The notes under the pieces are model-generated. The model did no database searches and was not told where the DNA came from. It saw only the letters and a program-made list of their open reading frames with translations. 43,750 nucleotides of DNA from a virus: IMG/VR virus record IMGVR_UViG_3300023284_001004, positions 1 through 43,750 of that record, one strand, 5' to 3'. A program made the translations under genes and the position numbers. Below are positions 1 to 43,750 of this stretch, in pieces. Position 1 is the first letter of the stretch. Every line of letters starts with the position of its first letter.

Positions 1-144
1 ATGATCAACGTGAAACAGTCGCTACCATTCGTCGTCTCTTAGCCGATAACTTCCTTGACGGTCATACTGACAAGAATGGTGAATTCATCAAGGTTGATGG
101 TCTGGATTGGCAGGGTATGCGTAACGATTCTCGTGTTGCTTCAA
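1..144. repeat. Terminal repeat from circular assembly, left copy
   Basis: Bases 1-144 are identical to 43607-43750. An exact overlap inside the capsid gene is what an assembler leaves on a circular or circularly permuted molecule. It is too short, and too much inside a gene, to be an obvious physical terminal repeat. The genome unit is therefore 43,606 bp. Confidence 0.95.
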
Positions 145-605
145 TTAACATCGGTGCATCAGGTATTAACTTTGATTTCACCGATCAGACAAAGACCGGT
201 GAGTTGATCAAAGCAGCGTTCATTCAGATTCGTGATGTTATTTTTATTACGAACACTTGTGAGCGTGATCTGACTTATTATATCAGTCGCGAAATTATGT
301 CTAACTTTGAACGCCGGTTCAGTACTCAATATGACAGTAAATTGATCAATCAGGAACTGGCTGATTTGATGGGTGTTGCCGCCATTAAGGTGAGCTCTAA
401 GCTGTCAGGTAATGAGTTGATGGGCTTCCCGCTTGATTCAAATTTCATTCGTCCAATGGTCGGCATGGGTTTGAACACAGTCGCTATGCCTCGACCTATT
501 TACAACTCAAACTTTGAGTTTGTTGTCTGGGGTGCGATTGGTTTTGAAGTCCGCACTGATTTCGCTGCTAAAACCTGTGCATTCTTCGCACAAGACTTAG
601 GGTAA
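1..605 (+). CDS. Major capsid protein, C-terminal part (gene spans the circular junction)
   Basis: This is the 3' part of the gene that starts at 43153. The open frame enters at base 3 and ends with TAA at 603-605. Joining 43153-43606 to 1-605 gives 1059 nt and a 352-residue protein. The joined sequence resembles phage major capsid proteins that I associate with the DUF6260-type family; this is recognition of style and position, not a search result. It would form the icosahedral shell. It lies just after the decoration-like gene and before small head-completion genes, the normal capsid position. The split is an artefact of where the circle was opened. Confidence 0.85.
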   Translation, partial: DQRETVATIRRLLADNFLDGHTDKNGEFIKVDGLDWQGMRNDSRVASINIGASGINFDFTDQTKTGELIKAAFIQIRDVIFITNTCERDLTYYISREIMSNFERRFSTQYDSKLINQELADLMGVAAIKVSSKLSGNELMGFPLDSNFIRPMVGMGLNTVAMPRPIYNSNFEFVVWGAIGFEVRTDFAAKTCAFFAQDLG

Positions 606-609
606 TATA

Positions 610-906
610 ATGACTAAAGCAACTCATGTTGTATCGCACCAGCGTCTATATCTGGCTGTTGAGGGCAAGCTCACGCATATCCCTCAAGGCAGTCCGTTGA
701 CGCTGACTGCTGAAAAAGCTAAAAAATTGGGCAATCGGGTGACTTCCATGTCAGATGTGGAAACATTGGATTTGACTGATTCATTGACAGCATTAAAAGC
801 TCGCGCCAAAGAGTTAGGTGTTAGTGGCACTCATAAGATGGGTGAATCTCGCCTCATCGGAGAGATTGCCAAGGCTGAAGCGGCTGCTGTTGGCATTAGT
901 GCGTGA
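610..906 (+). CDS. Small head protein with C-terminal SAP/HeH-like helical motif
   Basis: A 98-residue protein encoded directly after the capsid gene. Residues about 55-95 look like the helix-extended-helix or SAP-like fold seen at the end of many small phage head proteins (leucines spaced around LKARAKELGVSG). The N-terminal half is a short beta-rich segment. The role is probably head completion or DNA contact inside the capsid, inferred from position. ATG start follows the capsid stop by four bases. Function beyond that is unknown. Confidence 0.7.
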   Translation: MTKATHVVSHQRLYLAVEGKLTHIPQGSPLTLTAEKAKKLGNRVTSMSDVETLDLTDSLTALKARAKELGVSGTHKMGESRLIGEIAKAEAAAVGISA

Positions 907-1199
907 CAGTAACTCGGAAAAGCTTGACGCTGATAGCTGGTGAGTGGACGAATCTTTATACCACGACGGAGATTGAAGCAGACGCCAATATAGCAGTAGG
1001 CACCAAGATAGCAGTGCAAAACATTGGGGCATCTGATGTTTATCTGTCGACTGCTTTGACTCAACCCGAAAAAGATTCGGACTCTTTTCAGGTGATTCAG
1101 CCCAATGATTTTCCGATGACTAATGACTTTGGTGACCCTGGCGCATGGGCATTCAGTCCCAACCAGGGTGCCAAAATTAATGTATGGGTGGTGACGTGA
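903..1199 (+). CDS. Small putative virion protein
   Basis: A 98-residue beta-rich protein starting with GTG whose first bases overlap the previous stop in a GTGA junction, indicating translational coupling. No catalytic motif, signal peptide or membrane segment is visible. It ends in a run of beta-strand-like residues (INVWVVT). Its place between the capsid gene and the head-tail connector genes suggests a minor head, fibre-base or decoration component. I do not recognise the family. Confidence 0.65.
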   Translation: MTVTRKSLTLIAGEWTNLYTTTEIEADANIAVGTKIAVQNIGASDVYLSTALTQPEKDSDSFQVIQPNDFPMTNDFGDPGAWAFSPNQGAKINVWVVT

Positions 1200-1387
1200 G
1201 TTGGACACCATTATTTGAAATCGATAAGGGCAATGTGTCCGAATCAGAACAACTTAAAGAATTAAATGAAATAGAGTTCCGTAACTCTTTACTATCTACG
1301 TTATGCGCAATCAATCATCAATTGTGCCTCCTGAATGATCGTTTTGAGGAGGTGTTTGAAACTGAAATAGAAGGCACAGATATATGA
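1196..1387 (+). CDS. Small hypothetical protein in the head operon
   Basis: A 63-residue protein if translation begins at GTG 1196, which overlaps the previous stop as GTGA just as the upstream gene does. An in-frame ATG at 1184 is the alternative start. It starts MSWTPLFEIDKG and is predicted to be largely helical with an acidic C-terminus. No domain is recognised. Its stop overlaps the next gene's ATG (ATGA at 1384), so it sits in a tight chain of coupled head genes. Confidence 0.6.
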   Translation: MSWTPLFEIDKGNVSESEQLKELNEIEFRNSLLSTLCAINHQLCLLNDRFEEVFETEIEGTDI

Positions 1388-1977
1388 GCGGTGGTAAAAT
1401 ATTAATCAGTGACGGCTTAACTAGTAAAACAGCTAGAGTTGATGCACGAAATAGATTACACACATTGGCTATCACCAGGCAAGAATCGGTAGATGCATCG
1501 CTGGAAGGAGATACGTTTTTCATTACTACAGGATTGGTTAATCTCACTAGTAATGATTTGTCATATTTTCTATTCGTTAAAAACAATGAAAAGGTTGACT
1601 GGATAATTGACTCTTTGATTGGTGGATATGGTGCTACTGATGGCACAGGAGATTCGTTCAACTTGTTTAACGTGGGTGCCGAAAACGGTACTCTCATATC
1701 ATCAGGATTCGACTTACCTGCAATTAATTTGAATATAGGCAGTCCAGAACAATTAGATGCCACTATAAAATTAGGAGGTGAAGGTAGCACTATCACAGAT
1801 GGTCAAAATACACCGCCGACATTAATACCCGCCACTACTACGTTCCGACGTTTTACCGTTGGTCAAATAATAATTCCACCAGGAACTAATTTTTCAATAG
1901 CATACCAACCACCTACTGGCAACACTGGTCAGAACGTTGACGTGCAGATTGTACTACACAGAGGGCAGACCTCATGA
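1384..1977 (+). CDS. Putative virion (head fibre/decoration-like) protein, paralogue A
   Basis: A 197-residue beta-rich protein coupled to its neighbours at both ends by ATGA overlaps. Near the N-terminus it carries the pattern ARVDARNRLHTLAIT, followed by a segment reading LSYFLFVKNNEKVDW. This layout resembles small virion surface proteins placed after capsid genes in other myophages. The next gene has the same architecture (DERNRL, then LFFYLKNNGDLDV), so the two look like diverged duplicates. AGA arginine codons are frequent, unlike most structural genes here. Exact role unknown. Confidence 0.65.
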   Translation: MSGGKILISDGLTSKTARVDARNRLHTLAITRQESVDASLEGDTFFITTGLVNLTSNDLSYFLFVKNNEKVDWIIDSLIGGYGATDGTGDSFNLFNVGAENGTLISSGFDLPAINLNIGSPEQLDATIKLGGEGSTITDGQNTPPTLIPATTTFRRFTVGQIIIPPGTNFSIAYQPPTGNTGQNVDVQIVLHRGQTS

Positions 1978-2516
1978 CCATCGTTAAAGGGCCTGACGGA
2001 CGTTCCGCTGATGTTGATGAACGAAATAGATTAAGCACCTTTTCCACATCACAGTCATTATCTAGGGATTCAAATAAGGAAGGGTGCTCGTTTTCAATTT
2101 TCTTTTCAGTAACACCGGCTGGGGTAAATGATCTCTTTTTCTATCTAAAAAACAACGGCGATCTTGACGTATCCCTTACTTCGATTAGAGCAAGTTCGTC
2201 TGTTCCTACTACTTTATTCTATGAGCATGTGTCAGGGTCACCGAGCTTCGTCGCCGAGGCAGATGCCGCTGTGACTAGTCTTAATTTAGGGAGCGCTTTA
2301 CAATTGTCTGTCGATGCTATATTTGATAGTGATATCACAGGGTTGACTACTGTGGGTGTGATGTTTTTTGAGGAGTGCTCTATTGCCGATACTACGTTTG
2401 CTTTGAAAATTCCGAGCAACATTATAATACAGCAAGGACAGGCTATGGCGTTCAGGCGGGAGAGTGGCTCCGGGACATTGACAATGAGTGTCAGCGTAAT
2501 GCGTGCTGATACGTGA
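1974..2516 (+). CDS. Putative virion (head fibre/decoration-like) protein, paralogue B
   Basis: A 180-residue protein starting in an ATGA overlap with the upstream gene. The N-terminal ADVDERNRLSTFSTSQS and the later LKNNGDLDVSLTSI align by eye with the upstream paralogue, as does a beta-rich C-terminal half. It probably belongs to the same surface or fibre-like virion family and may have arisen by tandem duplication. No enzymatic motif or membrane segment is seen. Confidence 0.65.
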   Translation: MTIVKGPDGRSADVDERNRLSTFSTSQSLSRDSNKEGCSFSIFFSVTPAGVNDLFFYLKNNGDLDVSLTSIRASSSVPTTLFYEHVSGSPSFVAEADAAVTSLNLGSALQLSVDAIFDSDITGLTTVGVMFFEECSIADTTFALKIPSNIIIQQGQAMAFRRESGSGTLTMSVSVMRADT

Positions 2517-2526
2517 GAGATTTATA

Positions 2527-2970
2527 ATGGTTGCACCAATTAACATCCGAGATACGCTGAACTCTCGTGGCGCCAGAGTTACCAAATTTGGTCAATTAGT
2601 TGTAGCGCCACTCGACTATAGTACTGCCATTGAAGTTCAGTTAACCGGTGATCAAGGAACACCCACTGTAGAAAACCTAGTCGGACCGAGTGAGGGACAA
2701 AGTATCGTCATCACTGATGTAATGGTTTTCGGCGGTAAAGATGTTACTCAGGATATACCGGCACAAGTTCAGATCTATGAGGCCAGTTCCGCCACAACAG
2801 AAACGATTGATAAAATTATTTTTACACCACAAGTGGTTAGAGGTTCGAATATTGTAGCGACGAGTTTAAATCTCTTAATTCCTGGAGGGGTTTGGATCAA
2901 TGTACAAGTTGCTGATTTTCCAGTGTTCGTGACGTTGATGTTCTACAGGGTCCCGGCGGAAAATCTATAA
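2527..2970 (+). CDS. Putative virion protein, third member of the small beta-rich group
   Basis: A 147-residue protein. I chose ATG 2527 because a GAGAG ribosome binding site precedes it; a GTG at 2503 would extend it by eight residues. The start INIRDTLNSRGARVTKFG recalls the N-terminal pattern of the two preceding genes, though the body differs. It is beta-rich with no catalytic motif. It ends in a TAATG overlap with the connector gene at 2970. Likely a capsid surface or fibre component, inferred from position. Confidence 0.6.
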   Translation: MVAPINIRDTLNSRGARVTKFGQLVVAPLDYSTAIEVQLTGDQGTPTVENLVGPSEGQSIVITDVMVFGGKDVTQDIPAQVQIYEASSATTETIDKIIFTPQVVRGSNIVATSLNLLIPGGVWINVQVADFPVFVTLMFYRVPAENL

Positions 2971-3353
2971 TGGCTAGAGTTACGGCAACAGAAGTGCGGG
3001 TCATATTACCAGACTCGACCACTTTGACTGACGATCAGATTGATGCGGCCATTGCTGCAGCGACGTGCCTAGTTGATTCGATTGCTACTGGTTGCGCTTC
3101 ACATCTGACTGACGCCTGCCTTAAACAAGTTGAGCTCTATTTAGCAGCCCATTTCGCAGCCTCTACTGAGAACACACTAACGCTTGCATCAGAAACAGAT
3201 CCCTGTAGTGGTGGCAAAGTTGTCTATGGGTTTAAATTTGGCGAAGGTGTGAAGGGTACACCATTTGGTCAGAACGCTAATATGCTATCAGGTGGTTGCC
3301 TTGCTGAGTTTGATAAGCAGCCAACTGATCTGTTGAGTATAGGTTGCCATTAA
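2970..3353 (+). CDS. Head-tail connector protein (gp6/DUF4054-like)
   Basis: A 127-residue protein with an N-terminal helical segment typical of the gp6-like connector family: a short beta start, then LTDDQIDAAIAAATCLVD, a cysteine-containing helix and a helix rich in Leu/Ala (VELYLAAHFAAS). Such proteins dock under the portal to extend the head-tail channel. It overlaps the upstream stop as TAATG and the downstream start as TAATG, and it is followed by a joining protein and a gp10-like protein, the standard connector order. Confidence 0.75.
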   Translation: MARVTATEVRVILPDSTTLTDDQIDAAIAAATCLVDSIATGCASHLTDACLKQVELYLAAHFAASTENTLTLASETDPCSGGKVVYGFKFGEGVKGTPFGQNANMLSGGCLAEFDKQPTDLLSIGCH

Positions 3354-3712
3354 TGAGCTTATTTGATCGCAATCTAGCGAAGTACGGCAAAGATGTCATT
3401 ATTGAAGACCGCGACCAAATAATTATCAATGGTCTGCCTCAAGAGGTATTCAGCAATCCGACGCCAACACTGAAAGCGATTATGAAAACCCTAACGGGCG
3501 TCACTGTGTTTGATAGCACCAATACCGAACGAGTCGCTACACATCGACTATCAATGTTTTTTCGGGCTGATACTACCGCTGAAAGGTGGGTGTTGTTTGG
3601 AACCAAACGAATCAAAATATTACACGTTGAGGACTGTTGTGAAGATGAGCGAGTTATGATTCTCATGTGTACAGAAAGAGGGGAGGATAGCCAAGTTGTC
3701 AATCAAGCTTGA
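3353..3712 (+). CDS. Head-tail joining (head closure) protein
   Basis: A 119-residue protein starting at ATG 3353 in a TAATG overlap; an upstream TTG in the same frame is less likely. It is small and beta-rich, with paired strands around FFRADTTAERWVLFGTKRIKI, as expected for head-closure or stopper proteins. The position between the connector and the gp10-like gene supports this. The assignment rests on size, fold impression and synteny. No diagnostic active site exists for this family. Confidence 0.6.
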   Translation: MSLFDRNLAKYGKDVIIEDRDQIIINGLPQEVFSNPTPTLKAIMKTLTGVTVFDSTNTERVATHRLSMFFRADTTAERWVLFGTKRIKILHVEDCCEDERVMILMCTERGEDSQVVNQA

Positions 3713-4148
3713 TATAATTGATGCCAGCGGCAACAAAACTTCGATTGAGTCAGCTGAGAATATAGCTGATAGCACCATTACGGGTATAGAAAAAGCGCTT
3801 TGGCGATCAGGTAAAACACTGATGAAGAAATTCAGTGAACAAGTACTTGATAAGTCAATGAAGACAGGGATTATTTATATTAGAAAGGATCGTCTTGGTC
3901 GGCGTCGTCGTCATCAGGCATCGGCCGCAGGTGAAACACCCGCTAATCGGTCAGGATTCTACCGCCGTAGTTCAGGGTTTATAATGCAAGGTACACAGCT
4001 GGCATTCGGTAATTCAGCGCCTTATGCTGGATTTTTAGAGACCGGCACCAGTCGAATGGCAGCACGTCCAGGATTAGGTAACGCAGTTAGGGCAAGTGAG
4101 CGTGATATTATTAGAAATTTTGCAACCGAGATAAACGACGAGATATGA
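3696..4148 (+). CDS. HK97 gp10-like tail completion protein
   Basis: A 150-residue protein that begins with TTG at 3696, supported by a GGGAGG ribosome binding site nine bases upstream. It has the usual gp10-like features: a helical N-terminal third, a basic patch (RKDRLGRRRRH) and the AFGNSAPYAGFLETGTSRMA segment that marks the family near its C-terminus. Members help terminate or attach the tail. It is coupled to the next gene by ATGA at 4145. Confidence 0.75.
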   Translation: MSIKLDIIDASGNKTSIESAENIADSTITGIEKALWRSGKTLMKKFSEQVLDKSMKTGIIYIRKDRLGRRRRHQASAAGETPANRSGFYRRSSGFIMQGTQLAFGNSAPYAGFLETGTSRMAARPGLGNAVRASERDIIRNFATEINDEI

Positions 4149-5272
4149 AGGCCCAAGATATAGTCGATAAACTTTCAGCGATTATACCGTTACACACTAG
4201 CGGCTTCAGCACGTCTTTGAGTATTATATCCATTGTTCCCACAGGTTCGACAGCTTTGGTCACCACCTCAGCGGCTCACGGGCTGATTGAGAGCCAGAAT
4301 GTCGCTATCACTGGCGCTGAGGCGCCCGTAGATATTGATAACTCATCATTTTTACGTACTGCGTCGACCGCTACTTTTGAGACTGATCAAGATCATGACC
4401 TGACACTATCTGAACGTGACAAAGCTGCTGGTGGTAAAACAATTACTATTTCGGGTGCCACCGAATCTGAGTTCAATGGCACATTTACATTATTATCAGT
4501 CTTAAACCGTCGTAAATTAATTATTGCCGTCGCTGATTCCGGACCAACAACTATTAGCGGTTCACCGATTGTTGAGGATGCTAATGGTGGTATATTTAAT
4601 GGATTATTTCCCGCAGTTAATCTTACCACTACAACATTTGAATACACGTTACCTGTCTCGTACGTGTCACCCGCTGCTGGATCACCTATTGTTCAGACAT
4701 CTATACGTATTTTATCAGTGTTGGATATCAATCAATATTTAGAAGATGTTTACACAGCACAGGTCGTTGGTGATGATCAGCTTGTTGTTGTGCTTGGTGA
4801 TGTCACTCAAAGCCAGAAACGCAATGAGCAGACAGACGCCAGTGATTCAACATTGGGTGAATATGCTTACACTCCTGTGTTGATTCAACCCTTCGCCATA
4901 TACATCGTTCAGAACGTCACTGATTTACTGGGAGGGTCCCGAGCGCGAGATAAAGTTGAGTCAGAGTATGTGCCGGCAATATTTAAGTCAGTACTTCGGG
5001 CTGAATTCGATACCGGATTTACTTTCAGCCAGTACCGTTCGACCTTCACAGGACATGGTGTATTCGCCTTTGCTGATCCAGCAGGTAAGAATAAAGCTAT
5101 CTATGCTCATGAAGTTGCCTTTCAACAGCTTGCATTACTTGATAAACTTAATGATAGTACTGGACCTAATGATAATGTGGCTATGCGTGATGTTGATTAC
5201 ACATTGACTACTGACCTGGGAACGGGTGTTTTAACTGCTTCTGTTGATTTAGATGAGGAACCGATACCATGA
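4145..5272 (+). CDS. Tail terminator/completion-like protein with nested HGL beta-domains
   Basis: A 375-residue protein in the tail-terminator position before the gp38-like and sheath genes. Residues 1-26 and about 190-375 look like a gp37-type tail completion protein. Between them is a beta-rich insertion. Residues 27-58 contain ALVTTSAAHGL...VAITGA, the first half of a domain also found twice in the baseplate J-like protein. A second, full copy (about 61-145, with TATFETDQDHDL and ITISGATESEFNG) interrupts it. The second half of the first copy resumes at about 146-187 (TTTTFEYTLP...SPAAGSP). The insertion is probably exposed on the virion. Tail role inferred from synteny. Confidence 0.65.
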   Translation: MKAQDIVDKLSAIIPLHTSGFSTSLSIISIVPTGSTALVTTSAAHGLIESQNVAITGAEAPVDIDNSSFLRTASTATFETDQDHDLTLSERDKAAGGKTITISGATESEFNGTFTLLSVLNRRKLIIAVADSGPTTISGSPIVEDANGGIFNGLFPAVNLTTTTFEYTLPVSYVSPAAGSPIVQTSIRILSVLDINQYLEDVYTAQVVGDDQLVVVLGDVTQSQKRNEQTDASDSTLGEYAYTPVLIQPFAIYIVQNVTDLLGGSRARDKVESEYVPAIFKSVLRAEFDTGFTFSQYRSTFTGHGVFAFADPAGKNKAIYAHEVAFQQLALLDKLNDSTGPNDNVAMRDVDYTLTTDLGTGVLTASVDLDEEPIP

Positions 5273-5481
5273 AAGTTATTGTAAACAATGGAGCACTGGC
5301 GGCCCTTTTGGGCGTTAAGCCTGGGGGTGAAATCAACGTTAAGTGTAAAAACGGCATACCTGTCATTAAGGAATGGCGTAACCGTTTCAAAGATGCGGCA
5401 ATTGATAATTGCATTTCGATTAAACCTAAACCGGCGCCTGCTAATAAATCCAAGGCACTCGCTACTGATAAAGGAGCATAA
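5269..5481 (+). CDS. Mu gp38-like small protein (DUF2635-like)
   Basis: A 70-residue protein overlapping the upstream stop as ATGA. It has an N-terminal hydrophobic segment, then IPVIKEWRNRFKDAAIDNC, which resembles the conserved W-x-R-R-x-x-D core of DUF2635 proteins. Those genes lie immediately before the sheath gene in Mu, SfV and relatives, as here. Its function is not established. The basic, Pro/Lys-rich tail carries no motif. Confidence 0.65.
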   Translation: MKVIVNNGALAALLGVKPGGEINVKCKNGIPVIKEWRNRFKDAAIDNCISIKPKPAPANKSKALATDKGA

Positions 5482-5483
5482 GC

Positions 5484-7037
5484 ATGTCTCTAGCACTCCC
5501 TGAGGTAACCGCCTCATTACGGGCAGCAGGTGTATCACCAGGGCTTACCCCTGAGCGGTTACTATTTGTTGGCCAAAAAAACGGGGGAACTGCTGTTAGC
5601 GGCGCCCTAGTCGAAAACATATTAACCACGGCAGACGCTGATACGTTATTTGGTGCCGACTCACCGATTGCTGCGGCTATCCGTCGGGCGCGACGTCGTA
5701 ATGATGAAACCCAATTCGATGCTATTAGTTTGGCTGATAATGGTTCAGGTGTTGACGCAACCGGTGTTCATCTTATTTCAGGTACGGCTACTGAGGACGG
5801 CACATTGACTTTCTATGTGGGCTCGAAGAAATTCAATGAATACAAAATTGCAGTCAGTGATACCGATACCGCCACCACGATAGGTGACGCACTTGAGGCG
5901 GCTATAATTGCAGACGCCAACGCCTTCGTAATACCAGTTAACACGGCGGGTAGTGTCGCATTAACTGCTAAGAACGCAGGCACATTCGGTAATACCATCG
6001 GTCTTAAAGTTGAAGGCACTGTTGCAGGTGTCACCACGACCATTACAGCGATGTCGAGTGGTGCAACTGATCCCGTGTTGACTGGTGTACTGGATGCCGT
6101 CGGTGATCAACGTGAACAAGGCATCGTGTGGCAATTTCAAGACGACCTAACAGAAGTTATTGATTTCCTTGATGCCCGATTCAATGTAACCAATAACATT
6201 CTTGATGGACGCGCATTTGCGAGCAGTACTGACACATTTGCTAACCATCTGACCGCGTTGGGATCATTGAACTCTAAGAGCTTGTGTCTGAATACAGGCG
6301 TATTAATCGATAGAACGAACCATCGTGGGCCTGCGATTCTTGAGATACCCTTCGTGAAAGTGGCTGAATTTGCTGCTGTTCGCGCCTTGCGTCGTACCGA
6401 AGGTGCAATTTTAGGTGATCTGGTTATCGCACGATCGCCCACTGATTCATTCGGGGGTATTCACACGAACTCGAAGCCTTATTTTAATGGTCAGTTTCCT
6501 GATTTACTGGTACCTGATGTTGGTGACTCATTCTCTGATACTGAGATCACGCAGTTGAAGGAGGCTGGGGGCTGGGTTATTGATACGAACCGGGCATTTT
6601 CGACGGTTATCTCTGGCGAGGTTGTGACTACTTTCCTGACAGATCCAGCCGGTAATCCTGATCCGACATTTACATTCTTAGAATTTGTGGATACGGAAAC
6701 GGCAGCCCGTGAATTTATTGTCAATAACACCCGCGCTAAATATCCACAATTTCGCGCTGCAAGCGGTGCCTTAATCAACGGTGTCGACTCAGCAAATGAA
6801 GCGTCTGTCGCTGCTTTTGTCTCTGAGCTCAACAACGAGTTAGGCGACTTGGCGCTAGTTAATACTGGCGTCGGTACTGTCGGGGGTGTTCAGACCGATT
6901 TTGATAAGGCGTTCCGTGAAAACCTAACTGTTACTTTAAACCCTGTGACTGGCAAGTTCACTATCGCCTTGAAACTGTTCATTGTTGTTCAGTTCCGTGC
7001 TGCGATATATGATATAGCCATCGCGTTTGAAATATAA
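5484..7037 (+). CDS. Tail sheath protein (Mu gpL-like)
   Basis: A 517-residue protein of the contractile tail sheath family, wrapping the tube and contracting to drive it through the host envelope. The N-terminal MSLALPEVTASLRAAGVSP is typical of Mu-like sheaths. A beta-rich insertion at about residues 100-200 is the variable outer domain. The C-terminal third, ending FIVVQFRAAIYDIAIAFEI, is the conserved part next to the tube. The start has a strong AAAGGAG site. It is followed after twelve bases by the tube gene, the fixed order in contractile tails. Confidence 0.9.
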   Translation: MSLALPEVTASLRAAGVSPGLTPERLLFVGQKNGGTAVSGALVENILTTADADTLFGADSPIAAAIRRARRRNDETQFDAISLADNGSGVDATGVHLISGTATEDGTLTFYVGSKKFNEYKIAVSDTDTATTIGDALEAAIIADANAFVIPVNTAGSVALTAKNAGTFGNTIGLKVEGTVAGVTTTITAMSSGATDPVLTGVLDAVGDQREQGIVWQFQDDLTEVIDFLDARFNVTNNILDGRAFASSTDTFANHLTALGSLNSKSLCLNTGVLIDRTNHRGPAILEIPFVKVAEFAAVRALRRTEGAILGDLVIARSPTDSFGGIHTNSKPYFNGQFPDLLVPDVGDSFSDTEITQLKEAGGWVIDTNRAFSTVISGEVVTTFLTDPAGNPDPTFTFLEFVDTETAAREFIVNNTRAKYPQFRAASGALINGVDSANEASVAAFVSELNNELGDLALVNTGVGTVGGVQTDFDKAFRENLTVTLNPVTGKFTIALKLFIVVQFRAAIYDIAIAFEI

Positions 7038-7049
7038 GGAGGCTATACC

Positions 7050-7457
7050 ATGGCTGATTCTGAAATTATACTAGTCGACGCCTCTGTTGAGGTTGATGAT
7101 GAACCCGTGACGATTGAGGCTAACACAATCGTGATTATTGAAGGACAAGGGGTGTCGACAAGTAAAGCGGCATCTCGCGGCGGTCGACCTGTGATCGTTA
7201 TCTCTGAGGATATATCTGTCAAAATCGGACAGATTAAGTTTGAGATGCCAGCCTCAGTAAACTCAATGAATGTGTCGCGTGATTTCAAGGCACGGGGGGC
7301 TGGTCGAGTTGTGCGCGTGTCGGGAACTGATCCGGCGGGCAATCGATTAGGTCGAACGCTTACACAGGGTATCATGAACAATGATCCTGAAAAGGCTATC
7401 CAGAACGAAGGGAAAATACCTATTGAATTCATGGGGGCGCCTTTAACGGTTAGTTAA
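7050..7457 (+). CDS. Tail tube protein (Mu gpM-like)
   Basis: A 135-residue protein directly after the sheath gene, preceded by an AAGGAGG site. Its size and position fit the Mu-type tail tube family, whose members stack as hexamers to form the inner channel. The C-terminal part, with FEMPASVNSMNVSRDFKARG and the final IPIEFMGAPLTV, resembles the family core. A 6-bp-stem hairpin immediately follows the stop codon. High expression is expected, consistent with its good ribosome binding site. Confidence 0.8.
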   Translation: MADSEIILVDASVEVDDEPVTIEANTIVIIEGQGVSTSKAASRGGRPVIVISEDISVKIGQIKFEMPASVNSMNVSRDFKARGAGRVVRVSGTDPAGNRLGRTLTQGIMNNDPEKAIQNEGKIPIEFMGAPLTVS

Positions 7458-7475
7458 CAGCGTACCGGCACGCTG
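7458..7475 (+). other. Hairpin directly after the tube gene
   Basis: CAGCGT at 7458-7463 pairs with ACGCTG at 7470-7475 around a six-base loop, starting at the base after the tube stop codon. There is no T-run behind it, so it is unlikely to terminate by itself. It may protect the 3' end of the sheath/tube message or adjust downstream expression. Confidence 0.45.
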
Positions 7476-7525
7476 CAACCCGCCAGGGAGTCGGACCATC
7501 ATAAAGCAATGTCAAAAGGTAAATT

Positions 7526-7963
7526 ATGAAAACTGTAAATTTTGAATTATCAAATCCTATTAATTATTCAAATGGTTCGGGCGCCGAAATACAAGGATCA
7601 TTCATTGAGCTATCATCCCCCACGGGTAAGATAGCTCACTTGGTTGGTATACTAAAGGTAGAAATAGGCGGAGCCACAAAAAACAGCTTGACCGGGATTG
7701 ATTTATCTACAATAGGTGATGAATCGAAAAAAGATGATGATGAATCAACTGCATTTGAAAAAGGTGATGGTATCTTTAGCCTAATGACAATGGGCCAGGC
7801 GAACATGGAGCGCGTCGTTATTACATTCAGAGCTATTTTGCAAAATAGTGCAAAGATTGGTGGCGAGAAAACAATGACCGTGCCGATGATTGATCGTATG
7901 GACTATGGTGATTTTGAAAATTGCATGAAGACGTATATCGGAAATTTTATGAGTGCGTCATGA
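7526..7963 (+). CDS. Tail assembly chaperone, short product (Mu gp41-like)
   Basis: A 145-residue protein between the tube and tape-measure genes, the place of tail assembly chaperones that coat the tape measure during assembly. An AAAAGG site precedes the ATG. Near its 3' end the message contains A-AAT-TTT at 7942-7948, in the correct phase for a -1 slip into the frame of the next short ORF. The extended product would have 193 residues. The protein is acidic in the middle (ESKKDDDEST), common in this family. Confidence 0.75.
   Translation: MKTVNFELSNPINYSNGSGAEIQGSFIELSSPTGKIAHLVGILKVEIGGATKNSLTGIDLSTIGDESKKDDDESTAFEKGDGIFSLMTMGQANMERVVITFRAILQNSAKIGGEKTMTVPMIDRMDYGDFENCMKTYIGNFMSAS
7942..7948 (+). 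other. Probable programmed -1 frameshift site in the tail chaperone gene
   Basis: The heptamer AAATTTT is phased as A-AAT-TTT in the chaperone frame, which fits the X-XXY-YYZ slippery rule. Slipping back one base continues into the frame ending at 8106, fusing residues 1-141 to 52 more. Chaperone genes before the tape measure commonly use this device. I saw no obvious strong downstream stem, so efficiency is uncertain. Confidence 0.6.
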
Positions 7964-8106
7964 TAGTTGGTGAGTCATCTTATGTTGATGAAATTTATAA
8001 GATGGCTCTCGGATCAAATGGCGCGGTCAGTATTGAATACTTAATGTCAATTGACGGTGATTCAGTTTTTAGAATTAACGAAATAATGGATATACATAAT
8101 GGCTAA
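7960..8106 (+). CDS. Tail assembly chaperone extension (frameshift product C-terminus)
   Basis: The open frame, -1 relative to the chaperone gene, encodes a C-terminal extension reached by frameshifting at 7942-7948. It could also be a separate 48-residue protein from ATG 7960, which overlaps the upstream stop as ATGA. The open frame is continuous from the slippery site to TAA at 8104-8106 and overlaps the tape-measure start at 8099. In lambda and Mu the long form contacts the tape measure. Which expression route operates cannot be settled from sequence alone. Confidence 0.6.
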   Translation: MIVGESSYVDEIYKMALGSNGAVSIEYLMSIDGDSVFRINEIMDIHNG

Positions 8107-9874
8107 CAAAAAGTTCATTGTTGAATATTTAATTAAAGCCCGTGACGCTTTTAGCCAAAACGCTAATAAGGTGACCGCATCCAATAAAAAACTAAACGAG
8201 TCCGTCAAAAAAATAACAAGAACAACAAGAAAACAAACATCCGTACTTAGAAATATCAAGGCCGTGATATTACGCGCAAAACGTAAATTGCGAGACTATC
8301 GAAAAGAAACCTTGCGAACTGAGAAAGCATCATCCAAATTAATCAAAACACTAAAAGGATTTGCCGTTATTGCTGTTGTGACGTTAGGCATAAGGGCTAT
8401 CATCTCAGAGGGATCAAAGCTTCAAGACGCTATGGCTGATTTATCAGCTATCACCGGTTCATCAGGCAATGATCTTGTTAAATTAAAAGGGCGGATAAAA
8501 GAGCTTTCTGTTGAATTCAAAACCATGCCTACAGAGGTGGCGGCAGCATTTAAGGCGGTTGCATCTGCAAAGCCAGAATTATTGAAAAACGCCGAGCTAT
8601 TAGCCGAGGTCACAAAACAATCATTATTACTTAAAGAAGCGGCAGGAATAGATACAGCACAAGCTGTAGACACATTAACGCGTGGTCTGAATATATTTAG
8701 TGCAGGGGCAAAAGACGCTGCAAAGTTTGTTGATATCCTTGCGGCTGGTTCAAAATTTGGATCAAGTGAAATCGGAAATACTGGCGAGGCGATGCTGATC
8801 GCGGGTGGCGCTGCCGTTGATGCTGGATTGAGTTTTAAACAACTCAATTCGGCTATTCAAGTTGTTGCGAAAGGTGGCTTTGTTGCCTCCCAAGCAGGAA
8901 CAGGTTTACAGGCAATATTCATAAGGCTAACCAAGGCGGGGTTTGATTTTAAGAAACTCGGTGTTGATGGGGTTATGTTCCAAGTTGCCAAAATGTTGGA
9001 TAAAGTAAAAGGTTCCGCAGCCAAGGCACAATTAAAATCGAAATTATTTGGTGAAGAGCATCAGAAAATTGCAGGCGCATTATTAAGAAATATTCCATTA
9101 ATCACTGAACTTGATTCAAAACTAGAACAGACCGGTGTTGCCGCTGAACAGGCAGCGATAAGAAGCGCCACATTAAGTAAATCCGCCGAGTTAATGAAAG
9201 TGAAAATGTCACTTTTGGCATCTGGAATTTTTGATAAAACGACTCCAGCACTTGCATTTATGACCGATTCGGTCAATACACTGTTATCAAGTTTTGATAA
9301 GTCGGATATAGAGGCGTTCTCACTGATTCTAACGGGCGTTGCCGCTGTGGCAGTGACGGCTGGAGCGGTTATTGCTGGTGCCTTCAAGGTTGTTTTTGGG
9401 GCGGTCAAGGTTGTACTGGCAGTTCTCAAAGGTATTGGTGAAATTATTGGGCAAGTGGCAGCGGCCATCCTGTCGCTTGATTTCAGTGCCTTTGATTTGT
9501 TTGAAAGCTTTAGCTTAGGGGGTTCGTTTTTAGGGATCTTTGGAGGCGATGATGAAATTGAGAAAGCGAAGGCTGTTGTGGAAGCTCAAGAGAATGCGGC
9601 AAAAGCACTTCAAAAAACGAGTCTACCCGCACTGAAACTTGTAGAAAACCAGAAAAAACAACAGACAACAAAAGCACTCGATGCACAGAGGAAATTACAG
9701 GCACAGCCCTCACAGCCGTTATTAAAATCGGTAGTCAAGACAGACATTAATAGTAGGGTTGATGTTGGTGTGAATGTGAGTCTTGATGAAGGATTAAAAC
9801 AAACCTCAACACCTTCAATCAATAGTACCAATATTCGACGTACAGATGTTGGGTCAACGGTGGCTGCCATATGA
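8099..9874 (+). CDS. Tail tape measure protein
   Basis: A 591-residue protein that sets tail length and probably leads DNA into the host. Residues 1-85 are basic and coiled-coil-like. A hydrophobic stretch lies at about 86-102. Residues 105-300 have the helical, Gly/Ala-rich pattern of phage minor tail/TP901-type tape measures (AVASAKPELLKNAELLAEV, GGAAVDAGLSFKQLNSAI). A second hydrophobic region lies at about 405-462. The C-terminus is Gln/Lys-rich and disordered-looking. Its length implies a fairly short tail, on the order of 90 nm if the usual rise per residue holds. Confidence 0.9.
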   Translation: MANKKFIVEYLIKARDAFSQNANKVTASNKKLNESVKKITRTTRKQTSVLRNIKAVILRAKRKLRDYRKETLRTEKASSKLIKTLKGFAVIAVVTLGIRAIISEGSKLQDAMADLSAITGSSGNDLVKLKGRIKELSVEFKTMPTEVAAAFKAVASAKPELLKNAELLAEVTKQSLLLKEAAGIDTAQAVDTLTRGLNIFSAGAKDAAKFVDILAAGSKFGSSEIGNTGEAMLIAGGAAVDAGLSFKQLNSAIQVVAKGGFVASQAGTGLQAIFIRLTKAGFDFKKLGVDGVMFQVAKMLDKVKGSAAKAQLKSKLFGEEHQKIAGALLRNIPLITELDSKLEQTGVAAEQAAIRSATLSKSAELMKVKMSLLASGIFDKTTPALAFMTDSVNTLLSSFDKSDIEAFSLILTGVAAVAVTAGAVIAGAFKVVFGAVKVVLAVLKGIGEIIGQVAAAILSLDFSAFDLFESFSLGGSFLGIFGGDDEIEKAKAVVEAQENAAKALQKTSLPALKLVENQKKQQTTKALDAQRKLQAQPSQPLLKSVVKTDINSRVDVGVNVSLDEGLKQTSTPSINSTNIRRTDVGSTVAAI

Positions 9875-11187
9875 CTGACATCATTCAATTAAAAGTTGCC
9901 AAATATAAAGGTGTTGAATTTTTATTTGAAACGGCCACTACTACTGGTGGCAATCGGTTAATTAAGTTTAATTTCCCAGGTTCTGATCGTCAGTCTATTG
10001 AGCGTCAAGGTAAGTTACCCCGATCCTATCCAATGACGATTTGGATACAACACGATAATTATTTTCAGGTTAAAGATGAATTACTCAGAGTTCTTGAGGA
10101 TGGTGAAAAGGGTGTATTGACACACCCGACTGACGGTGATATTGATAATGTAATTAATGGCGAATATCAATTAGTTGAAACAATCAGCGATTTAGGTCGT
10201 GGTCAATTAACGGTTACATTTGAGATTGATGATTCTGTCGGTATACCGATTCAGTCAGGTGACCTTGTTAGTCAAGTTCAATCCGCCAGTGATCTCTTAA
10301 ATACTCAATTGGCCGCCGACATCACTAATGATTACGAAGCATCATTGAATTTTTTGGGTAATTTTAATGATGCGCTCGATAACTTGAATGAGATTAGTGC
10401 AGCGATTAATTCAGCGTCAACGTTAGCTAATCCTATATCAAATTTAGCCGCTGATTTTACTAAAGCAATTACCACATTTAATAATTCAATCGGTAACTTA
10501 GTTCAATCGCCTACCGAATTGTCAAGTAGTATTAATGCCTTATTTGAATCGTTAAATAATTTGTATGAAACCCCAGGCGAAACTTTTAGAGTGTTAAAGG
10601 GTTTATTTGCGTTTGGTGAGGATGATCCGGTTATTGCGGTTGTGGCTCCCACCAATGCAAATAACACAAATCCAATCGCTGTCCCTAAAACAGCCGGTCT
10701 CACTGAGCGAAAGCGTAACAGAGATTTAATACGGGCTAACATACGCACTCAGTCATTAAGTTACGCGTATCTGAATACGGTTCAGGTTGACTTCAGCAAT
10801 ACTGATGATTTAGATCTAGTACAAGATGAGCTTGAAACTCAATACGCCAACATCAGAGATAATCAGACAATAAGCGGTCGATCGTTAAGTGGTCAGTTGA
10901 TAAGTGGCGAGCCTCGAAGCATAACCGATCAGCTAGTGAATGATCAATTGCTGAGCAATGAATCACTCGAATTGTTAGACCGTATCCGGGTACAGGCTCA
11001 AAAGACTTTTGATAATGTTCGGGTTAGTACTCAGTCAATCATCACCGTTGAGACACCACTGCGACCTTTATCAGCGATAGTTTTTTCCTATTATGGCTCA
11101 ACTGATTTGGTTGAGACTATCGCTGATTTAAACAATATCAATCAGAATGCATTTGTCGAAGGTGAGATCAGGATACTGACCGTATGA
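9871..11187 (+). CDS. Mu gpN-like tail/DNA circularisation protein
   Basis: A 438-residue protein coupled to the tape-measure gene by ATGA. The first 110 residues resemble the 'DNA circularisation protein N-terminus' family of Mu gp43 and SfV: a start with KYKGVEFLFET, then GNRLIKFNFPGSD and RQGKLPRSYPMTIW. In contractile phages this is a baseplate/tail component joining tube and hub; the name is historical. The centre is helical. The C-terminal end (VVFSYYGSTDLVETIADLN) has a LysM-like look. Confidence 0.8.
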   Translation: MTDIIQLKVAKYKGVEFLFETATTTGGNRLIKFNFPGSDRQSIERQGKLPRSYPMTIWIQHDNYFQVKDELLRVLEDGEKGVLTHPTDGDIDNVINGEYQLVETISDLGRGQLTVTFEIDDSVGIPIQSGDLVSQVQSASDLLNTQLAADITNDYEASLNFLGNFNDALDNLNEISAAINSASTLANPISNLAADFTKAITTFNNSIGNLVQSPTELSSSINALFESLNNLYETPGETFRVLKGLFAFGEDDPVIAVVAPTNANNTNPIAVPKTAGLTERKRNRDLIRANIRTQSLSYAYLNTVQVDFSNTDDLDLVQDELETQYANIRDNQTISGRSLSGQLISGEPRSITDQLVNDQLLSNESLELLDRIRVQAQKTFDNVRVSTQSIITVETPLRPLSAIVFSYYGSTDLVETIADLNNINQNAFVEGEIRILTV

Positions 11188-12287
11188 TAGAGCTCACTGT
11201 CAACGGCACCCCTTTCACTGATTTTGTATCGGCGAGTGTTACGCTAGCATTAGACACATTAGCTAATGATTTTACTTTTACGGCTTCTGCCGTTGGAATT
11301 TTCCCACCGTTCGGGGTAGGTGACAAGGTGGAAATAACAGTTAACGGCGTCAAGCGATTAACTGGGTTCATTGATGAAGTGAACGGTAGTGATCAAGAGG
11401 GATCGCACACTAACACGTACACTGGTCGAGATAAAACGGGTGATTTCATTGACTCTCAAATTAATCAGATAAATGATATCCGTGCCGATGATAGTCTAAC
11501 GTTGAAAAAAATCATTGAAATTGTTATCGCTGACCTGGGACAAAATCTTAAAGTTACTGACAACCTTGAACCGGCGCCGTTTAATAAAGCTGAAGATATA
11601 TTGTCACCTGAGGTTGGTCAAGAGGCGCTTGATTTTGTCACTCAATATGCGCGCAAACGACAAGCATTATTAACCTCTGATGCTGACGGTAACTTTGTAA
11701 TCACTCAATCATCACCCACTGAATCAGGGGCAGCCCTTCAACGCTTACAGGGTTCGGATTCAAATAATATTATTTCCCAATCATATAAAATTAACGGATC
11801 GGAACGATTCGCGAAATATATCCATAGGGGCCAGTTAGACCCCCGCGCCTTGAACTTTGCTGGTGATACTGACATTGCTACCATCGAAGATCAGGGCGCG
11901 GAGGTCGCCGATACAGAGATAAGAGATGGTCGACAACGTGTGGTTGTTGAATCCGAATCATATAGTTCGGCACAATTACAAGATCGAGCGAAGTGGTCAA
12001 AGCAGGTAGCAAAAGCCAGGGCTACAACGTTCAGATGTGTGACTAAAGGCCACAGTAAACCTGATGGCGGGGAATGGGAAGAGAACACACTTGTTCAGAT
12101 CAACTCAGATGTTGCTAATATAAGTCGTAAAATGTTAATCAATACACTGACATTCTCGCAAAGTGAGGGGCAGCAGACTGTTACATCCTTTGAGTTTGTT
12201 GAACGTAACGCTTTTACCATTGATGAGAAATTGTTGGCACAGCGTCCTGTAGGAGACCAGAACGATGCTTTCAAGTCTTTGGGGTAA
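11184..12287 (+). CDS. Baseplate hub protein (Mu gp44/gpP-like)
   Basis: A 367-residue protein starting in an ATGA overlap. The first 100 residues (IELTVNGTPFTDFVSASVTL, then VGDKVEITVNGVKRLTGFIDEV) are the beta-barrel start of gpD/gp44-type hub proteins. The middle has the TYTGRDKTGDFIDSQI pattern common in Mu gpP. Three copies would form the hub on which the spike sits. It overlaps the next gene, the spike, by 23 bases, keeping Mu order. Confidence 0.85.
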   Translation: MIELTVNGTPFTDFVSASVTLALDTLANDFTFTASAVGIFPPFGVGDKVEITVNGVKRLTGFIDEVNGSDQEGSHTNTYTGRDKTGDFIDSQINQINDIRADDSLTLKKIIEIVIADLGQNLKVTDNLEPAPFNKAEDILSPEVGQEALDFVTQYARKRQALLTSDADGNFVITQSSPTESGAALQRLQGSDSNNIISQSYKINGSERFAKYIHRGQLDPRALNFAGDTDIATIEDQGAEVADTEIRDGRQRVVVESESYSSAQLQDRAKWSKQVAKARATTFRCVTKGHSKPDGGEWEENTLVQINSDVANISRKMLINTLTFSQSEGQQTVTSFEFVERNAFTIDEKLLAQRPVGDQNDAFKSLG

Positions 12288-12801
12288 AATCACCGGCGCT
12301 GATAAGAAGTTGACAGTACAGGATCAACAGGGTTCCGTACTGGGTCGTATTGGTGATTATACGATTGTTTTTCCTTACGGTCTTAGTACTGACTTACCTA
12401 ATGATGCGATGTTCAGGGTGATAGCACCGGGTGTTGCTATTCCTTGGAATATTGATCGACCATCCGATGGGGTAAGGGGTGAACCCATGTTCTTTCATCC
12501 TTCGACTAATACGCGCATAATCGCCCGCAATAATGGTGATTTAGATATTATTGCTGAACAAGTGGAAGGTGCCAATGGTAATATAAATATCACTTGTAAT
12601 CAGGCCAATGTGATAGCCGTGGATAGTGTCAATATCACAGCGCCTTTAACGAAAGTAACGGGAGATTTTCAAGTGACAGGGTCGACCACACTAAGCGCTA
12701 CCGTGACCAGTAATGGTAAAGATATCAGCGATACTCATGGTCACGCGCAAGCTAATGACTCGGCGGGCGATTCGCAAGCAAATATTAGCGGGGTTCTATA
12801 A
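12265..12801 (+). CDS. Baseplate spike protein (Mu gp45-like)
   Basis: A 178-residue protein inside the end of the hub gene, with an AGGAG site nine bases before its ATG. Residues about 15-90 form the OB-like base. The remainder is beta-helical (ITAPLTKVTGDFQVTGSTTL). Near the C-terminus lies DTHGHAQ, an H-x-H pair like the iron-binding apex of gpV/gp45 spikes that punctures the outer membrane. This points to a Gram-negative host, as an inference. Confidence 0.85.
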   Translation: MLSSLWGKITGADKKLTVQDQQGSVLGRIGDYTIVFPYGLSTDLPNDAMFRVIAPGVAIPWNIDRPSDGVRGEPMFFHPSTNTRIIARNNGDLDIIAEQVEGANGNINITCNQANVIAVDSVNITAPLTKVTGDFQVTGSTTLSATVTSNGKDISDTHGHAQANDSAGDSQANISGVL

Positions 12802-13253
12802 TGACAACCGATGTTATTTTAAATACCGATAGGGGTTATTATGATTTTGATTGGACTGAAACCGGCGATATATCGACAGCAGAAGTACTGGACACAGCTA
12901 TATTAATGTCGATCTTTGAAGAGATGCGTGCTACCCCTGCCGAAATCCCTGACGCTAGAAGCCGTCGAGGTTGGTTGGGTAATGAATCAACGCCGGGATT
13001 TGAGCAAGGCTCAAAAACCTGGCTGTTCGAGCAGGAGCGAATTACCGGCAGCGTATTAGCTGAGCTTGGTGTCATCGTCAGAAATGGCTTACAATGGCTT
13101 ATCGATGATGATATTGCGGTTAGTGTTGAGGTTGAACAGCCATTCTTCCAAAATGGTAATGTATGTGTATTTATTAATTTAGGTCGTGACGGATCGCCTG
13201 TTGATCGACGTTTTTTTGAGATTTGGAATAATACAGGAAATAATTTTTCATGA
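12801..13253 (+). CDS. Baseplate wedge protein (Mu gp46/gp25-like)
   Basis: A 150-residue protein starting in a TAATG overlap with the spike gene. It contains the family pattern of phage GP46: DARSRRGWLGN near residue 52, followed by GSKTWLFEQERIT and a C-terminal beta section (VSVEVEQPF). It forms part of the wedge that joins the sheath to the baseplate. The next gene, the J-like wedge, starts in an ATGA overlap. Confidence 0.85.
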   Translation: MTTDVILNTDRGYYDFDWTETGDISTAEVLDTAILMSIFEEMRATPAEIPDARSRRGWLGNESTPGFEQGSKTWLFEQERITGSVLAELGVIVRNGLQWLIDDDIAVSVEVEQPFFQNGNVCVFINLGRDGSPVDRRFFEIWNNTGNNFS

Positions 13254-14800
13254 GCGTAAGCACGCCAGATAGCTCAACACAGGTCGAAGATCGTATAAAA
13301 GCCGATGTTCAGCGTGAGGCGCCTGATTCTAATCCTTATATTGCTACTCACTGGTTGCGGTCGTTAATCGCCGGTATTGCTCGACGTATATTTGACTTTT
13401 ATCAAGACCTGACACGAACTGAATTACGTCTATTTCCCGATACCGCTGATGATGAAACGGCGATCCGATGGGGTCAAATATTTGTCGGGCCTGAAAATCC
13501 CGCAACCAGTGCGACAGGTAATGCCGTGGCGACGGGTACAGCGGGCGGCATTCTTGCGCCTGGCGACTCAATGACAGCAGGCGGCAATGAATACACCGTT
13601 ATTACTGGCGCGACCATATCCGATCAAGTCCTTAGCGTATTATCAATAACCCGCAGTGGTGCGACAGCGACGGTGACGACAGTTGATAACCATGGTTTGG
13701 CATCGGTGGTACCCGTAACAATTGCCGGTGCTGATCAAGCCGAATATAACGTGACTGATACAACTATTGTCGTCACAGGGTTGGACACATTTACTTATCA
13801 GGTCACGGGGTCACCTGTATCTCCTGCGACCGGCACCATCACATCCGCTTTCACGTCAGCGAGTGTTGGAATTCAATCAGTTGAGACCGGTGCGGCAACT
13901 AATCTTGATCTAGACACCCCATTATCGCTACAAAGTCCCATCGTTAATGTTGACGATACGTTGACGGTAGACTTCGGTGCTGTAGGTGGTGGTGCCGATG
14001 AGGAAATCCTAACCGAATACCGCGCACGATATCTTGAAAAAATACGTAATCCCGTAGCGCATTTTAATGAATCTGATATCACTGCACAAGCAAAAACCAT
14101 TACAGGCGTAACTCGCGTTTTTGTCGAACCAGCAGGCACAGAGATTGGTACAATAAGCGTTAGTAGCATTACCCGTGTTGGTCAGGTCGCGACTGTGACT
14201 ACAGCCAGTCCTCATGGCTTCGATGATGGGCAAACCACTACCATCGCGGGGGCTGTTGAGACTGAATACAATGTGAATGCTGCTAGAATCATCATTGAAA
14301 GTACAACTGTTTTTCATTATGTACTTACAGGATCGCCATCAACGCCCGCAACAGGTACTATTACGTCGACCACCTCCGTTCCGTTAGGTCAAGTGCGCAC
14401 TTTCTTCATGCGTGATAATGATCCTGATCCTATTCCTACAGCGTCAGAAGTTGATACTGTCACAGATAAGATTAATGAGATTTTACCAGCTAACACTTCA
14501 GTCAACGATAATATTGTTTCAGCGCCGACCGCTGTTCCGGTTGATTACACATTTACTGAGTTGACGCCGAATACTTCAACCATGCGAACAGCAGTTGAAG
14601 CTAACATTACCCAATTTCACGATGAGGAGACTGTGGTCGGTGTTGATGTTGATGAGGATGCTTACCGGGCAGCTATTAAAAATACTGTTGATCCTGACAC
14701 GGGTGACACGGTGTTGAGTTTTGACCTATCAACACCGTCAGGTGATATCACTATCAATAGCGGACAGATAGCCACTAAGGGCACGGTGACATTCACATGA
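13250..14800 (+). CDS. Baseplate wedge protein J-like (Mu gp47), with two inserted HGL beta-domains
   Basis: A 516-residue baseplate J-family protein. The N-terminus (residues 1-125), middle (205-300) and C-terminus (390-516) are family-like, including the helical LTEYRARYLEKIRNP segment. Two insertions of about 70 residues each, at 131-200 and 305-376, are similar to each other: TATVTTVDNHGL...VTIAGADQAEYN...FTYQVTGSP and VATVTTASPHGF...TIAGAVETEYN...FHYVLTGSP. The same fold appears nested in the protein at 4145. The insertions likely decorate the baseplate periphery. ATGA overlaps bound the gene on both sides. Confidence 0.85.
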   Translation: MSVSTPDSSTQVEDRIKADVQREAPDSNPYIATHWLRSLIAGIARRIFDFYQDLTRTELRLFPDTADDETAIRWGQIFVGPENPATSATGNAVATGTAGGILAPGDSMTAGGNEYTVITGATISDQVLSVLSITRSGATATVTTVDNHGLASVVPVTIAGADQAEYNVTDTTIVVTGLDTFTYQVTGSPVSPATGTITSAFTSASVGIQSVETGAATNLDLDTPLSLQSPIVNVDDTLTVDFGAVGGGADEEILTEYRARYLEKIRNPVAHFNESDITAQAKTITGVTRVFVEPAGTEIGTISVSSITRVGQVATVTTASPHGFDDGQTTTIAGAVETEYNVNAARIIIESTTVFHYVLTGSPSTPATGTITSTTSVPLGQVRTFFMRDNDPDPIPTASEVDTVTDKINEILPANTSVNDNIVSAPTAVPVDYTFTELTPNTSTMRTAVEANITQFHDEETVVGVDVDEDAYRAAIKNTVDPDTGDTVLSFDLSTPSGDITINSGQIATKGTVTFT

Positions 14801-15393
14801 CCACTCGCCACAGTTTAAACCAACATGCTCGGTCATTGGCTGATTATCTGCCCAATGGTCGTATGTTTGAGGCAAAAAACATTGGTGATTCTAATTTTAG
14901 ACAACTGATCAAAGGGTTGTCAGGTGAGTTATTCACTGCTGAGGGCTATCTAATTACATTGGAAAAGGAATATTTCCCAGACCTAACGAATCTATTCTTA
15001 AGTGAATGGGAGCAAGCGTTAAGTATTCCTGATGATTGCTTTACAGGCACGGGCACTAATGATGAACGCCGACGTGATATTATTGTCAAGTTATCAGCAT
15101 TGGGTGTTCAGACCGCTGATGATTTTGTTGAACTAGGTGAGTTATTTGGCGTTGACATCACTATCACGACAGGCAGTGAGGCCGGCAGTTTCCCGATGTC
15201 GTTTCCCTTGATATTTTTCAATACGCCAGGTGATTCAAGATTTACGATTATTGTCAATTTTCCGCTGCCAACGGGTGGTTTTTTTGTATATGATTTCCCT
15301 ATTATTTTCGGTGATGCCACCCAGTCAACTCTACGATGTTTATTTTCCAAACTGAGGCCCGCCAATTGTCAAGTGATATTCAGGAGCGCGTAA
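14797..15393 (+). CDS. Mu gp48-like baseplate/tail protein (DUF2313)
   Basis: A 198-residue protein of the Mu gp48 (YmfQ, DUF2313) type: N-terminal SLADYLPNGRMFEAKNIG, then FTAEGYLITLEKEYFPDLT and SEWEQALSIPDDC. It probably connects the baseplate wedge to the tail fibre, and it is followed directly by the fibre gene. ATGA overlap with gp47-like gene upstream. The C-terminal CQVIFR is also family-typical. Confidence 0.85.
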   Translation: MTTRHSLNQHARSLADYLPNGRMFEAKNIGDSNFRQLIKGLSGELFTAEGYLITLEKEYFPDLTNLFLSEWEQALSIPDDCFTGTGTNDERRRDIIVKLSALGVQTADDFVELGELFGVDITITTGSEAGSFPMSFPLIFFNTPGDSRFTIIVNFPLPTGGFFVYDFPIIFGDATQSTLRCLFSKLRPANCQVIFRSA

Positions 15394-16857
15394 ATGCAAG
15401 ATTTAAATGATAAGGTCAATAATGGTGGTGCATCAGCTGCGGGGCAACTTGATGCTGATGAATGGAATCAAATACCTACTGAGATTCAAAATGTCATTGA
15501 AGGATTAGGAATAACGCTTTCAGGTGGTGATCTGAATCAACTAGGTAAAGCGATTGCTGGTTATGTGGCGAACGGTGATTTTTACATTGATAGCGGTATA
15601 GCCAATGCCTATGATTTGGCGGTGGTAGGCTCTAAGCAAGCCCCGACAGAATACACTGACGGTGCGACTTTTCGATTCATTCCGACTAATACTAATACGG
15701 ATTCATCCACAGCGATTGTTGCATCACTGGGAATTAAAACCATCAAAGGAGTGGACGGGGATAATCTAGTCGGAGGCGAATTAGTCGTCGGCACTGAAAT
15801 GAGTTTAGTGTTTGATGCAGGTGGTGATATATTAAAATTAATCCCTGTACTCGATAATGCTACTTTTGTTAATGTAAAAAGTGGAAGAAAAAATTATATT
15901 ATTAATGGTGATTATGACATTTGGCAAAGAGGGACAAGCGGTTTAGTAATAGATGGTTTTTTAGCTGATCGCTGGTTAGATTCTGGTACCGGAGGTACTT
16001 CTTTTACTATATCTCAGCAATCATTTACGCTTGGTCAAACAGTAGTTCCTAATAATCCAATATTTTTCCATCGGGCTGTAGTCACTACCGGTTCCGGTGC
16101 TGGGGATCGGTTTAGAAAAATACAGAGAATAAAAGGTGTTTCTTCTTTATCGGGAAAGGTGATTACTGTATCTTTTTATGCTAAAGCTGATTCAGCAAAA
16201 GATATGTCTGTGGAATTTTTACAAAATTTCGGTACAGGAGGATCACCGTCATCAGAGGTGACTGCTATCGGGGTCACTAAACTGACTCTATCCGCTGTGT
16301 TTCAAAGATTTACAGTAACCGTAGCAATCCCTAGTGTTAGTGGAAAAACATTGGGTACAGATTCAAACGACTACCTAGAGTTTGCTCGATGGTTTGATGC
16401 CGGATCTGATTTTGATGCCCAAACGAATAGTCTTGGTAATCAGTCCGGCACTTTCGATACATCTCAGGCACAATTGGAAGATGGGACCATAGCTACAGAT
16501 TTTGAATATAGAACCGAGTCCGAAGAGTTATTATTATGCGAACCTTATTTTGAAAAAAGTTATGATTTAACGGTTGACCCAGGAACTGTAGCAACAGAGG
16601 GCCGCGTGCTTGAAATAGAAGTTAGAAATTTAGCGACTCAAACCGCTGGCGTCTCATTTAAAACACGAAAAATAGGAATACCTACTATTGTAATTTTTTC
16701 ACCTGCGACAGGTGCCTCCGGTTTTATAAGTAATAACGGCGATAAAGCGACTACTGCGAGTTTCCCATCAGAAACTCGAATTGATAATTTATCTATTACG
16801 GGTGGAACACTTTCTTTCCCTAGTTTTTATCATTGGACAGCAGAAAAAGAGCTTTAA
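15394..16857 (+). CDS. Tail fibre protein with variable receptor-binding module
   Basis: A 487-residue fibre protein. Residues 1-160 are the conserved attachment part and shaft start. From about residue 162 (base 15877) it reads SGRKNYIINGDYDIWQRG, then a long beta-sandwich region with FDTSQAQLEDGTIATDFEYR, features of carbohydrate-binding C-terminal modules in many phage fibres. After 15877 the DNA is more AT-rich and uses AGA/AGG arginine codons more than the baseplate genes, suggesting module exchange. AGGAG site precedes the start. No separate fibre chaperone gene is visible downstream. Confidence 0.8.
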   Translation: MQDLNDKVNNGGASAAGQLDADEWNQIPTEIQNVIEGLGITLSGGDLNQLGKAIAGYVANGDFYIDSGIANAYDLAVVGSKQAPTEYTDGATFRFIPTNTNTDSSTAIVASLGIKTIKGVDGDNLVGGELVVGTEMSLVFDAGGDILKLIPVLDNATFVNVKSGRKNYIINGDYDIWQRGTSGLVIDGFLADRWLDSGTGGTSFTISQQSFTLGQTVVPNNPIFFHRAVVTTGSGAGDRFRKIQRIKGVSSLSGKVITVSFYAKADSAKDMSVEFLQNFGTGGSPSSEVTAIGVTKLTLSAVFQRFTVTVAIPSVSGKTLGTDSNDYLEFARWFDAGSDFDAQTNSLGNQSGTFDTSQAQLEDGTIATDFEYRTESEELLLCEPYFEKSYDLTVDPGTVATEGRVLEIEVRNLATQTAGVSFKTRKIGIPTIVIFSPATGASGFISNNGDKATTASFPSETRIDNLSITGGTLSFPSFYHWTAEKEL

Positions 16858-16889
16858 TGAATTGATAACATCAAAAGAGATATACCATA

Positions 16890-17282
16890 ATGACGTATGC
16901 ATTAAGCACCCGATCAAAACAACGGATAAAAGGCATTGACTCACGTATGATTGAAATCGCAGATCTGGCTATCATATTAACCGCCATTGATTTCGGTATT
17001 CCTAAGGACGGCGGCACACGTACCGCTGAGCGTCAGCGTGAATTATTCGATCAAGGACTGTCGAAGTGTGACGGTATTGATCGACCCAGTTACCACCAGA
17101 AAGGTATGGCGCTAGATTTCTTTGCATATGTTGATAATAAAGCTAGTTGGAATGAAACACACCTCGCTATGGTGGCGACAGCATTTTTACAATCGGCATC
17201 ATTCCTTGGTTATAAACTTCAATGGGGTGGCTTATGGCAGAGATTTCGCGACATGCCACATGTTCAATTACTGGATGATTAA
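16890..17282 (+). CDS. Endolysin, M15-family peptidase (L-alanyl-D-glutamate/D-Ala-type)
   Basis: A 130-residue zinc peptidase that would cut the peptide stem of peptidoglycan. The M15 pattern is clear: GTRTAERQ with R44, S67-x-H69 and D76 in SYHQKGMALDF, and the C-terminal D121-x-x-H124 in RDMPHVQ. No signal peptide is seen, so it needs a holin for release, and a GTA-type holin gene follows three bases downstream. It lies after the fibre gene at the end of the late region. Confidence 0.88.
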   Translation: MTYALSTRSKQRIKGIDSRMIEIADLAIILTAIDFGIPKDGGTRTAERQRELFDQGLSKCDGIDRPSYHQKGMALDFFAYVDNKASWNETHLAMVATAFLQSASFLGYKLQWGGLWQRFRDMPHVQLLDD

Positions 17283-17285
17283 TCT

Positions 17286-17750
17286 ATGAGTTTTGACCCA
17301 CTAAGTGCAGCGTTGGATTTGGGGAAAATCGCTATTGATAGATTTTTCCCTGACCCTATTGAAAAGGCTAAAGAGTTACGGAAGTTGGAAGAGTTGCACC
17401 AACAAGGAGATCTTGCCGAACTTAATTCACACGTTCAATTAATGGTTGGACAGCTGAAAGTTAATGTTGTCGAGGCCGCACATAAGTCAATTTTCGTGGC
17501 CGGTTGGCGGCCTTTTATCGGCTGGGTAGGTGGTTCAGCACTAGCTTATAAATTTCTCATCTATCCGTTAATTGGATGGGGTTGGACCATCGCTCAAGTC
17601 TATGAGAAGATCCCCGAAGGTGTAGTTATGCCACCAGCGATTGACGCTGCGGCGCTTTATCCCATCATATTAGGAATGTTAGGTATTGGCGCACAACGCA
17701 GTTATGATAAATCGAAAGGTACACACACAAATTCAATCAGAGGACGATAA
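17286..17750 (+). CDS. Holin, GTA-type three-membrane-segment family
   Basis: A 154-residue protein resembling the 'holin of 3TMs' family of gene-transfer agents and phages. Residues 1-65 form a helical, amphipathic N-terminal part. Then GWRPFIGWVGGSALAYKFLIY, a family hallmark, starts the first membrane segment. A second segment (LIGWGWTIAQVY) and a third (ALYPIILGMLGIGAQRSYD) follow. The partner is the endolysin just upstream. Confidence 0.8.
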   Translation: MSFDPLSAALDLGKIAIDRFFPDPIEKAKELRKLEELHQQGDLAELNSHVQLMVGQLKVNVVEAAHKSIFVAGWRPFIGWVGGSALAYKFLIYPLIGWGWTIAQVYEKIPEGVVMPPAIDAAALYPIILGMLGIGAQRSYDKSKGTHTNSIRGR

Positions 17751-17752
17751 TC

Positions 17753-17842
17753 ATGTCTAGGCACATTAAAAAACCACCTCCACCAAAGCGCAACACAGGA
17801 GGTCGCGGTAAGAAACGAACTGTCAAAAAAAAATCAACTTAG
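17753..17842 (+). CDS. Basic micropeptide after the holin
   Basis: A 29-residue peptide (starts MSRHIKKPPPPKRNTGGRG, ends in a Lys/Thr-rich tail) from ATG 17753, three bases after the holin stop. It is highly basic and Pro-rich with no membrane segment. The final bases overlap the end of the convergent gene at 17834. Genuine expression is plausible because it sits in coupled spacing at the end of the late operon. Function unknown. Confidence 0.45.
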   Translation: MSRHIKKPPPPKRNTGGRGKKRTVKKKST

Positions 17843-18091
17843 TGACTTGAGGCGGTCAGCTTCGCGTTGCCGCATTATCTCTATTTCTAATTTGGTTTTT
17901 TTAATATTCACTAAATGCAATCTGCAAATCACTACCGAAAGAATAATACCCACCAACACCGCAATCTTACCAATATCATCGGGAATATATTTAAGAATCG
18001 TGCCCATTCCCGTCCCTGTAGTCACTGCTGCCACAGTCGCCCCTGCTTTTGTATTGCTCGCAGCGGACAATAATTGCTCTTTCACGCTCAT
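17834..18091 (-). CDS. Small membrane protein, candidate second holin
   Basis: An 85-residue protein from ATG 18091, preceded by an AAAGG site and overlapping the upstream gene's stop as ATGA. It has a Gly/Ala/Thr-rich weakly hydrophobic stretch, then a clear membrane helix (GKIAVLVGIILSVVICRLHLV), then a strongly charged C-terminal tail (KKTKLEIEIMRQREADRLK). This layout suits a class II-like holin or antiholin. It lies back to back with the late lysis genes but on the opposite strand. Confidence 0.6.
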   Translation of the reverse strand: MSVKEQLLSAASNTKAGATVAAVTTGTGMGTILKYIPDDIGKIAVLVGIILSVVICRLHLVNIKKTKLEIEIMRQREADRLKSLS

Positions 18092-18185
18092 GACGGGCCT
18101 TTGTATTGATGATTAATGCGCCAACTCGTAATACGATTGAAAGAAAGAATAGTGCGCCAGCTGTCCAATGAATACCCTCCCACAT
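17991..18185 (-). CDS. Possible overlapping single-pass membrane protein
   Basis: A 64-residue frame lying inside the end of the 18088-18561 gene and the start of the 17834-18091 gene, in a third frame. An AAAGGAC site seven bases before ATG 18185 supports translation. Residues 1-30 (IHWTAGALFFLSIVLRVGALI) form a convincing membrane helix, followed by a basic segment. The last 30 residues look like shadow translation of the downstream gene. It could be a lysis accessory such as an Rz-like or antiholin peptide, but no lipobox is present. Confidence 0.4.
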   Translation of the reverse strand: MWEGIHWTAGALFFLSIVLRVGALIINTKARHERERAIIVRCEQYKSRGDCGSSDYRDGNGHDS

Positions 18186-18561
18186 CACTAGTGTCCTTTC
18201 GAATCATTGTGATAATTACACAAAGATATACGACTATAAAGGCTATATCATAGATGGTTGGCGGTAAATAAGCCATCCACATCACCCAACCTGCGGCATT
18301 AACTAGTATTGAAATTAGGCAAATATAATGCAATCTCACAACCATTACAGGAATAGGGAAAATTCCACTAGTTAGTATAATTATTGCTGAATCTGTTAAT
18401 GCCGCACTACCATAATAAGCCAATCCATCAAGATCTGATAAACATAGATCATGTAAAAGTGTTAGACCTGCGAAAATTACTGCACCAAATAGACGGCTCA
18501 TGTTGGGTTGAATCAGCGCAACAACACACATAATTGTTAATAGACCGGTGATAATATTCAT
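18088..18561 (-). CDS. Multi-spanning membrane protein, unknown function
   Basis: A 157-residue protein with about four hydrophobic segments (roughly residues 3-20, 24-40, 55-75 and 80-100, with another near 105-120). It starts in an ATGA overlap with the upstream gene, and its stop overlaps the next gene's ATG the same way. No family is recognised. Candidates are antiholin, superinfection exclusion or envelope modification. The last thirty residues are hydrophilic and overlap another frame. Confidence 0.55.
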   Translation of the reverse strand: MNIITGLLTIMCVVALIQPNMSRLFGAVIFAGLTLLHDLCLSDLDGLAYYGSAALTDSAIIILTSGIFPIPVMVVRLHYICLISILVNAAGWVMWMAYLPPTIYDIAFIVVYLCVIITMIRKDTSDVGGYSLDSWRTILSFNRITSWRINHQYKGPS

Positions 18562-18776
18562 TGGTTTTCTGTACGAAGGTAAGGTAAATCTGAATACACG
18601 AAAGTGCTGATACGATTAGTTCCGTTAAAGTCCTCATATATTGCGTTTAGTCCCGAACAGGATGGTGTTGCAAAATGCTTTTGTGTCGTGTGCTGAATAC
18701 CTAAATATGTAAAACGTTCTCCCACTTTTCTAAACGATTTTAATTCCTGCAATTCTTTAAATCTTTTAGGTGTCAT
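18558..18776 (-). CDS. Small hypothetical protein after the DNA polymerase
   Basis: A 72-residue protein from ATG 18776, with AGGAG ten bases upstream inside the end of the polymerase gene. A GTG at 18785 overlapping the polymerase stop is the alternative start. It starts MTPKRFKELQELKSF, a helical basic segment, with beta-rich residues after. No domain recognised. Its end overlaps the next gene as ATGA, so it belongs to the replication operon. Confidence 0.55.
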   Translation of the reverse strand: MTPKRFKELQELKSFRKVGERFTYLGIQHTTQKHFATPSCSGLNAIYEDFNGTNRISTFVYSDLPYLRTENQ

Positions 18777-18781
18777 ATCGT

Positions 18782-20659
18782 TCACACTCCTCTTAACGGA
18801 TTAACCAGCTTTTCAGCTTCCTTAATGTAATAATCGTAGTTTAAATCCCACATGGGTGAACCGCCATCGGGGAGGTTATTACACGGCGTCACAGTCCAAC
18901 CCACATCAATACCTATACGGCGTTCGGGGGCGTTAGAGTCTTTATTAACCTGGGCAGGCGTTGGTGGCATTATTTTCATCAGTGAGCCACCGCCTGTACT
19001 GACATAATACCGGGTGACGTTCTGTAGCTGCTCTGAGGTATCGACGGATTCCAACATCAACCGGCTTGACCGTGGTACCTTTGTCCGCTTCATGAAATCC
19101 ATAACATCAGTGTGACCCCGTACAGTTTCAGCCACTGGCACGCCGCGCACCAATGCTGCCTCAGCTGCTATGGCCACCACTTGGGAACTATGATTTTGAT
19201 GCCAACCAAGGTCATCACCGTAGCAATAGGCGCCTTTGCGTTTTAATTTACCATTGGTATATACCGCGATATAATTGTTCACGTCCCTGATCATCATGCG
19301 GCTGTAATCAGCACGCTCTAATTCAAGGCCTGTAAGTTCTTCCCATGATTGGGCGATGAACATAAGCCCGTCAATCTGATCGCGTGGACAACGCACTGTT
19401 AAACCGTCTGTGTTGGCTTGCACCATCGATAGGCCTGGCAGTGTGATCAAATACTCAGCCAGCAAACACAGCAACAACTGACCATTAATAGTGATCGCCA
19501 TTGTATAATTGGGATCAAAAAATGGACTGTACTTACTATTGCTGTCACCAAACACTCCATTAAGGGCTAGTTTCAACATGGCATTCTCAGGCGTGCCTTT
19601 CGCGTATTGCTTTCGTTGCTCATATACATCAAGGTAAATATCACAAAACCGCTCACCCAGATGTTCAGGGTGGAAGCGGTTAGCAATAGCTAAATTAGGG
19701 TAATAACTGGCCACATCAAGGTCGATTACAATGTAATTATCATCACTGTTTACGGTCTGCGAATCAACTGACCCATGAATACCACCAGTTCCGAAGTCGT
19801 ATTGGAAACCGTCAATGGTACAATTCAAACCCTTGAATACACCTTTCGTCTCAGTGATTGTTTGAGCTCTAAGCCAATCAAGTACCCGCTGAAACTCAGG
19901 CCGGTTGAACTGAACCCACGGCAAGATAACATCATTCAATGTAATTGTTGGCCTTAATGTTTGCCGTGGTTCCTTATAACCATTAGGGTGATGGTAACAA
20001 GGGATGCCGAACCGTTCTAGCTCCATAATGAAGTAATCTTTGCCTATTTTCGTATCATTATGGTTGGTGAAATTACGATTATATTTCGCGCTTAACTTGT
20101 CGCGAAATTCCAACATCGGCATTGTTTCACTCAGGAACTTAACCGTCTCAAATACATCATGATCGTTATAAGGGATCAGTTCATCAATTTGCTCATCGGT
20201 CAAATACGTACCAGGTTCGAACGGTAAATCCTGAATATTCTGTGAACGCATATTGAACTCAAGCACTTTTAAACTAGTGGATTTGGCCATATTATCGAAG
20301 TGATGGATCTTAAACAGATCGACTTGAGGAACGTACCACTCAGATTCCCACACCAGATGACTAAAACGATCGCCGCTGTTAATGATGAGGTCACACTTGG
20401 TATATAATTCAGCGGCAGTGATGTGACCCCCTCGCTTAATCAACTCATGAATAATGGGGTAATCAAAGCCGATACTATTAAAACCAGCCATGCGACCATC
20501 ACTATTTTTAATAGCCGTTAACAGTTGGAAAAATTCAACGCCTTGATTGACCCGACCGCTAATCTCAAACCGCCATATTGCTTGATCAGAGGGACGCACG
20601 ATGGTTACGGTGAAGACGTTAGGGTAAGTCTCGACATCGTAGCCGTATAGATTATTCAT
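18782..20659 (-). CDS. Family B-like DNA polymerase with 3'-5' exonuclease
   Basis: A 625-residue replicative polymerase from ATG 20659, which overlaps the upstream stop as ATGA; a GTG at 20671 is the alternative. Exonuclease motifs: ExoI D8-x-E10, ExoII N61 and D66, ExoIII Y164...D168. Polymerase motifs: motif A D315 in DVASYYPNL, motif B K363/N367/G371 in KLALNGVFG, motif C N416-T417-D418-G419. Motif C normally reads DTDS, so the first Asp is Asn here while the essential second Asp is kept. TGGIHG at 291-296 is like the linker motif between exo and pol domains. It is short for family B. No terminal-protein or primer partner is recognised beside it. Confidence 0.85.
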   Translation of the reverse strand: MNNLYGYDVETYPNVFTVTIVRPSDQAIWRFEISGRVNQGVEFFQLLTAIKNSDGRMAGFNSIGFDYPIIHELIKRGGHITAAELYTKCDLIINSGDRFSHLVWESEWYVPQVDLFKIHHFDNMAKSTSLKVLEFNMRSQNIQDLPFEPGTYLTDEQIDELIPYNDHDVFETVKFLSETMPMLEFRDKLSAKYNRNFTNHNDTKIGKDYFIMELERFGIPCYHHPNGYKEPRQTLRPTITLNDVILPWVQFNRPEFQRVLDWLRAQTITETKGVFKGLNCTIDGFQYDFGTGGIHGSVDSQTVNSDDNYIVIDLDVASYYPNLAIANRFHPEHLGERFCDIYLDVYEQRKQYAKGTPENAMLKLALNGVFGDSNSKYSPFFDPNYTMAITINGQLLLCLLAEYLITLPGLSMVQANTDGLTVRCPRDQIDGLMFIAQSWEELTGLELERADYSRMMIRDVNNYIAVYTNGKLKRKGAYCYGDDLGWHQNHSSQVVAIAAEAALVRGVPVAETVRGHTDVMDFMKRTKVPRSSRLMLESVDTSEQLQNVTRYYVSTGGGSLMKIMPPTPAQVNKDSNAPERRIGIDVGWTVTPCNNLPDGGSPMWDLNYDYYIKEAEKLVNPLRGV

Positions 20660-20889
20660 GTTCTCATACACTGACTTGAGTTAATAATACCTTGGGCTAT
20701 CAAAAATTCTTGAGTGTCTGCAAGAAGTCCAATAAAACCACAGTCAAAAATAATCGGTTCATATCCTAAGCATTTGCAATGTTTGCAAAATATTGCAAAT
20801 AAATCATTAATAGTATTTATCTCTTCCCCGTAGCATTTTTTGAACCTTTTAGAAAAACATAACAATTCTTTCGCTTGATGATTATTCAT
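20656..20889 (-). CDS. Small hypothetical protein upstream of the polymerase
   Basis: A 77-residue protein from ATG 20889, which overlaps the end of the preceding gene by eight bases, and its stop overlaps the polymerase ATG. A TTG six bases earlier is possible. It has a Cys pair (FCKHCKC) and a hydrophobic C-terminal half. The cysteines could bind a metal. Function unknown; coupling implies co-expression with the polymerase. Confidence 0.5.
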   Translation of the reverse strand: MNNHQAKELLCFSKRFKKCYGEEINTINDLFAIFCKHCKCLGYEPIIFDCGFIGLLADTQEFLIAQGIINSSQCMRT

Positions 20890-21049
20890 GTTCAATAGTC
20901 ACTTTAATAGTGGGCGGCGGTGTTTTAGGTAAAGATGAGCGGGATAAATATACGATGGAAATACCAGCTAGATTATCGGGATCACATTTATAAACGTGTA
21001 CCCCTCTTGTTGATTCTTTGATAGTCATAGTGACTGTTTTGATTGTCAT
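20882..21049 (-). CDS. Small hypothetical protein
   Basis: A 55-residue protein with an AGGTGA ribosome binding site four bases before ATG 21049. It begins MTIKTVTMTIKESTRGVHVY and ends in a Pro-rich and Thr/Ile-rich stretch. It is first after the terminator at 21065-21090 and overlaps the next gene by eight bases. No family recognised. Confidence 0.5.
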   Translation of the reverse strand: MTIKTVTMTIKESTRGVHVYKCDPDNLAGISIVYLSRSSLPKTPPPTIKVTIEHE

Positions 21050-21064
21050 TTTATCACCTACATT

Positions 21065-21090
21065 AAAAAAGACCCGCCTGAAGGCGAGCC
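21065..21090 (-). terminator. Intrinsic terminator, leftward, after the putative ssDNA-binding gene
   Basis: Read on the minus strand, GGCTCGCC (21090-21083) pairs with GGCGGGTC (21078-21071) around TTCA, followed by six T (21070-21065). This is a typical Rho-independent terminator between the ssDNA-binding candidate and the polymerase cluster. It would give more transcript of the upstream gene than of the polymerase. Confidence 0.75.
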
Positions 21091-21101
21091 AAGACCTGTT
21101 A

Positions 21102-21947
21102 TTATTGTGCGGTAGTAATTTGTGCCTCAGTCCAACCGGCGGCCCTTAGTTGATCAACCGTGAATTGTTTACCATTGATGGTTAGGAAGTCATGGGCGGG
21201 GGCTGGTGGCGGAGGAGGACTACCAACCGCCTGTGCCACAGGAGGGACAGCCTGTGCAGGCGTTGTGGTCGTAGCAGATTGCGCAACAGCTCCCGTCTGC
21301 GGGGTCGCACCAGCGGCATGAACGTTTGGGTCAACGTGTGCATCCTGAGGCATGACAGCTGCCGCTGATCCGAATGTGGCCTCCGCATCAAGTGAGCTAG
21401 CACTAACAATGGGGATACCTGCCCGAACCAATTCGCAACCCACCAAATTGATATAAACACCTGGGCTCTGACTAGGTGAGTTGCCTTTTGCTGAAATAAC
21501 CAATCGAACATAATCGCCGGTTTTAAATATCTCTTTCTGCATGACCTGTTGTGCATAATTACCATTAGCGTAACAATCAACGGCAAAACCGTTCTTAGCA
21601 TTGATGATCCAGTTACCAGGAAAGCCTTCGTTGTCACATGGTAACTTTCCTTTTTTATTGGGGATACGTGAGTCACCGTCAATGATTTTCCAAGCGAATG
21701 TATTGGCCTGCCATTCACCATTGGGCCAGCCTATTTGGGCAGCCCCCATAATATACTGACCCCATTGAGTCAGTTTCCAATCAGTTTCACCGGGTGCCTT
21801 CGGAATGGCTACAGCAACAAATATTTCCTGTTGTGTGTCACCTAATTTGTTAATTTTGGGCTGACCGGCATCATCGTAGACGGTCTTAATTTCCATTGGG
21901 TGACCCTGAACCAAGCGGCCAACCTGTGTCATAATTTGATCTGTCAT
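21102..21947 (-). CDS. Putative ssDNA-binding protein (DUF2815-like) with Pro-rich linker
   Basis: A 281-residue protein with an AAGGAA site before the ATG. Residues 1-175 form a globular domain with an OB-like pattern (DYVRLVISAKGNSPSQSPG) similar to phage ssDNA-binding or DUF2815 proteins. Residues 180-250 are Pro/Ala/Thr-rich and likely disordered. The end carries FLTINGKQFTVDQLRAAGW, a short helical tail that may bind partners. The nuclease gene DUF2800 lies two genes upstream and the polymerase downstream, a replication context. A terminator follows. Family name is by resemblance. Confidence 0.65.
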   Translation of the reverse strand: MTDQIMTQVGRLVQGHPMEIKTVYDDAGQPKINKLGDTQQEIFVAVAIPKAPGETDWKLTQWGQYIMGAAQIGWPNGEWQANTFAWKIIDGDSRIPNKKGKLPCDNEGFPGNWIINAKNGFAVDCYANGNYAQQVMQKEIFKTGDYVRLVISAKGNSPSQSPGVYINLVGCELVRAGIPIVSASSLDAEATFGSAAAVMPQDAHVDPNVHAAGATPQTGAVAQSATTTTPAQAVPPVAQAVGSPPPPPAPAHDFLTINGKQFTVDQLRAAGWTEAQITTAQ

Positions 21948-21965
21948 AATAATTTCCTTACAGGG

Positions 21966-22220
21966 TTAAAAGTTTTTAAATATTCTACCACCGACGCTCA
22001 ACCCTTCAGGCAAGCTCGTAATCTGTGTGTCTCGTAAATCCAGCCAACCACCGACGCTCAACCCTTCAGGCAAGCTCGTAATCTGTGTGCCTCGTAAATC
22101 CAGACAACCACCGACGCTCAACCCTTCAGGCAAGCTCGTAATCTGTGTGTCTCGTAAATCCACATCGTCAGATAAATCAAGTTTTTGTTCAATTATCAAA
22201 AATCCGCTCTCAATTTTCAT
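21966..22220 (-). CDS. Leucine-rich-like repeat protein
   Basis: An 84-residue protein (GGAG site before ATG) with three near-identical 20-residue units built on DLRDTQITSLPEGLSVGG. This matches the short bacterial leucine-rich-like repeat pattern with Leu, Ile and Pro at fixed places. The DNA units are almost perfect 60-bp repeats, so copy number may vary. Such repeats usually mediate protein binding. The N-terminus (MKIESGFLIIEQKLDLSDD) and C-terminus (RIFKNF) flank it. Role unknown; it sits in the replication operon. Confidence 0.65.
   Translation of the reverse strand: MKIESGFLIIEQKLDLSDDVDLRDTQITSLPEGLSVGGCLDLRGTQITSLPEGLSVGGWLDLRDTQITSLPEGLSVGGRIFKNF
21987..22162. repeat. Near-perfect tandem 60-bp repeat, about three copies
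   Basis: The same 60-base unit runs through this stretch with period exactly 60 and only a few substitutions between copies. It codes for the repeats of the leucine-rich-like protein and does not look like a non-coding repeat. High identity implies recent duplication or ongoing recombination. Confidence 0.9.
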
Positions 22221-22238
22221 ATATAACTCCAGGGTTGG

Positions 22239-23405
22239 TTACTGGGCACGAAACAAGCGGCCAGCTATTGTTTTATCATTGGTCACCAATCGTGCGGCGC
22301 CTTGATACTTCTTAGAGTAGCTATTTATGACGGCTTCGTCAACATTTAATAATTTTGCTTGTGTGGGGGTGATGGGTTTTACAGCTTTTTTTAAATCAAT
22401 CTCTAATAGATCACCTAATGCGATTACCTCACTATCGGGCTTATTCCACTTCACAGAACCTCGACCATACCCAATACTAAAGCCTGGTATAACCGTTCCA
22501 TTTTTGGTTTGCTCTAATGCTTGTGCTTCAAGTGCTCCCAATCGTTCTTTGATTAATGTCTGGGCTTGGCGTAGATAACGCAACTCGACAGCAGTATTCT
22601 CAGGCGATAGGTCGTGAAGTTGCAACACTTCAACACGATCGGCGATCATAGCACCCTCACGCTGAAGTGTTGAACAGCTACGGGATGCTTTACAGTGACG
22701 GCAATGTTCGCCGGCTTTCGTGGGTGGATCAATACCCATGGCCGCATCGGCTGAGGCTTTTAACTGATTGGCGTAACCGCGCAAATCACTACCTGGGATT
22801 GTCCAACTACGGCATGGCCCTTCAGGATGGAATGCTCGCGGTTGGACAATGCGTAATTCAACATTTATTTTCTGATCAGCTAATCCATTACCGCCTGTAA
22901 TGTCATCAATCACACCGATAGCGTAATCAATAATCTGCCAATTTTCATATTGCTCAACCGGCACGCGGCCAAATTTGAAGTCCCATATGTACACTTTGAG
23001 TTTAGATACATCGAATACCACACAATCAGGTGTCCCCCAATTGAGCTCATGAACACGATTGATTGACACACGCTGCTCAATTCGCATTGCTTGTAAATGA
23101 CCTCCTTTCTGACATACACCGAGTACATCACGAGTATACATCTGAGCACCTTCGGTCATCTCTTCATTGATTACCACACCGTTTGGTGCGACTTGATCAA
23201 TGTAGTCACTACTCATCAGTACATTGACACCGTCCTGATTCGATTGATAGCTAGTCAACACCTGCTCAGCAACCCAATGCGCCGCTGTACCTTCACGCGA
23301 TTCATCTGACTCAACATCAGGGTAAAGCTGTTCGGCCTGCACGCTACCTGGGCACGGAACCCAACGGTGCGCGGATGAAGGGGGTAATATTGCGTGTTCG
23401 CTCAT
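22239..23405 (-). CDS. DUF2800 nuclease, PD-(D/E)XK Cas4/RecB-like
   Basis: A 388-residue protein with a GGAGG site before the ATG. It has the nuclease signature of the RecB/Cas4 superfamily: H43, D127 in the GTPDC segment, D142-x-K144 in WDFKFG, and Q157. The cysteines C18 and C235-x2-C238-x5-C244 match the four-Cys iron-sulfur arrangement of Cas4/AddB-type nucleases. It likely acts as a recombination exonuclease with the ssDNA-binding candidate downstream. The gene overlaps the DUF1643 stop by four bases. Confidence 0.75.
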   Translation of the reverse strand: MSEHAILPPSSAHRWVPCPGSVQAEQLYPDVESDESREGTAAHWVAEQVLTSYQSNQDGVNVLMSSDYIDQVAPNGVVINEEMTEGAQMYTRDVLGVCQKGGHLQAMRIEQRVSINRVHELNWGTPDCVVFDVSKLKVYIWDFKFGRVPVEQYENWQIIDYAIGVIDDITGGNGLADQKINVELRIVQPRAFHPEGPCRSWTIPGSDLRGYANQLKASADAAMGIDPPTKAGEHCRHCKASRSCSTLQREGAMIADRVEVLQLHDLSPENTAVELRYLRQAQTLIKERLGALEAQALEQTKNGTVIPGFSIGYGRGSVKWNKPDSEVIALGDLLEIDLKKAVKPITPTQAKLLNVDEAVINSYSKKYQGAARLVTNDKTIAGRLFRAQ

Positions 23406-23929
23406 GTTACACCTCCAATTAAGGGGATTGGCCGAAGGCCGTTTTTTAGATAAAGAGGATGACTAGGGTGACCGTCTTTGGTCCGCTTTAGACACATAGG
23501 GGTGACATTCTCACCCTCAATCCAACCAAGCGTTGTTTGATTCTGATTCATGTAAGCCCCATTAGCACCCCAAGCACAGACAACAGGACCAGGCTCTTCA
23601 CCGAATAACTCATCAGCCGACATGACACGATTTATTGCGCGTGTCACGTAGTGATGATTGTCAGGACCAACAGGGTCAGCAGTGAAGCGGTCGCGTAGTT
23701 CTTTGGGGTCAGTAGCTCGATACGCAAACAAATTAACAACTATTAATTCGCCGCAATCCCAATTCTTAGCAAAATTGATACAGCGGCGAATGGTGGGGTC
23801 ATTTTCGCTGGCATCTGCGGTTGACGGATTAAGCATGATAAACAAGCACTGCTTAGATTTATCGCTGAGCTTTCTGGTCAGCTCGTAGCGGTATTTACCG
23901 CAATCTGAAATAACCGCTGAATCGCTCAT
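23402..23929 (-). CDS. DUF1643 domain protein
   Basis: A 175-residue protein with the DUF1643 signature: an N-terminal CGKYRYELTR, then LFIMLNPSTADASENDPT, RCINFAKNWDCGELIVVN, LFAYRATDPKELR and near the C-terminus VCAWGANG. The function of this domain is not known to me; it is fairly common in phages and bacterial accessory DNA. Its start overlaps the upstream stop as TAATG and it overlaps DUF2800 downstream, so it belongs to the replication/recombination operon. Confidence 0.85.
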   Translation of the reverse strand: MSDSAVISDCGKYRYELTRKLSDKSKQCLFIMLNPSTADASENDPTIRRCINFAKNWDCGELIVVNLFAYRATDPKELRDRFTADPVGPDNHHYVTRAINRVMSADELFGEEPGPVVCAWGANGAYMNQNQTTLGWIEGENVTPMCLKRTKDGHPSHPLYLKNGLRPIPLIGGVT

Positions 23930-24720
23930 ATTACCCCCAGCAATTGAGCAGCCTTAGGGATGAGATCAGGGCGGGTTGCGATTAGACCGAATTGGGCAAG
24001 CCCTAGCTCTGAGCAAGCGGCGGTTATCTGTTCATCGGTCAAAGTACCAGCGGCTTTGGCGGCAGTGACTAGCGGTAACAGTTCAGCGAAGGTGGTAGGA
24101 ATAGCGCCAGATGCAAGCAACACAGCAGCAGCCGCAGCCGTTACAGGCGGTGGCGGGATATCAGTAACAGGTGCTGGATTTGGGGCCGCTGCCAGCGCTG
24201 CCACCAGTTCAGCTTCAACCGTGGGTACCGTTGTTTCACGGTTAACACCCTGAATTAGACGCCATGTGCCGTCAGCGTTAGTTTTTTTGGCCTTGCCATG
24301 AATGCGGGCATTCCAGGGTATTTGTTGACCGTTCTGACCTTTGGCGAGCTCCACAGTGGTTGGTGTTGTTGCGGGGTCAGCTGCTGGTGGTGGGGGTGGC
24401 GTATCCACTACCGTCGCATCCGGTGCAGGCGTAACCGCCTCCGTTTGGGTGGTGGTACTCTGGATAAGGCTCCCATGATGTGGCGTAACCGTCCCCGTCG
24501 CAGAGTTGGCAGGTGTTCCCGCTTCCGGCTTTGGGCTCTGTTCACCGTTAATGGTATCAGCGTCACTAGCGCCATTGCTGTCATCAACCACAACACGTTC
24601 ACCGTTAATGGTATCAGCGTCTGGGCCAGTGACCCCACTCACGGTAACCGTGTCACCTGCCATTATTTGACCGATCGCTATTAATTGTTGCGCTGTCACT
24701 CCATCGAGTTTTAATTTCAC
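23926..24720 (-). CDS. First gene of the leftward operon, Pro/Ala-rich protein with repeated segment
   Basis: A 264-residue protein from GTG 24720, chosen because GAGGA lies eight bases upstream; ATG 24735 lacks a site. The N-terminal 30 residues (LKLDGVTAQQLIAIGQIM) are helical. The segment DADTINGE occurs twice (25-bp DNA repeat). Pro/Thr/Ala-rich linkers surround a middle domain with WNARIHGKAKKTNADGTWRL, which I recall from phage replication operons. The C-terminal half is helical. Likely DNA replication or recombination accessory protein; unproven. Confidence 0.6.
   Translation of the reverse strand: MKLKLDGVTAQQLIAIGQIMAGDTVTVSGVTGPDADTINGERVVVDDSNGASDADTINGEQSPKPEAGTPANSATGTVTPHHGSLIQSTTTQTEAVTPAPDATVVDTPPPPPAADPATTPTTVELAKGQNGQQIPWNARIHGKAKKTNADGTWRLIQGVNRETTVPTVEAELVAALAAAPNPAPVTDIPPPPVTAAAAAVLLASGAIPTTFAELLPLVTAAKAAGTLTDEQITAACSELGLAQFGLIATRPDLIPKAAQLLGVI
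24540..24621. repeat. 25-bp direct repeat inside the first leftward gene
   Basis: An identical 25-base sequence occurs at 24540-24564 and 24597-24621. It encodes the DADTINGE segment twice. It could mark a slipped duplication in the linker. Confidence 0.8.
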
Positions 24721-24752
24721 TTTTAAATTCCTCATCGGTTGATTTGTTGCGG

Positions 24753-24782
24753 ATCATGCTTTATTGTGACCGCACTGTCAAC
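24753..24782 (-). promoter_or_regulatory. Promoter for the leftward replication operon
   Basis: On the minus strand TTGACA (24782-24777) is followed 18 bases later by CATGAT (24758-24753), then by the operon's first start codon at 24720. The -35 is a perfect sigma70 hexamer and the -10 matches in four of six bases. It lies in the short divergent gap before the rightward genes. Confidence 0.55.
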
Positions 24783-24802
24783 ATTTAATTTGAGGTGATA
24801 CG

Positions 24803-24982
24803 ATGGAAACTATTAAATTAATAGCGATATTTACAGTCATGTTTCTATCTTTGTGGAGTATGGGGAATTTATTCGCTGACAGTGTTAGTGATCATGAGGT
24901 GATTTCCCCAAAACCAGGGATTGAATGCATCATAGTAAGTCGAATGTTTAATACCAGTGTTGACTGCTGGGCGGTCGATTAA
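24803..24982 (+). CDS. Small exported or membrane-anchored protein before the helicase
   Basis: A 59-residue protein with a hydrophobic N-terminus (IKLIAIFTVMFLSLWSMGNLF) that may be a signal anchor or signal peptide, then an acidic stretch and a cysteine-containing tail (IECIIVSRMFNTSVDCW). A TGAGGTGA site precedes the ATG. The stop directly abuts the helicase ATG. I have a general memory of similar small phage proteins ending in a VDCW-like motif but cannot name a function. Two cysteines could form a disulfide if exported. Confidence 0.6.
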   Translation: METIKLIAIFTVMFLSLWSMGNLFADSVSDHEVISPKPGIECIIVSRMFNTSVDCWAVD

Positions 24983-26623
24983 ATGCAATTAAGGCCCTAC
25001 CAGCAGTCATGCAAGGATGACATCTTATCCCACTGGGCGCGTACACCGCTGGCCAATGTACTGGCAGTCAAGCCTACAGGTGCGGGTAAAACCGTTGTGA
25101 TGGCAAGTATCATTCATGATCATAACGGCGCATCGTGTGCGATTGCTCATCGTCAAGAGTTGGTTGGCCAGATATCAATAGCCTTAGCCCGTGAAGGTAT
25201 TCGCCATCGTATCATTGCACCTCAATCAGTTATTCGTGACATTGTTCAATCGCACACTCGTGAGTTAGGTCAATCATGGTATGACCCAACAGCACGGGCA
25301 GCGGTTGCGGGCGTCGATACGTTATTAAGACGGGCCGATAGTCTACGCGATTGGATGAATAGTGTAACGTTATGGGTTACCGACGAGGCTCATCACTTAT
25401 TAGATAATAATAAATGGGGAAAGGCTGCTGAGTTATTCCCTAACGCTAAAGGCCTGGGTGTAACAGCAACACCACTCAGGGCCGATGGTGCTGGATTGGG
25501 CCGACATGCTGACGGTGTGTTTGATTACATGGTGGAAGGTCCATCGATGAGGTGGCTGATTGATAATAGTTATTTGACTGATTATCGGATATTTGCACCG
25601 CCTAGCGATTTTAAGATGAGTGACCAAGATATCGGTTCAACTGGCGATTATTCAGCACCTAAGATGCGTGCCGCCGCCAGGAAGTCGCACATCATCGGTG
25701 ACGTAGTTACCCACTATCAGCGTATAGCACCAGGCAAGTTGGGCGTTGTATTTGCTACTGATATTGAAATCGCCACCGATATCGCTCAACAATTTAAAGC
25801 GGCGGGCGTAGCAGCTGAGGCAGTCAGCAGCAAGACACCGAACAGTGAACGTGCAGCCATCTTACGCCGATTTAAAGCCTGCGAATTAACTGTATTGGTC
25901 AATGTCGATTTGTTCGGTGAGGGCTTTGATTTACCGGCCATTGAAGTAGTCAGTATGGCCAGACCAACAATGAGTTATGCGCTATATGTGCAACAATTCG
26001 GCAGGGCGTTAAGGCTGATGACAGGTAAAACCGAAGCAATTATCATCGATCACGTCGGTAATGTTCAACGCCACGGGTTACCGGATAAGCCGCGTGTGTG
26101 GTCACTGGACCGCCGTGAACGTGGTAGTCGTGGCGCCAAAGATCCTGATCTGATCCCCGTTAAGACCTGCCAGGCATGCACCGCTGTTTACGAGGCCACA
26201 CATCATATTTGTCCGTTCTGTAGTCATTATAATGAGCCTGCTGGCCGTAGCCGACCTGAACAGGTTGATGGTGATCTAACTGAGCTTGACCCGGCTGTGT
26301 TGGCTGAGATGCGCGGCGAAATTAAACGCATTGATCAGCCAGCTGAGGCGGTTGGTCAGCGAATGAGAGCGGCTGGGGCACCCGGGCCAGCTGTTGGGGG
26401 TGCGATGAAAAATCACCTGAACCGCCAGGATGCACAGGGTAAACTTAGAGACATGGTAGCGTTATGGGCAGGTTATCAACGGGCTGCAGGGCGTGATGAT
26501 CGTGAATCCTATAAGCGATTTTTCTGGCGATATGGCGTTGATGTTATGGGAGCTCAGGCATTAGGTCGCAATGATGCAGAAATACTCACTGCAAAAATTG
26601 CCACTGATTTACTTGACATTTGA
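24983..26623 (+). CDS. SF2 DEAH-type helicase with zinc finger
   Basis: A 546-residue RecQ/UvsW-like SF2 helicase. Motif I GAGKT is at 33-37, motif II DEAH at 134-137, motif III TATP at 161-164, motif V EGFDLP at 313-318 and motif VI QFGRALR at 338-344. A C-terminal four-cysteine zinc-binding segment lies at C396-x2-C399 and C410-x2-C413. It probably acts on replication or recombination DNA. The last codons of the gene contain the -35 of the promoter driving the pentapeptide genes. Confidence 0.88.
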   Translation: MQLRPYQQSCKDDILSHWARTPLANVLAVKPTGAGKTVVMASIIHDHNGASCAIAHRQELVGQISIALAREGIRHRIIAPQSVIRDIVQSHTRELGQSWYDPTARAAVAGVDTLLRRADSLRDWMNSVTLWVTDEAHHLLDNNKWGKAAELFPNAKGLGVTATPLRADGAGLGRHADGVFDYMVEGPSMRWLIDNSYLTDYRIFAPPSDFKMSDQDIGSTGDYSAPKMRAAARKSHIIGDVVTHYQRIAPGKLGVVFATDIEIATDIAQQFKAAGVAAEAVSSKTPNSERAAILRRFKACELTVLVNVDLFGEGFDLPAIEVVSMARPTMSYALYVQQFGRALRLMTGKTEAIIIDHVGNVQRHGLPDKPRVWSLDRRERGSRGAKDPDLIPVKTCQACTAVYEATHHICPFCSHYNEPAGRSRPEQVDGDLTELDPAVLAEMRGEIKRIDQPAEAVGQRMRAAGAPGPAVGGAMKNHLNRQDAQGKLRDMVALWAGYQRAAGRDDRESYKRFFWRYGVDVMGAQALGRNDAEILTAKIATDLLDI

Positions 26624-26640
26624 GACGGAATGGTCATAAT
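26613..26640 (+). promoter_or_regulatory. Strong sigma70-like promoter, copy 1 of a duplicated block
   Basis: TTGACA at 26613-26618 and CATAAT at 26635-26640 are separated by 16 bases. The block from the -35 through the ribosome binding site of the first pentapeptide gene is nearly identical to the inverted copy at 32157-32100. It overlaps the helicase stop codon. Confidence 0.75.
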
Positions 26641-26668
26641 TCAATAACACTCATTTACGGAGTATGTT

Positions 26669-27031
26669 ATGAACCAGGCAAAACTAGACGATATTCTCGA
26701 AAAACACAAAACATGGTTGATTGATAATAACAAAGGCGTACGTGCCGATCTATCGCACGCCGATCTATCACATGCCGATCTATCGCACGCCGATCTATCA
26801 CATGCCAATCTATGGGATGCCGATCTATCATATGCCGATCTATCACATGCTGATCTGTCGGATGCCCACCTACGGAGCGCCAACTTGTCGCATGCTGATC
26901 TGTGGAATGCCAACCTACAGAATGCCAACCTGTGGAATGCCAACCTGCGGGATGTAAACCTGTGGAGTGTCAACCTACAGGATGCCCACCTGTGGGGCGC
27001 TAAGTTGCCGGATACTCACCTACGGGATTAA
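26669..27031 (+). CDS. Pentapeptide repeat protein 1
   Basis: A 120-residue protein (ACGGAG site before the ATG). Residues 1-28 form a helical leader (LDDILEKHKTWL...KGVRADLS) shared with two tandem paralogues. The rest is about eighteen five-residue repeats of the A(D/N)LSH/W type, which fold as a right-handed square helix mimicking B-DNA in known families. It stops without the C-terminal globular domain of paralogue 2. Candidate roles: DNA-mimic inhibitor of gyrase or restriction, or a scaffold. Promoter copy 1 drives it. Confidence 0.85.
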   Translation: MNQAKLDDILEKHKTWLIDNNKGVRADLSHADLSHADLSHADLSHANLWDADLSYADLSHADLSDAHLRSANLSHADLWNANLQNANLWNANLRDVNLWSVNLQDAHLWGAKLPDTHLRD

Positions 27032-27980
27032 TATCATGAAACAAGCAGAACTAGACGATATTCTTGAAAAACACAAATTATGGCTGACTGATAATAAAAA
27101 AGGCGTACGTGCCGATTTGTCGCGTGCGTGTGCTGCGCTATGGGGTGCCCACCTGTCGCATAACCACTTACGGAGCGCCAACCTATCGCACGCCAACCTA
27201 TCGCATGCAGATCTGAGGGGTGTCGATTTGTCATACGCCAACATGTCATACGCCAACCTATCGCACGCCAACCTATCTCATGCCAACCTGTCATATGCCA
27301 ACCTGTCATATACTAGCCTACCGTGTACCAACCTGTCATATGCCAATCTAATGGGCGTCCACGGGGAAAGACGTCGTATCAAGTCAATTTTTATCAGCAA
27401 TAAGTACCCGGTTACGTACACAGATACAGTGTTGCAGATTGGTTGTGAACGTCACTACATCAATGAATGGTGGGGATTCGATGATCAGCGCATCATTGCA
27501 ATGGACAATAAGACAGCACTCAAGTGGTGGCGCAAATATAAAGACATGATTCGTCAAATTATCGAGCATTCACCAGCAGTATAATTATTTATGGAGTATG
27601 TTATGAAACAGGCAGAACTAGATGATATTCTCAAAAAACATATATTATGGTTGATTAATGATGAAAAAGGTGTACGTGCCAACCTGTCGCATGCCGATTT
27701 ATCGTGTGCCAACTTGTCGCATGCCGAGCTGAGGGGTGTCGACCTGTCGTATGCCAACTTGTCGCATGCCGATCTGTCGCATGCCGATCTGTCGCATACC
27801 AACCTGCGGGATGCTAATCTATGGGGTGCCGACCTGTCGCATACCAACCTACAGGATGCCAACCTGTGGAATGCCGATCTATCGCATGCCAACCTGTCGC
27901 AAGCCAAGCTACAGAATGCCGAACTATGGGGCGCCAAGCTGTCATATGCTTACCTATGGGAAGCCGAGCTATGGGGTACT
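26745..27980 (+). repeat. Degenerate 15-bp tandem repeats coding pentapeptide arrays
   Basis: About 1.2 kb built mainly of 15-base units encoding A(D/N)L plus two residues, split over three genes by non-repeat joins. The similarity between units allows recombination, so repeat number and the fusion of genes may vary between isolates. Confidence 0.8.
27036..27584 (+). CDS. Pentapeptide repeat protein 2, with C-terminal domain
   Basis: A 182-residue paralogue starting four bases after gene 1. The leader LDDILEKHKLWLTDN is near-identical to gene 1. Pentapeptide repeats occupy about residues 25-105. A globular C-terminal domain follows (IKSIFISNKYPVTYT, GCERHYINEWWGF, ALKWWRKYKDMIRQI), which I recall from other phage pentapeptide proteins. 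Only this paralogue has it, so genes 1 and 3 may be shortened copies or expression variants. Function unknown. Confidence 0.85.
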   Translation: MKQAELDDILEKHKLWLTDNKKGVRADLSRACAALWGAHLSHNHLRSANLSHANLSHADLRGVDLSYANMSYANLSHANLSHANLSYANLSYTSLPCTNLSYANLMGVHGERRRIKSIFISNKYPVTYTDTVLQIGCERHYINEWWGFDDQRIIAMDNKTALKWWRKYKDMIRQIIEHSPAV

Positions 27981-27998
27981 CACCTGGCGCCTCACTGA
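27603..27998 (+). CDS. Pentapeptide repeat protein 3
   Basis: A 131-residue paralogue from ATG 27603, with a TATGGAGTATG leader matching the one before gene 1. An ATG at 27591 gives four extra residues and lacks a site. The shared leader (LDDILKKHILWL) is followed by about twenty pentapeptide repeats and ends abruptly in HLAPH without the C-terminal domain. The arrays differ in order from genes 1 and 2, so duplication is not recent at full length. Confidence 0.85.
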   Translation: MKQAELDDILKKHILWLINDEKGVRANLSHADLSCANLSHAELRGVDLSYANLSHADLSHADLSHTNLRDANLWGADLSHTNLQDANLWNADLSHANLSQAKLQNAELWGAKLSYAYLWEAELWGTHLAPH

Positions 27999-28003
27999 AT
28001 CAC

Positions 28004-28213
28004 ATGCATAACGGATCAAATCCTGTAATCACTATTGATCAGATGGCATGGGTATTTGAACAATTAAGTGACGATGTTTCATTAAAAGTGTTGGCTGTTG
28101 AGCTTAACGTTGATGTCAGCACATTAACCAGAAGATTAAACCGCGCAGAACGTGAAGGGTTTGCGGCATTTAGAGGTAAACGTAGTGAATATCAGAATTG
28201 TGCGGATAAGTGA
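28004..28213 (+). CDS. Small helix-turn-helix protein
   Basis: A 69-residue protein from ATG 28004, five bases after the pentapeptide gene stop. Residues about 15-50 (LSDDVSLKVLAVELNVDVSTLTRR) form a helix-turn-helix, followed by a basic helix-end (RAEREGFAAFRGKR). It likely binds DNA as a regulator of nearby genes. The ribosome binding site is weak, suggesting coupling. Confidence 0.6.
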   Translation: MHNGSNPVITIDQMAWVFEQLSDDVSLKVLAVELNVDVSTLTRRLNRAEREGFAAFRGKRSEYQNCADK

Positions 28214-28322
28214 AAATAAGTTTTTACTCATGGAGGATGACCTTGAGATTGCGATTGTTTTTTCATTCAAGGAAGCCAAATATTTACAACTCAATATGGC
28301 CATAACGGAGCTTCTATCATGA
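28185..28322 (+). CDS. Small hypothetical protein overlapping the HTH gene
   Basis: A 45-residue frame from GTG 28185, with AGAGG eight bases upstream, overlapping the end of the HTH gene by 29 bases. A shorter ATG start lies at 28230. It reads MNIRIVRISENKFLLMEDD, then helical residues, and stops in an ATGA overlap with the cupin-like gene. The good site and the coupled stop support it; no homology is recognised. Confidence 0.45.
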   Translation: MNIRIVRISENKFLLMEDDLEIAIVFSFKEAKYLQLNMAITELLS

Positions 28323-28894
28323 TTAACAAATTACTTTATCGCATTACAGCAAATCTGCCTTGTGATATTAGTCCTCATCTTGAGCGTTATTATCTTGGAT
28401 GCTTGTTCGGTGTGACTTTCTATCTGTATCGATTTATCAAGATGTTTAATGAATCCCGTATCCATAATGATCCCTGGACGCACGGCGGCGCGGTAGTGCT
28501 GTCGGGCAGCTACGATGAGGAACGCGCTATTGATCTATGCCCGACTGCTGGCGATTGTGGCTGTCGGACACAGATAAGACATATACGTTGGTTCAATCGG
28601 ATTGACGGCAATGCCTTCCATCGTATTTTTTACGCCGTACCCGGCACCTGGACATTGTTCGCGCATGGTAAACGTCCTGTTAATAAAGGTTGGGGATTTT
28701 TGGAACATGAATATCTTGTTGGCTATCACGATGTCACGGTGTTTAAGCCATTTCAGTCAGCAAGGACTAAGTGGTGGTTGACGGCGCCCTTGGGTCGTGA
28801 TGCTGGGAGGGTGGTGTTAAAGACTGACGAACGTCTCAGTAAGTGGAAAAAGGCATTTGACGATGCGAAAGCATGGAGACAGCGCAATGATTGA
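28319..28894 (+). CDS. Cupin-like metal-binding protein
   Basis: A 191-residue protein starting in an ATGA overlap. It has the small-cupin layout seen in phage proteins: H49-N-D-P-W53-x-H55 with a paired GSYDEER further on (E67/E68), H101 in AFHRI, then WTLFAHGKRP and a tryptophan-rich segment. These residues suit a metal site. A cupin fold suggests a dioxygenase, epimerase or sugar-modifying role, but substrate cannot be inferred. The N-terminus is hydrophobic-basic. Confidence 0.6.
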   Translation: MINKLLYRITANLPCDISPHLERYYLGCLFGVTFYLYRFIKMFNESRIHNDPWTHGGAVVLSGSYDEERAIDLCPTAGDCGCRTQIRHIRWFNRIDGNAFHRIFYAVPGTWTLFAHGKRPVNKGWGFLEHEYLVGYHDVTVFKPFQSARTKWWLTAPLGRDAGRVVLKTDERLSKWKKAFDDAKAWRQRND

Positions 28895-28943
28895 GTTTAT
28901 TATATTTTTGGCACTGCTAATCTTCTTTTTAAGAGAGCAATAA
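28887..28943 (+). CDS. Single-pass membrane micropeptide
   Basis: An 18-residue frame (MIEFIIFLALLIFFLREQ) overlapping the upstream stop by eight bases. Almost the whole peptide is one membrane helix with a charged end. Short hydrophobic peptides of this size can be real regulators, but there is no clear ribosome binding site, so it is a candidate only. Confidence 0.3.
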   Translation: MIEFIIFLALLIFFLREQ

Positions 28944-28957
28944 CGCGGGAGAGGAAA

Positions 28958-29146
28958 ATGAAATGCAGGTGCTGGCGAGAGCATAGTAAGGATTACCCAA
29001 GGCAAGCAACGCCACCACAAACTTTAGAGTCTTTACAGGCTGCCTGGGACCGTGATCAAGAGTTAATTTTTCAGCAAAAAGACGAGATTTCATTACTGAA
29101 ACATACCGTCAATCAATTAAAACAGAAACATAGCGCGGGAGGGTGA
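28958..29146 (+). CDS. Small coiled-coil protein
   Basis: A 62-residue protein with a GGAGAGGAA site before the ATG. It starts MKCRCWREHSKDYPRQ, with two cysteines, and residues 25-58 form a heptad-like helix (LISLLKHTVNQLKQK pattern). No domain recognised. It lies in a chain of small accessory genes. Confidence 0.5.
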   Translation: MKCRCWREHSKDYPRQATPPQTLESLQAAWDRDQELIFQQKDEISLLKHTVNQLKQKHSAGG

Positions 29147-29150
29147 CATT

Positions 29151-29321
29151 ATGACAATAGTACAACAATTGATTGATAAGTTAAGTGAGTTACCGCCAGA
29201 TGCAAAGGTTGAAGTTTTAAAAGAAGTATTTCGTGGGTTCGATAATTTCATTGAGTGGACTCCTTTGGATATAGATAACGTTCAATTGCTCGGTGACACT
29301 CTTCGTCTCGGTGAAGATTAA
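29151..29321 (+). CDS. Small hypothetical protein
   Basis: A 56-residue protein beginning MTIVQQLIDKLSELPPDAK and ending LGDTLRLGED; it is acidic and helical in its first half. A GGGAGGG site lies before ATG 29151. No known domain, no membrane segment. Confidence 0.55.
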   Translation: MTIVQQLIDKLSELPPDAKVEVLKEVFRGFDNFIEWTPLDIDNVQLLGDTLRLGED

Positions 29322-29341
29322 CTAGATATTGGGAGCGATAA

Positions 29342-29737
29342 ATGAGCAAAGAAATTCTAGTAAATAAAGACGCATTATTCAGAGTGCTACAAGCTTTAGT
29401 TGGGCCTACTCACATTTTGAATGAAATGGTTTATCTTCAACAGATGGATGAAATGATTAAATCCATGAGTGATGAAAACCCAATTGACACATTAATCAAA
29501 GATTATCAAACGGCTAAATACACCATAGATACTGGGAGGGTGGCTTTGGGAGCAATTATAAACGGAATTAAAATATCTGAAGGTGATGTTGTTGATTATG
29601 AACACAATGAAGCGGGCGGCGGAATTGCGAGAAAGGAAGTCATTTTTGATGACAATTACGGTGTCTTAGTGGAAAGACCATATAACTGTTCAAAATATTA
29701 CAATTTGGCAGGTTTGAAATTTAAGGTTGTACTATGA
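29342..29737 (+). CDS. Hypothetical protein in the accessory region
   Basis: A 131-residue protein with a GGGAGCG-type site before the ATG. Residues 1-65 are helical, 70-131 beta-rich (VVDYEHNEAGGG, VLVERPYNC). It overlaps the VRR-NUC gene start by four bases (ATGA). No catalytic residues recognised; likely an accessory factor of unknown function. Confidence 0.6.
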   Translation: MSKEILVNKDALFRVLQALVGPTHILNEMVYLQQMDEMIKSMSDENPIDTLIKDYQTAKYTIDTGRVALGAIINGIKISEGDVVDYEHNEAGGGIARKEVIFDDNYGVLVERPYNCSKYYNLAGLKFKVVL

Positions 29738-30213
29738 ACAATATCAGCGAATGGGCAGCCAAATACAATGTCAGTCAAGAAGCTTTGGCGGAACTGCAGG
29801 CAATAGCCGTACCTGATGAGGTGACTACCACTGCGGGCAGTAGTGAAGCATCCGCACAACAGCGAATTAGACTTGAGGCGCCACATCACGGCGTTAGACT
29901 GTGGCGTAATAATGTTGGGGCTTGTATGGATGAATACGGTAACCATGTTCGATATGGGCTAGCTAATGAGTCGAGCGCAATGAACCGTAATGTTAAGTCT
30001 AGCGATTTAATCGGCATCACCCCTGTCACTATCACACAGCAAATGGTGGGTGGTGCTTTGGGAGTATTCACCGCAATTGAGTGCAAGCGACCAGGTTGGC
30101 GATATAAAGCCAGCGCTCGTGAAGCTGCTCAATTATCATACATGCAGATTGTGATTGCATTGGGTGGGATTGCTCAATTTGCTACCGGGCCGGGGGATAT
30201 ATGGCCAGTATAA
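29734..30213 (+). CDS. VRR-NUC domain nuclease
   Basis: A 159-residue protein. Residues about 45-155 form a VRR-NUC (PD-(D/E)XK-type) nuclease: RLWRNN at 56-60, D91 followed by LIGITPV, E115-x-K117 in AIECKRPG, then a Q133 helix (AQLSYMQIV). Such phage nucleases cut branched DNA or trim ends; Fan1 is a eukaryotic relative. The first 40 residues are helical and may be a partner-binding region. Its start overlaps the upstream stop as ATGA. Confidence 0.8.
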   Translation: MNNISEWAAKYNVSQEALAELQAIAVPDEVTTTAGSSEASAQQRIRLEAPHHGVRLWRNNVGACMDEYGNHVRYGLANESSAMNRNVKSSDLIGITPVTITQQMVGGALGVFTAIECKRPGWRYKASAREAAQLSYMQIVIALGGIAQFATGPGDIWPV

Positions 30214-30232
30214 TGTTGACGGGACTGTTCCA

Positions 30233-30553
30233 ATGTCATACTATCCAACTATGATTACTTATAAGAAATCCGCCGAGAGGCGCGAACAGATACTTAACGC
30301 GGCCTGCAAACTGGCTGAGGAAAGTCACTATAACAATGTGCGCCGTCATCATTTGGTTACTCATTGTGAAACTGCGGCAGGCAACATCAGTCGAGTTATG
30401 GGATCAATGAAGGAAATGCGGACACAACTTATTGAATACGCTTTATTTCATGATCGTTCGATCGTTATCGCCCAGGCTATCACTGATAAACATCCCGCAG
30501 TTGATCATCTCGACGTTACTCAACGTCGTCAACATCTGGCGGCGGCTGCTTGA
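30233..30553 (+). CDS. TetR-like HTH DNA-binding protein
   Basis: A 106-residue protein from ATG 30233, chosen over an in-frame start at 30155 that would lie inside the nuclease gene. Residues 10-60 (KSAERREQILNAACKLAEE, then NNVRRHHLVTHCETAAGNISRVMG) have the spacing of a TetR N-terminal HTH. There is no ligand-binding domain of full TetR length. Likely a small phage regulator. The 98 bases to the next gene hold no feature I can support. Confidence 0.6.
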   Translation: MSYYPTMITYKKSAERREQILNAACKLAEESHYNNVRRHHLVTHCETAAGNISRVMGSMKEMRTQLIEYALFHDRSIVIAQAITDKHPAVDHLDVTQRRQHLAAAA

Positions 30554-30651
30554 TTCAAGCGGGTATCCTGCGGCCATGCGTGGATGTCTAAATAACCCAG
30601 CGTAAAAGCCGTATACGTGGCATTATTTTATACACAGGTAAGGGATGAATG

Positions 30652-30843
30652 ATGAAAAAGTATTTTTTAGCTTTTGATTTCTACAATAGTGATTTAAATA
30701 AATTTCATCACTTAATTATTACGGCAGATCTGGGAAAAGAACACGTCATTGATATTGCAAAGGATATTATTAGTAATGATTTTAATATTGATCCATTAAC
30801 TGTGACAATAAAAATCACAGCGTTAAATAATATTGAGTTTTGA
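30652..30843 (+). CDS. Small hypothetical protein
   Basis: A 63-residue protein from ATG 30652 (AAGGGA site six bases upstream; another ATG at 30649). It reads MKKYFLAFDFYNSDLNKFHH and ends in IKITALNNIEF; it is beta-alpha-beta-like. No domain recognised. The same GGGATGAATGATGAAA leader type recurs before the next gene. Confidence 0.5.
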   Translation: MKKYFLAFDFYNSDLNKFHHLIITADLGKEHVIDIAKDIISNDFNIDPLTVTIKITALNNIEF

Positions 30844-30868
30844 TATACATGACTGTACGGGGTGAATG

Positions 30869-31018
30869 ATGAAAATAAAGGTGTGTACAAAATCAGGTAA
30901 TACACAAATATCTACCGACGACGGCACAACACAGGTGCAGGTAGGTGTTAATAAATATTATTGCGTTCTATGCTTGGTGGTGATTGTTTTTCTACTGTTC
31001 GTTACGGTATGGTTATGA
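30869..31018 (+). CDS. Small C-tail-anchored membrane protein
   Basis: A 49-residue protein from ATG 30869, behind a GGGGTGAATG leader, missing from common length-filtered gene lists. It has a hydrophilic N-terminus (MKIKVCTKSGNTQISTDD) and one C-terminal membrane helix (CVLCLVVIVFLLFVTVWL). The topology suggests an inner-membrane anchored peptide. Its stop overlaps the next gene (ATGATGA). Confidence 0.5.
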   Translation: MKIKVCTKSGNTQISTDDGTTQVQVGVNKYYCVLCLVVIVFLLFVTVWL

Positions 31019-31254
31019 TGAATGACGCAGGGCTAAAAATAACCTATGAGGAATACAAGGATATATGTAACCGGGTTTTTACAGTAAAAAATTCTGTCGT
31101 CAGGGTTTCCAGTTGTTTTGATCATGTATCCCGTAAGTTTTTCGCTTCACTCAACACCAGATTACATAATGGCGAGCAGCTTGATGAAGTCATCGAAGGG
31201 GCAGAGAAATTAATGGCTATCTCTGACGCCACAGTCGCCCCTGCTGCCCTATAA
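31015..31254 (+). CDS. Small hypothetical protein, last of the rightward accessory operon
   Basis: A 79-residue protein from ATG 31015, which overlaps the upstream stop; an earlier start at 30961 would run through the upstream gene. The sequence (NDAGLKITYEEYKDIC, then HNGEQLDEVIEGAEKLMAI) is helical with no motif. Convergent leftward genes begin at 31339, and the 84 bases between hold no clear terminator. Confidence 0.5.
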   Translation: MMNDAGLKITYEEYKDICNRVFTVKNSVVRVSSCFDHVSRKFFASLNTRLHNGEQLDEVIEGAEKLMAISDATVAPAAL

Positions 31255-31338
31255 TTGTTTTTAAAGCAGCGGTTGTATGGAAATCAGCGCCTGATGCTTC
31301 CTTTCTCACAACATATTTTATAAGCTGGACAGTTCTAT

Positions 31339-31524
31339 TTATCGTACATGGGGGCATGTTTTTCTCCTATTTATCTGAATTTTTTCATCATTGGTCATAA
31401 TCGGCCAATCTCTTATTTCCATAACAGTACGACCACAACCGCGACATGTGAGGTCACCTGTTGTTGTGGAACAAATACCGATACACGGTGTGTCCCAGGG
31501 TTGTTTGTCACCGTTAATATTCAT
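31339..31524 (-). CDS. DUF1289-like small cysteine protein
   Basis: A 61-residue protein from ATG 31524, four bases after the previous stop; an in-frame ATG at 31629 would overlap that gene by 100 bases. It matches DUF1289: C14-x3-C18 (PCIGIC) and C27-x2-C30 (CRGCGRT), then EIRDWPIMTNDEK. The four cysteines presumably hold a metal or iron-sulfur centre. DUF1289 is mostly bacterial; its role in a phage is unclear. Confidence 0.7.
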   Translation of the reverse strand: MNINGDKQPWDTPCIGICSTTTGDLTCRGCGRTVMEIRDWPIMTNDEKIQINRRKTCPHVR

Positions 31525-31528
31525 ACCT

Positions 31529-31813
31529 TTAAAAGGGTACGTCAGGGCCAGGGCGCCCCTCATAGTGTTCACATCCAGGGGTATTGACATCATGCGGGCT
31601 GTTACGGGTATCTGCCCATTGAACACCATCGCACAGGCAGCGTTTACGTCGTGAGAGCTCTATGGTACGGCTCTCGATGCGCATATAACCGTTATCGCAC
31701 ATATGACACTTAATCTCGTGATGATCAATTTTATAACGGTTCTCAGGAGTATTGCGGATACTTTTACGCGCCCTACAGGGTCGGCGGTTACATCGAATAC
31801 GTAGTTTGGTCAT
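31529..31813 (-). CDS. Cysteine-rich small protein
   Basis: A 94-residue protein with a basic N-terminus (RIRCNRRPCRARKS) and several cysteines (C8, C13, C36-x2-C39, C59, C61, C81), suggesting one or two zinc sites. It lies between two small genes in the leftward cluster with nearly no gap. It resembles phage Nin-type zinc-binding proteins in style only. Function unknown. Confidence 0.55.
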   Translation of the reverse strand: MTKLRIRCNRRPCRARKSIRNTPENRYKIDHHEIKCHMCDNGYMRIESRTIELSRRKRCLCDGVQWADTRNSPHDVNTPGCEHYEGRPGPDVPF

Positions 31814-31816
31814 TGA

Positions 31817-32098
31817 TTATGTATCTGTGTGAGCTATTGGTGTTATTTCGTCATTGATGTCAATAATTGTTTGGGCTTCTTTTATGCTTATTACTGAATT
31901 ACTAACCAGCATTGCCAAAAGTTTACCGGTCAACCCTTTTAACATGTCTGTTTCTCTGCGAAGTTCTTCCGTTTCGTCATCACAATCATAATTATCACAA
32001 AGATCAGTGCTTGGTGTCAGTGCTTCATACAACGGAATTTCCCTTATTGGATCACGGCTATATGATTTTTTATAACTAACATTGTCATTGAATTTCAT
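31817..32098 (-). CDS. Small hypothetical protein driven by promoter copy 2
   Basis: A 93-residue protein from ATG 32098, behind a TATGGGGTATATC leader that copies the leader of the pentapeptide genes. The start at 32110 gives four extra residues. It begins MKFNDNVSYKKSYSRD, has an acidic middle (CDDETEELRRE) and a helical end. It is the first gene behind the duplicated promoter, so it may be co-regulated with the pentapeptide genes. No domain recognised. Confidence 0.55.
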   Translation of the reverse strand: MKFNDNVSYKKSYSRDPIREIPLYEALTPSTDLCDNYDCDDETEELRRETDMLKGLTGKLLAMLVSNSVISIKEAQTIIDINDEITPIAHTDT

Positions 32099-32129
32099 GA
32101 TATACCCCATAAATGAGTGTTGTTATTAA

Positions 32130-32157
32130 ATTATGACCATTCCGTCTCAAATGTCAA
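32130..32157 (-). promoter_or_regulatory. Strong sigma70-like promoter, copy 2 of the duplicated block
   Basis: On the minus strand TTGACA (32157-32152) and CATAAT (32135-32130) are separated by 16 bases, with the spacer identical to copy 1. The block overlaps the HNH gene's stop codon. It drives the small leftward cluster 32098-31339. Confidence 0.75.
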
Positions 32158-32608
32158 GCGTTAGCTGGTAAGGTTCATCATTAAAACCGAACATATCGAC
32201 CGGTAAATTAAGCACGGGGCATAGATGATCTGGACAGTCAGGCCAATAATGGTTACTTTTCTGCTGATTGGGCATCTTGCCAATAACTTCAAGATTCCAT
32301 GGCACATTAAGTCCACACACTAACGGATGCTTTAACGGTACAATATGGTCGACTTCATGCACACCGGGTATTGCTGACTCGTACGTCTGCCTTACAGCGT
32401 CCCACATGTCCTCAGTCATCCAAGGTGGCGTGGCCCAATGTATTTGACTCCAATATTGATAGCTGCGTTTGTACGATTGTTTGGCGAATAGTCCGGGTTT
32501 GTTTGACTCATCCAACCAAGTACTGGTGATATTGGGGCGCTCGCCTGGTTGGCGTTGGGTGTTCCATCCGCATGGGTATCGGAAGCGAGTCACAACTTCA
32601 ATCCCCAC
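32147..32608 (-). CDS. HNH endonuclease
   Basis: A 153-residue HNH nuclease from GTG 32608, with an AGAGG site. The core is H84-E-V-D-H88-I-V-P-L, then N105 in VPWNLEVI, N114 and H120 in NQQKSNH, the classic beta-beta-alpha-metal fold. Phage HNH proteins often help terminase make or trim packaging cuts; alternatively it may be a free-standing mobile endonuclease. It sits in the primase operon, not beside terminase. Its stop is embedded in promoter copy 2. Confidence 0.8.
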   Translation of the reverse strand: MGIEVVTRFRYPCGWNTQRQPGERPNITSTWLDESNKPGLFAKQSYKRSYQYWSQIHWATPPWMTEDMWDAVRQTYESAIPGVHEVDHIVPLKHPLVCGLNVPWNLEVIGKMPNQQKSNHYWPDCPDHLCPVLNLPVDMFGFNDEPYQLTLDI

Positions 32609-32745
32609 ATGTAACCTCTCTTATACTTAATAGCGACCAGTGTCACTCTACCGCTATCAAAATATATTATTTGCTGTTGACCTGCTTCTGTAGGGCGCGG
32701 TGCTTTACAGATAGCTCGGTGTAAATCAGATAATGATACGATCAC
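32590..32745 (-). CDS. Small hypothetical protein between primase and HNH genes
   Basis: A 51-residue protein starting with GTG in a GTGA overlap with the primase-helicase stop and overlapping the HNH gene by 19 bases. It begins MIVSLSDLHRAICKAPRPT and ends GYMWGLKL, beta-rich in the middle. No motif recognised. The two overlaps support a coupled gene. Confidence 0.5.
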   Translation of the reverse strand: MIVSLSDLHRAICKAPRPTEAGQQQIIYFDSGRVTLVAIKYKRGYMWGLKL

Positions 32746-35252
32746 TTTTTAGGTGCCTCTTTAAATGCTTGACCAATGGGGGTGACGTTGGTGCCTTCGA
32801 TGCATATAACCAGGGCGGCACCACGATATCCCCGGAACCGGGCACCGTTAGCGCCTGGTATCTTTTCAGCATACTCGGCACCACGCTCAATCATTACCTG
32901 TTTAAATAATCGTCCAAAGTTGTACATTGTCAGGTAATTCTTAGAATTATTATCACTGCACCAGCTGCGGTAAGCCTCCCATAATAAGCGACTTTGTACC
33001 GTCTCACCTTCACCGAATGTGATGCGTTCATTAGCAAATAAAACAAGCGGGCTGCTTGATTCACTAAGCTCTTTAACGCTCATTTTTGATGAGTCAGGTA
33101 AACTAAACCGTTTATTAACCATCAGCCGGCGTAGACCTTCAACAGCCCACGCCGCAATGGCTGCCGTTTCAGGGACTAATCGCAACCCTAAGTTAAGATC
33201 CTCACGGTCAGTGAAATCCTCAGTGAATTTGAGAATGACCCAACGTCGAGGGGCAGCACTTGAGTCATCGGCTATGACAGGTACGCCATTACAGGCAGCG
33301 ATCATTTTACAGTTTAGTCGACCGGACCACAGACCGTCCTGATAATTGATCTTGATGTCGATGGGTTCATTCGCCGTTATGCGGTTGAACCGGGTATGTA
33401 CGGCTGCGGCGTTATTGCGTTCAGGTCGGGTGGCGTCTGCATCAACCGCTAACTGCGCACTACGCATGTCATACAGGGTTTGCTTTGCGTGCAGTTCTCC
33501 GAATGTGATGGTCGTCATGCCTGATCCCAGAATACTCCCTAGGATATCTATTATGGTGCCCTTGCCGCCACGACTGGACCCGTCGAGGGCTATAGCCTTT
33601 TGTATATTCAGATTGCTACTAATCAAAACCCAACCCATCACTTCCTGCAGTAATACTTTACGCTCAATTTCTTTGTAAAATATCGATTCTAGAAATTTGT
33701 CCCACTCAGGATGTAATGCACCAGGGGTGTAATCCACACCTAAAACGGATGTATTGAGATTTTCAGCGACATGCGGCACCACACCCAGATGGGGCGATCG
33801 GGGATCAAATACACCATTTTTGAAAAATATTTTTTCATTGGTTGGCGCCATGTCGGGAAGCCGCCGCGACACATTACCGATCTGTTTATGTGTGCCATCT
33901 ATATTGCTGGTTTTGCCGGCGCCGGTGGTGCTGAAAGCGGCAGATATTGCAGCATTCACGTCAGCTTTTGTGGGGCGTTCCCAATATGAGCCAGTCCACC
34001 AATAGAGATTACCGTCATATCTGGCCAATCGTTCACCGAACACGGCATCACGCAACATTTCAGCATTACATCGGTGATCACCTGTCATGCCCATCACCGG
34101 TGCGACCCTGATATCATTCAGGTGTGTATTTTGCGCTACAGGCTGAGGGATGATTAATGAGGTGAGCGATAGTGGCGTACATGCCTGGTCAATGGTTTTA
34201 GCAGGTATGGGTAGATTGTGGTCCTTCAGTGTCCGTTTAAGTGTGGCTGCTAGTGCGGCGCGTTGTATGGCATTACAGGTGAGTGATCTAATGGCCCCGG
34301 TCAATTCATCGGTGCGTTTCGGGTTGCCACCGTCAGCGTTAATGCGGGCGATGAGTGTTTCAACGGTGGATAACTCAGCACTGTCCTCAGCAATACTACC
34401 GCCAAACAATTCAGCCGCAATAGATGATGGAACATATCCTTTTTCTATGGCCTTATGGGCAACGGTAGCCAATGTGATCGACGCCCGTCCGTCGCTGGTA
34501 GTAGGACTGATTGTATTCCACAACTTACAGGCCTCAACGGGGTCATAAGCGTCACCACCTGTCATTGACCAGTTATCGAATAGTATCCAACCTGTGTCAT
34601 CGTCATCGTGATAATGGTGTTTCAACGCTAGGGCGGTATCTCGCCACTCTGATCGTCCACAGTCAGCCGCCAGGCAGCGCAGCATTTTACGGACCTCATC
34701 GGCGTTACGGTCACCGGTGGGTAATGGGGCGGGTTCATGCTGAATGACCGCTTGTGCGGTTAGTACCTGAATTGCTTTGAGGGGTAAAGGCGGAAGGGAA
34801 GTAGGGGCTGCTAATTTCAATACACCGATAGGGTCATCACTCCCATACACACCACCAGTGCAAATATAACCACGGCCAGTTACACGGGTGTCGAATCCTT
34901 TGCCGATCCGATCCTCAAATAAGTCCGAGCCCTGACGCATTGTCTCGGTAGTGCTGAATCCATAATGGGCGCCGCCACTGGGGGTAAATTGTAGTAGTGA
35001 CCCTTTCCAGTCCAATTGGCAGTCAAACGCTTGATCAATCAGGGCAGTGGTCATGCCTTTGTGTGCATCGACATCAATGACAATCATGCCATCGGGAATG
35101 GGTATACCTACTAACGGACTCGGCCAGTAATTACCCGGAATAACACTGGCTGCTTTGAATCCTCCCTTAACCGCTGGTTGCTTGTTATCCCAACAAGGAA
35201 ATATTGGTAGACCGCATGCTATAAGCTGTGTTGCTATTTCAGGCTGCTGCAC
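32742..35252 (-). CDS. Primase-polymerase/SF3 helicase replication protein
   Basis: An 836-residue protein. I chose GTG 35252 because GAGGA lies eight bases before it; TTG 35267 is possible. Residues 1-150 are a prim-pol domain with D60-x-D62 (VIDVDAHKG) and H96 (GGAHYGF). Residues 175-275 match the PriCT_2 linker family. Residues 390-700 are a D5/SF3 helicase: Walker A G558-T566 (GSSRGGKGT), D604/D606 (LAVDADATRP), sensor N655 and arginine finger R669/R670. It can both prime and unwind at the origin, with the noncoding 35374-35703 stretch close upstream. First large gene of the operon. Confidence 0.88.
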   Translation of the reverse strand: MQQPEIATQLIACGLPIFPCWDNKQPAVKGGFKAASVIPGNYWPSPLVGIPIPDGMIVIDVDAHKGMTTALIDQAFDCQLDWKGSLLQFTPSGGAHYGFSTTETMRQGSDLFEDRIGKGFDTRVTGRGYICTGGVYGSDDPIGVLKLAAPTSLPPLPLKAIQVLTAQAVIQHEPAPLPTGDRNADEVRKMLRCLAADCGRSEWRDTALALKHHYHDDDDTGWILFDNWSMTGGDAYDPVEACKLWNTISPTTSDGRASITLATVAHKAIEKGYVPSSIAAELFGGSIAEDSAELSTVETLIARINADGGNPKRTDELTGAIRSLTCNAIQRAALAATLKRTLKDHNLPIPAKTIDQACTPLSLTSLIIPQPVAQNTHLNDIRVAPVMGMTGDHRCNAEMLRDAVFGERLARYDGNLYWWTGSYWERPTKADVNAAISAAFSTTGAGKTSNIDGTHKQIGNVSRRLPDMAPTNEKIFFKNGVFDPRSPHLGVVPHVAENLNTSVLGVDYTPGALHPEWDKFLESIFYKEIERKVLLQEVMGWVLISSNLNIQKAIALDGSSRGGKGTIIDILGSILGSGMTTITFGELHAKQTLYDMRSAQLAVDADATRPERNNAAAVHTRFNRITANEPIDIKINYQDGLWSGRLNCKMIAACNGVPVIADDSSAAPRRWVILKFTEDFTDREDLNLGLRLVPETAAIAAWAVEGLRRLMVNKRFSLPDSSKMSVKELSESSSPLVLFANERITFGEGETVQSRLLWEAYRSWCSDNNSKNYLTMYNFGRLFKQVMIERGAEYAEKIPGANGARFRGYRGAALVICIEGTNVTPIGQAFKEAPKK

Positions 35253-35373
35253 GCTTTTTGTCCTCAAGAATCAACCGGCGAATATAGGCAGCTAATGATT
35301 CGTAATTTTTGGCTGCTTTTTCTTTGGCGTAATCCTCAAGGTCAGTGGGTAAGGCTATCTGTACTTGTTTCAC
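35239..35373 (-). CDS. Ribbon-helix-helix (CopG-like) DNA-binding protein
   Basis: A 44-residue protein from GTG 35373 with an AGGAG site nine bases upstream; too short for most automatic gene lists. It begins with a strand (KQVQIALP) followed by two helices (LEDYAKEKAAKN and SLAAYIRRLILEDKK), the CopG/Arc fold. It precedes and overlaps the primase gene, and a TTGACC inverted repeat covers its promoter, so autoregulation is likely. Could also act as replication control. Confidence 0.7.
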   Translation of the reverse strand: MKQVQIALPTDLEDYAKEKAAKNYESLAAYIRRLILEDKKRAAA

Positions 35374-35401
35374 TTATCTAGTCTCCTGTGTAGGTGACCT
35401 T

Positions 35402-35431
35402 ATTTTAGGTGAGGGTTGACCCTTCGGTCAA
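35402..35431 (-). promoter_or_regulatory. Promoter with overlapping inverted repeat for the RHH-primase operon
   Basis: Minus strand TTGACC (35431-35426) and TAAAAT (35407-35402) are 18 bases apart. The -35 is one arm of TTGACC-gaag-GGTCAA. A repressor binding there would block the promoter; the RHH protein is the obvious candidate. Confidence 0.5.
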
Positions 35432-35561
35432 TGATTTTTTGCTCTGGTCACTATGTCCCACTGTGTACCCTATGTGATATGTTGATGGAACCCCCGTCAT
35501 TACTGGTTTTGTCTCTCTATGTACCACTTGTCCCACTTATATAAAATAATTAATGAGAGTA

Positions 35562-35597
35562 TAAAAAGGGGGTAAAAAGGGGTAAAAAGGGGTAAAT
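35562..35597. repeat. Short tandem 10-11-bp repeats in the divergent region
   Basis: The unit taaaaagggg is repeated at 35562, 35573 and 35583, with a partial fourth at 35593. Iteron-like spacing of about one helical turn is typical of initiator binding or promoter bending sites. Confidence 0.65.
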
Positions 35598-35703
35598 ACA
35601 TAAAGATAGCTGAGTATAGGCAAACAGTGGCCAAAGTGAGACAATGGGACACATTGACCATGTGGTCGTAATGAATCATGCTATCGAACATGAGGATAAG
35701 CAA

Positions 35704-35844
35704 ATGACTAAACGTGACTTAATTGAATTACTGAAAGATATTGACGATGATGCGACTATCGGGGCTCGCTGGGATGATTGCGATTGGGCTATTACCGGAG
35801 TATCTGAAGGTGAGGAATTTGACTTTGTTATCGAATGCCCGTGA
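35704..35844 (+). CDS. Small acidic protein before the terminase
   Basis: A 46-residue protein from ATG 35704 (GAGG eight bases upstream); a start at 35644 would add twenty residues through the noncoding region. It is acidic (MTKRDLIELLKDIDDD, then ARWDDCDW, then EEFDFVIECP). No domain. It opens the rightward packaging operon. Confidence 0.5.
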   Translation: MTKRDLIELLKDIDDDATIGARWDDCDWAITGVSEGEEFDFVIECP

Positions 35845-35850
35845 TCGAAT

Positions 35851-36435
35851 ATGAAAGAGCTTAATTATCAAGAACAGGCGTTCAAGGCACTTTACCTGCA
35901 ATCGTTTAATGCTACACAGGCAGCTATCGAGGCCGGTTACGCTGAATCAGTGGCGAAGCATCAGGCTTACAAATGGGTGGGGATAACTTCGTGTCCGGTT
36001 AACAAAGTGCATTTACGCAATGCTATTCAGTCCGCCATCGAGGCGGCTTATCCTGATAATGTGGTCGATTCAGCATGGGTATTGAAGCGTGCGCGCCTTT
36101 TGGCGGACTTTAACATTAGTGCCTTTATCAAGGTAGTGGGTGACAAGAAAGCCGTGTATGACTTCTCTACGGCCTCTGACGACGATTGGTATTGCATCAG
36201 TGAGTACACCGTTGATCAGCTTAGTAAGGGAGGGAAAGACGACAAGTACGACGTCGAACGGACGAAGATCAAGGGTCACTGTAAATTGCGCGCATTGGAA
36301 TTGGTTGGTAAGCATGTCAGTGTTCAGGCATTCAAGGAAAATGTTGATATCAGCGGTCAGCTCACACAAGTCATCATGAACGCCGATGAATATAAAAAAG
36401 CACGTCAGGAAGTGTTAGCCGATGACGACTGCTGA
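35851..36435 (+). CDS. terS: Terminase small subunit
   Basis: A 194-residue protein, of the phage small-terminase kind: N-terminal HTH-like region with FKALYLQSFNATQAAIEAGY and AESVAKHQAYKW, a middle with helices (WVLKRARLLADFN) and a segment ending in LRALELVGKHVSVQAF. This is the Terminase_2-type layout. It recognises the packaging sequence and loads the large subunit. It overlaps the large subunit gene by 14 bases. Confidence 0.85.
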   Translation: MKELNYQEQAFKALYLQSFNATQAAIEAGYAESVAKHQAYKWVGITSCPVNKVHLRNAIQSAIEAAYPDNVVDSAWVLKRARLLADFNISAFIKVVGDKKAVYDFSTASDDDWYCISEYTVDQLSKGGKDDKYDVERTKIKGHCKLRALELVGKHVSVQAFKENVDISGQLTQVIMNADEYKKARQEVLADDDC

Positions 36436-37927
36436 ACATATCTTTGCCAGGAAGGTTGAATGTGAAGAGGACGGACTGTATTTTAACCGTTTTTTCTTCA
36501 AACAGCGATTCGGAACAAAGATGATTATTGGTCGGCATCACCGTGTAATACAGGCAGCCCTTGACCGCACTATGTTACCCCCTCATGATCCGAATTTTAT
36601 ACCCCGTTTAATTATTAACGTGCCACCTGGTTACACGAAGACAGAGCAGGCCTCAATTGCCTATATGGCCAGAGGTTTAGCGATCAATAGTCAAGCCCGT
36701 TTTTTACATCTGTCCTACTCTCAGAAATTAGTGTTACTCAATAGCAGTACAGCACGCGAAATCGTTAAAACTGAAGCGTTTCAGCAGATGTGGCCAATTG
36801 ACATCAAGAATGACACCGACAGTAAGAACATTTGGCATACTAGCGTCAATGGTGGGATCACGGCCACTCCCGCAGGTGGTCAAGTAACTGGTTTTAGAGC
36901 CGGGCATATGGGTGAGGAGGGTGTCCTCCCTGTATTCAGTGGTGCTCTGAGCATAGATGACCCGGTTAAACCTGACGACGCTTACAGTGAGACGATCAGG
37001 GAGGGGGTTAACAACAGTTATAACGAGACAGTGTCGTCAAGAGTGGCCGTTGAGACTATACCAATCATTGTTATCATGCAGCGTATCCATTGGAATGACT
37101 TATCTGGGTATCTATTAGCGGGCGGTAGCGGTGAAATGTGGCATCACCTCAATTTACCAGTAATCATCGACAACAGTACCGAATACCCTAAAGAATATAC
37201 TCACGGTACACCTATCGATCACGGGTTATCTGATGGTTGGTTATGGCCATACAAGCACAATGGTCAGCATGAAGTGGCATTACGTTCTCACCGCCGTAAA
37301 TTTGCCGCCCAATACATGCAGCTACCTATCAAACGCAATGAAGAAACCGCATTATGGACTGACAAAATCATTGCTAAATCTAGGTCACTTAATTACGGCG
37401 TTGAGCTCGCTATTAGAACGATTGTTGCTGTTGATCCAGCCACTACCAACACGGAAACATCTGACGAACACGGTATTATCGTTGGTAGTGAGTATCCGGG
37501 TAATCGCTATAGTCTTGATGCTGATTTCACACGTAAAGGATCACCGCTTACCTGGGCCAACGCTGTTATTGCCGCAGTAGAAGCAAATAATGCTGATGCT
37601 GTGGTGATTGAGACTAACCAGGGTGGTGACATGTGTGAGAGTAACTTACGTAACGCCGGTTATAAGGGCAGGATTATCAGAGTGCACGCAAAAAAGGGTA
37701 AAACACTCAGGGCTGAACCTGTGGTCGCCCTGTATGAGTTAGGGCTTGTGCGTCATAAGGGCGGTATGCTTAAATGTGAGGACGAAATGCTTGATTTTGA
37801 TCCAGTCACACAGAAATCTAACGGTAAATCTCCGAATAGGGTTGACGCTGCTGTGTATGTGCTCACTGAATTAGCTGGTCTAACGGGCGATATGGGTCAA
37901 TTACTCGACATGGCTATGGGTCAATAG
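36422..37927 (+). CDS. terL: Terminase large subunit
   Basis: A 501-residue ATPase and nuclease that packs DNA through the portal. The ATP site is atypical: NVPPGYTKT at 66-74 with K73/T74, then Walker B LSIDD at 177-181 region (D179/D180), then a coupling motif (IMQRIHWNDL at 218-228). The nuclease part has D338 (VAVDPA), E397 (VVIETNQGG) and D475 (NRVDAAVYV). This is the gp17-like fold. Headful or cos packaging cannot be told, but a circular assembly favours permuted ends or cohesive ends over fixed repeats. Confidence 0.9.
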   Translation: MTTAEHIFARKVECEEDGLYFNRFFFKQRFGTKMIIGRHHRVIQAALDRTMLPPHDPNFIPRLIINVPPGYTKTEQASIAYMARGLAINSQARFLHLSYSQKLVLLNSSTAREIVKTEAFQQMWPIDIKNDTDSKNIWHTSVNGGITATPAGGQVTGFRAGHMGEEGVLPVFSGALSIDDPVKPDDAYSETIREGVNNSYNETVSSRVAVETIPIIVIMQRIHWNDLSGYLLAGGSGEMWHHLNLPVIIDNSTEYPKEYTHGTPIDHGLSDGWLWPYKHNGQHEVALRSHRRKFAAQYMQLPIKRNEETALWTDKIIAKSRSLNYGVELAIRTIVAVDPATTNTETSDEHGIIVGSEYPGNRYSLDADFTRKGSPLTWANAVIAAVEANNADAVVIETNQGGDMCESNLRNAGYKGRIIRVHAKKGKTLRAEPVVALYELGLVRHKGGMLKCEDEMLDFDPVTQKSNGKSPNRVDAAVYVLTELAGLTGDMGQLLDMAMGQ

Positions 37928-37939
37928 GGGATAACACAA

Positions 37940-38239
37940 ATGGCATCAAATAGATTTACCACGAATACTCCGTCACCTTTTTTAGTCGTCAGTGACACAC
38001 AGGTACACATTGCGTTAGCTGGTGTTTTTGATTCCGTATCGATAGCGCTAGAGCAGGAGATTAACGGCACAACGTACCCTGTACGTGATTCAGTTGGTGC
38101 CGTTATTGTCTACACAGTTGCTACTGATGCTTTTTTTGATTTTACAAAAGGCGACCTCATCCGGCTAACTCCGACAGGCGGGTTGGGGTCACTGGCCGTT
38201 GATTGGAATGTTGCCGGCACAGGACAAGCGCGTCCATGA
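37940..38239 (+). CDS. Small hypothetical virion-region protein
   Basis: A 99-residue beta-rich protein between terminase and portal genes, starting MASNRFTTNTPSPFLVVS. It overlaps the portal start as ATGA. No catalytic or membrane feature. It may be a head decoration or accessory protein; I do not recognise it. Confidence 0.6.
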   Translation: MASNRFTTNTPSPFLVVSDTQVHIALAGVFDSVSIALEQEINGTTYPVRDSVGAVIVYTVATDAFFDFTKGDLIRLTPTGGLGSLAVDWNVAGTGQARP

Positions 38240-39579
38240 GTAATGATGACAAACTAGCCGAATTACACGCCATGGCTCAGGAATTGCGCACCATGAGTAA
38301 TGATGGTTTGCGTTCACGTATGGCAAGATTATTATCAGGGGGTAATGATTTAGCTGATACTCTTCATAATATTTTCCTCGATTTCGGCTATCCAGAGCAG
38401 CTGGAATTTAGGCATTTCTGGAATATGTATCGCCGGTTCGGTATTGCTAAAAATGGCGTTGAATTACCCGTTGATACAGGATGGATGTCACCCCCAACCA
38501 TTGAAGCGAATGAAGTATTTTTGAATGAGTTTGAGAAGCTAAACGACCGCATCAGTGTTTGGATCAGACTGAAAGGATTAGATACCCGTCAACGTGTAGG
38601 CCGCTATGCGGGAATGTTTATGCGTGTTCGTGACGGCAAGACCCCTGATCAGCCTATTGAGGGTAAGTTATCGGGTGAGTCAGCATTGATGGACATGGTC
38701 CCATTGTATGAATCACAACTTGAAGTCATTGAATCGGATATGGATCCGACCAGTGAAACGTTTGGTCAGCCTATTATTCTGCAGTATCGCCAATCCGTTG
38801 AGGGTGATCGTAACGAGGAAACCAATAACACTATCAGTATTCACGCCAGCCGAATTGTATTTGCTGCTGAAGGTGCGGATGACGGTTGGATTTACGGCAT
38901 ACCCGCACTAGAGTCTGTTTTTAATTCACTAATGGACCTGCGTAAGGTCATCGGTGGTGGCGCTGAGGGGTTCTATAAGAACGCTGCTCAGAATATTGTG
39001 TTTGATCTGAAGGACAGCGCTAGTGCAATGAGTTTCAAGGACAAATTGGACGATTTCAGCGAACAATACGATGAGTTCAGTCGTAATCGTTTTCGTCGCG
39101 CTATGTGGACCCCTGGCATGGAGGCAAAAACGCTTGATTCAACTATGGTACAGCCGAAGGAATTTTTTAATAACGCATTGAACGACACCGCCGCAGGTTT
39201 ACAGATCCCCGCAACTATTCTTATTGGCCAGCAGACTGGACGATTAGCTAGCTCTGAAGATAGCCGACAATTTTTGTCGGTCGTCCAGTCTCGTCGGCTG
39301 AACTTCCAGACTGAGATGACCCGTGACGTTATTGACTGGTTAATACTGTTCGGTATATTACCGTCAGCTGAATATAAGATTGTATGGGATGATCTGCTTG
39401 CTCGATCCGATACGGAAAAGTTAGAAAGTGGTAAATCGATGGCCACAATCAATAAAGATCAATTTTCGTCAGGAGGATCAGCACCATTTTCAGGTGAAGA
39501 GATTCGCGAGGCGTCAGGTTTTGAGCCTGAGGAGTTGCCGGAACCTGGTGGTGAAGAGATTGATGAGGATGACGAATAA
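38236..39579 (+). CDS. Portal protein (DUF1073-type)
   Basis: A 447-residue protein from ATG 38236, inside an ATGA overlap. It has the DUF1073 features: MYRRFGIAKNGVELP near residue 67, GIPALESVFNSLMDLRKVIGG near 221, and GLQIPATILIGQQTGRLASS near 318. This group is used as portals and, in databases, is named after the Acb1 anti-CBASS family by similarity, so automatic labels may mislead. It forms the dodecameric channel. It ends in an acidic tail (EEIDEDDE) and a TAATG overlap with the next gene. Confidence 0.82.
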   Translation: MSNDDKLAELHAMAQELRTMSNDGLRSRMARLLSGGNDLADTLHNIFLDFGYPEQLEFRHFWNMYRRFGIAKNGVELPVDTGWMSPPTIEANEVFLNEFEKLNDRISVWIRLKGLDTRQRVGRYAGMFMRVRDGKTPDQPIEGKLSGESALMDMVPLYESQLEVIESDMDPTSETFGQPIILQYRQSVEGDRNEETNNTISIHASRIVFAAEGADDGWIYGIPALESVFNSLMDLRKVIGGGAEGFYKNAAQNIVFDLKDSASAMSFKDKLDDFSEQYDEFSRNRFRRAMWTPGMEAKTLDSTMVQPKEFFNNALNDTAAGLQIPATILIGQQTGRLASSEDSRQFLSVVQSRRLNFQTEMTRDVIDWLILFGILPSAEYKIVWDDLLARSDTEKLESGKSMATINKDQFSSGGSAPFSGEEIREASGFEPEELPEPGGEEIDEDDE

Positions 39580-39810
39580 TGTCAGGTGGGCATTGGATAT
39601 TTATTTTTTGTGGAATTGTAATGCCTCTTTCGCCTTTTATTTATAGTTGGGTGTTAGATTATACAACAAAGAATGATAGTGATGCCTCAAGGCAACCATG
39701 TAAGCATTGTGGTATGCCAAATTGTGAAGCGGCTGACATCCCTCATGTTGCTGGTCATCCGTAAGTAATATAATCAGGCGATGTTGACACCAAAGAGGAT
39801 GACGAATAAT
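39565..39810. repeat. 16-bp direct repeat flanking a small gene
   Basis: The sequence gaggatgacgaataat occurs at 39565-39580 (end of the portal gene) and 39795-39810. Upstream of the second copy the frame reads DVDTKEDDE-stop, resembling the portal's acidic end. It suggests that the 39579-39764 gene was inserted by duplication or that the portal end was partly copied. Confidence 0.75.
39579..39764 (+). CDS. Small membrane protein between repeats
   Basis: A 61-residue protein starting in a TAATG overlap with the portal gene. One N-terminal membrane helix (WIFIFCGIVMPLSPFIYSW) is followed by a Cys-rich tail (CKHCGMPNCEA, C-x2-C-x4-C). Direct repeats lie at both sides of the gene. Function unknown; it is not a usual portal neighbour. 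Confidence 0.55.
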   Translation: MSGGHWIFIFCGIVMPLSPFIYSWVLDYTTKNDSDASRQPCKHCGMPNCEAADIPHVAGHP

Positions 39811-39812
39811 AT
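39784..39812 (+). promoter_or_regulatory. Moron promoter
   Basis: TTGACA at 39784-39789 and TAATAT at 39807-39812, 17 bases apart, lie before the secreted-protein gene at 39852. A terminator follows that gene at 40208-40241. Together these make an independent transcription unit inside the late operon. The -35 is perfect, the -10 matches four of six. Confidence 0.6.
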
Positions 39813-39851
39813 GACCGTTCTCTTTGTAACAATTGAAACAGAGGTTCATGC

Positions 39852-40196
39852 ATGAAAATTGTACTCATGTTTATTGTTGGTGCGCTTATCTCATCACAAG
39901 CATTGGCTTATCCGTCGCCGTTTGTCGATTTGATTCACTCATCACAAAACATACTTGTTCCATCAGAAGCAGTGGCTTATCCGTTGCCGGCTGTTGATTT
40001 GGTTCATACATCACAATTAGTGATGTATCTGCCGACAGATATTGATTTGGTTCATTCAATGCGGGTAGTGGTTGTCGATTTGGATTTCCGAAGTTTATCA
40101 TCAAATAGCGATATGATCCTTGAGAAAAAAACAGCTTCTAATGCTATCGCTGGAGTCAAAGTTGAGGTTGGTTGGCGAAGTTTAGCCATCATATAA
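39852..40196 (+). CDS. Secreted repeat protein, moron gene
   Basis: A 114-residue protein with a clear signal peptide: K2, hydrophobic core VLMFIVGALISSQ, and an A-L-A cleavage site near residue 19. The mature protein contains three similar segments of the kind AYPSPFVDLIHSSQ / AYPLPAVDLVHTSQ / LPTDIDLVHSM. The rest is beta-rich. No lipobox. It likely acts in the periplasm or at the surface, for example in superinfection exclusion or host-fitness modification, which is inference. The own promoter (39784) and terminator (40208) mark it as a moron. Confidence 0.65.
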   Translation: MKIVLMFIVGALISSQALAYPSPFVDLIHSSQNILVPSEAVAYPLPAVDLVHTSQLVMYLPTDIDLVHSMRVVVVDLDFRSLSSNSDMILEKKTASNAIAGVKVEVGWRSLAII

Positions 40197-40207
40197 ATAA
40201 CCCAACG

Positions 40208-40241
40208 AAAAAACCCTTATGATTAGCTCTGAGGGTTTTTT
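40208..40241 (+). terminator. Intrinsic terminator after the moron
   Basis: AAAAAACCCT (40208-40217) pairs perfectly with AGGGTTTTTT (40232-40241) around a 14-base loop. The T-run acts for rightward transcription, and the A-run lets it work leftward too. It lies in the head operon, so downstream genes need readthrough or antitermination, or a promoter of their own. Confidence 0.8.
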
Positions 40242-40259
40242 AATATGGAGGCTCATTCA

Positions 40260-41204
40260 ATGCCGCGTAAGACTTCACAGGACCCTACAGGCCAGGCCCG
40301 CAACCGTAATCGTAGCGCTAAGCGTCTACAGTCCCGGCTGACTAAAGCTGAACGCCAGGTCAAAGCGTTATTTCGCGCTATCCCTAAAACCCGGCGCACA
40401 CAGACACGTATTCAGAATGCTGAGCAAACCACCGTCTATGATTATGAGTTGTCCACAACTGATCAGGTTCAACTGGCTATCTCAATAGGATTCATTCTCA
40501 ATCAACAACTGTTAGAGACTCAGACAGGGCTCATGCCGTTTGATTGGTACTGGAAAGACGACGTCGAGCTTCCCTATCGTCAGGGCACCACTGAAGAGGT
40601 GCGCGACTTTAATCAATTAATTGCTGGCGCTGTAATTGCGGGGGTGTTAGTGGGTGGATTGCCTCCCGAGACGGTGTCCATTGAGCAAGTATTACTGTCT
40701 GAGCCCTATCGAACAGCTTTGAATAGCGCCCAGGTAAGTAATTTCAGTACTGTTGAAAATCTCAGCGATCGGACAGCGGCTCAAGTGCTGCAGCGGATCA
40801 ATGCGGGTATCCAAGCCGGCGACACCCCCACGCTGATTGCCAATGATATTAGTGAACGATTCGATGTGGCAAGATCCAGCGCCAAACGTATCGCCGAGAC
40901 GGAAATAAACAAGGCTTACAATGACGCTAAGCTTGACGCAACTCGTTTATTGGGTGAACGTACAGGATTAAAAGCCGCTGTGATCCACATATCAGCATTG
41001 TTACCAACCACCCGTGCAACACATGCCGCTAGACATGGAAATGCCTATACAGTGGCTGATCAGTTACAGTGGTGGAATACCAGTCCCAACAGAATAAATT
41101 GTAAGTGCTCAACTCGGTCTGTGTTGATTGATCGTCAGGGTAAAGTGGTACAAGGCGAACTTCAGGATCAGATTAAAGCCGATAGAGCGTTTTTTGATAG
41201 TTAA
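40260..41204 (+). CDS. MuF-like minor head (head morphogenesis) protein
   Basis: A 314-residue protein from ATG 40260, with a GGAGG site eight bases upstream; an ATG at 40245 lies on the site itself. It starts with a basic stretch (NRNRSAKRLQSRLTKAERQ). The C-terminal half has the Phage Mu protein F-like pattern: ISERFDVARSSAKRIAETEINKA, then TRATHAARHGNAYT, then NCKCSTRSVL. These proteins link the portal to the capsid and guide DNA. It follows the moron terminator. Confidence 0.8.
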   Translation: MPRKTSQDPTGQARNRNRSAKRLQSRLTKAERQVKALFRAIPKTRRTQTRIQNAEQTTVYDYELSTTDQVQLAISIGFILNQQLLETQTGLMPFDWYWKDDVELPYRQGTTEEVRDFNQLIAGAVIAGVLVGGLPPETVSIEQVLLSEPYRTALNSAQVSNFSTVENLSDRTAAQVLQRINAGIQAGDTPTLIANDISERFDVARSSAKRIAETEINKAYNDAKLDATRLLGERTGLKAAVIHISALLPTTRATHAARHGNAYTVADQLQWWNTSPNRINCKCSTRSVLIDRQGKVVQGELQDQIKADRAFFDS

Positions 41205-41207
41205 TAC

Positions 41208-41236
41208 TTGCACCCCGTCGTACAGTACGTTATAAA
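41208..41236 (+). promoter_or_regulatory. Possible weak promoter before the protease/scaffold gene
   Basis: TTGCAC at 41208-41213 and TATAAA at 41231-41236 are 17 bases apart. The start of transcription would fall near the ATG at 41243, with no room for a ribosome binding site. Only the -10 is a good match. Confidence 0.3.
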
Positions 41237-41242
41237 CCAGTC

Positions 41243-42652
41243 ATGACTAAACAGACACGCAAATTTCAGACCAACTCGTCACAATCCACCAAACGCGTGA
41301 TGATTCAGTGTCGCACATTAGTTAATCGTGACGCTGTTAGCCGTACATCAATTGACGGCGTTGAGCACATCATTGTCAGTTCAGCGACATTACCTGATGA
41401 TATAGTGATGAATGGTGGTCTATATCCTGCTGAGGAAATTGCGGCTGGTTTTGAAACGCTTGAATTAACACTTTCACCGGTTGAACATCCTGTGATTGAT
41501 GGTCAATTTGTTTCGGCCAATGATCCGCGTGCAATTCATGACTTTCATGCTGGCGCTTTCAATATGAATGTTCGCCGTGAAAACGGTCGTGTTCATATTG
41601 ATAAATTTATTAACGTTGCTGAGGCTCTGAAGACTGAACGCGGTAAACGGTTACTTGACCGCATTGATGAGTTAGAGAATAACGACAACCCTCGCCCTAT
41701 TCATACGTCAGTCGGCGTATTCATTGACCTTGAAGAACTTGATGAGCCGCAAACTAACGCAGCAGGTGATAAGTTCACTTGGATAGCCCGAAACTTGGTG
41801 TTTGATCATGATGCGATATTGCTTGACTCTGTAGGGGCTGCACAGCCTCACCAGGGTGTCGGCGTTGCGGTTAATCGCCAAGGTGAACAATGTCGAGTTG
41901 ATAGGCATGATCTCAACAATGCACCTGTGAAATTTAATCGCCTGGCAGCACTTGCCGGAAACAATGAACATCAATCAGTAACGCAAATGGAGCGTTCGGT
42001 CATTGATGCATTAGAACGTTCAGCCATTGATGCTCATTGGATTGAAGAACTATTCCCCGATGAGGGGCGTGTAATTTTCTTTTCTGGTGACCAACTATTC
42101 GAAGTTCCGTTCGTCATCGATGAGCAAGGGATTGCTACCATTGTAGGCATTCCGTTACCTGTTGAACGCAATGTTACATTTACCCCCAAAACCAACTCAA
42201 AAGGTGAAGCTATGAAGGAATTAATCCTTAGTGCGCTGAAGGCAGCCGACATCGAGACTGAAAATAAGTCTGATGACGAACTGTTCGAAGCGTTTCAAGG
42301 TCTTCAAGCAAACCAATCTGACCCAGCGACACCTGTGGCGCCCGACAATGGTGATCTTGCCACAGTTGTCGCGAACGCTGTTGCCGCTGCTACTCAGCCA
42401 CTGGCTGATCAGATTGGTAACTTGCAGACTAAACTCGATTCAGCAGATGTCGCAGAACTCGACACTCTGGCCGGTATTGTTGCGAATAGCGGCAAGTATC
42501 CCGGTTTAGATGCCGATAGTGCGAAGCTGTTATCCATTGATAAACTGAGAGAACTGGCGGGTAACTGTCAAACTGCTTTCGGTGTATCCCCTGTTGTTAA
42601 CGTTGGCGGTCAAAGTGATGATTCATTTGCCCCTGTCGACATGCCTAAATAA
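41243..42652 (+). CDS. Prohead protease/scaffold fusion (DUF2213-like)
   Basis: A 469-residue protein before the decoration and capsid genes. Residues 20-200 look like a DUF2213-type protease: SPVEHPVIDGQFVSANDP (residues 74-91), then HTSVGVFIDLE near 154, which could hold the catalytic Ser and His. Residues 320-469 are a scaffold part: acidic helical (DIETENKSDDELFEAFQGL), then a coiled coil (QPLADQIGNLQTKLDSADV). A start with AAGGTGA at 42212 inside the frame could give the scaffold alone. No site precedes ATG 41243. Confidence 0.7.
   Translation: MTKQTRKFQTNSSQSTKRVMIQCRTLVNRDAVSRTSIDGVEHIIVSSATLPDDIVMNGGLYPAEEIAAGFETLELTLSPVEHPVIDGQFVSANDPRAIHDFHAGAFNMNVRRENGRVHIDKFINVAEALKTERGKRLLDRIDELENNDNPRPIHTSVGVFIDLEELDEPQTNAAGDKFTWIARNLVFDHDAILLDSVGAAQPHQGVGVAVNRQGEQCRVDRHDLNNAPVKFNRLAALAGNNEHQSVTQMERSVIDALERSAIDAHWIEELFPDEGRVIFFSGDQLFEVPFVIDEQGIATIVGIPLPVERNVTFTPKTNSKGEAMKELILSALKAADIETENKSDDELFEAFQGLQANQSDPATPVAPDNGDLATVVANAVAAATQPLADQIGNLQTKLDSADVAELDTLAGIVANSGKYPGLDADSAKLLSIDKLRELAGNCQTAFGVSPVVNVGGQSDDSFAPVDMPK
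42212..42652 (+). CDS. Possible nested scaffold product
   Basis: An in-frame ATG at 42212, with AAGGTGA seven bases upstream, would give the last 146 residues of the protease/scaffold gene as a separate scaffold, as in lambda C and Nu3. It begins MKELILSALKAADIETENK. The position just before the scaffold region supports it. Translation is not proven. Confidence 0.4.
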   Translation: MKELILSALKAADIETENKSDDELFEAFQGLQANQSDPATPVAPDNGDLATVVANAVAAATQPLADQIGNLQTKLDSADVAELDTLAGIVANSGKYPGLDADSAKLLSIDKLRELAGNCQTAFGVSPVVNVGGQSDDSFAPVDMPK

Positions 42653-42664
42653 GGAGGGCTGATT

Positions 42665-43138
42665 ATGTCTGTTATTGGCAAACGTACAATCTTCGTCGGT
42701 CCTGCTGACGATGCGAACCACAAGCCGCTGAATGTTGAGGGTAAAGCTCTCGCTGCTGACATCCTGCCAGGCATGGCTGTTGAAAGTACAGCAACCGGAT
42801 TGCAGAAAAACGCAACTGCTGCCACTGAATTCAGTCATCTTTTATTGGTTGCGGACAAAGACCAGATGCGCTCAAAAAGCGTTGATGATCTCTGGACGTT
42901 GAACGAAAATATGGTGGCTATCCAGCCTCGCTCTGGTGAGTTCATCAATGTTCTAGTTGTAGATGGAAACAATATCACAGTTAACGATACTCCGATGACC
43001 GTTAATGGCGCTGGCAAGTTCAAAATTGCCGTCACTCCAGCAACTGTCGGTGTTACTAGCGAACAGGTGTTAGCTTTTGCTGACGAAATTATCAATGTAT
43101 CTGGCGCTGACGCTCTTGTTCGCGTTCGCATAGCGTAA
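42665..43138 (+). CDS. Capsid decoration-like protein
   Basis: A 157-residue protein with an AAGGAGGG site, directly before the capsid gene. Its start (IGKRTIFVGPADDANHKPL) and the EGKALAADILPGMAVE segment recall small decoration proteins of capsids. It is beta-rich throughout. The gene order protease, decoration, capsid is normal for these heads. Family name not certain. Confidence 0.7.
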   Translation: MSVIGKRTIFVGPADDANHKPLNVEGKALAADILPGMAVESTATGLQKNATAATEFSHLLLVADKDQMRSKSVDDLWTLNENMVAIQPRSGEFINVLVVDGNNITVNDTPMTVNGAGKFKIAVTPATVGVTSEQVLAFADEIINVSGADALVRVRIA

Positions 43139-43152
43139 GGGAGGATTTCAGT

Positions 43153-43750
43153 ATGCTATTACAACAATCAATCATCGGTAACAGTCGTATGGGTGCCGAG
43201 CAATGGGCTGAGGTTCAGCGTGCGCGTAATATCGCTAATCGTCACAACATGACCCTAAATCAGATGGCGGGTCTTAATGTCAATGAAGGGCTGATCCCCC
43301 GTGATGTGTTTCAAGAATTCGACAACGTCACTGTTGAGCGTTTTCGCTCTGATGACGGTGACACGTATTTGAATGATCTGCTAGCGTTATCCCGTTCAAT
43401 CTCCATCGGTAAGTTAGTACATCGTTTCCGCCAGGCATCCGATGCCGGTAACGCCCAGACTTCAATGTCAGGTCAGATCGGTGTAAAAATGGATCAGACT
43501 GAATTTACTTTCGACGGTTCAATCATTCCTGTCCATGATGCGGGATTTTTCCGTAATTGGCGTGAAATGAGTGCGATGAATTCCGAAGGCTTTGACGGTC
43601 TGATCGATGATCAACGTGAAACAGTCGCTACCATTCGTCGTCTCTTAGCCGATAACTTCCTTGACGGTCATACTGACAAGAATGGTGAATTCATCAAGGT
43701 TGATGGTCTGGATTGGCAGGGTATGCGTAACGATTCTCGTGTTGCTTCAA
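43153..43750 (+). CDS. Major capsid protein, N-terminal part (gene continues at base 1)
   Basis: ATG 43153 has GGAGG eight bases upstream. It encodes LLQQSIIGNSRMGAEQW and runs off the window; bases 43607-43750 repeat bases 1-144, so the gene continues at 1-605. The full protein has 352 residues. Residues 1-60 look like a helical N-terminal arm (NIANRHNMTLNQMAGLNVN), followed by the shell fold. No separate scaffold domain is present at the N-terminus. Confidence 0.85.
   Translation, partial: MLLQQSIIGNSRMGAEQWAEVQRARNIANRHNMTLNQMAGLNVNEGLIPRDVFQEFDNVTVERFRSDDGDTYLNDLLALSRSISIGKLVHRFRQASDAGNAQTSMSGQIGVKMDQTEFTFDGSIIPVHDAGFFRNWREMSAMNSEGFDGLIDDQRETVATIRRLLADNFLDGHTDKNGEFIKVDGLDWQGMRNDSRVAS
43607..43750. 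repeat. Terminal repeat from circular assembly, right copy
   Basis: Exact copy of bases 1-144, lying inside the capsid gene. It shows that the contig closes on itself. Confidence 0.95.

Follow-up and report, generated by a model that had tools for sequence, protein, structure and literature searches.

Three adjacent paralogous genes in a 43.75-kb virus genome are predicted to encode short, helix-capped members of a phage-wide family of pentapeptide-repeat beta-helices, and they may constitute, at a probability of roughly 0.45, an accessory early-gene cassette of protein-binding solenoids lodged in a slot between a helicase gene and a VRR-type nuclease gene. The window referred to below is the whole stretch analysed, that is, the 43,750 nucleotides of IMG/VR record IMGVR_UViG_3300023284_001004. 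The reading builds on the family to which the genes belong, the predicted fold, the slot, the change in array length among relatives, and the modularity of the C-terminal domain (CTD). The family itself is already known from annotation; what is new is the pair of genes lacking the CTD and the tandem arrangement.

In outline, a promoter at 26613 would drive early expression of the cassette, gene 2 being coupled to gene 1, and the solenoids would bind a host protein rather than imitate DNA. The CTD of gene 2 may provide a second binding surface, the acidic, CTD-less products of genes 1 and 3 may be rods that partner the basic gene 2 product or provide an alternative to it, and gain and loss of whole units in the 15-bp repeats would allow rod length and surface to change quickly.

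The three genes

Table 1. Features of the cassette and its borders (positions counted from the first nucleotide of the window).
Feature	Position	Strand	Remarks
DNA helicase, left slot border	24983..26623	+	phrog_16, E = 2e-88; 80 relatives in IMG/VR
Sigma-70-like promoter match, TTGACA-16-CATAAT	26613..26640	+	consensus match only; -35 box overlaps end of helicase gene
GGAG ribosome-binding site, gene 1	26659..26662	+	from sequence; context TTTACGGAGTATGTTATG
Gene 1: leader and 19 pentapeptides, no CTD	26669..27031	+	120 aa, net charge -9, pI 5.4
Gene 2: leader, array with one 2-residue register break, CTD	27036..27584	+	182 aa, net charge +5, pI 9.1
Gene 2 CTD: beta-hairpins and long helix, motif IGC-x2-H-x4-W	27345..27581	+	no Pfam family
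GGAG ribosome-binding site, gene 3	27593..27596	+	from sequence; homologous to gene 1 site
Gene 3: leader and 21 pentapeptides, no CTD	27603..27998	+	131 aa, net charge -8, pI 5.6
Small ORF, weak winged-HTH resemblance	28004..28213	+	best Pfam match HTH_24, E = 5.8e-4, below cut-off
ORF related to phrog_4786 (annotated cysteine dioxygenase), in slot	28319..28894	+	E = 4.5e-15
VRR-type nuclease, right slot border	29734..30213	+	phrog_93, E = 2.1e-17

The products of all three genes match the Pfam Pentapeptide family PF00805 (E = 1.2e-36, 3.8e-28 and 1.7e-35 for genes 1, 2 and 3), with scores of 97-124 bits against a curated cut-off of 20.2, and Tandem Repeats Finder places 15-bp units at 26743-26995, 27176-27346 and 27677-27920. 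In each gene a helical leader precedes the array, as judged from the alignment and from matches to phrog_7713 (E = 9e-45, 6e-25 and 4e-38, respectively); the leaders are 25 residues long, are 72-78% identical, and share 20 invariant residues. These results bear out the earlier, sequence-only reading of three neighbouring paralogues with long arrays, as well as its claim that an extra C-terminal domain is limited to the middle gene. The CTD with the IGC-x2-H-x4-W motif, of about 75 residues, is present in gene 2 and absent from genes 1 and 3, and a CTD profile search of the region returned this one copy and no remnant beside gene 1 or gene 3. The gene 2 array comprises about 19 units, the register break included, and has a single Trp at the outward +1 position of its units; genes 1 and 3 have five each.

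Genes 1 and 3 are 62% identical in alignment, end in a common final unit (THL), and, when aligned from a common start, reach 71% base identity versus 65% over all offsets. Given the shared end and the superior co-started alignment, the two genes probably owe their CTD-less form to inheritance or exchange and not to two separate losses.

The start of gene 2 was set at 27036, as the GTG start at 26967 given by the ORF lister falls within gene 1, and that of gene 3 was chosen by its GGAG ribosome site. The ribosome sites of genes 1 and 3 are homologous (TTTAC/TGGAGTATGTTATG). Gene 2 begins 4 bp past the stop codon of gene 1 and has no GGAG site of its own, which makes translational coupling to gene 1 probable; one possible reading is that a deletion fused the gene 1 array to the start of gene 2. 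The strong promoter that had been proposed upstream corresponds to one sigma-70-like match at 11 of 12 positions, the sole such site on the plus strand, where about 0.5 per strand are expected in shuffled sequences; it is a good putative promoter by resemblance to the consensus. Likewise, the small gene said to lie next to the cassette is present as an ORF that is possibly translationally coupled to gene 3, its resemblance to HTH proteins lying under all HTH cut-offs and a search for phage relatives having returned none.

Predicted fold

AlphaFold2 models of gene 2 (pLDDT 91.7, alignment of 14 sequences) and gene 3 (pLDDT 95.6, alignment of 11 sequences) have an N-terminal helix at residues 3-18 followed by a regular beta-helix with a bridge every 5 residues, and in gene 2 the CTD is modelled as hairpins and a long helix at 150-178. 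The two proteins are thus confidently predicted to be square, four-sided beta-helices, in agreement with the fold anticipated from the sequence, and the arrays of the three proteins would form about 4.5-5.3 coils. Among PDB entries, Foldseek ranked pentapeptide proteins at the top for gene 2, with MfpA, QnrB1 and AlbG among the weaker matches, and in BFVD it recovered phage pentapeptide proteins, including those of the Rheinheimera Barba phages.

The family in other phages

Genes built like gene 2, with leader, array and CTD, are present in Rheinheimera Barba phages, in P22-like Salmonella phages and on a Leptospira plasmid, as well as on many IMG/VR contigs, and a single gene of this design is also found in Edwardsiella phages. 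The closest known counterparts of gene 2, with the same three-part design, are orf232 of Salmonella phages ST64T and L, the Barba proteins, and those of Edwardsiella phages MSW-3 and PEi21 (phrog_7713, phrog_31567, phrog_37032); over its length gene 2 shares about 32-47% identity with the Salmonella and Barba members, which have a similar early or replication setting. All of these, however, are single genes, whereas here three stand in tandem and two are without the CTD. A literature search found no paper testing the function of this family.

Leaders and CTDs are conserved across long distances, and the CTD is modular. The same CTD is found on other leaders in further phages, and conversely the Listeria prophages combine the same leader and array with a different CTD, as in gp51 of B025 and gp53 of A500, early-region proteins whose leader is 55-61% identical to that of the present genes and whose array is similar. 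In Vibrio phage 1.139.A a CTD of the same family (CTD profile, 3.6e-7) follows a YdcK-type beta-solenoid (Pfam PF18836, 2.8e-16), and the same holds for a prophage-like bacterial locus, L190 (CTD profile, 3.2e-5), where the YdcK-type solenoid was read from the sequence; in both, another solenoid repeat takes the place of the pentapeptides. A domain for which a Pfam search gave no match is therefore common to pentapeptide rods and another kind of solenoid. It is rare in the sampled bacterial genomes, taken by group (0 of 288, 0 of 295, and 2 of 368 others). A scan with the 1.139.A CTD found nothing, a broad CTD alignment contained no stretch conserved enough for scanning, and the ST64T gene had no match in E. 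coli genomes.

In the record of phage 1.139.A (MG592510.1; locus L100, 2784-2923), CRISPR spacers are annotated within the YdcK-type solenoid gene (CDS 2575-3177); they resemble the tandem repeats of that gene rather than a CRISPR array.

Where annotation is available, family genes usually lie among early, recombination or replication genes. The gene adjoins ral in four P22-like records (ST64T, ST104, L, and a 14028 replicon), follows N in epsilon34 and g341c, and stands between Gp157-like and helicase-like genes in ctgwJ031; in Listeria B025 and A500 it is near Gam-like, Sak4, helicase or SSB genes.

Genome setting and a possible role against host defence

The record carries tape-measure, baseplate, polymerase, primase and terminase genes, and by gene content the phage is a myovirus. 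No close relative of it was found: the first 25 kb are without a near match, and for the polymerase even the best relatives do not exceed about 60% identity. With gene 2 as the query no relative was found in IMG/VR, and the helicase, CTD and leader served instead as routes to relatives. Those of the helicase include Vibrio phage CP-T1, Shewanella phage SppYZU01 and Edwardsiella phage MSW-3. The VRR nuclease is also present in 74 of the 80 IMG/VR helicase loci, lying downstream of the helicase in 73, at a gap of -3 to 3572 bases, with a nuclease match upstream in one more. The helicase-nuclease interval is a variable slot for extra genes, and in relatives it is occupied by, among others, three C5 DNA methylases checked against Pfam, an N6/N4 methylase, and ThyX.

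Slot methylase genes are found at loci L006, L007, L053 and L067, where they were checked against Pfam, and at L010 and L060, where the assignment is by sequence resemblance; methylases are often there in related phages. The phrog_4786-related gene of the present slot has a counterpart with 46% identity in another slot (L033, 2205-2765) and few other phage relatives.

Pentapeptide genes are absent from the slot in all 74 relatives that have both flanking genes, a few of which carry one elsewhere. Among 50 related virus records searched whole, three contain a pentapeptide gene, always single: MSW-3, a second record, of 43,378 bases, and a third (G987) in which the leader and the C-terminal domain are different. 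Lack of conservation of the triplet in relatives would speak against the sequence-only reading, and this is partly what was seen: no second triplet was found in any searched set and the tandem is known from one genome, although single genes of the leader-array-CTD design are widespread.

What the proposed solenoids might bind is suggested in part by this setting. The ral neighbourhood in the P22-like phages and the methylase-bearing slot both point towards counter-defence, which is the least certain step of the cassette reading and, while conceivable, must be held as doubtful. Gene neighbourhood and rapid length change are no proof of a defence target, and neutral slippage in a tolerant spacer could account for the latter. 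A narrower proposal is that a restriction enzyme is inhibited by one or more of the three proteins, which may belong to an early group of counter-restriction genes; the sequence-only reading had entertained anti-restriction, with host takeover as the other possibility. What speaks for either is gene neighbourhood, namely the adjacency to ral and the methylases in the slots of relatives; the genes have no match among the PADLOC models, and they lack the conserved negative charge that a DNA mimic like Ocr should have, so that specific anti-restriction activity seems rather unlikely.

Change in array length

In the family at large, the leader and CTD appear to stay constant while the array changes by whole units, as was anticipated from the 15-bp repeat and is now seen on comparison of relatives in three phage groups. 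Nine Salmonella records encode proteins of 169, 179, 184, 194, 214, 239 or 244 residues, that is, in steps of five; apart from one substitution in two records their leader is the same, the CTD is nearly so, and the arrays have 13-26 units. Phages L and ST64T, which are otherwise more than 99.9% identical, differ here by one unit, reported as a 15-bp deletion (PMC8022706). Arrays of the Listeria type have 3-24 full units in 27 complete genes, and the number of units differs in 24 of 26 pairs whose upstream DNA is at least 98% identical, the pairs not being independent of one another.

Array lengths also differ among the Barba isolates, some records of which have frame-broken arrays. These phages were sequenced with 125-base reads (PMC6715854), which are shorter than the arrays, so the length differences and frameshifts may be assembly errors and were demoted as proof of length change. 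The same short-read caveat applies to a second repeat gene of the Barba phages (annotated PF01469; L085-L093, locus about 1315-2292), which is 963 bp long in two isolates and 978 bp in the others, a difference of 15 bp.

An uncultured Roseovarius metagenome-assembled genome (OX638333.1, loci L126-L130) has five copies of one CTD-bearing pentapeptide gene on one chromosome; the 4.2 kb downstream are identical, and one of the copies is shorter by 87 residues. The copies possibly represent a multi-copy prophage or a misassembly, and they were set aside as proof of length change.

A rod that changes quickly would be expected if the target of the cassette were a variable host factor, for example a restriction enzyme or another defence protein. 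The opposing view is that the arrays are tolerant linkers that vary by slippage, the triplet being a tandem duplication kept by chance. Gain and loss of units is indeed common in the three phage groups, frame-broken arrays do occur in Barba records, and the triplet is unique among the searched sets and could, being known from one genome, be a purposeless duplication. Against this view, all codon changes at the central Leu position are synonymous in gene 1 (8 of 8, with 2.8 expected) and in gene 3 (10 of 10, with 4.1 expected), which argues that these arrays are under constraint and not decaying. Moreover, the ends of the proteins are conserved over long distances, and the duplication is not very recent, since the leaders of the paralogues differ at 12-17% of bases. 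A purely neutral or structural spacer is a somewhat poorer candidate than an anti-restriction protein.

A bolder version of the cassette reading would regard the family as length-tunable solenoid binders, with a constant leader, swappable CTDs, and an array that follows a variable host target in 15-bp units, the present genome having expanded the family to three proteins, a basic rod with the CTD working jointly with two acidic rods that lack it. This is unlikely as a complete account, on a level with the anti-restriction proposal. The triplet, in which forms with and without the CTD stand in one operon, offers a compact system for separating the roles of rod and domain.

The DNA-mimic model

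Phages encode many pentapeptide proteins, most of them unexplained, and the gyrase-protecting DNA mimic is the model commonly applied to them. A DNA mimic should keep its length and its negative charge. Under that model the three proteins would modulate gyrase or topoisomerase in the manner of MfpA and Qnr, binding host gyrase and altering or protecting host replication during phage growth, and the sequence-only reading had likewise drawn attention to B-DNA mimicry. The triplet does share the square beta-helix fold of MfpA, Qnr and AlbG, genes 1 (-9) and 3 (-8) are acidic, and phages are known to encode gyrase inhibitors of other types (PMC10886550).

The genes score 20.8-38.1 bits with the Qnr model (NCBIfam NF033086, curated cut-off 240) and 15.7-45.4 bits with the MfpA model (NF000349, cut-off 360), and the proteins are shorter than these gyrase-binding ones. 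An acidic, DNA-sized solenoid is not what was found in the family: gene 2 is basic (+5), the charge per unit lies between -0.41 and +0.22 in the arrays of 14 relatives, and relatives' arrays range from 3 to 26 units with their caps unchanged. In addition, MfpA, Qnr and AlbG dimerise through C-terminal helices (PMC10886550), which is impossible for genes 1 and 3, as they have no such helix. With length varying between fixed ends, charge near-neutral or mixed, and scores far below the cut-offs, DNA mimicry of gyrase is disfavoured and has become the least probable of the readings considered. A rod that binds protein and is able to vary in length and surface agrees better with these observations. 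A phage-wide design with constant ends and an unstable middle is not one that the DNA-mimic model predicts.
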